In this document: positions 1 through 64,000 of the stretch, one piece after another
Numbering within the stretch: position 1 is the stretch's first letter
Layout: each line of letters starts with the position of its first letter
Source of the DNA: an uncultured Methylococcaceae bacterium
GTDB lineage: Bacteria; Pseudomonadota; Gammaproteobacteria; Methylococcales; Methylococcaceae
Direction of reading: 5' to 3'
NCBI GenBank assembly: GCA_903930145.1
Contig: CAIYXP010000191.1
Coordinates: forward strand, 1 to 64,000
Length of the DNA: 64,000 bases
The notes under the pieces: generated by a model
Seen by the model: only the letters and a program-made list of their open reading frames with translations
The model's database searches: none
What the model was told of the DNA's origin: nothing
Program-made: the position numbers and the translations under genes

Positions 1-2
1 AC

Positions 3-374
3 CTGAGCGGCACCGCCACCTCCATCAAGCTGAAAACCTCCGGGATAGCGTTGACCTCCTTCGAGCTGTACAACGGCACCGGCGCAGGTTCCGTGGGTTC
101 TTTGGTGTCCACCGGATCCATCAGCACCTTCCCCGCTGGTCCATCTGCCACAGGTTATTTTGGCCTCTTGACTGCCTCGGGTCTGAGCCCCGCGGCCTAC
201 ACCCTGAAAGTAGTCGGCACCTCCATGTCCGCCCTCTCCCAGTACAACGGCGGCATCACCGTCGAACCCGTGCCGGAACCCGAAGAATGGGCGATGATGT
301 TGGTTGGCGCTGGCTTGGTCGGCTACCAAGTCCGCCGCAAGCAAAAAGGGCTGCGCCAGTCCGTTGCGGCCTAA
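3..374 (+). CDS. PEP-CTERM sorting-domain protein (5' truncated by window edge)
   Basis: The reading frame is open from the first bases of the window, so the N-terminus and signal peptide lie outside it. The visible 123 residues are rich in Gly, Ser and Thr and end in a PEP-CTERM signal: VPEPEEWAMMLVGAG, a hydrophobic stretch, then the basic tail RRKQKG. Family knowledge: such proteins are secreted, recognised by an exosortase at the PEP motif, cleaved and kept at or released from the surface, usually in EPS producers. The tail is almost the same as that of the protein at 52971-53345, and an exosortase is encoded at 6827, which fits sorting by that enzyme. A strong terminator follows. The function of the N-terminal part is unknown. 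Confidence 0.85.
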   Translation: MSGTATSIKLKTSGIALTSFELYNGTGAGSVGSLVSTGSISTFPAGPSATGYFGLLTASGLSPAAYTLKVVGTSMSALSQYNGGITVEPVPEPEEWAMMLVGAGLVGYQVRRKQKGLRQSVAA

Positions 375-436
375 GCCATTTCTTGGCTGGGGAAGCCTCG
401 ACTTAGGCTAAACCACATAGCTTTCAAATAGCGGCG

Positions 437-480
437 AACCCCGTGCCCCAGCCTCAAGGCCGGCACGGGGTTTTTATTTT
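437..480 (+). terminator. Rho-independent terminator of the PEP-CTERM gene
   Basis: A perfect 11-bp inverted repeat (AACCCCGTGCC at 437-447 and GGCACGGGGTT at 462-472) with a 14-nt loop is followed by a T-rich run (TTTTTATTTT). It lies about 60 bp after the stop codon of the PEP-CTERM gene. Confidence 0.85.
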
Positions 481-806
481 AGCGGCGCGCCACACCCAGT
501 ATCAAAAGCATGGGTTACGAGCTTGCTCTGATTTTCGGATCTGCCAGCGATTTAAAGACCTCTTGACCCACCGTGGGGCGGAAGCCGTCCCTTATTTGGG
601 GCAGGACAGCGAAAAACCCCGCCATCCTTTACCTCCCGCTCAATAAACTATAACTCATTGAATAATGATATTCTCTTTACTTGCCTTATGAATATGCTAT
701 AAAATTCGTTTAAGTCTGGTTTTTGCTAGGCTGCTTCATTTTTCGACAAATCCCGAGTTGTTTGCAGATTTGGCAACTTCCCCAAAGGTTTCAGAAACAA
801 GCTAAA
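481..806. other. Intergenic region upstream of the EPS operon
   Basis: About 330 bp separate the terminator from the first EPS gene. Short open frames here have no recognisable product. The only structure I can support is a possible sigma-70 promoter near 676-703. Nothing else was recognised. Confidence 0.5.
676..703 (+). promoter_or_regulatory. Possible sigma-70 promoter for the EPS operon
   Basis: TTTACT (676-681), a 16-nt spacer and TATAAA (698-703) lie about 100 bp before the glycosylphosphotransferase start, in AT-rich DNA. The -35 match is only partial, so this is a prediction from spacing and sequence. Confidence 0.35.
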
Positions 807-2324
807 ATGGCATTGTCAGGCATGAAAAAAACGGTTAAAAACCGTGTGAATAGCGGCAAGACACACGAAAGCAAACCTTGGTCAGAGCCTAACCGCTCAT
901 TTTTCCTCCCGAATGCAAACCTGACCGAACATGGCGCGAGTACCCTCGACACGGGTAGCGTAGCCCTAATCAAATGGCTGATTTGCCCGATTGTCATCGT
1001 TGCCAGCCTGTTCGGGTGCGTCCTATATTATGACCAGAACTTCAAGGAAGATTTTTTATCTTTGGCGATCGTCAGTTTCCTGCTTGCCTCGCATATTTTT
1101 GACGAGGCCAATCTGTACCGGCAGCAAGAGAAATTCCCCTTATTCCAAGCCTTTTACGGAATATTATTGAAATGGGCGCTGCTGGTGGGGTGTTTGTGGG
1201 TATTGGGCGTTGTCACTGGCCAGACCGGTCAGTTCCCCCACAAGCCTTTACTGGCTTGGATTGCGATCACCCCATTGCCTTTACTGGTATTCAACCTGCT
1301 AGCGAGGCAGGTTTTGCGGAGCATGGTCTCCAAGGGTAAAAACCAGCGCACGGCGATCATCGTGGGCGCCAATCCGCTGGGATATGACCTTTTCGGCAAA
1401 ATTAATAATGATGCGTATTTGGGGATAAAAGTCCTAGGGTTTTTCGATGACCGGTCGCAGGTGCGCTTGCCCCTGGACATGCAGGAGTCGGTCATCGGGC
1501 CGATGGATGCTGTCACCCCTTATGTGTGGGAGCACAATGTCGACCTAGTCTACATCTCCCTGCCGATGCTGCCCCATCCGCGCGTGTTAAACCTTATGGA
1601 CGCCTTGCGCGATTCGACTGCCTCGGTATACTTTGTGCCGGACATGTTTATGTTCGACTTGATCAATGCCCGTTTCGACCATGTCAACGGCGTGCCCGTG
1701 GTGTCGATCCGCGACACGCCTTACTTTGGGGTGCGCGGTTTGATCAAACGTTTGAGCGACATTGTGATTGCCAGCGTTATCCTGACGCTGATTTCCCCAG
1801 TCATGCTGGTGATTGCAGCGGGCATCAAACTGACATCGCGTGGGCCCGTGCTGTTCAAGCAGAGGCGGTACGGCTTGGACGGGGAGGAGATCAGGGTGTA
1901 CAAATTCCGCTCGATGACTGTGGCCGAGGATGGCGACCAGGTTGTGCAGGCGAAAAAGAATGACCAGCGGGTCACCCCCTTCGGCAAATTCCTCAGGAGG
2001 ACTTCGCTCGATGAATTGCCCCAGTTCATCAACGTGCTGCAAGGGTGCATGAGCGTGGTCGGCCCAAGGCCACACGCGGTGGCGCATAACGAAATGTACC
2101 GCAAGGTGATTAAGGGTTACATGATCCGCCACAAGGTCAAGCCGGGGGTCACTGGCTGGGCGCAAGTGAACGGCCTGCGAGGGGAGACGGAGACACTCGA
2201 CAAAATGGCGGCGCGCGTCGAATATGACTTGGAATACATTCGGAACTGGTCGCTGATGCTAGATTTATGGATCATTTTGAAAACCGTCAGGGTTGTCTTC
2301 GTTAGCGACAAAAATGCATTTTGA
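807..2324 (+). CDS. Polyprenyl glycosylphosphotransferase (initiating EPS sugar transferase, WcaJ-like)
   Basis: Transfers the first sugar phosphate from a nucleotide sugar to undecaprenyl phosphate at the inner membrane, starting each EPS repeat unit. The 505 residues have the usual layout: about four N-terminal membrane helices, a central NAD-like nucleotide-binding fold (AIIVGANPLGYDL), one more hydrophobic segment (IVIASVILTLISPVMLVIAA) and the C-terminal bacterial sugar transferase domain with LFKQRRYGLDG, YKFRSM, DELPQ and VVGPRPH. The frame is open from a TTG at 723. ATG 807 is preferred because the extra 28 residues look non-coding; ATG 822 is also possible. It is the first gene of the EPS locus. 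The sugar is not predictable from sequence. Confidence 0.9.
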   Translation: MALSGMKKTVKNRVNSGKTHESKPWSEPNRSFFLPNANLTEHGASTLDTGSVALIKWLICPIVIVASLFGCVLYYDQNFKEDFLSLAIVSFLLASHIFDEANLYRQQEKFPLFQAFYGILLKWALLVGCLWVLGVVTGQTGQFPHKPLLAWIAITPLPLLVFNLLARQVLRSMVSKGKNQRTAIIVGANPLGYDLFGKINNDAYLGIKVLGFFDDRSQVRLPLDMQESVIGPMDAVTPYVWEHNVDLVYISLPMLPHPRVLNLMDALRDSTASVYFVPDMFMFDLINARFDHVNGVPVVSIRDTPYFGVRGLIKRLSDIVIASVILTLISPVMLVIAAGIKLTSRGPVLFKQRRYGLDGEEIRVYKFRSMTVAEDGDQVVQAKKNDQRVTPFGKFLRRTSLDELPQFINVLQGCMSVVGPRPHAVAHNEMYRKVIKGYMIRHKVKPGVTGWAQVNGLRGETETLDKMAARVEYDLEYIRNWSLMLDLWIILKTVRVVFVSDKNAF

Positions 2325-2348
2325 AACAGTTCTTATGTACCATAATAG
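2321..2348 (+). promoter_or_regulatory. Possible promoter upstream of epsD
   Basis: TTGAAA (2321-2326), a 16-nt spacer and TAATAG (2343-2348) overlap the end of the sugar transferase gene and precede epsD by about 90 bp. The leader also holds a widely spaced GTGTGG/CCACAC inverted repeat. The epsD-G block may therefore have its own promoter. Confidence 0.3.
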
Positions 2349-2440
2349 AAATAGTGTGGGCATCCGGCAATTGCGCTTGTCGTTAGTGCGTCCACACCGA
2401 CTAAACGCCAACTAATCAATTAAGAATACGAAGGTTAATT

Positions 2441-3445
2441 ATGTCCGTCATTAAAAAACCGATGGTAGCCCGCGCCAAAGCCCATGACCTGAAGGCAAAA
2501 GCTGGCCCACTTGTATGGCTAGTCGGCAGCCTATTTATCGCCTCAGTGATTATTACCGGGTGCGGTAGCAAAAGCGATAAGAGCGATAAGAAAGACTCCC
2601 AAGTCGCTGCCCAAGTGAACGACAAGGAAATCACCATCCACCAAGTGCACAATCAGCTATCGCGCAGCGGGATTACCGGCGAGGCTGAGGCCAAAGAAGC
2701 ATCCAAGAAGATTTTGGACAGCTTGATCGATCAGGAACTTTTGGTTCAAGAGGCAGTAAGAAAGAAACTCGACCGCGACCCTTCGGTGATGCAAACCATT
2801 GAAGACGCCAAACGGCAGATACTGTCGCAAGCTTATGTGGAACGCATGGTCTACAGCCGCACACAGCCGTCACCGGCCGAGATCAAAGACTTCTATGATA
2901 AGCACCCGGAACTGTTTGCAAAACGCAAAGCATACAAGTTCCACGCCTTCGTCATCGCCAAGGACAAGTTCAACGACAGCCTCAAGGCCGGCTTGGATAG
3001 CGCCAAAACGGCGGGCGACGTGTCATCCATCCTGAAAAACAAAGGTATCGAATTTAAAGACAGTGAAGTGCAGTGGTTGGCCGAGCAAGCGCCCATGGAA
3101 ATTCTCCCCGCCATCGCCAAAATGAAGGTCGGCGACATCGTGTCGATGGAGCAGGGCGGCAATCTGACGCTCATGTTGCTGGAAAACGCTGTCGACAACC
3201 CGGTTAACGAAGATCAAGCCAAACCCGTGATCGAAAAGTTCGTCGTCAATTCCAAGAATAGAGAATCGCTGGAGAACAAGCTCAAGCAACTGCGCGCCGG
3301 CGAGCAAATCACCTATCTCGGACAGTTTGCCACCGCAACGCAACCCTCGAACACGCCGGAACCGGCGAAAGAGCAACAACCAACAAACAACCCGCAAACC
3401 CAAACGCCCAGTCATATCCAAAAGGGACTGGAAGGCTTAAAATAG
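2441..3445 (+). CDS. epsD: EpsD-family peptidyl-prolyl cis-trans isomerase lipoprotein
   Basis: A SurA/PpiC-related folding factor tied to EPS export. A basic N-terminus and one hydrophobic segment lead to the lipobox VIITGCG (about residue 41), so it should be a periplasmic lipoprotein. The rest (to 334 aa) has a SurA-like N-terminal helical region (VNDKEITIHQVHNQL, LDSLIDQELLVQEA) and a parvulin-like region, and ends in a Pro/Gln-rich tail. Family knowledge: EpsD is a marker of methanolan-type, exosortase-linked EPS clusters. It is followed 10 bp later by epsE. An initiator Met some residues further in is possible, since the first 25 residues are not hydrophobic. Confidence 0.88.
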   Translation: MSVIKKPMVARAKAHDLKAKAGPLVWLVGSLFIASVIITGCGSKSDKSDKKDSQVAAQVNDKEITIHQVHNQLSRSGITGEAEAKEASKKILDSLIDQELLVQEAVRKKLDRDPSVMQTIEDAKRQILSQAYVERMVYSRTQPSPAEIKDFYDKHPELFAKRKAYKFHAFVIAKDKFNDSLKAGLDSAKTAGDVSSILKNKGIEFKDSEVQWLAEQAPMEILPAIAKMKVGDIVSMEQGGNLTLMLLENAVDNPVNEDQAKPVIEKFVVNSKNRESLENKLKQLRAGEQITYLGQFATATQPSNTPEPAKEQQPTNNPQTQTPSHIQKGLEGLK

Positions 3446-3455
3446 ATATTCCGAC

Positions 3456-4277
3456 ATGGCCCTATTTGTAATGAAAAAGCTAGCCATCCGCCTGATAATA
3501 GCCTTACTTATCAGCATTATGTTGATTTTCCAAGGCGCATGGGCAGCTGGCGATTACAAGCTTGGCCCGGGTGATATTTTGAAAATCACGGTGTTCGATT
3601 ACCCTGACCTCACCACCGAGGAGCGGGTCAGCGAGTCTGGGACGATTTCGTTTCCGCTGCTAGGCAAGATCACCATCGGCGGCTTGAGCACGGATGAAGC
3701 CAGGAATCTCATCGCTTCCCGCTTGGAAAGCCAAGGCTTCATCAAACAAGCCCATGTCACCCTGATCGTCAGCCAGTTTGTCAGCCAGCAGGTCTCGGTG
3801 ATAGGCGATGTCAACAAGCCCGGCAAATACCCGTTAGAGAAGGCTAGCACGATTGTGGATTTGCTGTCCATGGCAGGCGGGGTCAGCCCCAATGGGGGCG
3901 ACAAGGCCATCCTGATCCGGCCGGCCAAAGACGGCGGCACGGAAACCAAAACGGAGATAGACCTTTACGCGCTCTTCCAAGGCACCGATTCCAAGCACAT
4001 TGAAGTCCAGAACGGCGACATCATCTATGTGCCTCGCGCCAAGGTGTTTTATGTCTACGGCGAGGTGCAACGCCCCGGCATGATCCGGCTGGAACGCAAC
4101 ATGACCGTCAACCACGCCCTATCGGCGGCCGGTGGGCTGACCCCAAAAGGCACGGAAAACGGCATCAAGCTCAAACGCCGCGATGCTCAAGGCGACATGC
4201 AAACCATTGATGATGTGGATCCGGAGGAACATGTGAAGCCCGATGACATCCTCTATGTCCGCGAAAGCTGGTTTTGA
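3456..4277 (+). CDS. epsE: EpsE polysaccharide export protein (outer-membrane auxiliary, Wza/BexD-like)
   Basis: Outer-membrane export channel component for the EPS. The signal peptide (LAIRLIIALLISIMLIFQGAWAA) is followed by the Poly_export/SLBB layout: YKLGPGDILKITVFDYPDLT at the start of the mature protein, then two SLBB domains (VSVIGDVNKPGKYPLEKAST and FYVYGEVQRPGMIRLERNMT). At 273 aa it is of normal size. ATG 3456 gives a slightly longer N-terminus; ATG 3471 (MKKLAIR) would start the signal peptide more typically and may be the true start. It sits 10 bp after epsD and 27 bp before epsF, consistent with one operon. Confidence 0.92.
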   Translation: MALFVMKKLAIRLIIALLISIMLIFQGAWAAGDYKLGPGDILKITVFDYPDLTTEERVSESGTISFPLLGKITIGGLSTDEARNLIASRLESQGFIKQAHVTLIVSQFVSQQVSVIGDVNKPGKYPLEKASTIVDLLSMAGGVSPNGGDKAILIRPAKDGGTETKTEIDLYALFQGTDSKHIEVQNGDIIYVPRAKVFYVYGEVQRPGMIRLERNMTVNHALSAAGGLTPKGTENGIKLKRRDAQGDMQTIDDVDPEEHVKPDDILYVRESWF

Positions 4278-4304
4278 CCCGAAGCAAAACATGAACCCCG
4301 CACT

Positions 4305-5738
4305 ATGAATTTTTCCCAAATCATTTTGATCCTGTTGGCGCGCAAGCGCGTTATCTTGATAACCTTATTTGTGACGGCAGCGACCGTTACCACAATTACC
4401 CTGCTGCTTCCGAAAACTTACATAGGGGAAACATCGCTCGTCGTTAATTTCAAAGGGGTGGACCCGATTACCGGGATGGTTCTGCCGGCGCAACTAATGC
4501 CCGGTTACATGGCCACGCAAGTGGATATCGCCACCAGCCACAATGTCGCATTGAGAGCGGTTGACCGGCTGAAACTTGACAAAGTACCGCAAGTCATCGA
4601 AAACTTTAATGAAAGCATGGATCGGGGGGACATCCGCGACTGGCTGGCGAATAGCCTAGTGAAAAATCTTGAAGTCAAGCCTTCACGGGAAAGCAGCGTG
4701 ATCACTTTTACCTATTCCGGCACGGATCCGCAATTTGTGGCGGAATTAGCCAATACGTTTGCCTGGGCCTACATCCAAGCCAACATAGAGTTGAACGTAG
4801 AACCCGCCCGACAGCAATCCGCTTGGTTCGACGAACAACTAAAGGACTTGCGCAATAAGGTGGAAGTGGCGCAGAAGCGCTTGTCTGACTATCAGCGGGA
4901 AACTGGTTTATTGCCAACATCGCGGATGGACGGGCGCCTGGATGTGGAAAACGCCCGTCTGGCCGAGCTATCCAGCCAACTTGTCGCCGCTCAGGCGCAA
5001 ACGTATGAGAGCATCACCCGGCAACGCCAGATTAGCGGGGCGCATGCCAAGGGCAAACTGGGCGAACTGCCTGACATCCTCAACAATGCCCTCATCCAAA
5101 ACATGAAAGCCGAACTGACTAGGGCCGAAAGCAAGCTGGCGGAAGCGTCCGAGCGTGTCTCCAAGAACCATCCACACTATATAAGCGCCCTAGCGGAAGT
5201 GCAAAGCTTAAAGCAAAAAATTGCCGCTGAAATCCAAACCGCGCGGGGTTCCATGGAAAATGCGGCAACCCAGGCGCAACAACGGGAAAACGAACTCAAA
5301 AAGGCGTTGGCCGAACAAAAGGCACGGGTCATGCAGTTGAAAGAGCAGCGCGACCGCAGCGACTTGCTCACCCAAGAGATGAACAGCGCCCAAGCCGCGC
5401 TAGACTCCACCACGCAACGGGCAAACCTAATCCGACTGGAAAGCCAGCGCAACCTGACCGACATTGCCGTGCTAAACCCGGCCGTAGCCCCCTCGAAACA
5501 TACCAAGCCCAATATACCCATGAACATAGCCATTTCCATTGTGCTGGGTACGATGCTGGGCTTTGGACTCGCGCTGATTTTGGAGCTTTTGGACAAGCGG
5601 GTGCGCTCCGTCGAGGATATCACCGAAAACTTAGGATTGCCTGTGCTGGTGGTCATTGCAGCTTCAGCAACTGCAAAATCACGCCGCCGGTTCTTCCGTA
5701 GAAAGGGGATGCCACTCATACAAAGGCAGGGCGCATGA
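4305..5738 (+). CDS. epsF: EpsF chain-length determinant protein (Wzz family)
   Basis: Inner-membrane polysaccharide co-polymerase that sets EPS chain length with the Wzy polymerase and the EpsG partner. The 477 residues have an N-terminal membrane helix (about 15-37), a long periplasmic coiled-coil region (about 160-390, rich in Ala, Glu and Gln), a Pro-rich PSKHTKPNIPMN segment and a second helix (about 405-428). There is no fused kinase domain; that role is in the next gene. Its stop overlaps the start of epsG by 4 nt (ATGA), implying translational coupling. Confidence 0.92.
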   Translation: MNFSQIILILLARKRVILITLFVTAATVTTITLLLPKTYIGETSLVVNFKGVDPITGMVLPAQLMPGYMATQVDIATSHNVALRAVDRLKLDKVPQVIENFNESMDRGDIRDWLANSLVKNLEVKPSRESSVITFTYSGTDPQFVAELANTFAWAYIQANIELNVEPARQQSAWFDEQLKDLRNKVEVAQKRLSDYQRETGLLPTSRMDGRLDVENARLAELSSQLVAAQAQTYESITRQRQISGAHAKGKLGELPDILNNALIQNMKAELTRAESKLAEASERVSKNHPHYISALAEVQSLKQKIAAEIQTARGSMENAATQAQQRENELKKALAEQKARVMQLKEQRDRSDLLTQEMNSAQAALDSTTQRANLIRLESQRNLTDIAVLNPAVAPSKHTKPNIPMNIAISIVLGTMLGFGLALILELLDKRVRSVEDITENLGLPVLVVIAASATAKSRRRFFRRKGMPLIQRQGA

Positions 5739-6580
5739 ACGAACCCAATTCGAACAAAAATATAGGCAGGTTACTGTTGGATGCCGGCAAGCTTAAACTG
5801 CCGGATATAGAGTTGATCGAATATTGCCAAAAAGAACAGGGGCTGCGCTTTGGGGAGGCGGCAGTCAAGCTTGGGCTGGTTGACGAAGCCGACATCCTGC
5901 AAATACTCGCGCAACAGTTCGACTATCCCTACCTGCAACCGGGCGAGGAAGGATTCAGCGAGGAACTGGTGGCCGCCTACCATCCATTTAGCAGCCAAGT
6001 CGAGGCATTCCGCAGTTTACGCAGTCAACTCACCCTACGCTGGTTCAACGAGGAACACAAGCAATTGGCGCTGGTGGGAGTGGGTTCCGGGGAAGATTGC
6101 AGCTTGTTGGCGGCAAACCTAGCCATCGTGTTTTCCCAACTGGGTCAGCGTACAGTGCTGGTAGATGCCAACTTGCGCAACAACCCGACCCAGCATCGAC
6201 TCTTTAATCTTCCACAGTCAGCCGGGTTGTCCGAGGTGTTGAATGGACGCATCGGCATAGAGGCAATCAGAAAAATTCCGGCGTTTGTTGACTTGTCCGT
6301 GCTAACGGCAGGCACCCTGCCACCCAACCCGCAAGAACTTTTAGGTCGGCCGGGGTTTCGGCTGCTGATGCGCGATTTGGCCAAAAACTACGATGCCACC
6401 CTTTTGGTTACGCCAAATGGATTGCTCTATGCCGACACGCAAAATATCGTCGCAGAAACCGGCGCGGCCTTGTTGGTCGTACACAGAAACCATACCCGCA
6501 TAAAAGATGCGCGTGCGGTGCAAGCCCAAATCCTGAATGCAAAGGCACAAATCTTGGGGGTTGTCATCAATGAGTTTTGA
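5735..6580 (+). CDS. epsG: EpsG chain-length determinant partner (BY-kinase-like, degenerate P-loop)
   Basis: Cytoplasmic ATPase-like partner of EpsF. Residues 1-75 resemble the MshEN/type II secretion E N-terminal domain (IGRLLLDAGKL, FGEAAVKLGLVDEADILQIL). Residues 85-281 are a MinD/ParA-like BY-kinase fold with VLVDANLRNNPTQHRLF as the Walker A' region. The Walker A position reads GVGSGEDCSLLAANLA, without the usual GK[ST] lysine, and there is no Tyr-rich C-terminal tail, so kinase activity is doubtful. EpsG members I know of also deviate here. The stop overlaps a small ORF at 6570, and the exosortase follows. Confidence 0.88.
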   Translation: MNEPNSNKNIGRLLLDAGKLKLPDIELIEYCQKEQGLRFGEAAVKLGLVDEADILQILAQQFDYPYLQPGEEGFSEELVAAYHPFSSQVEAFRSLRSQLTLRWFNEEHKQLALVGVGSGEDCSLLAANLAIVFSQLGQRTVLVDANLRNNPTQHRLFNLPQSAGLSEVLNGRIGIEAIRKIPAFVDLSVLTAGTLPPNPQELLGRPGFRLLMRDLAKNYDATLLVTPNGLLYADTQNIVAETGAALLVVHRNHTRIKDARAVQAQILNAKAQILGVVINEF

Positions 6581-6830
6581 GTCCCGTCTGCTTTACAGTC
6601 TGCAACATAAGGCATATCCTATTATTGATGGCATGGTTCTCAATGATGGCGGACCTTCCCAAGAAGGGTTCAGACGGTCAGAAGGAAAGGGAGCGGTAGC
6701 CGGTGGGCAACAATATTTGCAAATTGGGCATGTTCGCCGTGTTATTGTCCGCGGACTGTGCACGGCGAAGCTCTGGAACCTGCCGACAAGAATGCTGTGT
6801 ACTCAACTGAATACGGACTTAATCACATGA
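6570..6830 (+). CDS. Small ORF overlapping epsG and the exosortase gene (unrecognised)
   Basis: An 86-codon frame from ATG 6570 starts inside the last codons of epsG (11-nt overlap). Its stop TGA (6828-6830) overlaps the ATG of the exosortase gene (6827-6829). It fills the only gap in this tight operon, and both junctions have the geometry of translational coupling. The product begins MSFESRLLYSLQHKAYP, is Gly/Arg-rich in the middle and has no membrane helix or signal peptide. I recognise no family. It could be a real small regulator or adaptor of the EPS machinery, or simply an untranslated spacer that happens to be open. Confidence 0.35.
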   Translation: MSFESRLLYSLQHKAYPIIDGMVLNDGGPSQEGFRRSEGKGAVAGGQQYLQIGHVRRVIVRGLCTAKLWNLPTRMLCTQLNTDLIT

Positions 6831-8422
6831 CGCCAACTCAATTTTTAAAGGACTGGTGGCCGATTTTGGTGGGTTTGATAGTATTGTACGCCCCCACTTA
6901 TTACGACCTGACCCAAACCTATTGGACCAAAGAAGAAAACATCCATGGCCCGATGGTGTCGCTTGCCGTTGTATGGCTGATTTGGCGTCAACGTGCCGCC
7001 CTGCTCGTACCGCCGCACCAAACCCAACCGATCATTGGCGGCATCATCCTAAGTTTTGGGCTTTTGCTCTACGCGATCGGTCGGTCCCAAGAAGTTCAAT
7101 TTCTGGAAGTTGGCTCCCAAATTCCGACATTCTTGGGTATCCTATTGATTGTGATGGGCAGGGCCCAAATCAACACATTTTGGTTTCCGCTGTTATTCCT
7201 GACATTCATGATCCCGCTGCCTGATAGTATTGTCAGCGCGATAACCAGCCCTTTGAAAGGATTGATATCCCGGCTTGTGGAGGAGAGTCTTTACATGCTT
7301 GGTTACCCCATCGCCCGCAGCGGTGTGATTTTGAGCATAGGTCCTTACCAGTTGTTGGTGGCGGACGCATGTTCCGGTTTGAATTCGATATTTTCACTTT
7401 CTGCAATGGGTCTCCTCTATGTGCACCTGCTACACTACCGCAATAAGCTGAAAAATATCCTCTTGGTTATCAGCATCGTACCCATCGCTTTCATCGCCAA
7501 CTTTCTTCGCGTGGTGATTCTTGTACTGGTGACATTCTACTATGGCGATGCGGCAGGACAAGGTTTCTTGCATGGATTCGCGGGCATGGTATTGTTTTCT
7601 GCTGCCTTGATATTAGTATTCACGCTGGATTGGCTATTAAGCCTAGTTTTAACGGAGGACAAATATCGCACAGAGGCAAGATCAGACTCGTCGCATGAAT
7701 ATGATTATAATAATCATGAAAGTGGCCTTAAAAGCCATGAAACCTTGTTTGGCTTGATCAGATTGAAACATTTTGCCATTGGCATTGCAATGGTGTTCAC
7801 GGTTTTTTTGTCGATGACACTAAAACCGACAAAAACATATACCAGTATAACGACGGCACAATTTGAAGAGATGCTGCCAAAACAATTTGGCGACTGGAAA
7901 TTCATCGAATCAATTAACCAGGTAAACCCGCTGCCCGATACTCAGGATGTGGTTAGTGAAACATATGGTTCACTGATTAACCGTACCTATAAAAACATGA
8001 AAGGCGAGCAGATAATGTTATTGGTTGGTTATGGCAACAAACAGACGATGCGTCTTAAAACACACCGACAAGAAGTATGCTACGCAAGCCAAGGTTTTAC
8101 AATCAGTAATTTAAAAAACATAGCGATAAAATTTGACGATGCAACAATTCAAGCTACACAGTATCTCGCGCAAAAAGATCTGCGGCAGGAAGCGGTGACC
8201 TATTGGTTTACCATGGGGAACAAAGTCGTGACAACTAAGTTAGATCGGCTACTCACTCAGATAAGTTATGGTCTTAACGGGGAAATACCGGACGGCATTC
8301 TAGTGCGGGTTTCAAATTTATCGACAAACGAACAGAATGCCTATACTCTTAACGAGAATTTTATAAAAGCCTTGTTGGGTGCTATGGACAAGAACGATGT
8401 GAACCGATTTAAGGGAAAATAA
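6827..8422 (+). CDS. Exosortase (XrtB-like) fused to a C-terminal EpsI domain
   Basis: A membrane cysteine peptidase/transpeptidase that cuts PEP-CTERM proteins, here in one chain with EpsI. Residues 1-290 hold about eight membrane helices and the exosortase triad: Cys182 in ADACSGLN, Arg228 in NFLRVV and His249 in FLHGF. Residues from about 345 form the EpsI domain (MLPKQFGDWKF, HRQEVCYASQGF). The frame is open from GTG 6758; ATG 6827 is chosen because it matches the usual start of the first helix and overlaps the preceding ORF's stop. The epsDEFG neighbours suggest subtype B rather than A. Probable substrates are the PEP-CTERM proteins at 3-374 and 52971-53345. Confidence 0.9.
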   Translation: MTPTQFLKDWWPILVGLIVLYAPTYYDLTQTYWTKEENIHGPMVSLAVVWLIWRQRAALLVPPHQTQPIIGGIILSFGLLLYAIGRSQEVQFLEVGSQIPTFLGILLIVMGRAQINTFWFPLLFLTFMIPLPDSIVSAITSPLKGLISRLVEESLYMLGYPIARSGVILSIGPYQLLVADACSGLNSIFSLSAMGLLYVHLLHYRNKLKNILLVISIVPIAFIANFLRVVILVLVTFYYGDAAGQGFLHGFAGMVLFSAALILVFTLDWLLSLVLTEDKYRTEARSDSSHEYDYNNHESGLKSHETLFGLIRLKHFAIGIAMVFTVFLSMTLKPTKTYTSITTAQFEEMLPKQFGDWKFIESINQVNPLPDTQDVVSETYGSLINRTYKNMKGEQIMLLVGYGNKQTMRLKTHRQEVCYASQGFTISNLKNIAIKFDDATIQATQYLAQKDLRQEAVTYWFTMGNKVVTTKLDRLLTQISYGLNGEIPDGILVRVSNLSTNEQNAYTLNENFIKALLGAMDKNDVNRFKGK

Positions 8423-8476
8423 TCCCGTCTACAATGCATGGCAAAACAACAAATATTACCGGCACATATATTGTAA

Positions 8477-9907
8477 ATGGTTAAAAAAAGTCTGATACTA
8501 GCTTTCTCCTTGTTGATCATGATCTTCATCATAACGGCAAGCAGAAAAACAATAGCAAGATTCTTGCTCATCATACTTCCATTCTCCATGATATTTCGAT
8601 ATGGCTGTATTAATACCTATATTATAATTTTATTATGCGGGTATTACTTGGCTTCAGATGCTTTCAAAGGTGTTAAACAGATCAACTTATCGGGTTCTGT
8701 TCGCATATTCCTTATATTATTTATAGTATCTTATGGTATCTCGTTTATAATTAATATTAGCTATTTTAGGTTTGGTGATGATATATTCGAGTCTTACCAT
8801 ATTATAGCTTTTTTTGAATTGATATCATGTCTTTTCCTATTCACATTCATTGTCAGTGTGTGTAATTCCCAAGAAGACATATACGAGTATCTAGGATTCA
8901 TGGTTTTTGCTTATCTGCTTTCGTCTATTTTTTCCGTTATTCAAGTTGTTTATCCTAAATATGGGGTATTATTAGAAAGTTTTATTCGCACCCAAGCAAT
9001 TGCTGATAATGTTGATCGTGGCTTTCGAGCATACGGAACAGTGGGCGGGTTTGAGCTATTCGCAGAATACTCAGCCATTGTTTTATTATCATCTTGCAGT
9101 ATGATGTTCATTTCAGTAGGCTCTCGAAAGAAAATAATTTGGCTCTGTGCTATATTAACAAGTGTAATTATGCTGTTTATGACCAAAACTCGCGGCCCTT
9201 TTGTAGGATTATCTATCTGCTTCTCTTACTTGTTTATCTTTCACACAAGAACATTTGGATTGAAGAATATAATATTGTTTTTGTTAGGCGTGGTCATTTC
9301 CATCGGTCTGGTGTATATTGCATTTAAAGGTTCAAAATATAATGTCATTGATGCATTGTTAAACACCAATATTGATGTCTCAGGCGGCAAGTTTGACACA
9401 AGATCGAAGGTGTGGAAATACGGTTATGATTATTTAATGTCTATGGATATTAACAACCAGCTTTTCGGTGTCGGTCCAGGCATTAAATCCGGAACAGCAC
9501 TTTTGCTTTATTTTCCACATAACTTATTTATTTATCTATCGATATCTTTAGGGATATTTGGATCAACATTATACTTAGTTTGGTTTGTATGGATTGGCTT
9601 CTCAAGGCAAGGAAAGCTTCGGCAAGACAAAAGCATTCAATTAACTACAATATTTTTCAAGGCTATAATCATTTTCTTTATTATAGACCAGCTCAAAATT
9701 GAATACACAAGAGAATCCAACTACCAACAGATTATTTGGGCATATTTCGCATTAATTTATATGCAGATTCACAAGTTTTCGGTGATTAAACCAGAAATAC
9801 TTGAAACGGAGACGAACTTCGCACTTGCTGCCGGGTGTTTCCACGCATCTCACCGACCCGGAGGAAACAGCTTAGAAAAGCGGCTTCCGATCCATGATAA
9901 TGCCTAG
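8477..9907 (+). CDS. O-antigen ligase/Wzy-like polysaccharide polymerase
   Basis: A polytopic inner-membrane protein (476 aa, about 11-12 helices) with the large periplasmic loop of Wzy/WaaL-type enzymes near residues 295-340 (DTRSKVWKYGYDYLM, FGVGPGIKSGT). It most likely polymerises the lipid-linked EPS repeat units. AT content is high and codon use differs from the EPS core upstream, as expected of a glycan-specific, transferred gene. No good ribosome-binding site is visible before ATG 8477. The last 17 residues are hydrophilic and may be an added tail. Wzy versus ligase cannot be settled by sequence, but the locus context favours polymerase. Confidence 0.8.
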   Translation: MVKKSLILAFSLLIMIFIITASRKTIARFLLIILPFSMIFRYGCINTYIIILLCGYYLASDAFKGVKQINLSGSVRIFLILFIVSYGISFIINISYFRFGDDIFESYHIIAFFELISCLFLFTFIVSVCNSQEDIYEYLGFMVFAYLLSSIFSVIQVVYPKYGVLLESFIRTQAIADNVDRGFRAYGTVGGFELFAEYSAIVLLSSCSMMFISVGSRKKIIWLCAILTSVIMLFMTKTRGPFVGLSICFSYLFIFHTRTFGLKNIILFLLGVVISIGLVYIAFKGSKYNVIDALLNTNIDVSGGKFDTRSKVWKYGYDYLMSMDINNQLFGVGPGIKSGTALLLYFPHNLFIYLSISLGIFGSTLYLVWFVWIGFSRQGKLRQDKSIQLTTIFFKAIIIFFIIDQLKIEYTRESNYQQIIWAYFALIYMQIHKFSVIKPEILETETNFALAAGCFHASHRPGGNSLEKRLPIHDNA

Positions 9908-9987
9908 GCATTTAAAACGCTTATCCTATCAATTGAGGAGGCTATTTTGTTTTTTAATGATAAAACATTAAATCTAAAACATTACAA

Positions 9988-11496
9988 ATGAGTCATTTAA
10001 GAAAGATTGCCAGTTATACGGGTATCATGGTCATGTTATCTGTATTGCTTAAGCCAATAGGCATTGCTAAAGATATGCTGGTCGCATCGAAGTTTGGAGT
10101 AAATGCCGACTTAGGAATCTATTTTTTGTTTATGGGCATTGCGACGTTTTTTGCTTCTATGATGTATTCAATGCATCGAGGGAGTATTACGCCGTCTTAT
10201 ATAAAAATAAAATTGTCCGGGGATAATTCCCAAGCATATAGCTTGGCAATCCTATCCGGTTTTGTATATATCCTACTAGTAACTTGCGTTTGTTGCATCT
10301 TGTACGTTTTTATAGTACCGCTTATTCATTTTTTTGCCCCAGGGTTCACTGCGGACAAGGTTATAGCCGCAAGTAAATCTGCATTGTATCTGGTTGTTCT
10401 ATTAGCCAGCATGGCCGCAAATGACTTCTTTACCTCTGTATTGGAAGCAGAAAAACGTTTTGTTTCTACACGGCTCTCACAAGCCTGTATTTCTATTACC
10501 GTAATTGCGATTGTATGGTTTTATCATCAAAACGGCTGGGTTATACTATTACAAGGTCTGGCATTAGGCTATTTGATTGCCGCAACAATACAAGCTTTGG
10601 TGTATATAACCATCATAAAATCAACGAGATTTTGTTTTCGTAAGGCAATACCTAAATTAAAAGAAGTCCTACCACTTTGGTTGGCAATGGCAGCAGGCGC
10701 ATTCGTGGCAAACAGTAGAAATATTATTGACCGCATGATGATAACTATTCTAGGTGGACACGAGTTGGCAGTTTTTGGATACGCTGATACTTTGGTTTCT
10801 AATGTTAGTGGAATTCTTATACTGTCTGTAAATACTGCTGTTTTACCGATTTTCTCGGCTATATCCGCAGACAACAAGCATGAGTTAAATGAAACTGCAT
10901 TCAAAACTTATCGATATGCAATTGCGTTCATATTACCTATAGTTCTCGTTCTGTCTATCTATGGAGATATACTTATTAGGATAATATATCAGCGTGGAAA
11001 CTTTAGTAACTCGGATACCAATGATGTTTTTAATGTTTTGAAATTTTTAATTATTGCCATCATTCCTACTATTGGAGTTGTTTTACTGGCTAGGGTTTAT
11101 AGTGTTCTTTATGATGCGAAAACCACAGTATATGCTGCAATTATTTCTTCTTTACTAAATATATCATTTAATTATATTCTTATGCAATCATATGGTGTCG
11201 CTGGGATAGCCTTGTCAACAGTCTTGGTAAACCTAGTAATAGTACTTTTTTTTACGCTAATATTATCCATCAAACATAATATGCGACTAACTCCACATAA
11301 TATGCTTGGTTTTCTCGGTTTGCTGATGACAGGTACGATGGTATGGTATGCTAGCACTTTGGGGAGACAGTATGGACTTCCTACGTCAATTTTAATATTT
11401 TTTATTACCTTTCCATGCTGCATATATATTTTCAGGTTACATGAGTATCAACAAGGATTTACAATGCTCTACAATAAAGTTAGGATAATGATCTAA
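9988..11496 (+). CDS. MurJ/MviN-type polysaccharide flippase (Wzx role)
   Basis: A 502-aa protein with about 13-14 membrane helices of the MOP superfamily. The start (LKPIGIAKDMLVASKFGV) is typical of the MurJ/MviN branch, and DRMMITILGGHELAVFGYAD and IYQRGNF correspond to conserved MurJ segments. In this locus it probably moves undecaprenyl-linked EPS repeats across the inner membrane, the Wzx role. It is AT-rich like its neighbours. A GAGGAGG sequence lies at 9935-9941, too far (about 46 nt) to serve ATG 9988 directly. A housekeeping lipid II flippase role is less likely given the context. Confidence 0.85.
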   Translation: MSHLRKIASYTGIMVMLSVLLKPIGIAKDMLVASKFGVNADLGIYFLFMGIATFFASMMYSMHRGSITPSYIKIKLSGDNSQAYSLAILSGFVYILLVTCVCCILYVFIVPLIHFFAPGFTADKVIAASKSALYLVVLLASMAANDFFTSVLEAEKRFVSTRLSQACISITVIAIVWFYHQNGWVILLQGLALGYLIAATIQALVYITIIKSTRFCFRKAIPKLKEVLPLWLAMAAGAFVANSRNIIDRMMITILGGHELAVFGYADTLVSNVSGILILSVNTAVLPIFSAISADNKHELNETAFKTYRYAIAFILPIVLVLSIYGDILIRIIYQRGNFSNSDTNDVFNVLKFLIIAIIPTIGVVLLARVYSVLYDAKTTVYAAIISSLLNISFNYILMQSYGVAGIALSTVLVNLVIVLFFTLILSIKHNMRLTPHNMLGFLGLLMTGTMVWYASTLGRQYGLPTSILIFFITFPCCIYIFRLHEYQQGFTMLYNKVRIMI

Positions 11497-11593
11497 TCTC
11501 TAGGATTGTTTATATCTTTCATATTAAAATAATTGTAATTATGCCAAAAATAATGTTGTTAATTTTTTTTGCTGTTAAATTTAATATAAGGCC

Positions 11594-12451
11594 ATGCCCA
11601 TGACTAATAAGCTATCTGACAAATCCTATTGGAATAAGATATATAAGAACCCCACCTTATTAGATGACAATAAACCTGATTCATGGCCCAAAAGAACGCT
11701 TCACTATATTTTAAGGGGTATTCTTAAAGAGCGTTGGGATAGGTCATATAGTGATTGGTTCGTTTGGGATGTTCTTTTTCCAACTTACCTTTCCGATGGG
11801 CTCAACGGCAAAATACTTGAAATTGGCAGTGCCCCTGGTCATCATGTAGTGCGCTTTGCTAAAATGTTCGGCATGGAACCCTTCGGGATAGAGTACGCAG
11901 AAGATGGAGTAATTGTAAACAAAGAAACATTTGTTAAAAATGAATTTGATCCAAATAATGTAATCCATGCCGATTTCTTCTCTGACGATATAACGGATAA
12001 ATATCAATCTTATTTTGATGTTGTAATGTCTCGAGGCTTCATTGAACATTTTGATGACCCAAAATCTGTAATTACCAGACACGTCAATCTACTTAAACCA
12101 GGAGGTAGGATTATCGTATCAATTCCGAATATAAAAGGTTTAAACTATATTGCATTTCATTTTCTTAACAAGCATGTCATTGATATTCATAATCTAAATA
12201 TAATGTCACTTGTAGCCTTTAAGAAGATTTTCGATGATATAGGCTTAGAATGTCAATTTTGTGATTATTGTGGCACTTTCGAAACTGGTTTATATTCGTC
12301 CGATGGTAGCAGTTTTAGTAATTTTGTAAAACGCCTTCTATGGAGGATTCAAATAATACTCAATATTGTGTTATTTACTATTGCCGGTCGTAGAGGTCTC
12401 GATTGTCGTTGGTGGAGTCCTTATTTGTTTTTTATCGGAAAAAAGCTCTAA
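11594..12451 (+). CDS. Class I SAM-dependent methyltransferase
   Basis: A 285-aa methyltransferase with motif I EIGSAPGHHVVRF, the acidic end of strand 2 (GIEYAEDGV) and the post-motif FDVVMSRGFIEHFDDPKSV followed by LKPGGRIIVSIPN, a standard Methyltransf_11/23 layout. The acceptor is unknown; in this locus a sugar hydroxyl on the EPS repeat unit is the best guess. It is AT-rich like the polymerase and flippase genes. Two Met codons occur at the start (11594 and 11600), both within reach of a weak AAGG at 11588. Confidence 0.82.
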   Translation: MPMTNKLSDKSYWNKIYKNPTLLDDNKPDSWPKRTLHYILRGILKERWDRSYSDWFVWDVLFPTYLSDGLNGKILEIGSAPGHHVVRFAKMFGMEPFGIEYAEDGVIVNKETFVKNEFDPNNVIHADFFSDDITDKYQSYFDVVMSRGFIEHFDDPKSVITRHVNLLKPGGRIIVSIPNIKGLNYIAFHFLNKHVIDIHNLNIMSLVAFKKIFDDIGLECQFCDYCGTFETGLYSSDGSSFSNFVKRLLWRIQIILNIVLFTIAGRRGLDCRWWSPYLFFIGKKL

Positions 12452-12822
12452 CATGAAAAATCATTTAATCGTATTATTACTTCGATTTCATCAACTCCCA
12501 TTTATCTGCACTGCATAATATCATTTTTATTAAGATCAATAAAATATAATCTTCTGCCTTGCCGGGAAGATCAAAGAGTTTGACAGTTTTGGCAGTCGAT
12601 GATGATAGTTCGTTGTTACAATTAGAATGAGGCGCACACCTTTGAGAACAACAGCCCGATGTCTCCCTGTCATTGACTTCTGGCCTTAAAGCGTATACGG
12701 CCTATCAACATATCTTAAACGATTGCGACTAGGTTCCTTTAAGAATCTAGCAATCGAACCCCCACGGCTATGCCGGGGAATTGTTACTAAGTCAACAAAT
12801 TGTTTACGAGGCTTGGTTTAAA
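12452..12822. other. Intergenic region between methyltransferase and GT4 pair
   Basis: About 370 bp without a convincing gene. A GC-rich stem-loop (CCCC-A-CGGC-TAT-GCCG-GGG, about 12760-12778) lies before the first GT4 gene but has no T-run. The change from AT-rich to more balanced DNA happens here, so it may be a junction between differently acquired blocks. Confidence 0.4.
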
Positions 12823-14016
12823 ATGATTAGAATCATGACAGTCGTTGGTAATTACTACCCATTTATTGGCGGTGCCGAAAACATCGCACGCTACATTGTT
12901 GAGCAGACCAATGATGCCGATTTTAAAAATGATGTACTGACTATTGCTAGTGGGTGTGTATTTCCGTTAATCAATTCACCGCATAAATCTCTGGAGATAA
13001 TGCATACCCCTACAACAGCTTACTCCATTCACCGTGTCAAACCATTTTCTTGGTTCGGTAAAATGAAAGAAGGTGGTTATTTCCGCTATTACACATTCGC
13101 CAGTCTATTAATCAATCTTATCCGCCATTCACGCAATTGCGATGTGATTCACGCTCATACCTATCAGGGGCCGGCTTCCGCTGCGGTCATTGTTGGCAAG
13201 ATTTTAAACAAGCCCGTGATAATTACCGGCCACAATCGCATATCTAGGTTGCGCGATGAAATAGCCGAAGGTGTTATGCCTAGTTATTTATTGAAAGCAT
13301 TAAAACATTGCACACGCTATGTGGCGATCAGCCGGGAAATTGCCAGGGAGTGCGAGTCCATCGCTGGCATGGATGCCAACAAAGTATGCTTAGTTTATAA
13401 CGGCATTGATACCACCATTTTTTCTCCAACCAATGCCAAAGCGCGCTTACGTGTCCAGCTAGACCTACCCGCCGACCATGTAATCGTTACTTGCCACGGT
13501 CGTTTGGAAAAGCATAAGAATCAAGAGACGTTGATCAACGCATTTGCCCGCTCGGCGTCAAAAAATGCGTTGCTTCTTATCTTGGGCGAGGGGTGCGAAA
13601 GGGAACGCCTAGAACGCCTAGTCGCCGACTTGGGTTTGACCGATAAGATAAGGTTTTTAGGGTTCAGGAAAAACACAGAACTTTATTTGCAGGCCAGTGA
13701 TATTTATTGTTTGCCTTCCCGTTTGGAAGGGTTTTCACTAGCCCTGCTGGAAGCCATGGCATCGGGGCTGGTTTGCATTGCAACGGACATTGAAGGAAAT
13801 AATGACGCGATAAAAAACGGGGAAAATGGCTTCCTGTTCAATCCAGATGACACAGAGGAATTGGCAAATCTGCTTGACAAAACCCTTGTGGGATATAATC
13901 ACCAGTGGGCGATGGAGATGGGCCAGAGGGCGAGGGAGGATGTCGTCAAACATTTTAGCCTACAGCACATGGTGGACGCGTACAGGGATATTTTTCGTGC
14001 AGTGTCCAAACGGTAA
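12823..14016 (+). CDS. Glycosyltransferase family 4, copy 1 of a tandem pair
   Basis: A 397-aa GT-B glycosyltransferase. The N-terminal domain opens with MTVVGNYYPFIGGAENIARY, with the Gly-rich loop of GT4 enzymes. The C-terminal domain has VIVTCHGRLEKHKNQE, LLILGEGCERERLERL and the EX7E motif in EGFSLALLEAMASG. It should transfer a sugar from a nucleotide donor to the lipid-linked EPS intermediate on the cytoplasmic face. ATG 12823 is chosen over 12781 because homology to the next gene begins there and GAGG precedes it. It is highly similar in DNA and protein to 14045-15241; donor and acceptor are unknown. Confidence 0.88.
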   Translation: MIRIMTVVGNYYPFIGGAENIARYIVEQTNDADFKNDVLTIASGCVFPLINSPHKSLEIMHTPTTAYSIHRVKPFSWFGKMKEGGYFRYYTFASLLINLIRHSRNCDVIHAHTYQGPASAAVIVGKILNKPVIITGHNRISRLRDEIAEGVMPSYLLKALKHCTRYVAISREIARECESIAGMDANKVCLVYNGIDTTIFSPTNAKARLRVQLDLPADHVIVTCHGRLEKHKNQETLINAFARSASKNALLLILGEGCERERLERLVADLGLTDKIRFLGFRKNTELYLQASDIYCLPSRLEGFSLALLEAMASGLVCIATDIEGNNDAIKNGENGFLFNPDDTEELANLLDKTLVGYNHQWAMEMGQRAREDVVKHFSLQHMVDAYRDIFRAVSKR

Positions 14017-14044
14017 GCCGCAAATAATCGATGGGTTACACAAA

Positions 14045-15241
14045 ATGATTAGAGTCTTAACAGTCACTGGCAATTATTACCCCTTTAGTGGGGGCGCCGA
14101 AAACGTTGCACGTTATATTGTCGAGCATACCAATGATGCCGATTTTAAAAATGATGTATTGACCATTGCGGGTGTGGTCGTCTCACCGTTAATCAAATCT
14201 CCAAGTGAATATTCACTGGAGATAATGCATACCCCGACAGCAGCTTATTCTATTCACCGGGTCATACCATTTTCTTTATTCGGCAGAGTGAGAGATGGTC
14301 GTTTTTTCAGCTATTACACATTTGCCAAACTATTAATCCATCTTATCCGCCATTCACGCAATTGTGACGTGATTCACGCCCATACTTATCATCGGGCGGC
14401 TTCCGCCGCAGTCATTGCCGCCATGATTTTAAACAAGCCCTTGATAATAACCGGCCACAATCGCATATCCAGGTTGCGCGATGAAATAGCGGATGGGGTT
14501 ATGCCTAGTTATTTATTGAAGGCATTGAAACATTGCACACGCTATGTGGCGATCAGCCAGGAAATTGCCAGGGAGTGCGAGTCCATCGCTGGCATGGATG
14601 CCAGTAAGGTTCGTTTGATCTATAATGGCATCGACACAGTCAGGTTTTGCCCCAGCACAACAAAAGCGCAATTGCGGGCCGAATTGGATCTGCCTGTTGA
14701 CCGTGCCATCGTCATTTGCCACGGTCGCTTGGAGAAACATAAGAATCAAGAGATGTTGATCAACGCATTTGCCCTCTCGGCGTCAAAGAATGCGTTGCTT
14801 CTTATTTTGGGCGAGGGGTGCGAGAGGGAACGCCTAGAACGTCTGGTCGCCGATTTGGGTTTGACCGGCAGGGTAAGGTTTTTAGGGTTCAGGAAAAACA
14901 CAGAACTTTATTTGCAAGCCAGTGATATTTATTGTTTGCCTTCCCATTTGGAAGGGTTTTCACTAGCCCTGCTGGAAGCCATGGCATCGGGGCTGATTTG
15001 CATTGCGACGGACATTGAAGGAAACAATGACGCGATAAAAAACGGGGAAAATGGATTCCTGTTCAATCCAGATGACACGAAGAAGTTGGTAGATTTGCTT
15101 GACACAGCCCTTGCCGAATATAATGATCCGTGGGCGACGGACATGAGCCAGAGGGCACGAGAAGATGTCGTCAACCATTTTAGCCTACAGCACATGGTGG
15201 AGGCTTATAGGAATCTTTATTGTGAAGTATTAATTCGGTAA
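14045..15241 (+). CDS. Glycosyltransferase family 4, copy 2 of a tandem pair
   Basis: A 398-aa paralogue of the preceding gene, starting 28 bp after its stop. Opening (MIRVLTVTGNYYPFSGGAEN), central region (NRISRLRDEIADGVMPSYLL) and EX7E motif (EGFSLALLEAMASG) are shared almost word for word, with more difference around residues 55-95 and 205-225. Long stretches of DNA are also near-identical, so the duplication seems fairly recent or kept alike by gene conversion. The open frame begins at 13826 inside copy 1; ATG 14045 is the equivalent of the copy 1 start. The two copies may add the same sugar twice or have diverged in acceptor. Confidence 0.88.
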   Translation: MIRVLTVTGNYYPFSGGAENVARYIVEHTNDADFKNDVLTIAGVVVSPLIKSPSEYSLEIMHTPTAAYSIHRVIPFSLFGRVRDGRFFSYYTFAKLLIHLIRHSRNCDVIHAHTYHRAASAAVIAAMILNKPLIITGHNRISRLRDEIADGVMPSYLLKALKHCTRYVAISQEIARECESIAGMDASKVRLIYNGIDTVRFCPSTTKAQLRAELDLPVDRAIVICHGRLEKHKNQEMLINAFALSASKNALLLILGEGCERERLERLVADLGLTGRVRFLGFRKNTELYLQASDIYCLPSHLEGFSLALLEAMASGLICIATDIEGNNDAIKNGENGFLFNPDDTKKLVDLLDTALAEYNDPWATDMSQRAREDVVNHFSLQHMVEAYRNLYCEVLIR

Positions 15242-15292
15242 AACAATTTTTGAAACCCTTACCAGAATTAATATTATTTTATGAGGTATAAG

Positions 15293-15805
15293 ATGTGGCT
15301 CAAAATAGTTAAATTAAAAGATTGGTGGAAACTAAGAAGCTTTATCAAGCGGGGGCTTCAAATCGCTAGCGATTGTCGCCTAACAAGTGTTCCGAATTTT
15401 GGATCAGAGCCTTATCTAATCAGCATAGGTCGGCATGTGACGATCGCTTCCAATGTAGCTTTTATTACGCACGATGGTGCCACTTGGGTAATTAGGGATC
15501 AACCAAAATACCGTGGAGTTCTCAAATTCGGTCGAATCACAGTGCATGACAACTGTTTCATAGGGTATGGAAGCACCGTTTTGCCGGGGGTGTCAATCGG
15601 GCCAAACTCTATAGTTGCGGCACAATCGGTTGTGACCAAAGATGTCCCACCGAATACAGTGGTTGGCGGTGTGCCAGCACGCGTAATAACAAGTATTGAA
15701 GAATATGCCGGTAAAGTTTTGGCAAACACACCCGATTACGACCGAGAGGCATATCGGCGTAATAAAGCAGCCGAACTACTGCGGCTTTATCCACGCCCAT
15801 GGTAG
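15293..15805 (+). CDS. Hexapeptide-repeat acyltransferase (LbH family)
   Basis: A 170-aa left-handed beta-helix acyltransferase resembling sugar O-acetyltransferases. It contains ISIGRHVTIASNVAFITHDGA, with the probable catalytic His in THDG, hexapeptide turns (CFIGYGSTVLPGVSIGPNS) and the C-terminal VPPNTVVGGVPARVI typical of the WcaF/LacA group. It probably decorates an EPS sugar with acetyl groups. An ATG at 15281 is in frame, but GAGGT (15283-15287) lies 5 nt before ATG 15293, so the latter is preferred. Its stop overlaps the next gene's start. Confidence 0.85.
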   Translation: MWLKIVKLKDWWKLRSFIKRGLQIASDCRLTSVPNFGSEPYLISIGRHVTIASNVAFITHDGATWVIRDQPKYRGVLKFGRITVHDNCFIGYGSTVLPGVSIGPNSIVAAQSVVTKDVPPNTVVGGVPARVITSIEEYAGKVLANTPDYDREAYRRNKAAELLRLYPRPW

Positions 15806-16932
15806 CTCTACCCCATATATGCTTTGTGGCACCCGCCCTATATCCGTTGATGTGCGGGGGTGGGCAGATTCAAGAAGTCGGAGGGGCCGAGGTTCAGCAA
15901 TACCATATAATCCGGTTTCTGTTGCAGAAAGGCTACCGGGTTTCGGTAGTTTCACTGGACTATGGCCAGCCAGACGGCTATGACTCTCACGGCGCGATAT
16001 TTTATAAGTCGTTCAAACGGGATGATGGGATTCCCGTATTGCGTTTTTTCCACCCGCGCATGACTTCAACTTGGCAAGCACTGAAACGTGCCGGAGCGGA
16101 TATATACTACCAGCGTAATGCCGGTGTCCCAACGGGGCTAACTGCGGCATTTTGCAGGCGATACGGTAAGAAGTTCATTTATGCCGGGGCCCATGACACT
16201 GACTTCATGCCCGGCAAGCAACTGATCCAATTTTGGAGGGACAGAAGAATCTACGAATATGGCTTGAAGAACGCCGATGCTGTGGTGGTTCAAAATGAGG
16301 CACAACAAACCTTGTGCAAGCGCAATTATGGCATGGATTCGCTGCTGATACCCAGCATTTACCGCCCTTTATCTATTGGTCAAACGGAAAAAGACATTGA
16401 TGTCCTTTGGGTGGCTACCGTCAAGGAATGGAAGCGTCCACAACTGTTTTTGGATTTGGCCCGGATACTGCCAAACAGGCGCTTTGTGATGATTGGTGGC
16501 CCGCCAGTACCCACCGCTAATTCGGCTCAATATTTTGATGGCATTCGACAATCGGCATCGCTATTGCCCAATGTTGAGTTTTTAGGCTTTCTTCCCTTCG
16601 AAAAGACGGAAGCTTATTTTGACCGGGCCAGGCTATTCATGAACACCTCCGAAAAGGAAGGCATGCCCAACACATTCTTACAGTCATGGGCACGAAAAAT
16701 ACCTACGCTCTCTTATTTTGTACCGCAAATTTCTGGCGCGGAATCTAATCCGATAATCGCTATCAATTCTGTTGCGGAAGCCGGGGCCGAAGTGGAAAAC
16801 TTGCTTGGCAACGAGGAACTCCGCATCGAGCGCGGCAATATTTGCCATGATTATTACCAGCGTCATCACTCCGGAAAAGAAACTATCATGGCTTATGAAG
16901 AACTGTTTGCAAACCTGACGACGGCACTATAA
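15799..16932 (+). CDS. Glycosyltransferase family 4-like protein (variant EX7E motif)
   Basis: A 377-aa GT-B protein. The N-terminal Rossmann domain starts HICFVAPALYPL with GGAEVQQYHIIRFLLQKGY; the C-terminal domain has VLWVATVKEWKRPQLFLDLA and FVMIGGPPVP. The usual EX7E motif reads EGMPNTFLQ, so the second Glu is Gln. The enzyme may use a different donor or have altered activity. ATG 15799 overlaps the acyltransferase stop (ATGGTAG), indicating co-translation. Its role in EPS repeat assembly is inferred from position. Confidence 0.8.
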   Translation: MVALPHICFVAPALYPLMCGGGQIQEVGGAEVQQYHIIRFLLQKGYRVSVVSLDYGQPDGYDSHGAIFYKSFKRDDGIPVLRFFHPRMTSTWQALKRAGADIYYQRNAGVPTGLTAAFCRRYGKKFIYAGAHDTDFMPGKQLIQFWRDRRIYEYGLKNADAVVVQNEAQQTLCKRNYGMDSLLIPSIYRPLSIGQTEKDIDVLWVATVKEWKRPQLFLDLARILPNRRFVMIGGPPVPTANSAQYFDGIRQSASLLPNVEFLGFLPFEKTEAYFDRARLFMNTSEKEGMPNTFLQSWARKIPTLSYFVPQISGAESNPIIAINSVAEAGAEVENLLGNEELRIERGNICHDYYQRHHSGKETIMAYEELFANLTTAL

Positions 16933-17166
16933 GCAGTAGGGTGGGCTAGGTGCGCATTTCAAAAATTTTCCGTTTATCGCTAAAGCTTGGAGTACGCCGT
17001 ATCCAGCATAGCCGATCCGCCGCCGGTTTGATGGGCCACGGAGCGCGGAAAGCTCCGAGTGAAATCGTGGTTCCCGGTGCGCGCGCCTGTAGCCCGGCCT
17101 ATGGTAAGAAAGCGTTGGTCACGCCGAAATGAGAATTGCCGACCCGACCGAGCCCAAGATAGCCAT

Positions 17167-18237
17167 ATGAAAAAAATATGTGTCACAATTAATTCTTTAG
17201 CAGAGGGTGGCGCGGAAAAGCAAAGCCTACTCTTGGCTGCCTCCCTGCAGAAAAACTTTGAAACGTTTGTAGTGATTCTCAAGGATCACCCCAAGAGCCA
17301 CAAGCATGTCGATTTCATACAAAGCAACAATATACCCCATGTGTATCTGCAAGGAAGTCTATTTCAAGGGCTATTGCAGTTTTATAGATTTTTAAAAGCA
17401 AACAATATAGACATTATATTTTCTTACCTTCCTAGAGACACGCTTATTGGAGCGATTATTGGAAAAATTGCGGGCGTAAAATATATATTTGGAGGCATCA
17501 GAAACTCATTTGTTGAATACCATAAATTTTTGACATTAAAATACCTTCATAATTACATTCTTGACTATTCAATCTCAAATTCATACTCTGGCAGTGACGA
17601 AAGTATCAAGAGAGGCTTTAAAAAGGAAAAGATATTCGTAATCCCTAATGGGATCGAGCCTCAACCCGATTTCGTTGAAAGGCCGAACAAAAATGACATC
17701 GTGATCACCACCATTGGCCGCTTTGTAGAGCAAAAAGATTACTTAACCAGCATTAAAAGCATTTCATATTTGATTCAAAATCTTAAGCCAGATGCCAAAA
17801 TAATCTACAAGATCATAGGGCATGGCTCATTGCAAAATCAAATTGAGGACTGGGTTAAAGCCTATGGCATAAGCCACTGCACTGAAATCGTGACCAATAT
17901 AACCAATTCGATGCCAATACTATATGAATCGGATATTTACCTGAGCACTTCACTTTACGAGGGGGTATCCAACTCGATAATGGAAGCAATGAATTGCGGC
18001 CTGCCTATTGTCGCAACGAAAGCCGGAGATAATGACATCCTCGTAAAAAATGACATCAATGGCTTCTTGGTTGAACAAAAGGCACACATCGACATTGCCA
18101 ATAAGCTATTCGAATTGGTTCAGTCCCATGGCAAGCGCATTGAATTCGGTTTAAATAGTTACAATATTATCATAAATGAATTCAGCACAGACCGTTTCAG
18201 CCACCGATATATTGAACTAATTGAAAGGCTCCGATAG
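17167..18237 (+). CDS. Glycosyltransferase family 4
   Basis: A 356-aa GT-B glycosyltransferase. It opens with KKICVTINSLAEGGAEKQSL and has IVITTIGRFVEQKDYLTSI, YKIIGHGSLQNQIED and the EX7E motif in EGVSNSIMEAMNCGLP. ATG 17167 is the natural start: the frame extends upstream to 17059 but the extra 36 residues do not resemble a GT4 N-terminus. About 230 bp separate it from the previous gene; that spacer includes a GGAGC/GCTCC hairpin and no gene. It is more AT-rich than the flanking glycosyltransferases. Donor and acceptor are unknown. Confidence 0.87.
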   Translation: MKKICVTINSLAEGGAEKQSLLLAASLQKNFETFVVILKDHPKSHKHVDFIQSNNIPHVYLQGSLFQGLLQFYRFLKANNIDIIFSYLPRDTLIGAIIGKIAGVKYIFGGIRNSFVEYHKFLTLKYLHNYILDYSISNSYSGSDESIKRGFKKEKIFVIPNGIEPQPDFVERPNKNDIVITTIGRFVEQKDYLTSIKSISYLIQNLKPDAKIIYKIIGHGSLQNQIEDWVKAYGISHCTEIVTNITNSMPILYESDIYLSTSLYEGVSNSIMEAMNCGLPIVATKAGDNDILVKNDINGFLVEQKAHIDIANKLFELVQSHGKRIEFGLNSYNIIINEFSTDRFSHRYIELIERLR

Positions 18238-18415
18238 GCTGATTAAAAAGGAATCAACAGAACCTTACACAATTAACAGGTAGGCATAAATATATTTATA
18301 AAACCTGTTATCAAGTGTAATTCATCAATGCGTCCTGACTACTGAACAAATCCATTTGCATTCCTAACCTTAAAATTGGCGCTTTACCTAAACTAGGCAT
18401 ATTTGGAGAGATATA

Positions 18416-19051
18416 ATGAGTTTCATTGAAAAAATAAAGGTCTATGTTATGCGGGGTTCCCGCAGCAACAAGCTGGAACATTTCTATTCCTTGTGCAAGG
18501 GCGGCAATATATTGGATGTGGGCGTGTCCGGAAAGGTAAAAATCGCGGGTGAGAATATATTTATGGAAACTTTCCGGTTTCCAAGCGAATGCTACACTGG
18601 ACTGGGTGTCGTGGATTTGACCGCAGTTCAGCAGGCGCATCCTGAAAAGAAATTCGTCACCTATCCGGGTGACTATTTCCCGTTCTCGGACAAGTCGTTC
18701 GACTGGGTCTTCAGCAATGCGGTAATCGAACATGTCGGCGACGACGATGCCCAGCTGCGCTTCATTAACGAAATGCTGAGAGTGGGGAAGCAAGTCTTTT
18801 TCACCACCCCGAACAAATATTTTCCCGTGGAAAGCCATACCAATGTATTTTTTCTTCATTGGTTTCCGGGTGATGTCTTTTATCGCTGGTGTCAAAAACA
18901 CAATAGTTCTTGGAATCGCCAAAACCTATATCTGCTCGGCTACTCCCGATTGCATAGTTTGATGAAGAAAAGCAACGCTCAGCATTTCACCATCCAGAGC
19001 AATCGCATGCTCGGATGGCCCATGACCTATACGGTAGTGTGCAATTCGTAA
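18416..19051 (+). CDS. Class I SAM-dependent methyltransferase
   Basis: A 211-aa methyltransferase of the Methyltransf_11 type: NILDVGVSGKVK replaces the canonical Gly-rich motif I, followed by YTGLGVVDLT, then FPFSDKSFDWVFSNAVIEHV and the loop preceding a HHWFPGD-like C-terminus. GGAGAG upstream of ATG 18416 is a good ribosome-binding site. It probably methylates an EPS component. It is flanked by GT4 genes with 178 bp and 123 bp gaps, so it may be transcribed separately. Confidence 0.78.
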   Translation: MSFIEKIKVYVMRGSRSNKLEHFYSLCKGGNILDVGVSGKVKIAGENIFMETFRFPSECYTGLGVVDLTAVQQAHPEKKFVTYPGDYFPFSDKSFDWVFSNAVIEHVGDDDAQLRFINEMLRVGKQVFFTTPNKYFPVESHTNVFFLHWFPGDVFYRWCQKHNSSWNRQNLYLLGYSRLHSLMKKSNAQHFTIQSNRMLGWPMTYTVVCNS

Positions 19052-19174
19052 CCGTCCGGCGCGATTTCCCTGTGCAGGCTGGGCGTGTGGGGTGGTGTAT
19101 CTTGCAGAAGCTTGAAAATGAGCCTTTCCCAGACAAAGATGATTGACGTATGGTAATAAAGCTAAGGGTGACCC

Positions 19175-20344
19175 ATGGCTGACGAAGACATAAACCTCCC
19201 CCCGGAACAACCAGGCAAATTGTCGCGCCTTAGCATCATGATGCTAGGCTTGAGAGGATTCCCGAATGTCCAAGGCGGCGTGGAAACGCATGCCCAGCAC
19301 CTTTCCTCGCACTTGAACGATCTGGGCTGCGATGTCAATATCATTGTGCGTTCGCCTTACCACCCCGAGGAAAAAGGGAAGGAATGGCAAGGCATACGCT
19401 TCCACCGCGTATGGTCACCGATGTCGAAGAAACTGGAGGCTATCGTGCACACGTTTTTCGGCGTATGCTACGCCGCCTTCAAACGGCCCGATGTATTGCA
19501 CATCCATGCCATCGGCCCGTCACTGATGGCCCCGCTGGCCCGGCTTTTCGGCCTGAAAGTGGTGGTCACCCACCACGGGCCGGACTATGACCGGCAAAAA
19601 TGGAAGGGCTTCTCAAAATGGATATTGAAATTGGGCGAACGCCTCGGCATGTTTTTTGCGCACGAGCGGATCGTCATTTCTCAAGTCATTCGGAACCTAG
19701 TGGAAGACAAATACGGCAAGCAATCCGTGCTGATCCCCAACGGCGTGGTGTTGCCGCAATTGCCGGACACCATCGATACGCTGGATGACTTCGGGCTGGA
19801 GGTTGGCAAATACGTCTTGATCGTCAGCCGGTTGGTTCCAGAAAAACGGCATTTGGATTTGATCGACGCTTTTGAAAAGGCTGAGTTACCCGGTTGGAAA
19901 TTGGTGATGGTGGGCGATTCCGACCACCCTGACGAATACACCCGAAATGTCTTGAAAGCCGCCAGGGAAAATCCGAATATAGTTGCCACCGGCTTGCAAA
20001 GCGGGCAGCCCTTGCGGGAGTTGTACGCGCATGCGGGCGTGTTCGTACTGCCTTCCTCGCACGAAGGCTTGCCCATCGCATTGCTGGAAGCCCTAAGTTA
20101 CGGCCTGCCGGTCATTGCCAGCGATATCCCGGCCAATTTGGAAATCAGGTTGCCAGATCATCATTACTTTAAATTGGGCGACATCGACATGCTTTCCCAG
20201 AAATTACGGGAGTTTTCGGATTTTACGCAATCCGATGACTATAGGAATGGACTTCGCGACTGGGTAAGCCAGCGATACAACTGGGAGGATATCGCACGCA
20301 GCACCTTTCAGGTTTATCTGAATACTCAGAAAAATGTCGGCTAG
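19175..20344 (+). CDS. Glycosyltransferase family 4
   Basis: A 389-aa GT-B glycosyltransferase with the signature of capsule/EPS rhamnosyl- or galactosyltransferase-like proteins: LGLRGFPNVQGGVETHAQHL at the N-terminus, VVVTHHGPDYDRQKW, VLIVSRLVPEKRHLDLIDAF and EX7E in EGLPIALLEALSYGLP. The first about 20 residues before LSIMMLG are extra and Pro-rich, so the true start could be later. The VanZ-like gene follows 19 bp after, probably co-transcribed. The exact sugar is not predictable. Confidence 0.88.
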   Translation: MADEDINLPPEQPGKLSRLSIMMLGLRGFPNVQGGVETHAQHLSSHLNDLGCDVNIIVRSPYHPEEKGKEWQGIRFHRVWSPMSKKLEAIVHTFFGVCYAAFKRPDVLHIHAIGPSLMAPLARLFGLKVVVTHHGPDYDRQKWKGFSKWILKLGERLGMFFAHERIVISQVIRNLVEDKYGKQSVLIPNGVVLPQLPDTIDTLDDFGLEVGKYVLIVSRLVPEKRHLDLIDAFEKAELPGWKLVMVGDSDHPDEYTRNVLKAARENPNIVATGLQSGQPLRELYAHAGVFVLPSSHEGLPIALLEALSYGLPVIASDIPANLEIRLPDHHYFKLGDIDMLSQKLREFSDFTQSDDYRNGLRDWVSQRYNWEDIARSTFQVYLNTQKNVG

Positions 20345-20362
20345 GCGCTTTGAAAATCTTCT

Positions 20363-20749
20363 GTGAGTCGATCAATGCATATCTGGACACTCCTTGCTTG
20401 CCTAGCATTAGTCACCTTTCTCAGCCTTAATCCTTGGGTGCTACCCGATCCAAAACAAGCCATTGGGATATTCACTTGGGACCTGCTGGATCATGCCGCA
20501 GCTTACGCGATTCTAGCTTTTTTGATGCTGTCAGTGTGGATACACCCGAAACATAAACTTATCACCACGCTGTTAGCAGTCATGCTATCAAGCATATTCG
20601 GTTTTTTACTCGAACTTGGGCAATTTTGGCTGACCTCAGTACGGTATTTTTCTTGTTTTGATGCCTATGCCAATGTGTTTGGATCATTTGTCGGGGTGGC
20701 GATGTTCTGGTATTTCCGCATGATTTCCCCTCGGTTCCGTAACCGATAG
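20363..20749 (+). CDS. VanZ-like membrane protein
   Basis: A 128-aa protein with four predicted membrane helices and the VanZ-like pattern FLSLNPW ... WDLLDHAAAYAILAFL ... LLELGQFWLTSVRYFSCFDAYANVFGS. VanZ-like proteins often sit at the end of EPS and exosortase loci; their biochemical role is not established. Translation could start at GTG 20363 or ATG 20375. The 72-bp gap to the convergent beta-helix gene shows no clear terminator. Confidence 0.75.
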   Translation: MSRSMHIWTLLACLALVTFLSLNPWVLPDPKQAIGIFTWDLLDHAAAYAILAFLMLSVWIHPKHKLITTLLAVMLSSIFGFLLELGQFWLTSVRYFSCFDAYANVFGSFVGVAMFWYFRMISPRFRNR

Positions 20750-20821
20750 GAAACTCCGGCGGGTGGCCCAAACGTTTAACCTTGATTGCTCTGTTTTTCA
20801 ACCTTCTATTGCTCAAGCGTC

Positions 20822-22288
20822 TCACGGTTGTTGCTGTGTAGGTAGGTACTGGATTGGCATTGCAGTAGTTGGGTAGGCTCCGATATTCAGTGTTCTTCCT
20901 TGGTTGGTGATAATCCTGTATTGGCTAATGACGCTGGAAATCGGGGAGCCTTTGCCCACTACCGGGGAAGTGGCTCCGATGGCGAAATATCGCTTTGTCA
21001 ATTTCCCCGGCCTTACTTTGCCTGAAAGCACCAGCCCAGGATTTCCGATGATGTCACCATTGCCTGACGCATTGGCGGGTGGGGGGTGCGACCACAGGTT
21101 ATTGGACATATCCAATCCGTCACGACTCGGGATATTGGCAAGGCTAAAGTCTTCTTTGCTTGTAAAGAAGATATTATTTTTAATGACGGATTCTTGGTTT
21201 TTACCACCAGTTCGGATCATGCCATCAATGACAGTGTTATTTGCAATCAGTGTATTGAACAAGCCGCCGTCGGTGGGTATTGACCACGAAAATGCGTTTA
21301 TATCCCCGTTCAATATCATGTTGTTGACAACCATGTTATTAGCAGAACGAGGTTTGTCAGACCGTTCGTCCGCCAACGTTAGATTTATCGTGAAACGACC
21401 AGGAGTACGCGCACCAATATCGATGATAATGTTATCCGGCGTATTATAAATCAAATTATTTTTTAGGATGACATTCCTTGCATCGGAAATATAAACGTTT
21501 AGCGCCCAATTATTATAGACGGTGTTGTCTTCCATGATAGTGCCATCAGCCTCATAGGTTGATAGCCCCTCGCCCCAGTTTTCCGTCACCGTATTCCCGC
21601 GCAAAATAGCATGTTTGGTAATGCCTCCCGCCTTATTGCGCGCGGCACTGAGACCGGATGCCCATTTATTCGTTCCACCATTGCCAATTAGATAGTTGTA
21701 ATGGTTCATGCACGACCAAGACACCTTGCTATTTTCAACAATGCTATAATCCCCCCTTGCCAATATTCCATTCTGCAACATATGATGCGCATTCACATTG
21801 CTAACGGTATTGTGGCTACCGTTCACGTGAACGCCAACGCCGCCATTGCGTAATTCAAATCCTGATAGCTTAATATATTCCCCATCTAGATAAAAAAATG
21901 CTTGCCACGTTTTTATATTAATTGAAGAACCATCTAATATGGGAATTTCATTGGGATATGCTAATATTTTAACTGGGTTTTTTTCGATACCTATGTTATT
22001 TAATACGATCCCGCTCTGATTATATATTCCACCCCGTACATATAAGGTATCACAGGGAGACAATATTTTAGCTGATTTATGTATTGAAAGCCAAGGGCTG
22101 TCGATAGTTCCTAGATTTCTGTCGTTACCTGAAGACGAGACATAGTAAGTATTGCAATTAGCTTTTGCTTCAATTGGATTTCCAATAATTAATACAATAC
22201 CAAAAACGACTGATGCCAGAACCATAAAACAATATCTATTGTGATGTTTCACGGTATTTTGGTATTTTACCAGGCTATCTTGAATCAT
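20822..22288 (-). CDS. Secreted right-handed parallel beta-helix protein, paralogue 1
   Basis: A 488-aa exported protein: signal peptide (FMVLASVVFGIVLIIGNPIEAKA), then NCNTYYVSSSGNDRNLGTID and repeated beta-helix coils (NHYNYLIGNGGTNKW, EGLSTYEADGTIMEDNTVY, LKNNLIYNTPDNIIID) of the pectate-lyase/DUF1565 type. Family knowledge: such folds are found in polysaccharide lyases, epimerases and surface adhesins. In this locus it could trim or bind the EPS. It is paralogous to 22673-24127 in sequence and length. A perfect 9-bp inverted repeat sits just upstream of its ribosome-binding region. I see no certain catalytic residues. Confidence 0.82.
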   Translation of the reverse strand: MIQDSLVKYQNTVKHHNRYCFMVLASVVFGIVLIIGNPIEAKANCNTYYVSSSGNDRNLGTIDSPWLSIHKSAKILSPCDTLYVRGGIYNQSGIVLNNIGIEKNPVKILAYPNEIPILDGSSINIKTWQAFFYLDGEYIKLSGFELRNGGVGVHVNGSHNTVSNVNAHHMLQNGILARGDYSIVENSKVSWSCMNHYNYLIGNGGTNKWASGLSAARNKAGGITKHAILRGNTVTENWGEGLSTYEADGTIMEDNTVYNNWALNVYISDARNVILKNNLIYNTPDNIIIDIGARTPGRFTINLTLADERSDKPRSANNMVVNNMILNGDINAFSWSIPTDGGLFNTLIANNTVIDGMIRTGGKNQESVIKNNIFFTSKEDFSLANIPSRDGLDMSNNLWSHPPPANASGNGDIIGNPGLVLSGKVRPGKLTKRYFAIGATSPVVGKGSPISSVISQYRIITNQGRTLNIGAYPTTAMPIQYLPTQQQP

Positions 22289-22297
22289 CTTTATTAC

Positions 22298-22323
22298 CTA
22301 TACATTGTGTCTTTAATGTATAG
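22298..22323 (-). promoter_or_regulatory. Inverted repeat in the leader of the beta-helix gene
   Basis: Perfect 9-bp dyad CTATACATT (22298-22306) / AATGTATAG (22315-22323) with an 8-nt spacer. On the transcript it ends at the AGG of the likely ribosome-binding site, 10 nt before ATG 22288. It may be an operator or an mRNA hairpin affecting translation. Confidence 0.4.
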
Positions 22324-22672
22324 GATAGCACAAAGTAGAACAATAGGCTATTTATAAATAGTCAAGGATTTTTTATGTTTATATATGCTTGCGAAGGGGG
22401 ATTGGCAGCAGGCACCCCGCTTATCCGATACGCCCCCTCCTGCAAAATCCGTGATTGCAACGTCGCACATTTTCGCCATGGCACACATTGCTGTATGTGG
22501 GATTGCATATCGGCGTTTTGCATAACTCTCTCCAAGCCTCATCACAGATGGCAAAAGCCAGTGACCAAGCGTTCGTGCTTCGTTGCATCGGATTAAACGC
22601 TTGGCCACTGGCTTGATGGTGATGTCCCGGATAAACAGCATTAATCCTATGCGACCCCTCCTCATTTTTTCA
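22324..22672. other. Intergenic region between the two beta-helix genes
   Basis: About 350 bp with no convincing gene. The notable structure is a long inverted repeat at 22555-22614, listed separately. An AT-rich stretch near 22350-22380 may carry the promoter of the downstream minus-strand gene, but no clean -10/-35 pair is visible. Confidence 0.4.
22555..22614. repeat. 19-bp near-perfect inverted repeat
   Basis: AAGCCAGTGACCAAGCGTT (22555-22573) and its complement (22596-22614) match except for one base, around a 22-nt loop. It lies shortly after the stop of the minus-strand beta-helix gene ending at 22673. It could be that gene's terminator (no T-run is visible) or the remains of a small mobile palindrome. 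Confidence 0.55.
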
Positions 22673-24127
22673 TTACTGTGCCGCGAGATATTGGATTGGG
22701 GGATTGGATAGGTATGCCCCAATATTCGGCTTTAGGCTGCTGGTTACTAAATAGTAATCAGTGGTATCTTGAATCGCTATGCCGTTCCCTACGACTGGCG
22801 AAGCCGATGTGATTGAGAAATAGGCTTTTGTGAGCTGTCCAGGACCCGTATTGCCGGTCATCGCAAGGTTGGGGGTTCCAATAATATCGCCTTTTCCAGT
22901 AACTGACAGCGGGGGTTGTTTGGACCATAGGTTATTGGAGAAACTTATTCCCGGATACGTCGCTGATGCATTGTTCACAGAGCCACCGTCATTCCGATAA
23001 AAAATATTGTTATAAACCATGTTGCCTATGTGATCTGTTGTTGTTGCGGGAGTGGCAAAAGCACCGTTGACGAGCGTATTGTTTGCGATCAAATCGCCAA
23101 CCAGCCCGGACCCCGGCACGAGCGTCCAGCAGAATGCGCAAATGTGCCCGTTCAAGAACATGTTGTTAATCACAACATTGTTGGCGGAGCGGGGTTTGGT
23201 CGCCTTTTCATCCGCAAGTGTCAATACGGCTGACTTTGTTCCAACTGCATTATTCGGTGTGTTATACACCAAGTTATTCCTAAAGATAACGTTTGTTGAA
23301 TCGGAAATATAAGTGTTTGTCGCCCAGTTGTCATAAACTACATTATTCTCTATGAGCGTACCGTCTGCCTCATAGGTTGACAGACCTTCCCCGTATACGG
23401 AATGGACGGTATTTCCCCGCACTATGGTTCGTGTCGCCACGCCATCACTTGCAGGTGCTGAACCGGCACCTGTTATAGTGATGCCAACACCCCATCCACC
23501 CTTCGCTATTCTGTAGGGTGAAGCAGGGTCAGCGTTACACAGGCTGGTGAATGAAACGGTATTGTTCTCGACAAGCCCGTAATCTCCTCTAAAAAATATT
23601 CCAGTACCATTAGTATGATGGATATTCATATTTTTAATAATGCCATAAGCACCCCAAAAATCAACACCCGCTGAGGTTGCACTATTTCTTAACTCAAACC
23701 CTGACAGGGTGACGTATTTTCCCGCAATGATAAAAAACGGCTTGTTCAGCGGATTTTCTACGTTTGCCCCATCCACTACAGGAGACTCACCTGGATAGGC
23801 CAATATCTGGATTGGTTGGGTTGCCGTTCCACTGGTGCCAACCCATATATTATATTCTCCATAGACCCCGTTACGAACAAAGAGCGTATCGCAAGCTTTG
23901 AGTCTCGCTGCACCTGTAGCGATGGTGCGCCAAGGCGCATCGATAGTACCCAGAGCGCTGTTATTACCCGAAGTCGAGACATAATATGTGTTGCAAGCTG
24001 CATTCGCCATCAATGGCATCGCAGCAAACGAGGAAATGCCAAGAAAAATCGCTGCCGGTATCAAATAATGACGGTTATTGCGTCTTTGCGCAGAAAATTG
24101 GACTGATTTTGAATTATTGTTAAACAT
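22673..24127 (-). CDS. Secreted right-handed parallel beta-helix protein, paralogue 2
   Basis: A 484-aa exported protein with signal peptide (HYLIPAAIFLGISSFAAMPLMANA) and mature start ACNTYYVSTSGNNSALGTID, followed by beta-helix coils (VEIN-like ladders such as NIHHTNGTGIFFRGDYGLVE and GEGLSTYEADGTLIENNVVY). It shares these landmarks with 20822-22288, so the two arose by duplication, but they have diverged clearly in the middle. Secreted polysaccharide lyase or surface matrix protein are both possible. A GTG at 24139 also starts the frame; ATG 24127 is preferred, with GGGTGGGT upstream. Confidence 0.82.
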   Translation of the reverse strand: MFNNNSKSVQFSAQRRNNRHYLIPAAIFLGISSFAAMPLMANAACNTYYVSTSGNNSALGTIDAPWRTIATGAARLKACDTLFVRNGVYGEYNIWVGTSGTATQPIQILAYPGESPVVDGANVENPLNKPFFIIAGKYVTLSGFELRNSATSAGVDFWGAYGIIKNMNIHHTNGTGIFFRGDYGLVENNTVSFTSLCNADPASPYRIAKGGWGVGITITGAGSAPASDGVATRTIVRGNTVHSVYGEGLSTYEADGTLIENNVVYDNWATNTYISDSTNVIFRNNLVYNTPNNAVGTKSAVLTLADEKATKPRSANNVVINNMFLNGHICAFCWTLVPGSGLVGDLIANNTLVNGAFATPATTTDHIGNMVYNNIFYRNDGGSVNNASATYPGISFSNNLWSKQPPLSVTGKGDIIGTPNLAMTGNTGPGQLTKAYFSITSASPVVGNGIAIQDTTDYYLVTSSLKPNIGAYLSNPPIQYLAAQ

Positions 24128-24684
24128 TTGGCTACCCACCCTGACTTTTCGTCAAAAATAATACTAAATAGTTGGAGTTTGTCGGTTATAATCCATTCAT
24201 TAATGCTATGTGAGCCTATCAACAAACCGTTTGGACTTGTCAAATACGAAAGCGAAAGACATGCCAACTTTTTATCAAACAATGACGAACTACAGGTTTT
24301 CTCGGTGGCCTCGTTTCAAAGTGCGTACCGTTACGAACCACATACCCAAGAGCCTGGCCGTAACCATCAATATCATATATATATCATACACATATCAAAT
24401 AAATATGACTGCTCGCCAAGAACCATTTCGACCGCTTCGCCTTCAAGCAGGGCAATTCAAAATGCTAGGCTGCCAACCCATGATCAGTGAGGTGTTCTCT
24501 CAATCCGCGCAAGCAATACTCCCATTTTCCGTGAACAGTCGATTTCAGATCAAACGAGCGACAATATGGTTATCATATAAATCATTAGCATAGAAACTAC
24601 CCGTATAGTTTTGTAAAACAATCGTTGCTTCCCCCCGACATTTATCCTACTTGCCTAACAGCTAGGCCACAGTGACCAGCCCCT
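24128..24684. other. AT-rich intergenic region upstream of the beta-helix genes
   Basis: About 550 bp of AT-rich DNA including runs of TA dinucleotides near 24376-24412. Short open frames are present on the plus strand, but none has a ribosome-binding site or recognisable product. It presumably contains the promoter of the minus-strand beta-helix gene. Nothing more specific was seen. Confidence 0.4.
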
Positions 24685-25249
24685 TCAATCTGACGTATCG
24701 GGGGGGTTCTTTTTCAGCCTCGGCAACAACCGCCTGGAGGCGTTGCGTTCGCAGTCGTTCTTGCCGCCGCCGCCCCCCTTGAGGATGCCTCAGGCATGAA
24801 CAGCAAGACCTGCGGCAGATTGGGGTGGATCACGACCGCACCGAGCAATTGGTGGCAGTGTTCCGTGGCCCCGTTGCGGTGATGCTTTTCGCAACACTGG
24901 GGGCAGCCCAGTTGGTTGGAGCTGAACCGGCCCATCCCGTCAAGGGAGGCCATCCAGATACTCATAGCGTTTCAGCACCCTTGGTCACGTAGGGACCTGG
25001 TGCAACTGGTTGAAGGCGGGGTTTACGGGGTTGACCGGGGCGCAGATTTCGCGCAGATGGGCGTCGCAAGGGGCCAAATCGATGCCATAGGGGGTTTTCA
25101 GGTTGTGCCTTAATAGGCTCGTCCTAGTCCTCGTCGAATTTTAGCAGCGACGGATACTTGAACCCGAACACCGCCGACCCGGACATCAAAGCATCGGCCA
25201 GGGTGAATTTCGTGGTTCCGGTGAGATGGCCGGGTATTTTTGAAAACAT
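24685..25249 (-). pseudogene. Decayed transposase (ISNCY/IS4-like), several frameshifts and a stop
   Basis: Reading the minus strand in shifting frames gives consecutive pieces of one transposase: from ATG 25249 MFSKIPGHLTGTTKFTLADA, then FGFKYPSLLKFDED, a stop, NLKTPYGIDLAPCDAHLREI, YEYLDG, SLDGMGRFSSNQLGCPQCC, HHRNGATEHCHQLLGAVVIH and finally KNDCERNASRRLLPRLKKNP before TGA at 24685. The order matches a known transposase type with a SLDGTGFFSS-like motif. At least three frame changes and a nonsense codon show it is dead. No terminal inverted repeats were found. It marks a past insertion between the beta-helix block and the precursor genes. Confidence 0.8.
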
Positions 25250-25493
25250 ACCGCAAATGGCACTAAGCAGGGAGGGTACCGAACAATCTCCAAGGGTTTT
25301 TTGATAATTATTTGAATTCGCGACGAATACTACTCAGTTCAACGATGACTACTTGGGCATTCTAGCCGATACTCTGCACAGGCAACGTGATATTTTCATG
25401 ACGAATCTCAACTGCATGATTTATATCATAAAGATAATGACGGGGAATTGCTGGTCATGATACAATTGCAGCATCGCTTGCTTTGGTTTTAAC

Positions 25494-25522
25494 TTGGCGA
25501 CAACACTCAAATGATTTATATA
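25494..25522 (+). promoter_or_regulatory. Predicted sigma-70 promoter of the epimerase gene
   Basis: TTGGCG (25494-25499), exactly 17 nt, then TATATA (25517-25522). The -35 lies in AACTTGGCGACAACACTC (25491-25508), which matches 16 of 18 bases at 28095-28112, where the same spacing to a -10 recurs. Confidence 0.55.
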
Positions 25523-25559
25523 TATATCAATTAGATGTTAGATCATCCCCCATGGATTC

Positions 25560-25586
25560 ATAAGTTTGTCACTGATGCCTAACATT
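25560..25586 (+). promoter_or_regulatory. Leader box shared with the heptose operon
   Basis: A 27-nt segment centred on TTTGTCACT matches 28172-28198 at about 21 of 27 positions. It lies in the predicted 5' untranslated region about 50 nt before GTG 25637, suggesting a common regulator or RNA-level control. Confidence 0.45.
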
Positions 25587-25636
25587 GACCGCCGGTTCTG
25601 GTCTGAGACAAAGTTATCTCAAGCATAGGAGTCATT

Positions 25637-26740
25637 GTGAAAAATTTGTTTTTGGTGGCCGGCGCACGCCCCAACTTCATGAAGATCGCCCCCATTGTCA
25701 GGGCTTTGCGCGAGCATGGCGGCTTGGGCTTCAAAATCATCCACACCGGTCAGCATTACGACGCGGAAATGAATGACGTGTTTTTTGAGGAATTGGGGAT
25801 TCCGCAACCCGATGTCTTCATGGGCGCGGGAGGCGGCACTCACGCCCAGCAGACCGCCAAAATCATGCTCGCCTTCGAGGAACTGTGCCTGTCCGAGCGG
25901 CCCGATTTGGTTTTGGTGGTGGGCGATGTCAATTCAACCCTGGCCTGTTCCATCGTGGCGAAGAAACTGAACATCCCCGTCGCGCATGTGGAGGCAGGCT
26001 TGAGGAGCGGCGACAGGGCTATGCCCGAGGAAATCAACCGCATTGTGACAGATTCGATCTCCGACTTTTTTTTCGTGACCGAGACTAGCGGAGTGGACAA
26101 TTTACTGCACGAAGGGAAGCCCCGCGAACAAATCCATTACGTTGGGCATGTGATGGTCGACAATCTTTTGTACCAGCGCGACAAACTGGAAGCCATGGAT
26201 GTCAGCGCCTTTGCATCGACCGCGCTCAAGGCTCAGTATGGCCGTTACGGGGTGGTGACGCTGCACCGCCCGTCGAATGTGGACACCAAGGAATCGCTGG
26301 AAAATGTCGCCGGGGCGCTGCGGGCCATAGCCGGGCAGTTGCCTCTTATCTTCCCGGTGCATCCGCGCACACGGGCCAACCTGGGCAGCTTCGGGCTTGA
26401 TCTGGGAGATCGGGTCGTCCTGACCCGGCCACTGTCCTACATGGAGTTTTTGAATTTGTGGAAAGACGCCGAACTCGTGCTGACGGACAGCGGCGGCTTG
26501 CAGGAAGAGACAACCGCACTGGGCGTGCCCTGCGTCACCCTCCGCGAAAACACGGAACGCCCGGTCACGGTCGAGCAAGGGACGAATGTGCTGGCAGGCA
26601 CCGACCCGCAGCGCATTACCGATGAGGCGGAAAAAATCATTCGGGGCGGAGGAAAGCAAGGCCGCCGCCCCGATTTGTGGGACGGCGGCGCGGCGCGGAG
26701 GATTGTGGCAATCTTGGCGGATGCGTTGGCGCGTGATTGA
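25637..26740 (+). CDS. wecB: UDP-N-acetylglucosamine 2-epimerase (non-hydrolysing)
   Basis: Interconverts UDP-GlcNAc and UDP-ManNAc in the cytoplasm, supplying a ManNAc-type precursor for EPS. At 367 aa it is full length, with the family landmarks AGARPNFMKIAPIVRAL, HTGQHYDAEMNDVFF, VVGDVNSTLA, HVEAGLRSGDRAMPEEINR, VTLHRPSNVD and TDSGGLQEE. The start is GTG 25637 with AGGAG at 25627-25631, five bases upstream. No UDP-ManNAc dehydrogenase is found in the window, so further conversion, if any, is encoded elsewhere. It is transcribed alone, from a promoter resembling that of the heptose genes. Confidence 0.93.
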   Translation: MKNLFLVAGARPNFMKIAPIVRALREHGGLGFKIIHTGQHYDAEMNDVFFEELGIPQPDVFMGAGGGTHAQQTAKIMLAFEELCLSERPDLVLVVGDVNSTLACSIVAKKLNIPVAHVEAGLRSGDRAMPEEINRIVTDSISDFFFVTETSGVDNLLHEGKPREQIHYVGHVMVDNLLYQRDKLEAMDVSAFASTALKAQYGRYGVVTLHRPSNVDTKESLENVAGALRAIAGQLPLIFPVHPRTRANLGSFGLDLGDRVVLTRPLSYMEFLNLWKDAELVLTDSGGLQEETTALGVPCVTLRENTERPVTVEQGTNVLAGTDPQRITDEAEKIIRGGGKQGRRPDLWDGGAARRIVAILADALARD

Positions 26741-26760
26741 GATGGCCAAGCCATGATCGT

Positions 26761-26807
26761 GCGGGGCTTGGGTGGCGGTTTTCTGCCACTCTATAATTTG
26801 GCCCCGC
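26761..26807. terminator. Bidirectional stem-loop between convergent genes
   Basis: GCGGGGC (26761-26767) pairs with GCCCCGC (26801-26807), enclosing an inner GTGGC/GCCAC hairpin. It sits between the convergent epimerase and STN-domain genes, where a shared terminator is expected. There is no clear T-run. Confidence 0.4.
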
Positions 26808-26824
26808 CCATTGAGATAGCCTCA

Positions 26825-27652
26825 CTAGATATTTTGGTTTCCTGAATACGCAACTCTGGCATTCGCGTCAACCAGCCACGTGCGGCCTCCTTCGATTTCC
26901 ATATTATACATGCCTTCGGGGGTTATCACTTGGCCGTGATTGCCTTGGCCGCCCATGGTGATGATGACCCGGTAAGCTCGGCCCGCCGTTTCCAAATAAC
27001 CTACCCATGTCACGTCGCCGTTGGGATGGCGGAACGCCTTGTCATGCACGACTGCAAACTGTCCGCAGGGTAGCGTCAGGTTGACCTTCTCGCCCACTTG
27101 CATTTCTTTCATCCGTTCCGTCGGGAACGACACCGGGCTTACCGCGCCGGGGTTCAGACCTTGATATTTCTGCGGCAATGCAAAGGCGGCCGTGTCATAA
27201 ACCATCAGGTCGTCGCTGGCACTGGCAGGGGTGTTGGCGGCAGCGGCATTGGCGGCAACCAACCCCTCGGCGTATTGGTTGCGACCGTAAACGGACAATT
27301 GTTGCGGCTGGCCATTCTTGCCCCAAACGGCGCTGTAATTGTAGCCTTCCAGCAATTGACCCAGTGCGGCTTGCCACGTGTCACTATGGACGGAACGTGA
27401 AATCAGGTCGGCTGAGAGGTGTTGCGGCATTTTGACTTCGGCACCGCTACGGGCTTTGATTTCCCGCATCACTTCGCACAGGGTCTTGTTCTTGATGTCC
27501 ATCGAAATGGCGCCATTCCCATTGGCTGGCTTTTGCGCTTGGCCATTGTCGGCAAAGGCGAAGCTCGGAGCCAACATCAAGGCTGCGGTCAGTACGACGG
27601 AGGACAAACGAAGCCCGAACGACTGCGAATTGCGGGAAAATAAATTGTTCAC
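26825..27652 (-). CDS. Secreted STN-domain protein under riboswitch control
   Basis: A 275-aa exported protein. After a signal peptide (VVLTAALMLAPSFAFA) comes a secretin/TonB short N-terminal-like domain (ISMDIKNKTLCEVMREIKAR, WQAALGQLLEGYNYSAVW), a linker, and a C-terminal domain (GEKVNLTLPCGQFAVVHDKA, NGDVTWVGYLETAGRAYRVI) resembling the pro-region of secreted metallopeptidases linked to exosortase loci; no peptidase domain follows. The start is GTG 27652: AAGAGGT lies 5 nt upstream, while the longer frame from 27697 would run through the regulatory hairpin. A c-di-GMP-I riboswitch lies 70 nt upstream, so c-di-GMP should control its expression. A role in biofilm matrix assembly or surface sensing is inferred. 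Confidence 0.75.
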   Translation of the reverse strand: MNNLFSRNSQSFGLRLSSVVLTAALMLAPSFAFADNGQAQKPANGNGAISMDIKNKTLCEVMREIKARSGAEVKMPQHLSADLISRSVHSDTWQAALGQLLEGYNYSAVWGKNGQPQQLSVYGRNQYAEGLVAANAAAANTPASASDDLMVYDTAAFALPQKYQGLNPGAVSPVSFPTERMKEMQVGEKVNLTLPCGQFAVVHDKAFRHPNGDVTWVGYLETAGRAYRVIITMGGQGNHGQVITPEGMYNMEIEGGRTWLVDANARVAYSGNQNI

Positions 27653-27690
27653 GATACACCTCTTAAATTCATCGAAACGAATCAAGAGGT
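27653..27690 (-). promoter_or_regulatory. Ribosome-binding-site sequestering hairpin
   Basis: On the minus strand ACCTCTT (27690-27684) is complementary to the ribosome-binding site AAGAGGT (27664-27658) in front of GTG 27652; ATTC/GAAT pairs extend the stem. It follows the c-di-GMP aptamer directly, the usual layout of an expression platform acting on translation initiation. Confidence 0.7.
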
Positions 27691-27720
27691 CTAACAAGGA
27701 GGGGTAGTACGACTATGTAT

Positions 27721-27810
27721 GCTGCCCGGCAACCCATCTACCATATCCGGTCACCCCGGACTTAGGCTGTGGCTTTGCGTCCCATTCTTTCGAATGGTTT
27801 GCCCTTATCA
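27721..27810 (-). ncRNA. Cyclic di-GMP-I riboswitch (GEMM-I aptamer)
   Basis: The minus strand shows the full GEMM-I consensus in order: GGGCAAACC, the P1b stem ATTC-GAAA-GAAT with its GAAA tetraloop, GGGACGCAAAGCCACAG, the tetraloop-receptor side CCTAAG, a GTCCGG-GTGA-CCGGAT hairpin with a GTGA loop, then ATGGTAGATGGGTTGCCG closing with the 5' GGC. Such RNAs bind c-di-GMP with high affinity. It is in the leader of the secreted STN protein (26825-27652), followed by a hairpin that can hide its ribosome-binding site. Direction (on or off) cannot be read with certainty. Confidence 0.93.
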
Positions 27811-28097
27811 GACCCATCAAATTTCTAGACCTTGTAGCGGCCAACTGTCTGCAGGAAACCGCTACGCTTTTCTATACAGCAATTGTCAGGCCAGCTATTA
27901 AAAGATTGCCCGTCGCCTCCGGCATGTCCGATTACCAACATAGGCAGCTTGCATTGGCTCGATTATTGTTATTTTCATCATTAAATCATTGTATTACGAT
28001 TATCAATCCGAACATGGGTTAAAATAAGGCAATCGCCAAAGCGGCTTGCGCCAAGAGGATGGACATGCCATCGCAATCCGCTCGCTATGATTTCAAC

Positions 28098-28126
28098 TTG
28101 GCAACGACACTCTCTCGATCTTTATT
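28098..28126 (+). promoter_or_regulatory. Predicted sigma-70 promoter of the heptose operon
   Basis: TTGGCA (28098-28103), 17 nt, TTTATT (28121-28126). The flanking AACTTGGCAACGACACTC (28095-28112) repeats the element upstream of the epimerase gene with the same spacing, which supports a shared control system. The predicted leader is long, about 330 nt. Confidence 0.5.
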
Positions 28127-28171
28127 TTCTTTGCATATCATTTGGTTATAATTAGCAAGCGGAATAGGCGG

Positions 28172-28198
28172 ATAAATTTGTCACTCATTCCCGACGTT
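28172..28198 (+). promoter_or_regulatory. Leader box shared with the epimerase gene
   Basis: A 27-nt element around TTTGTCACT matches 25560-25586 at about 21 of 27 positions. It lies about 50 nt after the predicted transcription start, in the untranslated leader. Confidence 0.45.
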
Positions 28199-28467
28199 AC
28201 TTGCCCATTCCTGTGTGTACTAAGGCCGTGTCCAACGCAAAGCCACATTGCCGTAACCCATCGCCAGCCGTGCAAAGCTGCCGCCACACACTGCGGAAGA
28301 TACCCCGCAAACCTTGGCCGGGCATAGGCAAGCGGCCGAATAAAAGGGCTGGGCTGCACCGCAAATCAGTCAATTGATATAATGCGCTATCAGGTACAAT
28401 GGATATAGAAAATCTTATTGTAGACTGCGCGGATTACGCGCTTGGAATAGAATAATGGAGAATTATT

Positions 28468-29499
28468 ATGCAAATTAGATCGCGCGCGCCCTTGCGGCTG
28501 GGCTTCGCAGGAGGGGGGACCGATGTTTCCCCCTATTGCGACATCTATGGTGGGCTGGTGATGAACGCCACTATCGACATGTACGCCTACGCCAATCTCG
28601 CAACGAACGACGACAGGCTGGTGCGCTTTATAGCGAAGGACAAGCAACAGTCGGTCGAGTACCCGCTGGCTGAACGGATCGAACTGGACGGTACGCTGGA
28701 CATCCACAAAGGTGTCTATAACCGGATCGTCCAACAATTCAACAACGGCGAACCCATCGCGCTGACCCTGACCACCTTCTCGGACGCCCCGGCCGGCTCT
28801 GGGCTGGGTTCGTCATCGACACTGGTGGTGGCCATGGTCAAGGCGTTTGTGGAATTGCTGAACCTTCCCCTAGGGGAATACGACATTGCCCAACTGGCCT
28901 ATCATATCGAGCGCGAGGATGTCGGACTGAACGGCGGCAAACAGGACCAGTACGCCGCGACGTTCGGCGGCTTCAACTTCATGGAGTTCAACGCCGACAA
29001 TCATGTCATCGTCAACCCGTTGCGCATCAAAAACTGGATCATTTCCGAGCTTGAGTCCTCCATCGTGCTGTTCTACACCGGCGTTTCAAGGGAGTCCGCC
29101 GCCATCGTCGACCAGCAATCCAAGAACGTGAGCAACCATGACGAGGCTGCGATTCAGGCACTGCACGAAGTCAAGGCGGAAGCGGCCACGATGAAGGAAT
29201 GCCTGCTGCGCGGCAACATCCCCGAACTGGGGGAGTCGATGCGCAAGGGCTGGGAATCGAAGAAGCGCAGCGCTGACAAGATCAGCAACCCATTAATCGA
29301 CTCTATCATTGACAAGGCCTTTGCCACTGGGGCTTACTCAGGCAAGGTGTCCGGCGCGGGCGGCGGGGGCTTTATCATGTTTTTTGTCGAACCGACCCAA
29401 AGGCTGGATGTCATCCGCGCCTTGAGCGAATTCCGGGACGGGCAGGTTTTTGGCTGCCATTTCACCAAACACGGCACACAAGGGTGGAGGATAGGATGA
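28468..29499 (+). CDS. GHMP kinase, D-glycero-D-manno-heptose 7-phosphate kinase-like
   Basis: Probably phosphorylates heptose 7-phosphate at C1 to the 1,7-bisphosphate, a step toward an activated heptose for EPS. The 343 residues have the GHMP start ([20 protein letters not shown]), the ATP-binding glycine/serine loop ([15 protein letters not shown]) and a C-terminal [15 protein letters not shown] motif, as in HddA. GGAGAA before ATG 28468 is a good ribosome-binding site. The next gene, overlapping by 4 nt, is a sedoheptulose 7-phosphate isomerase, which makes the expected substrate. A fucokinase-like or other sugar 1-kinase role is less likely in this pairing. Confidence 0.85.
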
Positions 29500-30080
29500 A
29501 AAATTACATCAAACAAGAGATAGGCAAAACCAGCGACTTGCTTTCCAAGCTAGTGGCGGACGAGGTTTTGCTGGCGGAGGTGGAGAAAATCGCCGACAGT
29601 TGCATGGCCGCCATCCGGGCAGGCAAAAAAGTCTTGTTCGCCGGGAACGGGGGCAGCGCCGCGGATGCGCAGCACCTTGCGGCAGAATTTGTCAGCCGGT
29701 TCGCCTTCGACAGGGCGGGTTTACCGGCATTTTCGCTAGTCACCGACACGTCAGTCATGACAGCCGTTGGCAACGATTACGGGTTCGAACATTTGTTTTC
29801 GCGCCAAATCCAAGCCGTCGGCGTTGCAGGGGATGTATTCGTGGGCATTTCCACCTCCGGGCAGTCGCCCAACATATTGAAGGCCCTGACCGAGGCACGC
29901 GGCAAGGGGCTGGTCACGGTTGGTTTCACCGGCGAGTCAGGCGGCAAGATGCTGGATCTTTGTGACTTTTGCATCCGCATCCCGTCGCGGGAAACCCCCA
30001 AGATACAAGAAGGTCACATTGTCATCGGCCACATTTTATGTGGAATCATTGAAAGCTACATTTTTCAACGGGTTACCTAA
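29496..30080 (+). CDS. gmhA: Phosphoheptose isomerase (SIS domain, GmhA-like)
   Basis: Converts sedoheptulose 7-phosphate to D-glycero-D-manno-heptose 7-phosphate, feeding the kinase encoded just upstream. It is a 194-aa SIS-domain protein with the GmhA signature [45 protein letters not shown] and the ending [19 protein letters not shown] 29496 overlaps the kinase stop (ATGA), with GGAGGATAGG as ribosome-binding site. No GmhB phosphatase or dedicated heptose nucleotidyltransferase was recognised nearby; ManC or the double nucleotidyltransferase might complete the pathway. Confidence 0.9.
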
Positions 30081-30202
30081 GAATAGGGGAGCGCATTGTG
30101 GGTTCGAACCCTTAGGCTTTCACAGCGGGGATTGTGCTGCTTGGGCGGCACTTGAATTCAGAACCCCTTTTCTCTCAAGGCATTGAGGGGCTTGTCATTA
30201 TT

Positions 30203-31696
30203 ATGACATCATCCAAACAAAATCAGCACAGCACCGTGAAAACCATCATTCAACCCATCATTTTATCAGGAGGCTCGGGCACCCGGCTGTGGCCCTTCTC
30301 CCGGGAAGCCTACCCAAAACAATTCCTATCCTTCACCGGGGACAGCACCCTGTTGCAAGAGACGGTTTCGCGGGTGGAAGACATGCCGGTGGACACGGCA
30401 CTGATGCAATTGAAAGCCCCCGTGGTCGTTTGCAACGAACTGCACCGGTTTTTGGTGGCAGAACAGCTTCGCCAGTTGGGTTTCGACGAATGCGCCATCA
30501 TGCTCGAACCGATTGGCCGAAACACCGCGCCGGCGCTGACCTTGGCGGCGCTGCAAGCCACCGCCGACAACGATGACCCGGTGCTGGTGGTGATGCCATC
30601 GGACCACCACATCGAAGACGTGGGTGAGTTCCGCAAGCGACTGATGTCCGCCGTGCTGAAGGCGGCTGAAGGGGCGGTGGCAACCTTCGGCATCGTGCCG
30701 TCCAAGCCCGAAACCGGGTACGGTTACATCCGCAAAGGCGAAGCCCTAGGGGACGAATCATTCCTGCTCGGCGGTTTTGTGGAAAAGCCCGACGCGGTCA
30801 CCGCGACGGGCTACCTGTCCTCAGGCCAATATCTGTGGAACAGCGGCCTGTTCATCCTGCGTGCATCGGTTTGGCTGGACCAGATTCGCCTACACCGTCC
30901 AGACATAGCCGAAGCCTGCCAAGATGCGTTTGTCAACGCCAAACGCGACGGGAATTTCGTCAGAGTCGGGAAACAGCCATTCACTCGCTGCCCCAGCGAC
31001 TCCATTGACTATGCGGTCATGGAAAAGCTCGCCGACGAACCCGGCAATGCCACTTCCATCGTGTTTGCCCTGAATGCCGGCTGGTCCGACCTAGGCTCAT
31101 GGTCGGCCCTAGGCGAAGTCAGCCCCCAGGACGCCAACGGCAACGTGGCGGTGGGCGATGTCTTCACCAAGGACGCGCACAACTCCCTGCTTTACTCGCA
31201 ACACCGCTTCCTCGCCGCCGTGGGCGTGTCCGACCTGATCGTGATCGAAACCACCGACGCGGTGCTGGTGGTTCACAAGGACAGGGCGCAAGACGTGAAA
31301 GCCATCACCGACCACCTCAAGCTCTCCTCGCGCAAGGAGCATGTCTTCCACGCCAAGGTCCACCGGCCTTGGGGCGATTTCGAAAGCATCGACCACGGCG
31401 AGCGCTACCAAGTCAAACGGCTGACGGTGAAACCCGGCGCGTCGCTGTCCAGCCAACTTCACCATCACCGCGCCGAACACTGGACCGTGGTGCGCGGCAC
31501 GGCGAGGGTGGCCCGTGGCGGCGAGTCGTTCATCTTGGGCGAGAACGAATCCACCTTCATCCCCCTAGGGGTCGAGCACCGGCTGGAAAACCCCGGAGTC
31601 ATCCCGTTGGAAATCATCGAAGTGCAGTCGGGGAGTTACTTGGGCGAAGACGATATTGTGCGGTTTGAGGATCAATATCATAGGATTGAATCTTGA
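30203..31696 (+). CDS. manC: Mannose-1-phosphate guanylyltransferase / mannose-6-phosphate isomerase
   Basis: Bifunctional enzyme making GDP-mannose (or, possibly here, a GDP-heptose). The N-terminal nucleotidyltransferase starts ILSGGSGTRLWPFSREAYPK and contains VEKPD and WNSGLFILRA. The C-terminal type II PMI cupin has RPWGDFESID, VKRLTVKPGASLSSQLHHH and a metal-binding pattern including HWTVVRGTA. At 497 aa it has the usual AlgA/ManC length. ATG 30203 is chosen (GAGGGG 12 nt upstream); a longer frame from 30134 adds 23 unrelated residues. It lies 122 bp after gmhA and may share its transcript. Confidence 0.93.
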   Translation: MTSSKQNQHSTVKTIIQPIILSGGSGTRLWPFSREAYPKQFLSFTGDSTLLQETVSRVEDMPVDTALMQLKAPVVVCNELHRFLVAEQLRQLGFDECAIMLEPIGRNTAPALTLAALQATADNDDPVLVVMPSDHHIEDVGEFRKRLMSAVLKAAEGAVATFGIVPSKPETGYGYIRKGEALGDESFLLGGFVEKPDAVTATGYLSSGQYLWNSGLFILRASVWLDQIRLHRPDIAEACQDAFVNAKRDGNFVRVGKQPFTRCPSDSIDYAVMEKLADEPGNATSIVFALNAGWSDLGSWSALGEVSPQDANGNVAVGDVFTKDAHNSLLYSQHRFLAAVGVSDLIVIETTDAVLVVHKDRAQDVKAITDHLKLSSRKEHVFHAKVHRPWGDFESIDHGERYQVKRLTVKPGASLSSQLHHHRAEHWTVVRGTARVARGGESFILGENESTFIPLGVEHRLENPGVIPLEIIEVQSGSYLGEDDIVRFEDQYHRIES

Positions 31697-31738
31697 AGGC
31701 TAAGGCATTAAAGCCATTGAATGGACTAACCAAATACC

Positions 31739-31768
31739 CCGGCGAGGCTTGCTAAGCGCCGGTCTTTG
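31739..31768 (+). terminator. Possible terminator after manC
   Basis: CCGGC (31739-31743) and GCCGG (31758-31762) enclose an inner GCTT/AAGC stem and are followed by TCTTTG. The T-run is short, so efficiency is uncertain. Confidence 0.4.
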
Positions 31769-32107
31769 TAATGAATCGGGATGAATGGGATTTAGAAACT
31801 CTAAATTTCCAACTAACCACAAAAGCTAGTGGGGCAACTCGACCATGGTTGACACTAAGATAATGATTAGGTTACAGTTACAGAGAAGTTTCAATTGCCC
31901 TTTTACCCCACTGCATCCAATCCGTGTTTTGTGACACCAGTGATATTTTCTCCGGGCAATTGACAAACCATTAGGAGAAATTCCATGATTGAATGCAAAC
32001 TGAAGGGCGATGAATTTTAAACTACCAAGCCTATCCTCTACTCTCCAAGAGGGGCAGAAGCATCCTATGAATTGCCATAACCCCAAAATTCGACTACAGG
32101 TTTTTTT
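31769..32107. other. Intergenic region upstream of the nucleotidyltransferase operon
   Basis: About 340 bp with no supported gene. It should contain the promoter for the long operon beginning at 32108, but I see no convincing -10/-35 pair. Confidence 0.4.
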
Positions 32108-33778
32108 GTGCAAATAATTGTCCCTATGTCAGGCTTTGGCGAACGGTTTCGCCGCGCAGGCTATGCTGTCCCCAAGCCGCTGATCGAAATTGATGGCAAG
32201 CCGATCATTGCCCATGTCATCGACCTGTTTCCGGGCGAGCAGGATTTTATTTTCATCTGCAACCAAGAACACTTGTCCAACCCGGACTATCGCATGGAGC
32301 CCATCCTCCGGCAGCATTGCCCGACGGGTCGGATCATAGGCATCCCCCCGCACAAACTCGGCCCGATTCACGCGGTACGGCAAGTTGAGCATTTGATTGA
32401 TCCAGATCGCCCAGTCATCGTCAACTATTGCGACTTCACCTGTTATTGGGACTGGCATCATTTCAAGGAATTCGTCGCCAACACAGCATGCACTGGTGCC
32501 ATACCGGCCTATAAAGGTTTTCACCCCCACACGCTAGGTAGCACCAACTACGCTTACATGCGCGAAACCAACGGATGGGTCCAAGATATTCAAGAAAAGC
32601 AACCCTACACCGATAATCGCATGGAAGAGTTCGCCTCCAGCGGAACCTACTATTTCGCTTCTGGCAAAGTCATGAGCGAAGCCTTCCGCATGACGATGGA
32701 CCAGCAGTTGAATGTGAATGGTGAGTACTACGTCAGTCTCGCCTACAAGCCCCTGCTTGCGGCTAACCGTCCGGTGGCGGTTTACCCGCTTCAGCACTTC
32801 ATGCAATGGGGAACTCCCGAAGACGTCGCCGAATACAATGGCTGGTCGGCGGCTTTTAGGCGCTTGATTGTCGAGGAAACCGCATTGCCTGCCCCACAAG
32901 GCTCACTCGTGGTTCCGATGGCGGGTATGGGGCAGCGATTTGCGAATGAAGGCTACACGGTCACCAAACCGCTCATCCCCGTGTCGGGAAGGCCCATGGT
33001 TGCGCAGGCCACACATGACTTGCCAACAGCGATTCATCACGTTTTTGTTCTGAGATCCGACATGCCAGGGCATCAGGAAATCTCCAACGAACTCAAACAG
33101 CTCTACCCCGAAGCGGTCATCGAAACCATACCCGTCGTCACAGAAGGCCAAGCCTGCACGGCTTTGATCGGGCTGGAAGCAATCGAACGCGCCATCGGCA
33201 ACGTACCCGGACCTGTCACCTTCGGTGCCTGTGACAACGGAGCGTTGTATGATGCCAAGGCTTTCCGGCAATTGGCCGACAACCCGGATGTGGATGTCAT
33301 CGTCTGGGGTGCGCGTGGCCATGCCAACGCCGTGCGGCATCCTAAAATGTTCGGGTGGATCAATGCCGAGAATGGCCGGATTCGCAGCATTTCCGTCAAA
33401 ACGCCGCTTGATTCGCCTGCCACTGATCCCATCGTCCTTGGCACTTTCACCTTCCGCCGCGCCGAAGACTTCCGCCGGGTCGTGGACCATCTCATTGCCC
33501 GGGACGGACGGATCAACGGTGAGTTTTATATTGACTCATGCATCAACGACGCGATTGAACTTGGCTTGCGCTGCCATTTGTTCGAAGTGGACAGTTTCTT
33601 GTCATGGGGTACGCCGAATGATTTGCGCACCTTTGAATACTGGCAATCCTGCTTCCACAAATGGTCGGGCCATCCTTATCGTTTGGAAAAAGATGGGCGC
33701 ATTCCGGCGGAAGCGGTCAGCGACTTGGAAACCCGCTATCAGGCAATCGCCCCTGAGTTGCCGATTAAATCTGCATGA
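32108..33778 (+). CDS. Double-domain sugar nucleotidyltransferase
   Basis: A 556-aa protein with two complete nucleotidyltransferase domains in tandem. Domain 1 (about 1-235) starts IIVPMSGFGERFRRAGYAVP with KPLIEIDGKP; domain 2 (about 263-500) repeats it: LVVPMAGMGQRFANEGYTVT, KPLIPVSGRP. Each ends with the same NGEYY/NGEFY and FxSWGTPxDL landmarks. The G-x-G-x-R loop is modified (PMSGFGERF) as in capsule NTases. It could activate one metabolite with both domains or two in sequence. The start is GTG 32108. The next gene overlaps by 4 nt. Substrate unknown; a sugar, polyol or heptose phosphate is inferred. Confidence 0.82.
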   Translation: MQIIVPMSGFGERFRRAGYAVPKPLIEIDGKPIIAHVIDLFPGEQDFIFICNQEHLSNPDYRMEPILRQHCPTGRIIGIPPHKLGPIHAVRQVEHLIDPDRPVIVNYCDFTCYWDWHHFKEFVANTACTGAIPAYKGFHPHTLGSTNYAYMRETNGWVQDIQEKQPYTDNRMEEFASSGTYYFASGKVMSEAFRMTMDQQLNVNGEYYVSLAYKPLLAANRPVAVYPLQHFMQWGTPEDVAEYNGWSAAFRRLIVEETALPAPQGSLVVPMAGMGQRFANEGYTVTKPLIPVSGRPMVAQATHDLPTAIHHVFVLRSDMPGHQEISNELKQLYPEAVIETIPVVTEGQACTALIGLEAIERAIGNVPGPVTFGACDNGALYDAKAFRQLADNPDVDVIVWGARGHANAVRHPKMFGWINAENGRIRSISVKTPLDSPATDPIVLGTFTFRRAEDFRRVVDHLIARDGRINGEFYIDSCINDAIELGLRCHLFEVDSFLSWGTPNDLRTFEYWQSCFHKWSGHPYRLEKDGRIPAEAVSDLETRYQAIAPELPIKSA

Positions 33779-34287
33779 TCAGGCGCGAGTTGCCTATTTT
33801 TCTTGTCGTCGGAATCTTGACGGTTCTGATTGATTTTCTGACTTACCGGGGGTTGATTTGGGCACAACTGTTCGGCGTTGATATCGCCAAAGGCATTGGT
33901 TTCTTGGTTGGTACTCTATTTGCTTATTTTGCCAACCGCTTTTGGACCTTTAGCCATAAAGACCATGCCGCCGGGAGCATTTGGCGATTCATTGTCGTAT
34001 ATTCAATTTCATTGGTTGTCAACGTTTATGTTAATTCATTATTACTTAACTGGCTTCCTAGCAACATGCCTATATTATCTGATGTCGCTATTTTTATTGA
34101 AGAATTAATATCTACACATGGCGCTATTAATACTGATATAAAAAGGATCATCGGTAGCCTATTTAATCTGGATGAAGCCGTTATTCAAATAGCTTATATC
34201 GTCGCAACCGTCACATCCGCAACTTTAAACTTTATAGGTATGAAAATATTTGTTTTTAAATCCGTTAATATTTTAGATCAGACATGA
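33775..34287 (+). CDS. GtrA family membrane protein
   Basis: A 170-aa protein with four membrane helices and the GtrA pattern: LPIFLVVGILTVLIDFLTYR, FLVGTLFAYFANRFWTFSH and a final NFIGMKIFVFKS. GtrA proteins help move polyprenyl-linked sugars across the inner membrane, often with a GT2 polyprenyl-phosphate glycosyltransferase, which is present at 35041. ATG 33775 overlaps the preceding stop by 4 nt. A hydrophilic insert between helices 3 and 4 (about residues 105-135) is longer than usual. Confidence 0.85.
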   Translation: MIRRELPIFLVVGILTVLIDFLTYRGLIWAQLFGVDIAKGIGFLVGTLFAYFANRFWTFSHKDHAAGSIWRFIVVYSISLVVNVYVNSLLLNWLPSNMPILSDVAIFIEELISTHGAINTDIKRIIGSLFNLDEAVIQIAYIVATVTSATLNFIGMKIFVFKSVNILDQT

Positions 34288-34427
34288 ATCTGTTCTTTTA
34301 ATAACAATGGTCTGACTTTCCTTTATTACTACATCAACGTAGATAATATAGGACTTAATCCACTGACATTGCAAGCATTTTTTTAAATATAGCTTAGCCT
34401 TATATAATAAAATTTTGGGTTTTTTTT

Positions 34428-35036
34428 ATGTTGAAAGCTAAATTATTATTGAAAGGGCCGTACTTCCCGCATCATTCACTCAACCGAATGCAGTCGGAGG
34501 GTGACGTTTCGCATGCAAGAAATATGGATTTACCAGATGCATCGGTCGAATGTATTATTGCGTCTCACAATATCCATCATTTTTTCTCACCTTATAAATT
34601 TTTTAAAGAGTGCGAAAGGGTTCTTAAACCTAGCGGAATTATACTTATTCAAGAACTAAATACATCACTTGCCTTAAGAGTTTTACTCCGATTAATGCGA
34701 CATGAGGGATGGTCTTACGATGTGGATGTATTTGATGAAAAGGCGGTTGCAAATGACCCATCCGATTTATGGTCGGCAAATTGTGCAATTCCTGAGCTTT
34801 TATTTGAGCAAATAGATAAATTCGAGAAAATTTTTTCCCGTCTAAAGGTTGAACTCAATAAGAAAAATGAGTTTTTGATCTTTCCATTATCGGGAGGTGT
34901 CATTTCGAAAGCAAAGATTCCAGAACTGCCCTATTGGTTATTAAGAATGGCAAATACCATAGATAAAGCACTAACCTCTTTGTTCCCAACTATTTTTGCT
35001 ATGGGCAGATCAGTTGTAATTAGGAAAACTGGGTAA
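34428..35036 (+). CDS. Methyltransferase-like protein lacking the N-terminal SAM-binding motif
   Basis: The 202 residues match the second half of a class I methyltransferase: LPDASVECIIASHNIHHFFS, FKECERVLKPSGIILIQEL. The N-terminal strand and Gly-rich motif I expected before it are missing, and the frame is closed upstream at 34395, so nothing further can be added. It is AT-rich, with a 140-bp gap before it and GT2 4 bp after it. It is either a shortened, possibly inactive enzyme or a remnant. The family assignment rests on the post-I region only. Confidence 0.6.
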   Translation: MLKAKLLLKGPYFPHHSLNRMQSEGDVSHARNMDLPDASVECIIASHNIHHFFSPYKFFKECERVLKPSGIILIQELNTSLALRVLLRLMRHEGWSYDVDVFDEKAVANDPSDLWSANCAIPELLFEQIDKFEKIFSRLKVELNKKNEFLIFPLSGGVISKAKIPELPYWLLRMANTIDKALTSLFPTIFAMGRSVVIRKTG

Positions 35037-35040
35037 TATT

Positions 35041-35739
35041 ATGCATTTTTCGTTGATTATCCCTTGCTACAACGAAGCAGCCAATCTCCCTTTGCTGTTA
35101 GAGCGATGCAGGGAAGTGACTCGCCGCCCCGATGTTGAAGTCATCTTGGTTGACAATGGCTCAACCGACAATAGCCCGGAAGTTCTATCGAACCTGCTCC
35201 CCCAGTATCCCGGATGCCGCAGTGTTCGTGTCGACAACAATCAAGGTTATGGATTTGGCATTCTGTTTGGCCTAAGGGCGGCAAAGGGCGAAATCCTGGG
35301 CTGGACTCATGCCGACATGCAGACTGATCCCCAAGATGCCTTGCGAGGCTTGGAGCTGTTTGACCGGCATGGCTTGGATATCTTGGTCAAAGGCCGACGT
35401 TACGGACGCCCTCTGGCGGATGTCGTGTTTACCATGGGCATGAGCATTTTTGAAACCCTGCTCCTCAGCAAGCCATTGTGGGACATCAATGCCCAACCGA
35501 CAATGTTTTCGCGTCATTTTTTTGAAAGTTGGCTGGAGCCGCCCTACGACTTTTCCCTTGACCTTTATGCCTACTATCAGGCCCGCTGCAAGGGACTCGG
35601 CATCCATCGTTTCCCGGTGAAATTTGGCGAGCGTGCCCATGGTGTGTCGCACTGGAATGTCAACTGGGCCGCAAAACGAAAATTCATCCGTCGCACAGTG
35701 GATTTCAGCCTGCAATTAAGAAAGAGCCTCAAGACATGA
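35041..35739 (+). CDS. Glycosyltransferase family 2 (polyprenyl-phosphate type)
   Basis: A 232-aa GT-A enzyme with FSLIIPCYNEAANLPLLLER, VILVDNGSTDNS, GYGFGILFGLRAAKGEIL and the DXD-like THADMQTDP, close to DPM1/polyprenyl-phosphate glycosyltransferases. No membrane anchor is present. With GtrA in the same operon it likely makes a polyprenyl-phosphate sugar used by the membrane GT-C-like proteins at 36344 or 40232. Its stop overlaps the next start by 4 nt. Confidence 0.88.
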   Translation: MHFSLIIPCYNEAANLPLLLERCREVTRRPDVEVILVDNGSTDNSPEVLSNLLPQYPGCRSVRVDNNQGYGFGILFGLRAAKGEILGWTHADMQTDPQDALRGLELFDRHGLDILVKGRRYGRPLADVVFTMGMSIFETLLLSKPLWDINAQPTMFSRHFFESWLEPPYDFSLDLYAYYQARCKGLGIHRFPVKFGERAHGVSHWNVNWAAKRKFIRRTVDFSLQLRKSLKT

Positions 35740-36347
35740 AACTCATCGCGCACCGCCGAAATACGCTACAGGATCTGAACGCCACACCCAGCCAATATGG
35801 CGTGGAAGTTGACATTCGCAGCCGTGGCGAGCAACTGATCATCCATCACGATCCCTTTGTCATGGGCGAACTTTTCGAAGAATGGATATCGGCCTATCGG
35901 CACGGGACGCTAATACTGAATATCAAGGAGGAAGGACTTGAGGCCCGTTTGATTGCCTTGATGCAAACCCATGGGATTGACGACTATTTCTTCCTTGACC
36001 AGTCTTTTCCCTTTCTGGTCAAATGGGCCAAAGCGGGTGAGCACCGTTGTGCAGTGAGGGTTTCAGAATTCGAATCTATTGAAACGGCGCTGACTTTGAC
36101 CGGCAAAGTGGGTTGGATATGGGTGGACTGCTTTACCCGCTTCCCGCTGAGTCATGAGGATGCACAGCGACTCAAGATCGCGGGGTTCAAGCTTTGCTTG
36201 GTTTCCCCGGAATTGCAGGGGCGTGATGCCGAGGCTGAAATCCCATTATTGTGGAACATTTTGCATGATCGGGGCATAGTGGCGGACGCTGTTTGCACCA
36301 AGCGACCTGACTTGTGGGAACAGTTCGTTGGAACAGATAGCACATGA
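35736..36347 (+). CDS. Glycerophosphodiester phosphodiesterase-like protein
   Basis: A 203-aa TIM-barrel-like protein of the GDPD/PI-PLC group: MKLIAHRRNTLQ, GVEVDIRSRGEQLIIHHDPF (catalytic His pair and metal-binding Glu/Asp), then LNIKEEG and FFLDQSFPF, as in the GDPD fold. It is shorter than typical GDPDs (about 250 aa) and has no signal peptide, so it should be cytoplasmic. In this operon it may act on a phosphodiester-linked or nucleotide-activated intermediate rather than on phospholipid products. It is coupled to both neighbours by 4-nt overlaps. Confidence 0.75.
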   Translation: MKLIAHRRNTLQDLNATPSQYGVEVDIRSRGEQLIIHHDPFVMGELFEEWISAYRHGTLILNIKEEGLEARLIALMQTHGIDDYFFLDQSFPFLVKWAKAGEHRCAVRVSEFESIETALTLTGKVGWIWVDCFTRFPLSHEDAQRLKIAGFKLCLVSPELQGRDAEAEIPLLWNILHDRGIVADAVCTKRPDLWEQFVGTDST

Positions 36348-38398
36348 AAAAGCTTTTCTTGCATCCGTTTTTCCTGCCCGGATTGCTTGTTCGGTCATTG
36401 TTGATCTTTGCAGTATCCCCAACGCCAGTCACCGACTGGTACGTGCCATTTCTGGGCGCAAGCACCGATCATTTCACCCTTGACCCTTGGGGGGCTTGGG
36501 TTGAGCAAGGCGGCGCTCCTGTCGTTTTCCCATACGGCTACATAATGTGGCTGACCTTCCTACCGCTGACTTTGTTTTGCAAGGGTTTAGGACTGCCATT
36601 ATCTTATGGCTATAGCTTGACCCTACTGGGAGTAGATTTTGCCCTTCTTCTCTTGCTGCGCAGAATGATTCCCGGTCGGGACCGCCGACTATTGGTAACC
36701 TATTGGCTTTCGCCTATCGTGATCGTTGCCAGCTATTTGTTTGGGTTCAACGATTTAGTCCCGGTTTCATTATTGGCTTTGTCGCTTTACTGGGCTAAAC
36801 GGTCTAAGCTGACCCTCTCCGGGATGGCTTGCATTGCGGCAATATCAGCCAAATTAAGCATGGTGTTGGCATTGCCTTTTTTCTTGATTTACCTCTATCG
36901 TAACCGTAAGTTGCGCCAGTTATTGGCACAGTTCATAAAGGGGTTTACGATTGGGGCAATTGCCATGGTACTTCCCTTTCTCTTCTCAAATGCCGGTCTG
37001 CATATGCTCCTCAACAATCCGGAGATGGGAAAAGTATATCGACTCACTTTCAACCTGGGCGACAACATTCAGATTTACCTTGTGCCGCTGGTATATTTGG
37101 TCATGCTCTACTCGGCGTGGCGGGTCAGGCGGCTTAATTTTGAACTGTTCCATGCCATGATGGGCATAGCATTCTTATTGGTGGTTCTGCTGACACCCGC
37201 CTCGCCGGGTTGGTTTATTTGGGTTCTCCCACTGTTAGTCACCTTTCAAGCCACGAGCGACCGACTCCCTATTTTTCTAACCGCCGTATTCTCAGTGCTG
37301 TATGTACTCAGTAGCCTTTTGCTCACTCATCACGACTTGACGGCTTTCAAGCCAATGGCCTTTTTGAGTGCTTTCCATTTATCAGCCCCACCGGGAGGAA
37401 ATTTCACCTCCTTAATCCATACGGCCATGGTAGCCACCGGCCTCGTCCTCGCCTATCTCATATGGGGTGTGACGGTAAGTCGCAACGATTATTTCCGCTT
37501 AAGCCGTAAGCCATTTGTAATCGGCATCGCCGGTGATTCAGGGGCTGGGAAAGACGCCTTTTCCGACGCTCTCAAAGGCTTGTTTGGCAACCATTCCGTC
37601 ACCACCCTGTCGGGCGACGATTATCACCTCTGGGATCGCCAAAAGCCAATGTGGCAAGTCATGACCCACTTGAATCCCATGGCTAACGACTTGGAAGGAT
37701 TTGCAAGCGACGTGGTCGCCTTGACCGATGGTAAAAGCATCCAGTCTAGGCATTACGATCATCAAACGGGGCGCATGAGCCATCCGTTCAGAATCAAGAG
37801 CAATGACATCATTATTGCCAGCGGTTTGCATGCGCTCTATTTGCCCATTCTTCGGGAGTGTTACAACCTCAGCGTTTATTTAGACATAGACGAAGGTTTG
37901 CGGCGACATTTCAAACTCCTCAGGGATGTCCATAAACGAGGCCATACTGCTGAAAGCGTATTGGCTTCGTTCAACAAGCGGGAACCAGACTCTCAGCGCT
38001 TTATCAGGCCACAAGCATCTCACGCCGACTTGGTTTTGTCCCTGCAACCCATTCATCCCCGCATGTTGGAAGAATTAACCGGGAAACATCCGTTGCGTTT
38101 CAAACTGGTGACACGTTCCCGTCACGGGCTTAACGAGCGATCCTTGACTAGGCAACTGGTTGGCATCTGTGGGCTACATGTGGACATGGTGGTCAATCAG
38201 AATGCCTCCGAGGTTGAATTCACCATTGAGGGCGAGACCTCTGCGCAGGACATTGCATTGGCGGCACAGATGATTTGCCCCCATATTTTCGAGTTTCTGG
38301 ATATTCATCCAAAATGGCAGGATGGGGTCACAGGCTTAATGCAGTTGATCACAATTTCTCATATAAATCAATCGCTTTTGAGACGGTTAATATGGTAA
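36344..38398 (+). CDS. Membrane GT-C-like protein fused to a uridine-kinase-like P-loop domain
   Basis: An unusual 684-aa fusion. Residues 1-385 contain about ten membrane helices with a periplasmic loop after helix 1 (DHFTLDPWGAWVEQGG), like mannosyltransferase-type GT-C proteins. Residues from about 390 form a soluble P-loop kinase of the uridine kinase/phosphoribulokinase group: Walker A GDSGAGKD (397-404), LSGDDYHLWDRQKPMW, NPMANDLEGFASDV, RHYDHQTGRM, IIIASGLHALY. The kinase side should be cytoplasmic. The pairing suggests phosphorylation of a small acceptor at the membrane, linked to transfer or transport of a glycan unit. The stop overlaps the HAD gene start (ATGGTAA). Confidence 0.8.
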   Translation: MKKLFLHPFFLPGLLVRSLLIFAVSPTPVTDWYVPFLGASTDHFTLDPWGAWVEQGGAPVVFPYGYIMWLTFLPLTLFCKGLGLPLSYGYSLTLLGVDFALLLLLRRMIPGRDRRLLVTYWLSPIVIVASYLFGFNDLVPVSLLALSLYWAKRSKLTLSGMACIAAISAKLSMVLALPFFLIYLYRNRKLRQLLAQFIKGFTIGAIAMVLPFLFSNAGLHMLLNNPEMGKVYRLTFNLGDNIQIYLVPLVYLVMLYSAWRVRRLNFELFHAMMGIAFLLVVLLTPASPGWFIWVLPLLVTFQATSDRLPIFLTAVFSVLYVLSSLLLTHHDLTAFKPMAFLSAFHLSAPPGGNFTSLIHTAMVATGLVLAYLIWGVTVSRNDYFRLSRKPFVIGIAGDSGAGKDAFSDALKGLFGNHSVTTLSGDDYHLWDRQKPMWQVMTHLNPMANDLEGFASDVVALTDGKSIQSRHYDHQTGRMSHPFRIKSNDIIIASGLHALYLPILRECYNLSVYLDIDEGLRRHFKLLRDVHKRGHTAESVLASFNKREPDSQRFIRPQASHADLVLSLQPIHPRMLEELTGKHPLRFKLVTRSRHGLNERSLTRQLVGICGLHVDMVVNQNASEVEFTIEGETSAQDIALAAQMICPHIFEFLDIHPKWQDGVTGLMQLITISHINQSLLRRLIW

Positions 38399-39144
38399 AG
38401 ATTTACTCCAACGAACGATTTAACCGGCTCCCTGATGCTATTCTGTTCGATACTGACAACACGTTGTATCCGTATGATCCTGCCCACACAGCAGCCCAGC
38501 AAGCCGTCAAGGATAAAGTAGTCAACACCTTCTCCATCAAGCCTGAGGACTTCGATAAAGCCTTCACCGAAGCCCGGCAGCAAATCAAAACACGGCTCAA
38601 GCATACCGCTGCTTCGCATAGCCGCTTGTTATATTTGCAACGCATGCTGGAAATCATGGGGCTTGGCTCACAAGTCCTTCTGGCGCTCGACTTTGAACAG
38701 ACTTATTGGCGGACATTCCTCAGCAATGCCTTGTTGTTTGATGAAGTAAAGGAACTGTTGGACGATTTACGGCTACTGGGCATACCCACGGCGATTGTCA
38801 CCGACCTGACCGCTCAGATACAGTTCCGTAAGGTCGTATACTTTGGGCTAGACCATTACTTCGACTACATGGTCACAAGCGAGGAGGCGGGGTTTGACAA
38901 ACCCCATGAAGCCCCCTTTAAAATCGCAGTGGAAAAAATGCGACCTAAAGGTGACTGCATTTGGATGGTCGGGGATAACCCGGTCTGCGATATTCGCGGT
39001 GGGCGTGAAATGATCAATGCGGTGACCTTGCAGAAGATTCACGAAGGAATTGAGCTTGGCACAGGCGAAAATGCACCCGATGCCGCATTTCATGAGTTCA
39101 GTGAACTAAGACACCTGATTGCCCGTCTAGGAGGTGGGATATGA
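38392..39144 (+). CDS. HAD family hydrolase (subclass IA, nucleotidase/phosphatase-like)
   Basis: A 250-aa HAD phosphatase: motif I DAILFDTDNTLYPYDPAH (nucleophile Asp and DxD), a helical cap, motif II around IPTAIVTDLTAQIQ, motif III Lys in EEAGFDKPHEAPF and motif IV MVGDNPVCDIRGG. It resembles the pyrimidine 5'-nucleotidase/haloacid group and probably dephosphorylates a small phosphorylated intermediate of this operon. ATG 38392 overlaps the kinase-fusion stop; the longer frame from 38275 lies within that gene. Its stop overlaps the aldolase start by 4 nt. Confidence 0.85.
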   Translation: MVKIYSNERFNRLPDAILFDTDNTLYPYDPAHTAAQQAVKDKVVNTFSIKPEDFDKAFTEARQQIKTRLKHTAASHSRLLYLQRMLEIMGLGSQVLLALDFEQTYWRTFLSNALLFDEVKELLDDLRLLGIPTAIVTDLTAQIQFRKVVYFGLDHYFDYMVTSEEAGFDKPHEAPFKIAVEKMRPKGDCIWMVGDNPVCDIRGGREMINAVTLQKIHEGIELGTGENAPDAAFHEFSELRHLIARLGGGI

Positions 39145-40166
39145 ATGGCATTTCCGATACTTTGAGAACATCGGTCATTGAATACTGTTCCACCATTGGA
39201 ACAGACCCCTTGCTCGTCCAAGGCGCGGGTGGCAACGTTTCGTGGAAAGAGGAAAACACGCTCTGGGTAAAGGCATCCGGCACATGGTTGGCGGAATCTG
39301 CCGAAAAGGATATTTTTGTTCCCGTGGATTTGCCGCACCTCCGCACCGCAATCGAAACTGGCGATTTCTCTGTGACCCCACGGCTAAGAGGGGAGTCAGC
39401 GCTAAGACCTTCGATCGAAACCCTACTGCATGCCTTGATGCCACATCGGGTGGTTGTACATCTTCATGCCATTGAAATTCTGGCGCATTTGGTTCGCGTC
39501 AACTGCCACACTGATTTCCTGTCACTACTTGATCCAAGCATTCAATGGGCCATGGTTGATTATCATAAGCCAGGACCCGCTCTCGCCAGTGCCGTTGGCA
39601 CAGCGCTTACCCAAAACCCAAACATCGAGGTGATTTTTTTAAGGAATCATGGTGTCGTAATGGGTGGCGCCAATATTGCCGAAGTCAGCCAGATGCTTGA
39701 TCGGCTAACCGCTGCGTTGGCTACCGTCCCGGTGGGCCTATGCAACCAACCGCGACCAAGCTTGACGGAATCAAGCCACTGTGACCAATACATTCCTGCC
39801 GAAGATGCCAACGTGCAACAATTGGCACTCAATGCGGAACTCTTTAATCGACTGGCTTCCCAGTGGGCATTATACCCTGATCATGTGGTCTTTTTAGGTG
39901 CGAAGGCTTATGCCTATACGACATGGGAAGCATTTGGCGAGGAACACAATGGCAAGCAGGAACTGCCCGAGCTTGTCTTCATTCTAGGGAATGGGGTGTT
40001 TGTCAAACCCTCCTTCAACAAAGCCAAGTCCGCACAGTTACGCTGCTACTATGATGTGTTAGCCAGACAGATCCCCTGTTTGCCCGCCGAGGGTCTCACC
40101 CCTGCGCAAATTGCGGAGTTGCTGAACTGGGATGCTGAACAGTATCGAATGAATCTCTCGAAGTAA
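39141..40166 (+). CDS. Class II aldolase/adducin family protein
   Basis: A 341-aa protein whose first about 210 residues are a class II aldolase domain: DPLLVQGAGGNVSWKEENTL, VKASGTWLAE, metal-binding VVHLHAIEILAH and FLRNHGVVMGG. The C-terminal about 130 residues (from YIPAEDANV) are an extra domain seen in a subset of these proteins. Class II aldolases cleave or form sugar phosphates with a divalent metal. With the kinase, phosphatase and nucleotidyltransferases of this operon it suggests synthesis of an unusual sugar or polyol. Exact substrate unknown. Confidence 0.85.
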   Translation: MNGISDTLRTSVIEYCSTIGTDPLLVQGAGGNVSWKEENTLWVKASGTWLAESAEKDIFVPVDLPHLRTAIETGDFSVTPRLRGESALRPSIETLLHALMPHRVVVHLHAIEILAHLVRVNCHTDFLSLLDPSIQWAMVDYHKPGPALASAVGTALTQNPNIEVIFLRNHGVVMGGANIAEVSQMLDRLTAALATVPVGLCNQPRPSLTESSHCDQYIPAEDANVQQLALNAELFNRLASQWALYPDHVVFLGAKAYAYTTWEAFGEEHNGKQELPELVFILGNGVFVKPSFNKAKSAQLRCYYDVLARQIPCLPAEGLTPAQIAELLNWDAEQYRMNLSK

Positions 40167-40231
40167 GCATTCCCAAAAAGACCATTGGACGACATAATAA
40201 AATTGATACTGAATTTGTAGGAAAACCTTCA

Positions 40232-42130
40232 ATGACAACGAATAATACAGAGCAAAATGCCAACTCGTCTGATTGGATTCGGACTGTCGGTTGGAAATGG
40301 ACCATTTTGTTGATTGCAGTGGCGCTATGGCTGATTTCGCCCATGTTCACATCAGTGTATCCCGAGGGAAACTTCGCCGCTATCAGTTATTTGGCGGTCG
40401 CTGCACACAGCGGAAATTTGATCGATAACCCAGGTTATGCGTCGATGGCGGGGCCTCTTTACCTGCTCAGATTGGGCGTAAGCCTGCTGCTGCAACTCCT
40501 GCAAGCGATTTCCGGCAGCACTGGCGACTGGCAGTTTCGGGTGCTGATGATAGTCAGTTTAGTGACCATTGCCTCTGCAACCTGTGTGATCGCCCGCCGC
40601 TGGGCCAAGGTCGCGATTCCCGCCAGCGCGGCGGCGCTACTGCTGACCCCCGGCCCCATCGAATCCAGCTTCATTTTCAACGACAACTTGATTTCTACGG
40701 CCTTCGTGATGGTCGGCCTGACTCTGATCGCGCCTGACCGTCGGTGGTGGGTTTACGTCATAGCAGGCGGATTCATCGGCTTTGCCGTCCTTTGCCGCAT
40801 GGATGCCCTCCTTTTGCTCCCGGTTGCAGTCGGATTGGTTTGGATATCGGCTTCCCGCTGGTCTGAAACCCTCATCCCCGGCATTGCCTTGACGCTGGGT
40901 ATTGTCTCGACTATCGTGATCGGCTATTGGGCTGGAGCCCATGCCACGATTTTCGATGCCCTTGCGGTTGCGAAAGCCTATCAGGAGTTTGTGCTGATAA
41001 CATCTGCGAATTCCGTTGCTGGGTATTACCCTTCAATGCTCAAAAACCCGATATTTTTCTTCGGCCTTCCCATGCTCCTGCTGCTTCCCCTTGGCATCGT
41101 TGGCAACTACCGCAACAACGGGTTCAAGTGGAATATCGTATTCGTAGCTTTCCCGATCTTGTTTTTTCTGGTGGTTTTTCCAAAAGTCCTAGTGCCACGG
41201 CATTATCTGTTGTTGCTGACACCCTTCATCGGCATCCACGGCGGACGCGCCGTCGAGATATTGATCGCCGCGCTGCGGCGCGATGCCGAACCCAGAAGGC
41301 GAATGATTGCCCTATTGGGTACGGTCGTCTGCCTGATGATACTCATCTTACCCCCCATCGTCACGATCGCGGATGGACCCAAATGCATAATTGGACGGCT
41401 ATGGAGTCCCCTATTGTGGTTTCACTGGCAGCGGTCCATGTCCTCTGGTCTTGACAAGATGGAACAGATTGTCGCCACCGCCAATCAGCATCGGCGTACT
41501 TTGGTTGTCAGCACCGGCTACAATGACACTAACTATCTCCACTTGCGCCTAGCCCAGAACGGCTTCCTTCTCTCTCCTGATCATAACCCGTTACCGGGGT
41601 GCGGCGACCACTTTGACGTCTATCGGCGTGATGGGCATGAATTAATCAGTATTCGAAAGTGGAACCCCAAAATGATTGGGCAGGGGGTACCTCGTGATTA
41701 TGTCATTGCAACTAAAATCGAGGCAGCTTTGCGTTGCCAGGCATTGTTTGCATCGGAGCGGTTTTACTTCACTGGATCAGGCGATCTTGACATTATTGAG
41801 AATTTATCAGATGCATTGGCAAAAAATAGGGCATCACTAAATGCACTCTATGGCATCCTACTCGACCGACCGGATTTACCCCCCGAATGGGAGTATTACG
41901 ACAACATAGGCTTAAGTCATTTCCTTACAAACCTTAGGATACGGCCTAAACAATTCCTAATTCGAGTAGTAGAGTTCGACCGCGAACACCTGCAACGGCT
42001 CGCCGAAAAAGTGGAGAACATGGTCAATAGCTATCGCTCGGATGCCCAAGGCTCCAAACCGTTACCAGACTATCAGGAATTATTCCCCGATCAAAAACTA
42101 CTCTGGCAATGGAAACCCTCAGGCAACTAA
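40232..42130 (+). CDS. Multi-spanning membrane protein (GT39/ArnT-like fold suspected)
   Basis: A 632-aa protein with about ten membrane helices in residues 25-390, a first periplasmic loop (MFTSVYPEGNFAAI), and a soluble C-terminal half from about 400 (TLVVSTGYNDTNYLHLRLAQ). The topology resembles lipid-phosphate-dependent GT-C transferases (DUF2029/PMT type), but no diagnostic motif is visible, so the function is uncertain. It ends the operon and could use the polyprenyl-phosphate sugar made by the GT2/GtrA pair. Inference from topology and position only. Confidence 0.65.
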   Translation: MTTNNTEQNANSSDWIRTVGWKWTILLIAVALWLISPMFTSVYPEGNFAAISYLAVAAHSGNLIDNPGYASMAGPLYLLRLGVSLLLQLLQAISGSTGDWQFRVLMIVSLVTIASATCVIARRWAKVAIPASAAALLLTPGPIESSFIFNDNLISTAFVMVGLTLIAPDRRWWVYVIAGGFIGFAVLCRMDALLLLPVAVGLVWISASRWSETLIPGIALTLGIVSTIVIGYWAGAHATIFDALAVAKAYQEFVLITSANSVAGYYPSMLKNPIFFFGLPMLLLLPLGIVGNYRNNGFKWNIVFVAFPILFFLVVFPKVLVPRHYLLLLTPFIGIHGGRAVEILIAALRRDAEPRRRMIALLGTVVCLMILILPPIVTIADGPKCIIGRLWSPLLWFHWQRSMSSGLDKMEQIVATANQHRRTLVVSTGYNDTNYLHLRLAQNGFLLSPDHNPLPGCGDHFDVYRRDGHELISIRKWNPKMIGQGVPRDYVIATKIEAALRCQALFASERFYFTGSGDLDIIENLSDALAKNRASLNALYGILLDRPDLPPEWEYYDNIGLSHFLTNLRIRPKQFLIRVVEFDREHLQRLAEKVENMVNSYRSDAQGSKPLPDYQELFPDQKLLWQWKPSGN

Positions 42131-42567
42131 CTCTAAAACATGCCATCTGGTAAGTATAGCCTGCCCTGATACCGGATGAAGCTTGCGGAATCCAGGAATT
42201 GAGGCAACGAGACCCCGCATTCCGCCCCTTCGCCCGCCCCGAAGTTCCACCGCAATGACTGTGCGCCCTCACGGGCGCGCGGATTCCGGCAATCCATGCC
42301 GATATAACGATATTTTTAGCTCGGCAGGGTTTGTTTATAACGACGAGCGTGGGAACAATCAAAAAAACGCTTGGGGCGGGATTTCAAATCCTGCTTCGGT
42401 TTCTCTGGTCTGACGGTTCAGCCGTTCCGCCAATTACTCCTTGTGCGATACGCTCATGACCTAGCTTTTTGATTTGAGTCAATACCAGCAATGTTAGCAA
42501 ATCGCTAATAATAGCAGGCCATTTCCGCTGTCTCAGTAACGTAGAATTCTGACGCCTAATTTTACGC
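42131..42567. other. Intergenic region between EPS operon and toxin-antitoxin block
   Basis: About 440 bp with no supported gene. A REP-like palindrome GGATTCCGGCAATCC lies near 42291-42305 in GC-rich DNA. A stem-loop GCGGGAT-TTCAA-ATCCTGC lies near 42375-42394 and recalls a tRNA anticodon arm, but no tRNA can be folded. Confidence 0.4.
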
Positions 42568-42597
42568 TTGACAAATATATGTACAAAAACACATATT
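42568..42597 (+). promoter_or_regulatory. Antitoxin promoter with internal operator
   Basis: Perfect -35 TTGACA (42568-42573) and a -10 near CATATT (42592-42597). The dyad ATATGT (42577-42582) / ACATAT (42591-42596) lies between and over the -10, the expected site for autorepression by a ribbon-helix-helix antitoxin. Confidence 0.55.
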
Positions 42598-42613
42598 AAG
42601 GAAGTTGATTATT

Positions 42614-42875
42614 ATGAAAATGCCATTGCCAACACTGATGACTGATGAATCGGCGGAAGCCTTTATCGCCGGGTCTGACTTGACCGAATACGACCTTTCC
42701 GGTCTGAAACCCGTTCGCTTTGAGTTTCAGCCCAAGGGAAAAAGTATCACCATGCGCCTATCGGAACCTTTGCTAGAGGCCATCAAGAAAGAAGCCGAGC
42801 GGGTCAGGGATACCCTATCAGCGTTTTATTCGTCAGGCACTTGAAAACGCCGTGCATCTACAGAAAAGCGCTTGA
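42614..42875 (+). pseudogene. Frameshifted CopG/BrnA-like antitoxin
   Basis: The N-terminal part reads MPLPTLMTDESAEAFIAGSD, LTEYDLSGLKPVRFEFQPK and SITMRLSEPLLEAIKKEAER, typical of ribbon-helix-helix antitoxins. After ERV the frame is wrong and stops at 42844, but the +1 shifted frame continues as GIPYQRFIRQALENAVHLQK to a stop at 42873-42875, the expected C-terminus. A one-base change near 42810 therefore broke the gene, or is a sequencing error. No toxin gene is next to it. Promoter and operator upstream are intact. TTG 42605 is an alternative start. Confidence 0.75.
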
Positions 42876-42915
42876 TTGTTGTCACGCCAAATACCAAGCC
42901 ACGACAAAATGATGG

Positions 42916-43140
42916 TTGACCGCCGTTTTTTCCTATTCCATTGCCCAACAGCGGCTTGAGGGGCTGATGCCATCCCGTGAAGTGGTCAGCGATCTTGAAC
43001 GCGCCGCGTATGGCGAGATCACCGTGAGCGAGGTCATCGCCAATATTGGCAAGAGGCACAGGAAAAAATACCATCATCAAGAAACGGTACGCTGTACGCC
43101 AATATTTTCTTTCATCGCCAGTTTTGTGCAATACTTGTAG
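42916..43140 (+). CDS. VbhA-like antitoxin (partner toxin missing)
   Basis: A 74-aa frame whose middle (RLEGLMPSREVVSDLERAAY, GEITVSEVIANIGKRH) matches the antitoxin VbhA domain that inhibits Fic AMP-transferases by an inhibitory helix. The start would be TTG 42916; no good ribosome-binding site is seen. The residues after KRH do not look like the family, and no Fic toxin follows, so this is probably an orphan or a damaged end of a former VbhA/VbhT pair. Confidence 0.45.
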   Translation: MTAVFSYSIAQQRLEGLMPSREVVSDLERAAYGEITVSEVIANIGKRHRKKYHHQETVRCTPIFSFIASFVQYL

Positions 43141-43171
43141 CGCATCATTCTTTTTTGGAGGCTGACCCATC

Positions 43172-43402
43172 ATGACCGCCGTATCGGTTCGATTGCCGGA
43201 TGACGTGGCAAACCGGCTTAACCAACTGGCCGCACTCACCGGTCGGAGCAAAAGCTTTTACATCACCGAGGCCATCCTTGAGCATCTGGACGACTTGGAG
43301 GACGTTTACCTTGCCGAGAAGCGGCTAGAGGACATCCGGGCGGGCCGGAGCAAAACTTACACGCTAGAGGAAGTGGAGCGCGATCTTGGCCTGGCGGATT
43401 GA
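43172..43402 (+). CDS. RelB-type ribbon-helix-helix antitoxin
   Basis: A 76-aa antitoxin: TAVSVRLPDDVANRLNQLAA is the ribbon-helix-helix DNA-binding start, GRSKSFYITEAILEHLDDLE the dimer helices, and the acidic C-terminus with TYTLEEVERDLGLAD should bind the toxin. GGAGG at 43158-43162 is the ribosome-binding site for ATG 43172. It overlaps the toxin start by 17 nt. It neutralises RelE and probably represses the operon; together they stabilise the replicon. Confidence 0.88.
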   Translation: MTAVSVRLPDDVANRLNQLAALTGRSKSFYITEAILEHLDDLEDVYLAEKRLEDIRAGRSKTYTLEEVERDLGLAD

Positions 43403-43655
43403 GCTTGACGATGCCGCCAAGAAAGATTTGGCGAAACTGGATAAACCCGTAGCCAAACGCATCACTGCGTTTATACGGGAACGTTTGGCTGTACTGGACG
43501 ACCCGCGCAGCATCGGGGATGCCCTCAAGGGTTCGCGCTTGGGCGAACTCTGGAAATACCGCGTCGGCGACTACCGAATCATAGCCGATATTGAGGACGG
43601 CGCTTTGAAAATCCTCGTTGTTAAAATCGGCAATCGCCGCGAGGTCTACCGATGA
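43386..43655 (+). CDS. RelE/ParE-type toxin
   Basis: An 89-aa mRNA interferase-like toxin: WRIELDDAAKKDLAKLDKPV, GDALKGSRLGELWKYRVGDY, RIIADIEDGALKILVVKIGN, RREVYR. These match RelE, including the C-terminal Arg/Tyr-containing GNRREVYR end. The start is TTG 43386 within the antitoxin gene. A fragment of a second copy lies downstream at 43726-43788, and the replication initiator gene follows, a usual setting for plasmid stabilisation. Confidence 0.88.
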   Translation: MAWRIELDDAAKKDLAKLDKPVAKRITAFIRERLAVLDDPRSIGDALKGSRLGELWKYRVGDYRIIADIEDGALKILVVKIGNRREVYR

Positions 43656-43725
43656 AGTCTTTGACCGCGTGAGCGCCAAATACCAAGCCACGACACAAGC
43701 CTAGGGCCAAAATTCCACATCCGTG

Positions 43726-43788
43726 CGGATTGGGCTTGACGGCACTGACAACAAGGATTTGGCGAAACTCGACCCAATGGTAAATTAA
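43726..43788 (+). pseudogene. Fragment of a second relE copy
   Basis: The translation RIGLDGTDNKDLAKLDPMVN ending in TAA corresponds to the first 20 residues of the RelE toxin upstream (RIELDDAAKKDLAKLDKPVA). It ends one base before the replication initiator ATG. It is a relic of a duplicated toxin gene. Confidence 0.7.
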
Positions 43789-43789
43789 C

Positions 43790-44896
43790 ATGCAAAACCC
43801 ACCCCCCACCGACAAGACACCCCCTGACACCAGCCTAGTCCCGGTGAAGGACGCCGCGCAGTTGCCAGACCCCAACCTGCCGCCCGGCATCTTCAGCACC
43901 ACCCAACTCGACCTGTTCCAGACCTTTCTCTGCAACGCCGGGGAAAGGGACAAGCTGTCCAACGCCATCGACCTATGGGACAGCGTGCCGCGCTATTCCA
44001 TCTCGCAACTGGAAATGAACAAGCGCCGGACGGCGGACGGCTTTTTGGGGCTGCTCGAAATCAGGTTCAAATATCGCGGGCTGGATTTCAGGGCGGTGAT
44101 CCAGCCGGCGCGAATACGGGAAAGCGACGGGCAAGTCCTCGACTATTATCCCAGCGCCAACGAAGAACTGGTCGAGGACATCTTGCGGAAGATCGCCGCC
44201 GAGCGGCTGCAAGGCTTCCACGACACCGAAAACGCCAAGGTCGGTGTGTATTTTTCACTTTACCAAATTCAAACCGAATTGAGGAAGCGCGGGCACACAA
44301 GGTCCATCGTCGAGATCAAGCGCTCGCTGGAAATCATGGCCAAGTCGTCGATAGAGATCAAGTCCCTGGACGGCAAGGGCAACGAAGGCACGCGGGTGTC
44401 CAATTACCTTCCCGACATGGTGTCCGTGTCCCGCGAGGATTTGAAGGCCGACCCCTACAGCCAATGGATGGTCGAATTCCACCCGCTGGTCACCAAAAGC
44501 ATCATCGAGGCCACCTACCGCCAATTCGACCTCGACAAGCTGATGAGCATGAGCACCCAACTCGGACGCTGGGTCCACCGCCAACTCGTCATCAAGTACA
44601 CGTTTGCATCGCTGATGACCCCGTTTGAAATCCGCTACTCGACCATCAAACGGGACAGTTTCATGATCAACTACGGCAGGGAAAGGGCAGGCATCGCCGC
44701 GCTGGACCAAGTCATGGACGAACTGAAGGAAAAAAACATCATCATGGATTACCACCGCCAAGTAATCAGCGGCGCGCGCCGCAAAATATTGGATGTCGTC
44801 TACACGCTGTTCCCCTCCATGGAATTCATCAAAGAGGCAAAGGCCGCCAACAAGAGAAAGTCCATCGCACAGGAAAAACTGCTGCCCGCCGATTGA
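43790..44896 (+). CDS. Iteron-type replication initiator protein (putative)
   Basis: A 368-aa protein with a Pro-rich N-terminus, then a region suggestive of winged-helix replication initiators (YSISQLEMNKRRTADGFLGL, YFSLYQIQTELRKRGHTRSI, SLEIMAKSSIEIKSL) and a second one (LDKLMSMSTQLGRWVHRQLV ... IRYSTIKRDSF). I do not recognise an exact subfamily. The role is inferred from position: ten iterons, a DnaA box and an AT-rich region follow immediately. It should bind the iterons and open the origin. No ribosome-binding site is obvious before ATG 43790. Confidence 0.72.
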   Translation: MQNPPPTDKTPPDTSLVPVKDAAQLPDPNLPPGIFSTTQLDLFQTFLCNAGERDKLSNAIDLWDSVPRYSISQLEMNKRRTADGFLGLLEIRFKYRGLDFRAVIQPARIRESDGQVLDYYPSANEELVEDILRKIAAERLQGFHDTENAKVGVYFSLYQIQTELRKRGHTRSIVEIKRSLEIMAKSSIEIKSLDGKGNEGTRVSNYLPDMVSVSREDLKADPYSQWMVEFHPLVTKSIIEATYRQFDLDKLMSMSTQLGRWVHRQLVIKYTFASLMTPFEIRYSTIKRDSFMINYGRERAGIAALDQVMDELKEKNIIMDYHRQVISGARRKILDVVYTLFPSMEFIKEAKAANKRKSIAQEKLLPAD

Positions 44897-44960
44897 CAGG
44901 TGTAACAAGCCATGCGGGTCGGACTGTCAGCCCAAGACAAGCCACCCCGCCACTTGCCTT

Positions 44961-45534
44961 GGAGGAATAGGTGGCGTATCGGCCCAGAATTTCATTATCT
45001 TGACATTTCCTGTCCGGCAGTCCAACAATCATGCCATGGAAAATCGAAGGGTTTAGCCACTCATCCCTATAGGAATAGGTGGCGATTCGCTGCAATAAGG
45101 GCTATTCGCACACTAGAGGAATAGGTGGCGTGTCAAAACAACGGATAAACCCGCCCAAACCCATGGAGGAATAGCTGGCATGTCGCAATACCATCCCCAA
45201 AAAGCCAATCAATCAACAATATGGGATCGCATGGACAATGCCACACAACGGGCAATCTGCAACCCTAAGGGGCACATCACGACAACCCACGGCATAGAGG
45301 AATAGGTGGCGGAATCCTAGAGGAATAGGTGGCGGGGCATAGTTATCCACAGGCAGCCCCCCCTATTTGACCCTGAAATCAGGCAAAATAGCCTACCTCG
45401 CTATAGGAATAGGTGGCATATCGACCATTTTTATGGAGGAATAGGTGGCGAATCGTTCGATTTTCTATAGGAATAGGTGGCGGGTGATCCGGCAAACTCA
45501 AAAATAGACTGTCACCTTATAGGAATAGGTGGCG
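44961..45534. repeat. Iteron array of the replication origin (10 copies)
   Basis: The 14-bp repeat AGGAATAGGTGGCG occurs, all in the same direction, at 44963, 45071, 45117, 45298, 45321, 45437, 45469 and 45521. One-base and two-base variants are at 45405 (ending GCA) and 45167 (AGGAATAGCTGGCA). Many copies are preceded by TATAGG or GGAGG-type bases. Spacing is irregular (23-131 nt), with two 32-nt steps near the end. This is the pattern of initiator-binding iterons. Confidence 0.93.
45343..45351 (+). promoter_or_regulatory. DnaA box
   Basis: TTATCCACA, a perfect DnaA box, lies inside the iteron array. A relaxed match, TTATCAACA, is at 45625-45633 at the far end of the AT-rich region. Confidence 0.85.
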
Positions 45535-45535
45535 G

Positions 45536-45640
45536 CATAATTTTACAAGCTCCTGTAATATATAAAAAAAAATCAAATTTTTGGCCTCTTATTCTTTTAA
45601 CCTTTATTTATCCTTCTTTATTCTTTATCAACAGGCACAA
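45536..45640. other. AT-rich DNA-unwinding region of the origin
   Basis: About 100 bp of strongly AT-rich DNA (A-runs, then TTTATTTATCC and TTCTTTATT tracts) directly after the last iteron. With the iterons and DnaA boxes this completes a plausible origin of replication, 44961 to about 45640. Confidence 0.75.
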
Positions 45641-45703
45641 AAAAAGCCGCCGACGGTCTCAGCAGCCAAAGCGCTGCATCCAACCATGGGCGGCTACGGT
45701 TGA

Positions 45704-45727
45704 AGTGTTGGGCCAAGGCCCAACACT
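45704..45727. terminator. Perfect 11-bp inverted repeat next to the origin
   Basis: AGTGTTGGGCC (45704-45714), 2 nt, then GGCCCAACACT (45717-45727). It lies 7 bp beyond the stop of the minus-strand lipoprotein gene and probably ends its transcription before it enters the origin, although no T-run is present. Confidence 0.5.
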
Positions 45728-45733
45728 ACTCAA

Positions 45734-46375
45734 TCACTTCTGTCCGGGTGTGCTTACCGTGATGGAAACAGCCTGAGTCAAACGTGCCACGACAGTATCG
45801 CCTTGTTTGACTTCGTTGAGACGCTTTATTTCAGGGCCTGCTTTCAATTTGAAGGTTTTGCCTTCAGGCCCTAATAAAGTGACGTCCCTGGTTTGATAGT
45901 CGATGCTCTGCACCGTAGCAGTCACTTCAACTGCGTCAACCGCTGCAAACCCCGGCTTCTGACCCAAGGGTGCACGGGCAACTTGTCTTTCCCGGTCTGA
46001 AGACGGTTTCGTACCAGGGCCTGTGACTGCCAACTCGATTGATTCCAGAAATTGCGCCTTGACTTCATCGCCTACACGAATCTGTGCAAAATTGCGCACT
46101 TCAGGGCCGCATTTGACCTTTTTTTCTTTGCCATCGGGAAATTTCAATGTCACGATGCGATTTTTCTTGTCAATGGCCTTCACTGTCGCCGTCACAACGA
46201 CCAGCTCGCCATCAATTCCGCTGGGCCTGTTGCTGTCAGCCGCCGTTGTATCTTGCACAACCGCAGCCGCAGGCTCGACAGCTTGCTTCTTATCCGTATG
46301 GGAACACCCTTGGATCAATGAAGCGGCAAACAATGAGGCGGATAAGATGACTAAACGTTTATTGTTGTCTCTCAT
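45734..46375 (-). CDS. Putative lipoprotein with two copies of a small beta domain
   Basis: A 213-aa exported protein. The signal peptide ends in the lipobox SLIQGCS, so a membrane-anchored lipoprotein is likely. After a linker rich in Ala and Pro come two related about 60-residue domains: VVVTATVKAIDKKNRIVTLK ... VRVGDEV-type, and VEVTATVQSIDYQTRDVTLL ... KQGDTVVARL. The internal duplication is clear; I do not recognise the family. The start is ATG 46375 with GGAAGG nine nt upstream; the longer frame to 46456 includes non-signal residues. No functional clue from neighbours. Confidence 0.7.
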   Translation of the reverse strand: MRDNNKRLVILSASLFAASLIQGCSHTDKKQAVEPAAAVVQDTTAADSNRPSGIDGELVVVTATVKAIDKKNRIVTLKFPDGKEKKVKCGPEVRNFAQIRVGDEVKAQFLESIELAVTGPGTKPSSDRERQVARAPLGQKPGFAAVDAVEVTATVQSIDYQTRDVTLLGPEGKTFKLKAGPEIKRLNEVKQGDTVVARLTQAVSITVSTPGQK

Positions 46376-46664
46376 ATAAAACGACCTTCCGTAATGAATG
46401 ATGGTATCAAAGGATATGCAAAAAAAGTTTTTACACGGTAAGCTAGGGTACAACATTCTTAAAAAGATTTCTTGACGATATCAAAAGCATGACCGGCGAA
46501 TTAAATCCCGCAGATTGAAATGATAGAATATCGGGCAATTCAAAGCATTCATTGATATGCCCCAAGCCTTGTCACGCCCATCAGTATGCTTGGGCGACAG
46601 GCAATCGAAGCCGCCATTGGCATCATAGACACCGATCAACCTCAACTCACAACAGACCACCCTA

Positions 46665-47414
46665 ATGAAAAACCACTGGATCAACCTTAGCCTAGCATTT
46701 GTTTTGCTAATGCATCTAGCGAGCACACAGGCAGAAACCTTGAGCATTGTTGCCGAACACTGGCCTCCTTATGTGGATGAATCCGCACCGCAACAAGGCT
46801 TGGCCATCGATCTGATAACAACGGCGCTGATCAGGGCAAGGTATGATTATAAAATCGATTACCAAGCTTGGCCGCGTGCGTTGGAAGGAGGCAAAATAGG
46901 TGTCTATGATATGATTGCCAACATCTGGCATAGCGATGAGCGGGCGCTTGATTTGGACTATAGCGAACCCTACTTGATTAACGACATGCGCCTGATCAAA
47001 CGCAAAGGCAGCCCAATCAAGTTCAAGAAAATGGCGGACTTGAATAACTTGGTGATCGGCGTCGAAAAAGACTATGCCTACCCTCAAGAATTTGCCGCAG
47101 CGAATAATTTCACCAAAGTCAGCAATTCCGCGCTATTGCCTGCCCTTGCCGAGTTGCTGAAAGGCAAATACGATGCCGTGATCGGGGACTTGAATGCAAT
47201 CAACTATGTTTTGCTTACATTCTTGCCGACCGAGTCGAATGACTTGGAAATACTGCCTAAATCCGTGGGAATGAGCAAGCTCTACGTCGCTGTCAGCAAG
47301 ACCAACCCTAAGCATCGGGCGATCATTAAGGATTTCAATGAAGCCCTGCAATCTATGAAGCAAGACGGGACGTATCAAACGATCATCCAAGCACATCAAC
47401 AGCGTCTGCCTTGA
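46665..47414 (+). CDS. Periplasmic solute-binding protein, family 3
   Basis: A 249-aa protein with a signal peptide (INLSLAFVLLMHLASTQA) and the bacterial extracellular solute-binding fold family 3: LSIVAEHWPPYVDESAPQQG, DMIANIWHSDERALDLDYSE, GVEKDYAYPQEFA and a final IQAHQQRLP. Such proteins bind amino acids or similar small molecules. No ABC permease genes are adjacent, so it may work with distant genes or act as an orphan sensor domain. About 290 bp upstream carry no gene. Confidence 0.82.
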   Translation: MKNHWINLSLAFVLLMHLASTQAETLSIVAEHWPPYVDESAPQQGLAIDLITTALIRARYDYKIDYQAWPRALEGGKIGVYDMIANIWHSDERALDLDYSEPYLINDMRLIKRKGSPIKFKKMADLNNLVIGVEKDYAYPQEFAAANNFTKVSNSALLPALAELLKGKYDAVIGDLNAINYVLLTFLPTESNDLEILPKSVGMSKLYVAVSKTNPKHRAIIKDFNEALQSMKQDGTYQTIIQAHQQRLP

Positions 47415-47454
47415 AGACAAGGGCGCACATTCAAAACCAACCCGGAAAACGATC

Positions 47455-47526
47455 ATGCGTCACTCCGTAGCGATTGCAATCATTGCCGTTTCCGTTTTAC
47501 TCATTACACCAGCATTTACGGCATAG
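47455..47526 (+). CDS. Small ORF encoding only a signal-peptide-like sequence
   Basis: A 23-codon frame, ATG to TAG, encodes MRHSVAIAIIAVSVLLITPA and ends FTA: a basic n-region, hydrophobic core and Ala-X-Ala-like end. It lies between the solute-binding and AMP-ligase genes. It may be a small membrane peptide or the remains of an exported protein. Its ribosome-binding site is weak (GGAAAA). Confidence 0.3.
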   Translation: MRHSVAIAIIAVSVLLITPAFTA

Positions 47527-47543
47527 ACTACAGGCCAACTACC

Positions 47544-48890
47544 ATGAACCAGTTATTGGATGCTTTTCGTCGGGCGGCGGAAGACATGCCGGCTTATCGC
47601 GAGCTTTGCGCCGAACAGGGTGTGCAAGCTGACCGCATAGTGGACTTGGAGTCTTTCTCGCGGTTGTGCCCCCTGCTGGGCAGGGCCAACACATTCGACC
47701 GTTTCCCGATAGACCAATTGTGCGCTGGCGGTAGCCTAGGCGACTTGGCACAGGTGCTCACCAGTTCGGGGCACGGCGGGAGCGGGAGGTTTTCCTTTGG
47801 CCTGACTGGCAGGGAACAGGCCGCGCTAAACGAATATTTCATCGACTTGGCAATGGACGAAGCGTTCCAAGTCAAATCGCGAAAAACACTAGTCGTCAAC
47901 TGCCTCCCCATGGGCGTTTTTTTCACTTCGCAATGCATGACGGTCGCCAACACCAGTGTGCGTGAGGACATGGCGGTGGCTTTGATACAGGCGTTTGGGA
48001 AATATTACGACCAAATCATCCTCGTGTGCGACCCGCTGTTCATGAAAAGGCTCATCGACCACGCCTTGGAAAAATCTTTGGACTGGGGCCAGTACCGGGT
48101 CAACGTTGTCATCGGGGAGGAGATTTTCGGCGAACACTACCGTGGCTACATCGCAAACCGTTTGCAGTTGGGGCGGGAACAATGGGTGATGGCAAGCATG
48201 GGCGTGGCCGAATTGGGGCTGAACCTGTGTTACGAGACCCCCGCCACCATCGCACTGCGCCGTGCCGCATCCGACAACCCTGAATTTGCCCGTGAACTGT
48301 TCGGCATTGACCCGAGCCGCATGGTGTTGCCGATGCTTTACTGTTTCAATCCACAGCGTCTGTTTGTCGAAGCGGTCGGGCCGGATGCCGACGGCTACGG
48401 GCAAATGACCGTTTCGATGCTGGACACCAGCCTTGCCATCCCGCTGATGCGCTACCAGACTGGCGATGCCATCCGCCTACCCGACCCCGTCAAAGTGGCT
48501 GAGCTGGCCCGCAAGCACGGCGTAGCGCTGCCTACTGAGTTGCCGCAAACTTTGTTGGCGCTCAAAGGCAGGGACAAGGAGGCACTGCCAAACCATTCGC
48601 ATGTGGGTATTTACAAGGATGCCCTATATGCCGACTGGAAGCTCGCCGAACGCCTCACCGGGGCCTTCCGCTTGGTTTTCACGGGGGATCGGTTCGATAT
48701 GCATGTCCAACTGAATGGGCTTGATGCGCCCGAGGAGGAGGCGGGGCAAACCATCCGCCATGCGATTCCATCGCTAGTGCAACCGGAAAACCTCGTGCTG
48801 TGGCCTTACGACCGCTTTCCGTTTGGCATGGGCTTGGACTATGAGCGCAAGTTCACTTATTATGTGCAAGAGGAAATGAGCCAACCGTAA
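47544..48890 (+). CDS. AMP-dependent ligase-like protein (PaaK/phenylacetate-CoA ligase superfamily)
   Basis: A 448-aa member of the adenylate-forming group related to phenylacetate-CoA ligase: QVLTSSGHGGSGRFSFGLTG is the Ser/Thr/Gly-rich ATP loop, VVIGEEIFGEHYR matches the A4-type region, and IPLMRYQTGDAIRL contains the conserved YxTGD motif. A short C-terminal domain follows. It would activate a carboxylic acid as its adenylate, perhaps to CoA ester. The downstream exosortase-associated acyltransferase is a likely partner. The substrate cannot be told from sequence. Confidence 0.75.
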   Translation: MNQLLDAFRRAAEDMPAYRELCAEQGVQADRIVDLESFSRLCPLLGRANTFDRFPIDQLCAGGSLGDLAQVLTSSGHGGSGRFSFGLTGREQAALNEYFIDLAMDEAFQVKSRKTLVVNCLPMGVFFTSQCMTVANTSVREDMAVALIQAFGKYYDQIILVCDPLFMKRLIDHALEKSLDWGQYRVNVVIGEEIFGEHYRGYIANRLQLGREQWVMASMGVAELGLNLCYETPATIALRRAASDNPEFARELFGIDPSRMVLPMLYCFNPQRLFVEAVGPDADGYGQMTVSMLDTSLAIPLMRYQTGDAIRLPDPVKVAELARKHGVALPTELPQTLLALKGRDKEALPNHSHVGIYKDALYADWKLAERLTGAFRLVFTGDRFDMHVQLNGLDAPEEEAGQTIRHAIPSLVQPENLVLWPYDRFPFGMGLDYERKFTYYVQEEMSQP

Positions 48891-49063
48891 TGATGGAGAG
48901 GGCGGGTGCTGCGATCATGCAAAGCGACTGGCGGTGAGGGATTTTAGGATAATGGGTTAAACCCCATGGCTTTGCGCACGAATGCTGCATCCGGGGCTGT
49001 TTTAATGCCCGGCCGCAATTTCGGCAGTTCATCAACAGACTTTCGGCAGGCAACACTACTATT

Positions 49064-49831
49064 ATGACGGATGAGGCGGTCAAACCAGAATCCCCTTATA
49101 GCCCCCATTTCACCTTCAAGACATTTGCCAATGGCACAGACTCCGATAACGAAGAGCGCATTTTTGCCTTGCGTTATCAGGTCTATTGCTTGGAGCGGTC
49201 GTTCTTGCAGGCTGAGGACTATCCAAACGGCTTGGAAAGCGACGAGTTTGACGCTTATTCGACCCATATAGGCGCTTACAGTTTGACCGACCTATTGGTC
49301 GGCGGACTGCGTTTGGTCACCCCCCCCGACGGCGAGCGTTTTCCGTTTCAAGATCATTGCACCCAGCTTTTCGCCAACCGTACCAATCCTCCGAATCATA
49401 AATGCACGGAAGTTTCCCGCTTGGTCATCAGCAAGCTTTACCGGCGGCGCGCCGGTGATACGGTGTTTGGCGTACCCTCGCAATTGTTGGATGAAACCCC
49501 CGCCCCCCCCCAAAACTTCGACCGTCGCAAGTCACAAAGGGGCGATTCCGACCGGCGCAAGCTCCAGCCGGAAATTTTGCTGGGGCTGTTGCGGCAAGTC
49601 TACCGGCATTGCAAACGGCAGAACATCGACTACTGGTACATGGCCATGGAAAGGCCGCTTGCGCGCCTGTTGGAGCGCATGTTTTATTTTTCCTTGGAAC
49701 AGATTGGCGAACAGGTGGACTACTACGGGCCGGTCATTCCATGTGTTTTGTCGATGGATCATTTTGACCATGCCTTAAGCCATGGAGACCCGCTCCTGTT
49801 TGCTTGGTTCCAAGACGCACTGGAGGAGTGA
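49064..49831 (+). CDS. PEP-CTERM/exosortase system-associated acyltransferase
   Basis: A 255-aa GNAT-like protein of the group found with exosortase systems. Landmarks are ALRYQVYCLERSFLQAEDYP, THIGAYSLTDLLVGGLRLV, CTEVSRLVISKLYRRR and the C-terminal YWYMAMERPLARLLERMFY. Related proteins resemble acyl-homoserine-lactone and N-acyl amino acid synthases. A Pro-rich and charged insert (residues about 143-165) separates two halves. It is probably paired with the AMP-ligase-like gene 173 bp upstream. It may make an N-acylated small molecule or modify a sorted protein; the product is unknown. Confidence 0.82.
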   Translation: MTDEAVKPESPYSPHFTFKTFANGTDSDNEERIFALRYQVYCLERSFLQAEDYPNGLESDEFDAYSTHIGAYSLTDLLVGGLRLVTPPDGERFPFQDHCTQLFANRTNPPNHKCTEVSRLVISKLYRRRAGDTVFGVPSQLLDETPAPPQNFDRRKSQRGDSDRRKLQPEILLGLLRQVYRHCKRQNIDYWYMAMERPLARLLERMFYFSLEQIGEQVDYYGPVIPCVLSMDHFDHALSHGDPLLFAWFQDALEE

Positions 49832-49854
49832 CGGGTGGATAGATCCTGTGGCAG

Positions 49855-51894
49855 TCATGAAAACCCAAACTTCACCTTCCCATCCTCGTCCATATATAAG
49901 TAGGCGGAGAAAAGCTTCCCGGCTTTGGATTTCAGCCCGTCCACCTTGACCTGTTCGCCTGCCAGCAAGGCCAGTGCGGTTTGTTCGTCAATCGGTTTGC
50001 TGGCGATGGTGTTCCAGACGATGGCTTTGCAGTCGGTGCAACTCCAGGCTTTGGGGCTTTTTGCGATGGGCCCGCCGCAACGGCAACGGGCAGCCGCCAC
50101 GGTTTGGTGTTTGCAATGGGATTCGCCGTAGGCCGACTCGGTTTTATTCTGGTGTTCCAAGGTCCCATTCGGTACAGACGCTGCGCTGCGGTTTCCGTTA
50201 AGCCCCATCCTCGCCAATTCGGCTTGCAGCACGGCCCATGCCTCAGTCAGTAACGCCTGGTAAGTCTTGTTGCCCACCGCGACTTGATCCAGCCCGGCTT
50301 CCAAGTGTTTGGTGTAGTCATATTCCAAAAACGAGAACTGCTTGCCGACCAGTTCGTTGACCACGGCGAAGCCCCGTTCGGTCGGTTCGAGTTGGCGCTT
50401 GGCGTTGAGAGTCACGTAGTGGCGGACGGGGGATTTCAAATTGCCGACGATGGTGGCATAGGACGAAGGACGGCCTATCCCCAAATCTTCGAGTTTTTTT
50501 ACCAGCGAGGCTTCGGTGTAGCGTGACGGCGGGGTGGTTTGCTTGGCGATGCACACGCCTTTGCAGTCAAAGGCGTCGCCTGCCTTCAGTGTGGGCAGGG
50601 CTTGGGCGGGTTCTTCCCTTTTATTTTCGTGGTCCTCATGGGCTTGGGTCAATGCCATCCAACCCTTGGACGTGACGGTTTCACCTTTGGCGATGAACAG
50701 GGCGGGTTTGTGGCCGCCAAGCGGCACGGCGACATTGCCTTCCAGTCTGACATCGGTGACATCGAATGCCGCATTCGCCATTTGGCTGGCGACCGCCCGT
50801 TGCCAGATTAAGTGATACAGGGCTTGTTCCTCCTTGCTCTCGCCGCCGGCGCGGTCCGCCGCATGGGTGGGACGGATGGCTTCGTGTGCGCCTTGGGCGC
50901 TGTCCTTGGTTTTCCAAGTGTTCGGTCTGGTTGCTGCCGGCAGGTGATTGGCCTGAAGGTAAGCGGCGATGTCTTGCAGCCCTTCCTCGGACAGGTTCGG
51001 GTTGTCCGTCCGCATGTAGGTGATCAAGCCCTGCTCGTAGAGCTTCTGGGCCAAGCCCATGGTTTTCTCGGGCGATAGCCGCAAGGCCACGCTGGCGGCC
51101 TGTTGCAGGGTGGAGGTGATGAACGGTGGGGGCGGGCGGCGCTCGCGTCGGGATTTTTCGACCGACAGCACGGTCAGCCGGGTGACTTTGGCGACTGCCT
51201 CGGCAACGGTCTGGTCCAGCCATAGCGTTTGGCCTTTTTCCCGGTACGGTGCGTGGTCCCATGATGCCTTCCATGGAAATGGCTGGTTCATGTGGGCTTC
51301 CACGGTGTAATGGGTGACGGGCTGGAAATTGCGGATTTCCAATTCCCGCTCCACCACCAAGCGGACCGCCGGGCTTTGCACCCGGCCTGCGGAAAACCCC
51401 CTGCCCAAATGGCGCAGCCTGGGGGAGACCATCCAGCCGACCAGTCGATCCAGCACCCGCCGGCATTCTTGGGCGCTGACCAAGGGGATGTCGAGTGTGC
51501 CTAAGTTTGCCATGGCTTTTTCTATCGCCGGGCGGGTGATGGCATTGAAGCGAACCCGATGCACGGGCTTGCCTAGCCGTTTCAGCCCTAAGGCGACAAA
51601 CAAATGCCAAGCGATGGACTCGCCTTCGCGGTCGTCATCCGTTGCCAGGTAAATCGAATCGGCCTTGGCCGCTTGGGCTTTCAGTTCACTGATGATGCTG
51701 CGCTTGCTTTTGCCCGCTTTATTGTCGATGACGACGTAAGTCGGCTTGAAGCCGTGGTCGATGTCCACGCCCATGTCCTTGGGCGGCAAGTCGCGGATGT
51801 GCCCGAACGAGGCTTTGACGGTGAAACCGGTGCCTAAAAAACTGGCGATCTTTTTCGTTTTGCCGGGCGATTCGACGATAAATAGATGGGGCAT
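49855..51894 (-). CDS. Type IA DNA topoisomerase
   Basis: A 679-aa enzyme relaxing supercoiled DNA through a single-strand break. The Toprim domain opens HLFIVESPGKTKKIASFLG with DDDREGE (metal site); the catalytic Tyr293 lies in GLITYMRTDNPNL. The C-terminus carries a Cys-rich CRCGGPIAKSPKAWSC motif and a TIASKPIDEQTALALLAGEQ repeat, as in plasmid and integrative-element topoisomerases rather than the long housekeeping TopA with several zinc ribbons. Its location on the same segment as an iteron origin fits a replicon-encoded enzyme for resolving replication intermediates. Confidence 0.92.
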   Translation of the reverse strand: MPHLFIVESPGKTKKIASFLGTGFTVKASFGHIRDLPPKDMGVDIDHGFKPTYVVIDNKAGKSKRSIISELKAQAAKADSIYLATDDDREGESIAWHLFVALGLKRLGKPVHRVRFNAITRPAIEKAMANLGTLDIPLVSAQECRRVLDRLVGWMVSPRLRHLGRGFSAGRVQSPAVRLVVERELEIRNFQPVTHYTVEAHMNQPFPWKASWDHAPYREKGQTLWLDQTVAEAVAKVTRLTVLSVEKSRRERRPPPPFITSTLQQAASVALRLSPEKTMGLAQKLYEQGLITYMRTDNPNLSEEGLQDIAAYLQANHLPAATRPNTWKTKDSAQGAHEAIRPTHAADRAGGESKEEQALYHLIWQRAVASQMANAAFDVTDVRLEGNVAVPLGGHKPALFIAKGETVTSKGWMALTQAHEDHENKREEPAQALPTLKAGDAFDCKGVCIAKQTTPPSRYTEASLVKKLEDLGIGRPSSYATIVGNLKSPVRHYVTLNAKRQLEPTERGFAVVNELVGKQFSFLEYDYTKHLEAGLDQVAVGNKTYQALLTEAWAVLQAELARMGLNGNRSAASVPNGTLEHQNKTESAYGESHCKHQTVAAARCRCGGPIAKSPKAWSCTDCKAIVWNTIASKPIDEQTALALLAGEQVKVDGLKSKAGKLFSAYLYMDEDGKVKFGFS

Positions 51895-52023
51895 GCGTCA
51901 GCCTAATTGAACTGGCCTTGATCTAAAGGTAATATGGCATTATATCGTTATAACCCAGATTGCTCGCCGCAAGTTTTCGCTGCAATGGTGGCAATGACCC
52001 AATAGCCGCATTAGGTGACCCTT

Positions 52024-52566
52024 ATGAATCCCCAACTTCAAGAACTCCATCGGGACCACGTCAATCTGGCCCATGTGCTTCACCTGCTGGAAAGCCTGCT
52101 AGGGGAGGTCAGGGCCGGGGAGCACATCGACCTCAACGCCCTCAGCGAAATCGTCGATTATGTGCAAGCCTACCCGGACCTCATCCATCACAGGCGCGAG
52201 GATGTCATCTTTTCGGTTTATTTGGAACATGGCACCGGCCGCAACGAGTTGGTGGACCGACTGATGGCAGAGCATGTGCTGCTACTCAAGAAAACCCAAG
52301 AGATCCGGGAACACATCGAGCAATGGTGCAATGACTCGCCGGTGCCTAGGGAAAGGGTTGTCGCCATCATCGCCGATTACCTGCAAATGCAATGGGATCA
52401 TTTGAACCTTGAGGAAAGCTCGGTCTTCGATTTGTTGGATCAAGAGCTTGAGCCTGACGACTGGGTGCGCATCGAGGCCGCCATGCCCGCCGCGACCGAC
52501 CCCTTGTTCGGCAAAATGATGCGGCAGCGGTTCGAACACATTTTCGACCGGCTGGTTGCAGCTTAA
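52024..52566 (+). CDS. Hemerythrin HHE-domain protein
   Basis: A 180-aa four-helix protein with the HHE pattern: LQELHRDHVNLAHVLHLL, DLIHHRREDVIF, LMAEHVLLLKKTQEI and MQWDHLNLEESSVFDLL, giving the His/Glu set expected for a di-iron site. Such proteins bind or sense oxygen, nitric oxide or redox state. ATG 52024 follows AGGTGA by six nt, so it is preferred to the GTG at 52015. It appears to be a single-gene unit divergent from the topoisomerase. The physiological role is unknown. Confidence 0.85.
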   Translation: MNPQLQELHRDHVNLAHVLHLLESLLGEVRAGEHIDLNALSEIVDYVQAYPDLIHHRREDVIFSVYLEHGTGRNELVDRLMAEHVLLLKKTQEIREHIEQWCNDSPVPRERVVAIIADYLQMQWDHLNLEESSVFDLLDQELEPDDWVRIEAAMPAATDPLFGKMMRQRFEHIFDRLVAA

Positions 52567-52599
52567 CCGATGTTACCCATGGAGGCGAAAGCACCGTAG

Positions 52600-52630
52600 G
52601 ACAGGTAAGCAAACAGGCTCCTTACCTGTC
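52600..52630 (+). terminator. Stem-loop after the hemerythrin gene
   Basis: GACAGGTAAG (52600-52609) and CTTACCTGTC (52621-52630) form a perfect 10-bp stem, 34 bp after the stop codon. There is no long T-run, so it may be a weak terminator or RNA-stabilising hairpin. Confidence 0.5.
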
Positions 52631-52771
52631 GCATCTATTATCTGCGATAAATTAAAGCCCCCTCTCGCTTTGTCTTGAAACAGTTCCAATCCAAACTCTG
52701 ATAACCGGTTCCTCCCCCAGTCTATCGAGTGCCGCAACCTACTTCCGCACGTGAAATTCAACTATATTTTT

Positions 52772-52825
52772 GCAAAATGCAAATGGTGTTTGCATTTTGC
52801 GCTGGGAAAAGCTTGCAAATTGCAA
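52772..52825. promoter_or_regulatory. Candidate enhancer dyads for the sigma-54 promoter
   Basis: A perfect 12-bp inverted repeat, GCAAAATGCAAA (52772-52783) / TTTGCATTTTGC (52789-52800), is followed by TTGCAAATTGCAA (52813-52825) with the same TGCAAA core. They lie 65-120 bp upstream of the -24/-12 promoter, the usual distance for binding of a sigma-54 activator. Confidence 0.55.
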
Positions 52826-52889
52826 TTCGGGACAATCAAAATGTTTAAAAATTTTTTCTATGTATATGAATAATATTAATATTTTAATA

Positions 52890-52905
52890 TGGCACAAAAA
52901 ATGCA
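52890..52905 (+). promoter_or_regulatory. Sigma-54 (-24/-12) promoter of the PEP-CTERM gene
   Basis: TGGCAC-AAAAAA-TGCA has the invariant GG-N10-GC spacing and a perfect TGGCAC -24 element. It lies 65 nt before ATG 52971. Sigma-54 control of PEP-CTERM genes by the PrsK/PrsR two-component system is known in other exosortase bacteria. Confidence 0.7.
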
Positions 52906-52970
52906 AAATCTGTGTTATCAAAAATATGCATCCTAATTTTTAGCCTGTTGCCCGACTAAGGGGAAAATGA

Positions 52971-53345
52971 ATGAAAATGAGCAAAATCATCCAAGCAGTT
53001 GTTTTTTTTGCCGTGTCTGCCGTATCGCTTGCGCCGGCGACCGCCACCGCTGCTATCACACAGCCAATCAAGGTAAGCGAAATGTCAAAGATGACAGATG
53101 CGGTGGACGGCCAAGCGTCGTTTGCACTCGTCGCCGACAACGGTGGGTTGCAGACGGTTCATACTGAATATGACCACTTAAAAGATAGAGTGCCGGGCAA
53201 TCCTAGGGTTAGTGTCCACTACTCGGACGAGACTGTCCCGGAACCTGACGAATACGCGATGATGCTGGTCGGTGCCGGCCTGGTGGGTTTCCAAGTCAAC
53301 CGCAAGCAGAAGCAGTTGTCCAAGACTCTGTGGAAGCGTGGCTAG
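52971..53345 (+). CDS. PEP-CTERM sorting-domain protein
   Basis: A 124-aa exported protein: signal peptide (IIQAVVFFAVSAVSLAPATA), a short mature part of about 65 residues without recognisable domain, and the sorting tail VPEPDEYAMMLVGAGLVGF followed by NRKQKQ. The tail differs from that of the protein at 3-374 by only a few residues. Very small PEP-CTERM proteins are common matrix or floc components. It has its own sigma-54 promoter and upstream dyads, and is convergent with tamB. The exosortase at 6827 is the likely processing enzyme. Confidence 0.88.
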   Translation: MKMSKIIQAVVFFAVSAVSLAPATATAAITQPIKVSEMSKMTDAVDGQASFALVADNGGLQTVHTEYDHLKDRVPGNPRVSVHYSDETVPEPDEYAMMLVGAGLVGFQVNRKQKQLSKTLWKRG

Positions 53346-53367
53346 AAGTGGCCAAGATCAGCGATTC

Positions 53368-56300
53368 TCAGTATTCATGCTGGTAAATCACCCCGATACT
53401 GTTCGTGCTGGATGTACCGGAAGCGCTGGCAGGGGCGCCGGTGCCGGCGGTGCCTTCCACTTTCAACCCCTTCAGTACGTCGATCTGCACGGTGGCCTGA
53501 GTGCCGGTCCCGGTGACGCCCTGCTTGGCTCCGACATAAACCCCCGGCGCGACATAGCGTCCGGCTTCCAGTGAGTGGTTGGCTCCGCCAATCGACAGCC
53601 GGTCCAAGCCCAGCCCTTTGCGCACGGTTTCCAGTGGATCGCCGATGCCGGAGGTGACTCCGGTCAGGGAGGCCACGGCGGAGGCAATCTGAACCATCTC
53701 CAGCGGGCTGAGGCTGGTTGAGCTACGCCCGAACAACAGCCTTGCCAACACTTCGTCCTGCGGGAGTTCGGGCACACTGCTCAGCTTGATTTTGGGGTTG
53801 CTGACGTTGCCGCTGATGGTCAGTATCGCGGTGATGTTGCCGCTGGTGGTGTCGGCAACGAAATTCAGCGAAGGGTCCGCTAGGCTGCCACCGTCAAAGC
53901 CCACCTCGCCCTTGCTAAACGTCAGGCGTTGCCCTGCCAAGGTGTATTCCCCCCGCCGCAACGAGAAACCGCCGTCGGGTTGTGGATTCCGCAATGTGCC
54001 GCGCACATGGATTTTGCCGCCGAGTTCGGCATCCAGCCCCCGTCCGCGCACGAAAATCTCACGCGGGGCATCCATGGTCAAATCCAACGCAATATCAGGG
54101 CCTGGCGTGGGCGGCGGCGGTGGCGGCGCACCGGGCCGGATCACGTTTAAAACGGCAATCTTGGCGGGCATGCGCTCGGGGATGCGGATGTCGGCGCGGT
54201 TGATGTGGATCAAGCCGGCGAGGGCGAGTTGCCCCTTGGCATAACCCTTGACAGTCAGATCGGTATTCAAGTTGACCGTCATCCGGTCATCCGCCAGTGG
54301 GCGGGCTTTGCGGGCGGTCAGTGTCAAATTGACGGGCATGCCCTCCTCCAGCAGATTCACCGAGCCAGTGGCGGACACGGTTCCGGGGTCGGCGCGGCCT
54401 TCAAACTTGCTGAGATGGATTGCCTTGCCGTCGGTTTGCACCAGTGCGGTGATATGGGTGAGGTGGGCGCCAATGCTGAAGTCCTGCACTTCGCCGCCGG
54501 TCAGCTGAATGCTGCCTACCGGGCGAGGCTCGGACGCGGTGCCAGTGAGGTCGGCGTTGATGGCAATCTGGCCGCGTAGGCGACGGCCTTGCGCAGTCAG
54601 CAGCGGGTCTAGCAGTTTCAAGTCCACGCTGCCGTTGGCATGGAGGTTGAATAGGCCGGAATGGACGAGGGGCACTTCGCCGGCGATGCTTAGGTTGGCG
54701 TTGTTGCCTGCCGACAGGTGGGAGGTGAGTTGGGCGGAGGTGCCGGCCAATTGGGCGGATGCGGTCAGTTTGGCCGGCGGCAGGGCGCGGCCGGTGCCGG
54801 TCTTCAATTGTAGCTCGGTGGCTTCGACGCTGACGGTCCCGGTCGGGCGCGTGGGCGTGCCCGTTAGCCTGGCCTCCGCACGCAATGTCCCTGCGGCATT
54901 CAGATCGGGGACAAAGAGCTTGGCCATGTCGGCGGTGACATCACGCAAATCGGCGGTCAGGTTGAGTGTGGGGCTGACCCGGCCTGCCACATCCAGCTCG
55001 GCTTGCCGCAGGCCGAGCCGCAACCGGTCCACGGCAAGTCCGTCGCCAAAGGCGATGCGCACGGGTGCCAGCAAACGCAGGTTTTCGCTTTTCCAAGCCG
55101 CTTCCAGTTCGAACAGGGTCGCTTGCTTGGCTTTGGCGTCAAGCCTGGCGGTGCTGCGCAAGTGGACTTCGGACCCCGCCATCGGCTGGATGGCGGCGGA
55201 CATCTGCAATTGTAATCCTTCCAAGGGTCCGGTCAGTCCCATGTTTGCCGAGCCTGACACATTACCGGAGGATATCCCATCCAGTTTGATTTCCCCGTCC
55301 AAGACGGGTTGCCGGACAGGGTCGGTGACGGTGAGGGCGAGGATGGAGCGTTCAGCCGTGGCGGTTCCGGTCAAGCCAGCCCGTTGTGCGTCGAGTTGTA
55401 GCCTTGCCCAGGGCCGGTTGCCCTGCATGGACGTTTCCAGCGTTGCATTGACGCTCCCGGTCAGTGGCTGGTCCAGGAAGGGCCGCAGGTCTTCCAAGTG
55501 CGCCATGGCAAGCTCAAGCTTGCCGAGCGGGAAGTCGGCGCCTTTCGGCAGCGTAAGATTTCCCCTAACCTGCGCACTTTTCCAAGCGGCGCTGTCGATC
55601 ACCACCTGCAAACTACCGTCCGGCGGTGCTTTGGCGCTCAGGGCAAGGTCAATCGGCGCACCGCCCAAGGCACCGCGCACGGTGAACTGGCCCGAGGGTG
55701 CGCCGGGTAAGCCTTCCAAGTTTAGCTTGACGGCGATTGGCCCGCGCGGAAGTGACTGGGTTGCCAGATCGCCATTCAAATCGGCGGTGACGGCGAACTT
55801 GTCCAGGGGGCCGGCAAGCTGGCCTTGTGCCGCGAGTTGGCCGGACCCACCGGGCAGGACGGCGGCGAGGTCTTTAAGTGAGAATTTCCAGTTGAAGTTT
55901 GCGGTTTGTCCGGCGAGTTTGCCGTCTGCCGAGACTGCCAGCGCCTTGCCATCCAGTGAAAGCCGGGAGAGGATGATGTCATTGCCGCGCAGGGTGGCGG
56001 ACATGTCGATTTTTGCGGCGTTGCCCACCAGATTGGGCAGCGGGGGCAGCCCGCCAGTCACGCCCAATGTTCCGTCCGCGTCCAGCTTAATGGCATCGCC
56101 TTGGCTTGCCACATGCAGGGTCAAGCTGGTTTTGCCTTGCAGGTCCAAGCCGCCCAAGGCCGCCAATGGCTTCAGGTCCGGCAAGTCCAAGGCCATGTCG
56201 GCCCGCAAGTCGCCGCCGCCGGTGAGGGCTTTGCCTTCGGCGGCGATAAGGGGGTGTTTCAGCGTGAATAGGACGGGCCTTTGCGGTGCGTCTAGGCGGA

Positions 56301-57360
56301 TGTTGGCTTGCAATGCCAGTGGGGCGGACTCTAGCAAGCCCGGATGCGGGCCGGGCAGCCTTAACCCCTTGAGTTCGCCGCGCACTTGCACTTCCCCCGC
56401 ATTGCCTTGCACATTCATACTGATGGCGCGAACGCTGGCACCGACGGCATTCAAGTTGTCGATGAGCAACTTGCCGTCGGCGTTGGGCTTGCTGAAGGTT
56501 CCTCGCACCTTCGTATCCAGCGCGATAGCCTGCCAGGACAAGTCGGGCCGCAGTTGCATGGCGGGTGCTTTGGCGCTGACGGTGATGTCGGCGGCATCCT
56601 GTTCCCAGTCCACTACGCCGTTGAGTGTGGCTTGCAACGGGCCTAGCGCCAGACTCAGCCGGGTTTGTAGCGCGGACAACGGGCCGTCCACGTCGGCTTC
56701 GGCGGAGAGCGCATCCATGCCTTGGAAGTTGGCGTAGGAGGAGATCAAGCCGTGTGCCGGTTCCTGTATGCTGAGATGGGCCAGTAGCTTGGCATCTTCG
56801 AACTTACCCTGCAAGGCATAGGAACCCTCCCCGTCCAGCCGCTTGATCGACAAGTCGGTCCCGCCTTGCTCCAACGAGCTCAGGTTGGCCTTGCCGTCAA
56901 TGGCAAGGCTGGCCGCCTTGCCAGCCACCGGTTCTGCCAAGTCCAGCCGCCCTATCCGCAAATGGCGCAGATTCACCCCGACCGGCAGCGAGGAGGATTT
57001 TTCTTCCGATGAGGAAGGGGGTAGGCGGTCCAGGGCGATGTGTTCCGCTTCCAGATTGCCAATGTCTGCCTGACCCGCCAATAGCCGCAGGGGCGACCAG
57101 TCCAGCGCCAACTGGTCGATTGCCAACCACACGCCCTCCCCGTCGCGCAGTTCGAGGCGGCGCAGGCGCAAGCCATCGGGGAAATGCCCCGACAGTCCGC
57201 TTAGGGTGGTTTCCCCGGCGGTCAGGGTGGCGACCGTCCGTTCGATCCATTCGCGTCCGGGTTGGGTGTTGGCGGCGAACAGGGCCAGTGCAACCGCCAG
57301 CAGCGGTGCGAAGATGAGTGTGGCCAGGGTCCACATGATCCAGCGGAGGGCGCGGCGCAT
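53368..57360 (-). CDS. tamB: Translocation and assembly module subunit TamB
   Basis: A 1330-aa inner-membrane-anchored, periplasm-spanning protein that works with TamA in outer-membrane biogenesis (protein insertion or phospholipid transport). One N-terminal membrane helix (LRWIMWTLATLIFAPLLAVA) is followed by a long, repetitive beta-rich AsmA/bridge-like region and the C-terminal TamB/DUF490 domain (about 980-1330: YTLAGQRLTFSKGEVGFDGG, LARLLFGRSSTSLSPLEMVQ). A Pro-rich loop PPPPPTPGPD lies near 1080. Its ATG overlaps the tamA stop (TGATG), so the two are translationally coupled. Length is normal for the family. Confidence 0.93.
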   Translation of the reverse strand: MRRALRWIMWTLATLIFAPLLAVALALFAANTQPGREWIERTVATLTAGETTLSGLSGHFPDGLRLRRLELRDGEGVWLAIDQLALDWSPLRLLAGQADIGNLEAEHIALDRLPPSSSEEKSSSLPVGVNLRHLRIGRLDLAEPVAGKAASLAIDGKANLSSLEQGGTDLSIKRLDGEGSYALQGKFEDAKLLAHLSIQEPAHGLISSYANFQGMDALSAEADVDGPLSALQTRLSLALGPLQATLNGVVDWEQDAADITVSAKAPAMQLRPDLSWQAIALDTKVRGTFSKPNADGKLLIDNLNAVGASVRAISMNVQGNAGEVQVRGELKGLRLPGPHPGLLESAPLALQANIRLDAPQRPVLFTLKHPLIAAEGKALTGGGDLRADMALDLPDLKPLAALGGLDLQGKTSLTLHVASQGDAIKLDADGTLGVTGGLPPLPNLVGNAAKIDMSATLRGNDIILSRLSLDGKALAVSADGKLAGQTANFNWKFSLKDLAAVLPGGSGQLAAQGQLAGPLDKFAVTADLNGDLATQSLPRGPIAVKLNLEGLPGAPSGQFTVRGALGGAPIDLALSAKAPPDGSLQVVIDSAAWKSAQVRGNLTLPKGADFPLGKLELAMAHLEDLRPFLDQPLTGSVNATLETSMQGNRPWARLQLDAQRAGLTGTATAERSILALTVTDPVRQPVLDGEIKLDGISSGNVSGSANMGLTGPLEGLQLQMSAAIQPMAGSEVHLRSTARLDAKAKQATLFELEAAWKSENLRLLAPVRIAFGDGLAVDRLRLGLRQAELDVAGRVSPTLNLTADLRDVTADMAKLFVPDLNAAGTLRAEARLTGTPTRPTGTVSVEATELQLKTGTGRALPPAKLTASAQLAGTSAQLTSHLSAGNNANLSIAGEVPLVHSGLFNLHANGSVDLKLLDPLLTAQGRRLRGQIAINADLTGTASEPRPVGSIQLTGGEVQDFSIGAHLTHITALVQTDGKAIHLSKFEGRADPGTVSATGSVNLLEEGMPVNLTLTARKARPLADDRMTVNLNTDLTVKGYAKGQLALAGLIHINRADIRIPERMPAKIAVLNVIRPGAPPPPPPTPGPDIALDLTMDAPREIFVRGRGLDAELGGKIHVRGTLRNPQPDGGFSLRRGEYTLAGQRLTFSKGEVGFDGGSLADPSLNFVADTTSGNITAILTISGNVSNPKIKLSSVPELPQDEVLARLLFGRSSTSLSPLEMVQIASAVASLTGVTSGIGDPLETVRKGLGLDRLSIGGANHSLEAGRYVAPGVYVGAKQGVTGTGTQATVQIDVLKGLKVEGTAGTGAPASASGTSSTNSIGVIYQHEY

Positions 57361-59273
57361 CAGAACGCCTGCCCTAGGCCGATGTAGACCTCAAACGAAC
57401 CGCTGTTGGTTTGTTTGATGACGGGCAAGGCCACGTCCAGCCGGATGGGCCCGAATGAAGTATAGTAGCGCGCACCCACGCCCACGCCCATGCGCCAGAT
57501 GCCGGTGAAAGGCAAGCCGTCGGTGTTGACTTGGCCCGCATCGGCAAACACGGCAGCGCCGTAGTCTTCCAAGATGCGTTGGCGGAATTCCACCGTGCCC
57601 GCCGCCATGGCCGTCCCACCCAGCGGTTTGCCGTTCCAAGACTGCGGCCCGATGGATTGGAATTTGTAGCCGCGCACCGTGGTGCTGCCGCCGGCATAGA
57701 AGCGCTTGTCCGGCGGTAGGTCAAACTGGCCTGCCCCCTGTATATCGCCGATAGTCCCGCGCAGCGCCAACACGCTGCGGCCGGGTTCGAGCAAGTCCAA
57801 ATAGGTTGAACCGGATATCTGCATGACGAGAAAGGTGCTAGGGTTAGGGGCGTTGACGAGTGCGGATGACGAGCTGGCCAAAGGCAGGATGGGGGTGATG
57901 GATGCGGCTGCGCGGATTCCCTCGGTGGGGTCGAGCAAATTATTGGTGCTATCGTATTTCAACACCACCGGCAGGCTTAACAGGGTGTATCGGTTGGTTT
58001 GGGTTTGTCCGTAGACGGTGGAGGCTTGAGTGATTTCCGATTGCTCCCCGGCCAGGCCGACGCTGCCGCTCCAATCATTCGCGAACTTCCGGCTCAGCGC
58101 CACATCGCCCATAATGGCCTTCTGGTCATAAGAGATCAAGCTTTGTTTGATGCCGCCCAGATTGATGTTCAGGGACTGGTTGCGCTCAAGGAAGTCGGGT
58201 TTGACGAAGCCGACGGTGCCCTTGTAGCCGATGCCGGTCGTGCTGTTGCCGCCGAGTTGCGTCACCCCCGTCGTCAGGTTTACTTGCTCCGCGTTGCCGA
58301 ACACGTTGCGGTGCTGCCAAGTGCTGGAGAGGCTGCCGCCCAAGTCGGTGGAATACGCCGCGCCAATGTTGACCGCCCGTTTGGGGCGCTCGGTGAACTC
58401 GAATGCCATCGGCAGGCGCCCTTGGCCGTCCAACTGGTCTGCGGTGCGGACGCGGACGGATGAGAAAACGCCGAGCGAGGCCAAATCCTGGCGGGCCTTT
58501 TCGATGGCCTCGGGGTTGAACTGGTCCCCGTAGAAAATGAGCAGGCGGTTGCGCACATAGCTTTCGTTGACTTGCGCCAGCCCGTGCAGCGAAATTTCGC
58601 CTAGCGTCACTACGGGCCCGGTTTCCACTTGGAAGCTGACATCAAGCGCTTCGGCGTCCGGCACTAGCACGGCAACCGGCTCATTGACTTTCGCCAATGC
58701 GAAGCCGCTGTCCCGCAGAGTGCCAAGCAGCCTCTCGCGAGCCGCCAGCACATCAGCCGCCACCGCTGGCGCGCCGGGATTCAGGCTTAGCTTGGATTTG
58801 AGCGGGTCGGGCAAGTCGCCTTTGACCTCGACATTGCGCAAGTGGAACAATGGCCCGGGTTCAACCGCAACCGCCACCTGCACGGGCGGGCTGGCCGGTG
58901 CGCGGGCAAGGAAGTCGTACAGGCCCGGATCGTCCAATGCCCGTCCGGCGATTCGCACCTGTACTTTGCCCTTGTAAAATCCGAAGCTGTCCAAGGCGAT
59001 GGCGAAGCGTTCCAAGTCCCTTTGCGCCCGTGCCACCAGTGCGAACGGACCCACAGGCGCACTTTGGCTCAGACTGACGAGCGTGGAGGAGTCCTTCAAG
59101 GCTTGATCCAATGCGGCGTTGCCGGTTTCGGTGAAGGTGACAGTGTAAGTTTGCGGGTCGGCTGCGCGGCAAACCGTCACGGTCATGGCAAGCGCGGCGA
59201 ACAGGGCAAGCGGCAAACGGCCTAGGGTGTGTTTGCGGAAAAAACGGTAGGCGACCGGGCTAATCCACTTCAC
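57360..59273 (-). CDS. tamA: Translocation and assembly module subunit TamA (Omp85 family)
   Basis: A 637-aa outer-membrane protein. After a signal peptide (ALFAALAMTVTVCRA) come three POTRA-like periplasmic domains (about 25-310) and a C-terminal 16-strand beta-barrel, with the Omp85 lid-lock-like RFYAGGSTTVRGYKFQSIGP and the closing GPIRLDVALPVIKQ ... YIGLGQAF. It pairs with TamB encoded immediately downstream. Its start overlaps the preceding small gene by 14 nt. Sequence does not suggest a BamA role because of the tamB partner and POTRA number. Confidence 0.92.
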   Translation of the reverse strand: MKWISPVAYRFFRKHTLGRLPLALFAALAMTVTVCRAADPQTYTVTFTETGNAALDQALKDSSTLVSLSQSAPVGPFALVARAQRDLERFAIALDSFGFYKGKVQVRIAGRALDDPGLYDFLARAPASPPVQVAVAVEPGPLFHLRNVEVKGDLPDPLKSKLSLNPGAPAVAADVLAARERLLGTLRDSGFALAKVNEPVAVLVPDAEALDVSFQVETGPVVTLGEISLHGLAQVNESYVRNRLLIFYGDQFNPEAIEKARQDLASLGVFSSVRVRTADQLDGQGRLPMAFEFTERPKRAVNIGAAYSTDLGGSLSSTWQHRNVFGNAEQVNLTTGVTQLGGNSTTGIGYKGTVGFVKPDFLERNQSLNINLGGIKQSLISYDQKAIMGDVALSRKFANDWSGSVGLAGEQSEITQASTVYGQTQTNRYTLLSLPVVLKYDSTNNLLDPTEGIRAAASITPILPLASSSSALVNAPNPSTFLVMQISGSTYLDLLEPGRSVLALRGTIGDIQGAGQFDLPPDKRFYAGGSTTVRGYKFQSIGPQSWNGKPLGGTAMAAGTVEFRQRILEDYGAAVFADAGQVNTDGLPFTGIWRMGVGVGARYYTSFGPIRLDVALPVIKQTNSGSFEVYIGLGQAF

Positions 59274-59751
59274 AGTCTTTCAACAGCCGGTCAATATCCT
59301 TGCCATTATAGTCACCCGTTATTTTTACATGGGTATAACATTTGCCGCCACTTTCGTGAGGGACGGATAGGAATTCGGCGCGACCCCTGCGGGCTAATGC
59401 GATTAACGTATAAGCCTCTTCACTGCCATTTTGAATATTGTTTTTGGTAAAGCACCTTTGCAGGTTGGCTGCGGTTTTCAACTCGCAGACGAGAATCTGC
59501 TCGTTGGGCCCGGTGGATTCGGGTTTCAAGCCCATCAGGGCATCTGGGTTCGCGGTTTGCGGGCTTTGTTGCGCCGAGCCGGGGGCATCCTCCGTCGCCT
59601 CGCTCGGTGGTGGATCGGTAGTCTTGGGCATCGTAGCCGGCTGCATCGCATGAAATTCGACCTGCCTTTGCCCTTCGCGTTGGTTTTTGACATAAACCGC
59701 AGTGCCGATGAACGCCATGAGAACCGCAGTCACTATAATAATTAATCTCAT
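59260..59751 (-). CDS. Membrane-anchored hypothetical protein upstream of tamA
   Basis: A 163-aa protein with one N-terminal hydrophobic segment (LIIIVTAVLMAFIGTAVYV), a Pro/Thr/Ser-rich linker (PKTTDPPPSEATEDAPGSA) and a small C-terminal domain with three Cys (ILVCELKTAANLQRCF, GKCYTHVKITGDYNG). It is probably anchored in the inner membrane with a periplasmic C-terminus. It overlaps the tamA start by 14 nt, so it is likely co-transcribed, but the family is unknown to me. Confidence 0.6.
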   Translation of the reverse strand: MRLIIIVTAVLMAFIGTAVYVKNQREGQRQVEFHAMQPATMPKTTDPPPSEATEDAPGSAQQSPQTANPDALMGLKPESTGPNEQILVCELKTAANLQRCFTKNNIQNGSEEAYTLIALARRGRAEFLSVPHESGGKCYTHVKITGDYNGKDIDRLLKDCEVD

Positions 59752-59938
59752 AACACCGTCTTTTTGGAATTATCATGGGCCGATTTGCATGGCATGTGGC
59801 TTGCCTGCCGACGGCCTGAATTGCGGATGTGAAAGCCTGTCGCCCCCACCGGTTCGACCGGATGGCATCGCCCCTTCCATTTTATCAATAGTAGGGTTTG
59901 CTGTGTGACACATTCATAATGTGAAATGGGAGGCCGGG

Positions 59939-60616
59939 TTATCGGGATAATCGCTGCCCCATGAAATGCGCAACCAGCCCGGACACCAAGATGGCCATGT
60001 AAAACTGGCCGGTGATTATCTCCATGTAGACGATCATTTTGACCACCGGATTGACCGGCGTGATGTCTCCGTAACCGGCGGTGGTCAATGTCACAAAACT
60101 GAAATATAAAAAATCGTCAAGATAGACGCCTTTGCCTTGCGTCGGCAACCCTTGGAACAGGCCGGTAGGCCAAAGGGCCGACAACCCATGGTAAACCAGC
60201 GCCCAGATCAAGCCCAGTAGGAGGTACACGCAAACCGCGCCAGTGAGGCTGTTGGCATCGGTTTCGCGCCAACTGAACACATGCCGCCCGGCGATGAAGC
60301 AGCTCAACATGGAAAACCCCATGACTAGGAGGATGGCGCACAGCTCGATAATATGGGAGGGAAAGAGCAATTCTGCTATTGAAATCGCTATGTTCAGCCC
60401 CGCAAGCCCAAGCCCGACACGGAAGATCAATCTTTCCCGGTAAAGGCTCCACACGCTAATCACGATGAACAGGCTGAAGCCCACCAACAACAGTGCGCGC
60501 AACAGGTCGACTTCCAATTGTTCCCCTGAAAACTGGTGCAACAGCGGGAGTAGTGCAAACAGAAATAGCAGGCCAACCAAAAGGAAAACGAAATTATTTT
60601 TTGGGTGTTTTCTCAT
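59939..60616 (-). CDS. Potassium channel family protein (two-pore-helix Ion_trans_2 type)
   Basis: A 225-aa membrane protein with about five helices before a pore loop and one after it. The selectivity filter reads TTAGYGDITP, with Ala in place of the usual Val. The channel domain (about 150-220) is of the Ion_trans_2 type; there is no visible cytoplasmic RCK domain. Probably forms a tetrameric K+ channel in the inner membrane. It is a single gene, 187 bp downstream of the tamA unit in the same direction. Confidence 0.82.
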   Translation of the reverse strand: MRKHPKNNFVFLLVGLLFLFALLPLLHQFSGEQLEVDLLRALLLVGFSLFIVISVWSLYRERLIFRVGLGLAGLNIAISIAELLFPSHIIELCAILLVMGFSMLSCFIAGRHVFSWRETDANSLTGAVCVYLLLGLIWALVYHGLSALWPTGLFQGLPTQGKGVYLDDFLYFSFVTLTTAGYGDITPVNPVVKMIVYMEIITGQFYMAILVSGLVAHFMGQRLSR

Positions 60617-61019
60617 GGCAAATACCGGTGTTATTTACATGTATTATGTGAATGGATATTTTACAATTCCAAAGGCAAATAGTTGGCATTTAATTGGCGA
60701 GGTCCGCGAAGTTGCCTACCCAGTGCGGAAAGGCGCTCCGTAAACCCCTGTTTTTCTACAGCACATATCAATGGGGTGACCCTTGCAGGCTGTGCTTATG
60801 GCTGCCCTGCACTGGATTGCTTAAGGCGTTGCCAGTGTTTGCCGTGCCGGGGTAAATTCCGCCCCGCTTGATCGGTTTTGCCAGCCGGGTGATACTATGG
60901 GGCAGAAAGTCTCGCCCATGCTGTCGCCATTTTAGGTCTATGCGTGTCGGACTGCCCAATCGGTCAAGGATGGCAATGCCCCTCAATCTTAACTTATACG
61001 AGACAGGCTAGGAACCATC
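60617..61019. other. Intergenic region between channel and small protein genes
   Basis: About 400 bp with no supported gene. It should contain promoters for the minus-strand channel gene and the plus-strand small gene, but no clear elements were found. Confidence 0.4.
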
Positions 61020-61325
61020 ATGATTACCCAAGTAGAGCGCATTTTCGGTTATGAGTATAAGCAAGAATGGTTTTTCAGAGTTCGCAAAGGCGAATGCGAT
61101 GATGACAGTTTCAACAGACGGTATCCTTCGCTGGAAGAAGCCGCGCGGGATCTGATCAATTACAACATCAAGGGACCGTATCCGACACGGGAGGATGCCG
61201 CGTGGGAGCTGATCAATTTCATCAAGGGAAAAATAGGATTGGCAAGTGAAAACCACAGCGAAAACAACAGGGGCAACGGTATGGAGGAAATCGAGATTGA
61301 GGCGCCCCATTGCATGCATGCGTGA
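61020..61325 (+). CDS. Small hypothetical protein
   Basis: A 101-aa soluble, acidic protein (TQVERIFGYEYKQEWFFRVR, SLEEAARDLINYNIKGPYPT, REDAAWELINFIKGKIG). It carries two similar short helices, EEAARDLINY and EDAAWELINF, an internal repeat. A ribosome-binding site AGGA lies 8 nt before ATG 61020, which supports translation. No family is recognised and the neighbours give no clue. Confidence 0.5.
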   Translation: MITQVERIFGYEYKQEWFFRVRKGECDDDSFNRRYPSLEEAARDLINYNIKGPYPTREDAAWELINFIKGKIGLASENHSENNRGNGMEEIEIEAPHCMHA

Positions 61326-61510
61326 GTGATAGCGTGAAGTTGCCCGGCATGTCGGAATGGCTTTGCCGAGGGGCGCTGCCCATGGCAAAACCCATTGCGA
61401 GAGGCAAAACCCTTAAGCGGTTTGCCGCACCGCTGCCGGAATTTGTCGCCATGTCCGTGCTTAGTCAAGCAAAATCCAACAAAATCAATATTTAGCTAAA
61501 ATATTCACTC

Positions 61511-63958
61511 ATGACAATTATTTCTGAACGTTACACCAAGTTTATTTATTACCTAGTGTTAGCCATAGGCGTGGCCCTTACCTTGCACGGCTTGAATAAC
61601 TTGGATTTTAATAAGGATTATCGTTATACCAATGAGGGTATGATCAAATCAGGATTTTATTTTGTTGCAGTCTTGCTCCTAGTTTTTTTCGGGTCATCAT
61701 TTTTTAAAAAGTCACCCCTGTCAGTTGGATTTATAATCAGTATTGCATTGGCTCTCTATGCCAATGCCCTATGGTCGTTGATGGTGGTGATTTGGATTAT
61801 TTTATCCTCTATCATTTTGGGGAAGTCTATATTATCCATGGCTCTAGGCGATGGTCACCACAGCACTCTCGACCAATGGTTAGTCGGGATGGGTCTGTTC
61901 GGAGTATCGGTCGGATTGTTTGCGCACTTACCCTATAATTATCCTGGTATATATGCTCTCGCCCTAATTATTCCCTTGTTGGTGTGGCCTCAGTCGCTGA
62001 AGGCGTTTTTGAACCAGCAGTTGAAGTGGTTTGAATGTGAGTATGATCAACCGCAGCCGGTAAAAATATTGGATACTGCCATTGTCGGTGTGGTGCTTAT
62101 TCATTTCGTTATTGGGCTGATGCCTGAGATTGGGCATGACCCGCTCGCAATGCATCTTTTCATACCTGCGCAGCTATTATTACGGCATCAATGGGGGTTT
62201 GCAGCCGACACCTATGCGTGGGCGGTCATGCCTATGCTGGGGGATTGGATATTTTCCATAGGCTATATGTTGGGCGGGGAATTCTCCGCCCGCCTAATTA
62301 ACCTAGGGTTCATTTTTGCCCTAGGGTTATTAATTCGTAATCTTGTCTTGTGGGCGGGTGGCAGTTCGCTCGGCTCTAGATGGGCGGTCCTGTTGTTTTT
62401 GTCCACACCTCTCACCTTTGTCGAGGGAGGTAGCGTTTACATTGAATCGGTGTTGACCGCGTTTGCTGGAGTGGGGACATTTGCATTGTTGCGCTCATGT
62501 TCGCCGAACGGAAACCCGAACCACGAGCTTCCCATTGCGGGGTTCATGCTCGGTTGCGCATTGAGTGCAAAGGTGTTGACGCTGTTCATGTTGCCGATTC
62601 TTCTCTTGGTTTTGGCAATACGCTACAAAATGTGGATGAAAAAGGAGCATGTCAATGCCATATTGACTGGCCTTGGGCTATTCTTCGTACTCGGGATAAT
62701 ACCCTATGCAACATCGTTTATACTGACTGGCAACCCCGTCTTTCCGTTTTACAATGGAATTTTCAAGTCGCCATTGTTTGGCGCTTATAATTTTGTGGAT
62801 GCCCGCTGGCATTTGGGGGTTTCATGGGAAATGATCTATGACCTTAATTTCCATTCGACAGATTATATGGAGGCATTTCCAGGTGTGGCGGGGTTTCAGT
62901 GGCTGCTGCTGTTGCCAGCGACTTCGTTGATGATATTGATGAAATGGCAGAAAAATGCAATTACATTATTGTTTGTTGGAGTGGTAAGTTTTTTATTGAT
63001 ATTTCATTCGACTAGTTATTTAAGGTATGTGTTTCCCTTATTCCCTTTCTTTTTTTCCACTATAGGCATTGGCATCTCCCAATTTGACTCTCCCCTAAAA
63101 ACGCTGGAAAATGCAATCGCCTATGCTTGTGTCGGACTCAATTTGATATTCATCCATGCCGGGCCTAGCCCCTATGTTGATTTCCCCATTGAATATCTTT
63201 CCAGCCAATCCGACCGGGAGTCTTTCCTCAGGAAAACATTACCTATCAGAAATGCAGTCGAGCTTGTCAATGCCTTGAACGCCGAACACAGGCCAGTGGG
63301 TTTCTTTGCCGCTCCGTTTGGTGCTGGCTTGGCTGCTGATGCTTTGTACGCTAACTGGTATAATTCTCAATTTAATGCCATGGTCAATGCTGCCAACACC
63401 GAAGTCGAGTTTGCCCAGGTGTTGAAAAAATACCACATTGACTACCTCATCGTTGACGATAACTGGGGTAATGAGGGGCAGCGTTTATTGCTTGATAAAC
63501 TGACAAATACAGTTTCAAGGGTTGGGAACATTTCAGTAAGGACATTCCTGCATGACAGCGTGGAAGGCATCGAGCTTCTGAAGAACTCGAATTTGGAATC
63601 ATCAAATAACTGGACAATGAACGACGGGGTGAGGTTCACCCCTGACAAGGAGTTCTTGGTGAGCGTGGAGTCATTTGCCAGTCAAAGGGTGCCCGTCACC
63701 CCAAATAACCGATATTTGCTCTCGGTCAAGTTTCATTGCAGCACGAAGCCGGCGCCTGGACGTTTGCAAGTCAATTGGCTAGACGGCAATAAGCAATTAA
63801 TCAAAGCCGATATCAGGGTCAATGACTGTCAGGTTAACATGACGGATTATTCCATGGAGGTGACAGCCCCGCCCAATGCAAGCTTTGCGGATGTGTATAT
63901 GGCGGGTCAGTCTGTGGATCCCATATTGTTTAAAGCAATATCGTTTAAGGATGATTGA
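61511..63958 (+). CDS. Large membrane protein, GT39/ArnT-like glycosyltransferase candidate
   Basis: An 815-aa protein with about 12-14 membrane helices in residues 10-530 and a soluble C-terminal part. The first large periplasmic loop contains MPEIGHDPLAMHLFIPAQLL, with an acidic residue after the first long helix as in lipid-phosphate-dependent GT-C enzymes. The last about 130 residues (from NLESSNNWTMNDG) look like a beta-sandwich carbohydrate-binding domain. It probably transfers a sugar from a polyprenyl-phosphate donor on the periplasmic side. Acceptor unknown. The next gene starts 5 bp later. Confidence 0.72.
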   Translation: MTIISERYTKFIYYLVLAIGVALTLHGLNNLDFNKDYRYTNEGMIKSGFYFVAVLLLVFFGSSFFKKSPLSVGFIISIALALYANALWSLMVVIWIILSSIILGKSILSMALGDGHHSTLDQWLVGMGLFGVSVGLFAHLPYNYPGIYALALIIPLLVWPQSLKAFLNQQLKWFECEYDQPQPVKILDTAIVGVVLIHFVIGLMPEIGHDPLAMHLFIPAQLLLRHQWGFAADTYAWAVMPMLGDWIFSIGYMLGGEFSARLINLGFIFALGLLIRNLVLWAGGSSLGSRWAVLLFLSTPLTFVEGGSVYIESVLTAFAGVGTFALLRSCSPNGNPNHELPIAGFMLGCALSAKVLTLFMLPILLLVLAIRYKMWMKKEHVNAILTGLGLFFVLGIIPYATSFILTGNPVFPFYNGIFKSPLFGAYNFVDARWHLGVSWEMIYDLNFHSTDYMEAFPGVAGFQWLLLLPATSLMILMKWQKNAITLLFVGVVSFLLIFHSTSYLRYVFPLFPFFFSTIGIGISQFDSPLKTLENAIAYACVGLNLIFIHAGPSPYVDFPIEYLSSQSDRESFLRKTLPIRNAVELVNALNAEHRPVGFFAAPFGAGLAADALYANWYNSQFNAMVNAANTEVEFAQVLKKYHIDYLIVDDNWGNEGQRLLLDKLTNTVSRVGNISVRTFLHDSVEGIELLKNSNLESSNNWTMNDGVRFTPDKEFLVSVESFASQRVPVTPNNRYLLSVKFHCSTKPAPGRLQVNWLDGNKQLIKADIRVNDCQVNMTDYSMEVTAPPNASFADVYMAGQSVDPILFKAISFKDD

Positions 63959-63962
63959 CATT

Positions 63963-64000
63963 ATGAACAGACTCAAGCAGTCCCCCCGCACATTGCAAAA
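63963..64000 (+). CDS. Start of a gene cut by the window end
   Basis: ATG 63963 follows the preceding stop by four bases and stays open to the window end (MNRLKQSPRTLQ). The tight spacing suggests the same operon. Twelve residues are too few to identify a family. Confidence 0.4.
   Translation, partial: MNRLKQSPRTLQ

Follow-up and report, generated by a model that had tools for sequence, protein, structure and literature searches.

We describe a c-di-GMP-I (GEMM-I) riboswitch in an uncultured Methylococcaceae bacterium that precedes a conserved gene for a solo metzincin prodomain, that is, a homologue of the N-terminal half of secreted metalloprotease zymogens that carries no protease domain. 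Our best explanation, to which we give a probability of about 50%, is that this switch acts on translation, that ligand binding turns it OFF, and that the exported product would act in trans on a metzincin. The window, meaning the whole 64-kb stretch of DNA that was analysed, contains the following features, listed in the direction of transcription:

27802..27815, minus strand: aptamer 5' strand GGGUCUGAUAAGGG, the 5' side of an anti-aptamer helix, with 14 bp possible with 27700-27687
27725..27813, minus strand: c-di-GMP-I (GEMM-I) riboswitch aptamer, full length (RF01051, 76.5 bits, E 2.9e-13)
27687..27700, minus strand: 3' side of the anti-aptamer helix, UCCUUGUUAGACCU, ending in the four bases ACCU, which double as the base of the sequestering hairpin
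27682..27690, minus strand: 5' arm of the hairpin, ACCUCUUGA, conserved in all five orthologous leaders with 9/9 pairs kept
27658..27666, minus strand: 3' arm of the hairpin, including the Shine-Dalgarno sequence AAGAGGU (27664-27658), six bases before the GTG at 27652
26825..27652, minus strand: target gene with a GTG start, encoding 275 aa: signal peptide, N0/STN-like and metzincin-prodomain-like domains, no protease domain
27275..27508, minus strand: secretin-N0/STN-like N-terminal domain, residues ~49-126 (STN 17.9 bits; fold Z 6-8)
26828..27217, minus strand: metzincin-prodomain/CpaB-like C-terminal domain, residues ~146-275 (CpaB fold match)

The aptamer and its expression platform

The riboswitch itself belongs to an ordinary, well-known class. 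An earlier note, made from the sequence, had recognised a complete GEMM-I aptamer on the minus strand and proposed a covariance-model search as a check; cmscan of the whole window confirms it with a significant, full-length match to RF01051 at 27813-27725(-) (76.5 bits, E 2.9e-13, model positions 1-87; gathering cut-off 35 bits), which is also the sole Rfam match at gathering threshold within these 64 kb. The interval given in that note, 27653-27810, covers all of the aptamer but three bases at its 5' end. In the RF01051 alignment, model position 11, which corresponds to the ligand-contacting G, is occupied by G, and this column is G in all five leaders; the leader of genome G027 differs one base further in. 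We take this position to be the contact to the ligand's first guanine; in cGAMP-type variants the position is presumably A. Some GEMM-I variants do sense 3',3'-cGAMP, but if this rule holds then the G found here and in all five leaders makes 3',3'-cGAMP a highly improbable ligand in place of c-di-GMP. The arrangement as a whole recalls Vc2, the translational c-di-GMP-I switch of V. cholerae, in its full-length aptamer, the exported-protein gene downstream and the hairpin on the ribosome-binding site. It departs from Vc2 in having an expression platform built on 14 bp formed with the aptamer 5' strand, and in regulating a gene for a homologue of metzincin prodomains.

The hairpin had also been seen previously, as a pairing of ACCTCTT (27690-27684) with AAGAGGT (27664-27658) over the ribosome-binding site of the gene starting with GTG at 27652, and all of these positions proved exact on the minus strand. 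This pairing is conserved in the orthologous leaders; across four distinct leaders all nine of its pairs are retained, the changes being one double change from G-U to U-A and one from A-U to G-U, and pairing falls to 28-72% when the partner is slid along. Judged by shuffling one sequence, the 9-bp arm is unremarkable for a leader this short (P 0.03-0.11), and the covariation is suggestive but statistically not strong with four sequences, since 80 of 500 shuffles reach the same level. The minus strand has no terminator-like site in the stretch from aptamer to gene; for this reason a transcription-termination mechanism was rejected and a translational one is favoured.

The earlier idea that this hairpin is the switch stands only in part, for the hairpin is conserved but cannot switch alone, and a 14-bp pairing with the aptamer had been missed. 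That pairing, 27815-27802 with 27700-27687, is the longest complementarity in the leader, exceeding the hairpin, and measures 14, 14, 14, 13 and 10 bp over the five leaders, the shortest being that of G027. With the platform shuffled, the test of the 5' strand yields P 0.001 for G000 and 0.0015-0.02 for the orthologues; when any aptamer segment is allowed to pair, P is 0.04-0.35, and support for the helix therefore comes from its conservation as much as from its length. Its pairs are retained in 94.6% of cells across four distinct leaders with no double changes, and the segment CCTTGTTAGACC is conserved in the leaders along with the aptamer, the hairpin and the Shine-Dalgarno sequence. The lack of compensatory changes and the reduction to 10 bp in G027 nevertheless count against our best explanation.

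The 14-bp helix would consume the ligand-contacting G and has ACCU in common with the base of the hairpin, and this overlap with the hairpin arm couples the state of the aptamer to the hairpin. We propose that, without c-di-GMP, the aptamer 5' strand would pair with 27700-27687, leaving the ligand-binding site unfolded and occupying the basal ACCU of the hairpin; the Shine-Dalgarno sequence would then be open more often. On binding c-di-GMP the aptamer would fold, ACCUCUU would be freed to clamp AAGAGGU completely, and translation would drop. When the aptamer was held folded in ViennaRNA calculations, the probability of an open GAGG went down 87x, 100x, 4.5x and 12x in the four distinct leaders. 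These calculations have the hairpin almost closed with or without ligand (probability open 5e-5 to 0.02 without it), and the dynamic range is consequently uncertain. From the folding we infer that the ribosome-binding site closes once the ligand is bound, a sign that we hold at roughly two chances in three given the strength of the hairpin in both states and the crude energetics of the bound-aptamer loop.

The same riboswitch and protein might instead respond to c-di-GMP as an ON signal, if the bound aptamer retained a shorter outer helix (GGGUCUGAU with GUUAGACCU) that takes up ACCU and exposes the ribosome-binding site. This outer pairing is conserved and independent of the ligand-contacting bases; class I c-di-GMP switches of both polarities exist, in V. 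cholerae and B. thuringiensis (PMC6366702), and an ON response would suit the biofilm-linked expression of BamI (PMC4334185), an inhibitor discussed below. However, the aptamer-forced ensemble permitted the outer pairing, yet exposure of the ribosome-binding site fell in all four leaders, and we regard an ON switch as unlikely.

The gene downstream and its homologues

The protein downstream has a signal peptide by eye at residues 1-34 and export is predicted, in agreement with its previous description as secreted. Profile matches to the rest of the chain all lie below threshold: Pfam STN (PF07660) scores 17.9 bits (E 0.0027; gathering score 28.4), the CpaB model NF033512 14.5 bits (E 0.025; curated cut-off 90) and the BamI model NF052435 12.7 bits (E 0.084; curated cut-off 180). 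An hmmsearch with a 29-member profile gave no solved relatives by sequence (top 3qvq, E 1.1), so that these emerge only via fold comparison. The AlphaFold2 model is of moderate confidence (pLDDT 78, pTM 0.63) and splits into two domains. The first is similar in fold (Z 6-8) to secretin N0 and to the signalling domains of FecA and PupR, while the C-terminal domain matches the CpaB chains of 6o38 (Foldseek E 1.3e-4 to 5.6e-4), with 6o38_H as the best solved match (Z 13.1 over 113 residues), followed by the ADAM17 prodomain (Z 7.7) and profragilysin (Z ~6). The original guess of an STN domain plus a peptidase pro-region is thus upheld at the level of the fold, with sequence scores that are sub-threshold. 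As modelled, the protein combines an N0-like domain with a metzincin prodomain that stands alone, the match being one of shape and not of function.

Its identity is accounted for by its homologues, which across the family are mostly 513-703 aa long and consist of the same N-terminal half followed by HExxHxxGxxH; both homologues that were scanned (n=2) contain the Pfam domain Reprolysin_4. The closest zymogens share 33-46% identity with the window protein in alignments of 200-290 residues (E as low as 1e-61), and identity to the non-solo homologues of the family is 24-41%. The HExxHxxGxxH catalytic domain is absent from the window protein and present in a zymogen paralogue encoded elsewhere in the same genome (contig C326). 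In a model of this paralogue the catalytic domain best matches CpaA (Z 23.2), and ~270-320 residues, spanning prodomain and catalytic domain, match the zymogens of fragilysin and ADAM17. The window gene is conserved and stands alone as a homologue of the N0/STN and prodomain half of secreted M12B-type metzincin zymogens; metzincin zymogens such as profragilysin, ADAM17 and the Methylococcales N0-prodomain-reprolysin proteins have their N-terminal architecture in common with its family homologues, but the window gene lacks their catalytic domain.

Of the seven genomes available for the genus, five carry an orthologue (G000, G027, G028, G029 and G030), all from uncultured Methylococcaceae of the Ca. 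Methylumidiphilus genus; among named relatives, uncultured Methylococcaceae MAGs and Ca. Methylumidiphilus come closest. In all five the aptamer occupies the equivalent position upstream of the solo gene and is found together with the hairpin, and each genome also encodes a zymogen. The riboswitch-linked solo proteins group together in a single clade (100/99), to which the zymogens encoded by these five genomes do not belong. No riboswitch was found upstream of the genus's own zymogens, nor upstream of solo genes in other genera. Comparison of the window gene with its orthologues gives dN/dS of 0.13-0.30 (0.52 for one other pair), values that place the riboswitch-linked solo genes under purifying selection, as judged from the sequences.

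Two details of these proteins may be recorded. The G027 orthologue (L010:1498-2163) has lost ~50 residues in frame while its riboswitch is intact, through either decay or an assembly error. Two cysteines, Cys59 (codon 27478-27476, minus strand) and Cys196 (27067-27065, minus strand), are present in the riboswitch-linked solo proteins and not in the zymogens at these positions; Cys196 sits within an LPCGQ turn that is deleted in G027, and the pair could possibly form a disulfide or serve as zinc ligands. Together with Cys196, a conserved H203-D204 is a candidate for the site of inhibitory contact.

Genomic setting and a possible role of the solo protein

The gene had been placed in an EPS/exosortase locus, and the window bears this out with WcaJ, EpsD, EpsE, EpsF, EpsG, exosortase B, glycosyltransferases, wecB and a mannose-1-phosphate guanylyltransferase. 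By eye, against the annotated window genes, solo genes elsewhere in the genus adjoin wecB (L007, L010) or phosphoheptose-isomerase-like and glycosyltransferase genes (L008). Distant, aptamer-free solo homologues in another family of Methylococcales (L106 and L109, family f8) adjoin exosortase-like and glycosyltransferase genes, also by eye, and the link between solo genes and EPS loci is therefore recurrent. Within the same locus, the EpsG tyrosine kinase (5735-6577, plus strand) has an N-terminal stretch like the MshE-type c-di-GMP-binding motif (NF053729, E 3.2e-6, 26.8 bits; cut-off 38), which from its sequence is a possible second c-di-GMP input to the EPS locus. Near the riboswitch gene, 20822-22288 and 22673-24139 on the minus strand encode paralogous exported right-handed beta-helix proteins with weak similarity to the PelN pectate lyase.

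Beside the window solo gene there is no protease gene, the neighbours being wecB and a GHMP kinase, and no protease remnant was found downstream of the riboswitch-linked solo genes. Among the distant solo loci only L105 has an adjacent protease, in overlapping frames that look like a frame-shifted zymogen. The solo protein could be the relic of a zymogen without its catalytic domain, or a domain reused in the EPS locus for a purpose unrelated to proteases, as the missing metzincin neighbour, the in-frame deletion in one orthologue and the position of L106 and L109 beside exosortase and glycosyltransferase genes might indicate. The dN/dS of 0.13-0.30, the monophyly of the solo clade, the conserved riboswitch and the clean downstream flank argue against this reading, which we consider rather improbable.

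Known systems suggest how a solo prodomain could work. In Acinetobacter, the C-terminal tail of CpaB blocks the active site of CpaA (PMC7542363). CpaB resembles the window protein in being a stand-alone exported protein with a matching C-terminal fold (Z 13.1), and the window protein's zymogen paralogue in turn has a CpaA-like catalytic domain. The window protein differs in its extra N0/STN-like domain and in a signal peptide where CpaB has a membrane anchor; cpaB adjoins its protease gene, which the window gene does not, and the sequence similarity is insignificant. In P. aeruginosa, the biofilm-associated metzincin inhibitor BamI binds Mep72 and relieves its toxicity, and bamI is cotranscribed with mep72 in a report that does not mention c-di-GMP (PMC4334185). 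Here the likeness lies in a weak similarity of the C-terminal region (best family member E 0.0012) and in regulation linked to biofilm, while the window protein falls far under the NCBIfam equivalog cut-off and bamI, again, adjoins its protease gene.

By analogy with CpaB/CpaA and BamI/Mep72, the window protein would be expected to act in trans on a metzincin, restraining or chaperoning it. We envisage that it reaches the periplasm, where its CpaB/prodomain-like half would bind a metzincin, most likely the protease of the C326 zymogen or another secreted metzincin, as an inhibitor or as an export chaperone. A count of the genome's metzincins by one Pfam family gives as candidate partners C326, C461, which by eye carries a pro-region of its own, and, at C96, a protein resembling serralysins. 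Against this, the matches to CpaB and BamI by sequence are insignificant (E 0.02-0.08), no protease adjoins the solo gene, the G027 copy has suffered its in-frame loss and the AlphaFold confidence is moderate.

A rival reading would make the protein a CpaB-like periplasmic chaperone or foldase that promotes its metzincin and does not restrain it, with the N0-like domain touching the type II secretion machinery. Its top fold match is indeed a T2SS chaperone required for the stability and secretion of CpaA, and its N-terminal domain resembles the N0 domains of secretins; but CpaB is membrane-anchored and encoded beside its protease, neither of which appears true of the window protein, and the genus zymogen already has its own prodomain, so that we think a promoting role somewhat unlikely.

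c-di-GMP and extracellular proteolysis in the family

The window genome (6.0 Mb, 542 contigs) has three more c-di-GMP-I aptamers, followed by genes for a GH16 protein, a protein with BNR/sortilin repeats and an exported protein that Pfam does not match. In one genus of the family, strong c-di-GMP-I aptamers precede the genes of secreted metzincin zymogens of the reprolysin type (L037 in G006, L038 in G005 and L035 in G008, this last a looser assignment because the listed frame starts 442 bases past the aptamer), and others lie upstream of subtilases in further genera (L039, L045 and L054). The linkage of c-di-GMP-I switches to proteolysis thus recurs across this methanotroph family. In a further genome, G025, divergent pairs of c-di-GMP-I aptamers lie ~400 bases apart (C376:177-268(-) with 676-765(+), and C314:1325-1414(-) with 1775-1866(+)), at least one of which precedes a LamG/Fn3-like exported protein.

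A precedent exists in Clostridioides difficile, where the secreted zinc metalloprotease ZmpI/PPEP-1 is controlled by a class I c-di-GMP riboswitch (PMC6366702), an OFF switch. There, however, the protease itself is regulated, and by transcription termination, whereas here a protease-free prodomain protein would be regulated, probably at translation. In the open-access literature we found no earlier description of a solo metzincin prodomain that lies in an EPS/exosortase locus under the control of a riboswitch, and nothing on c-di-GMP riboswitches in Methylomonas.

We tentatively suggest, as a possibility on the doubtful side, that the riboswitch doses a trans-acting metzincin prodomain and that the c-di-GMP-I switches of the family make up an extracellular-proteolysis regulon of metzincins, subtilases and an inhibitor. 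If so, the second messenger would act not through the protease but through its inhibitory half, released or withheld, and this would be a second case, beside ZmpI/PPEP-1 and by a different mechanism, of a riboswitch governing the pathway of a secreted metalloprotease. As a switch, the 5'-strand anti-aptamer design is compact, and few mutations would suffice to test it; our reading also offers a testable function for the exported N0/STN-plus-prodomain proteins that recur in Methylococcales EPS/exosortase loci. It would tie c-di-GMP directly to regulated extracellular proteolysis in environmentally important methanotrophs, and suggests that the cells tune this proteolysis when they change lifestyle.
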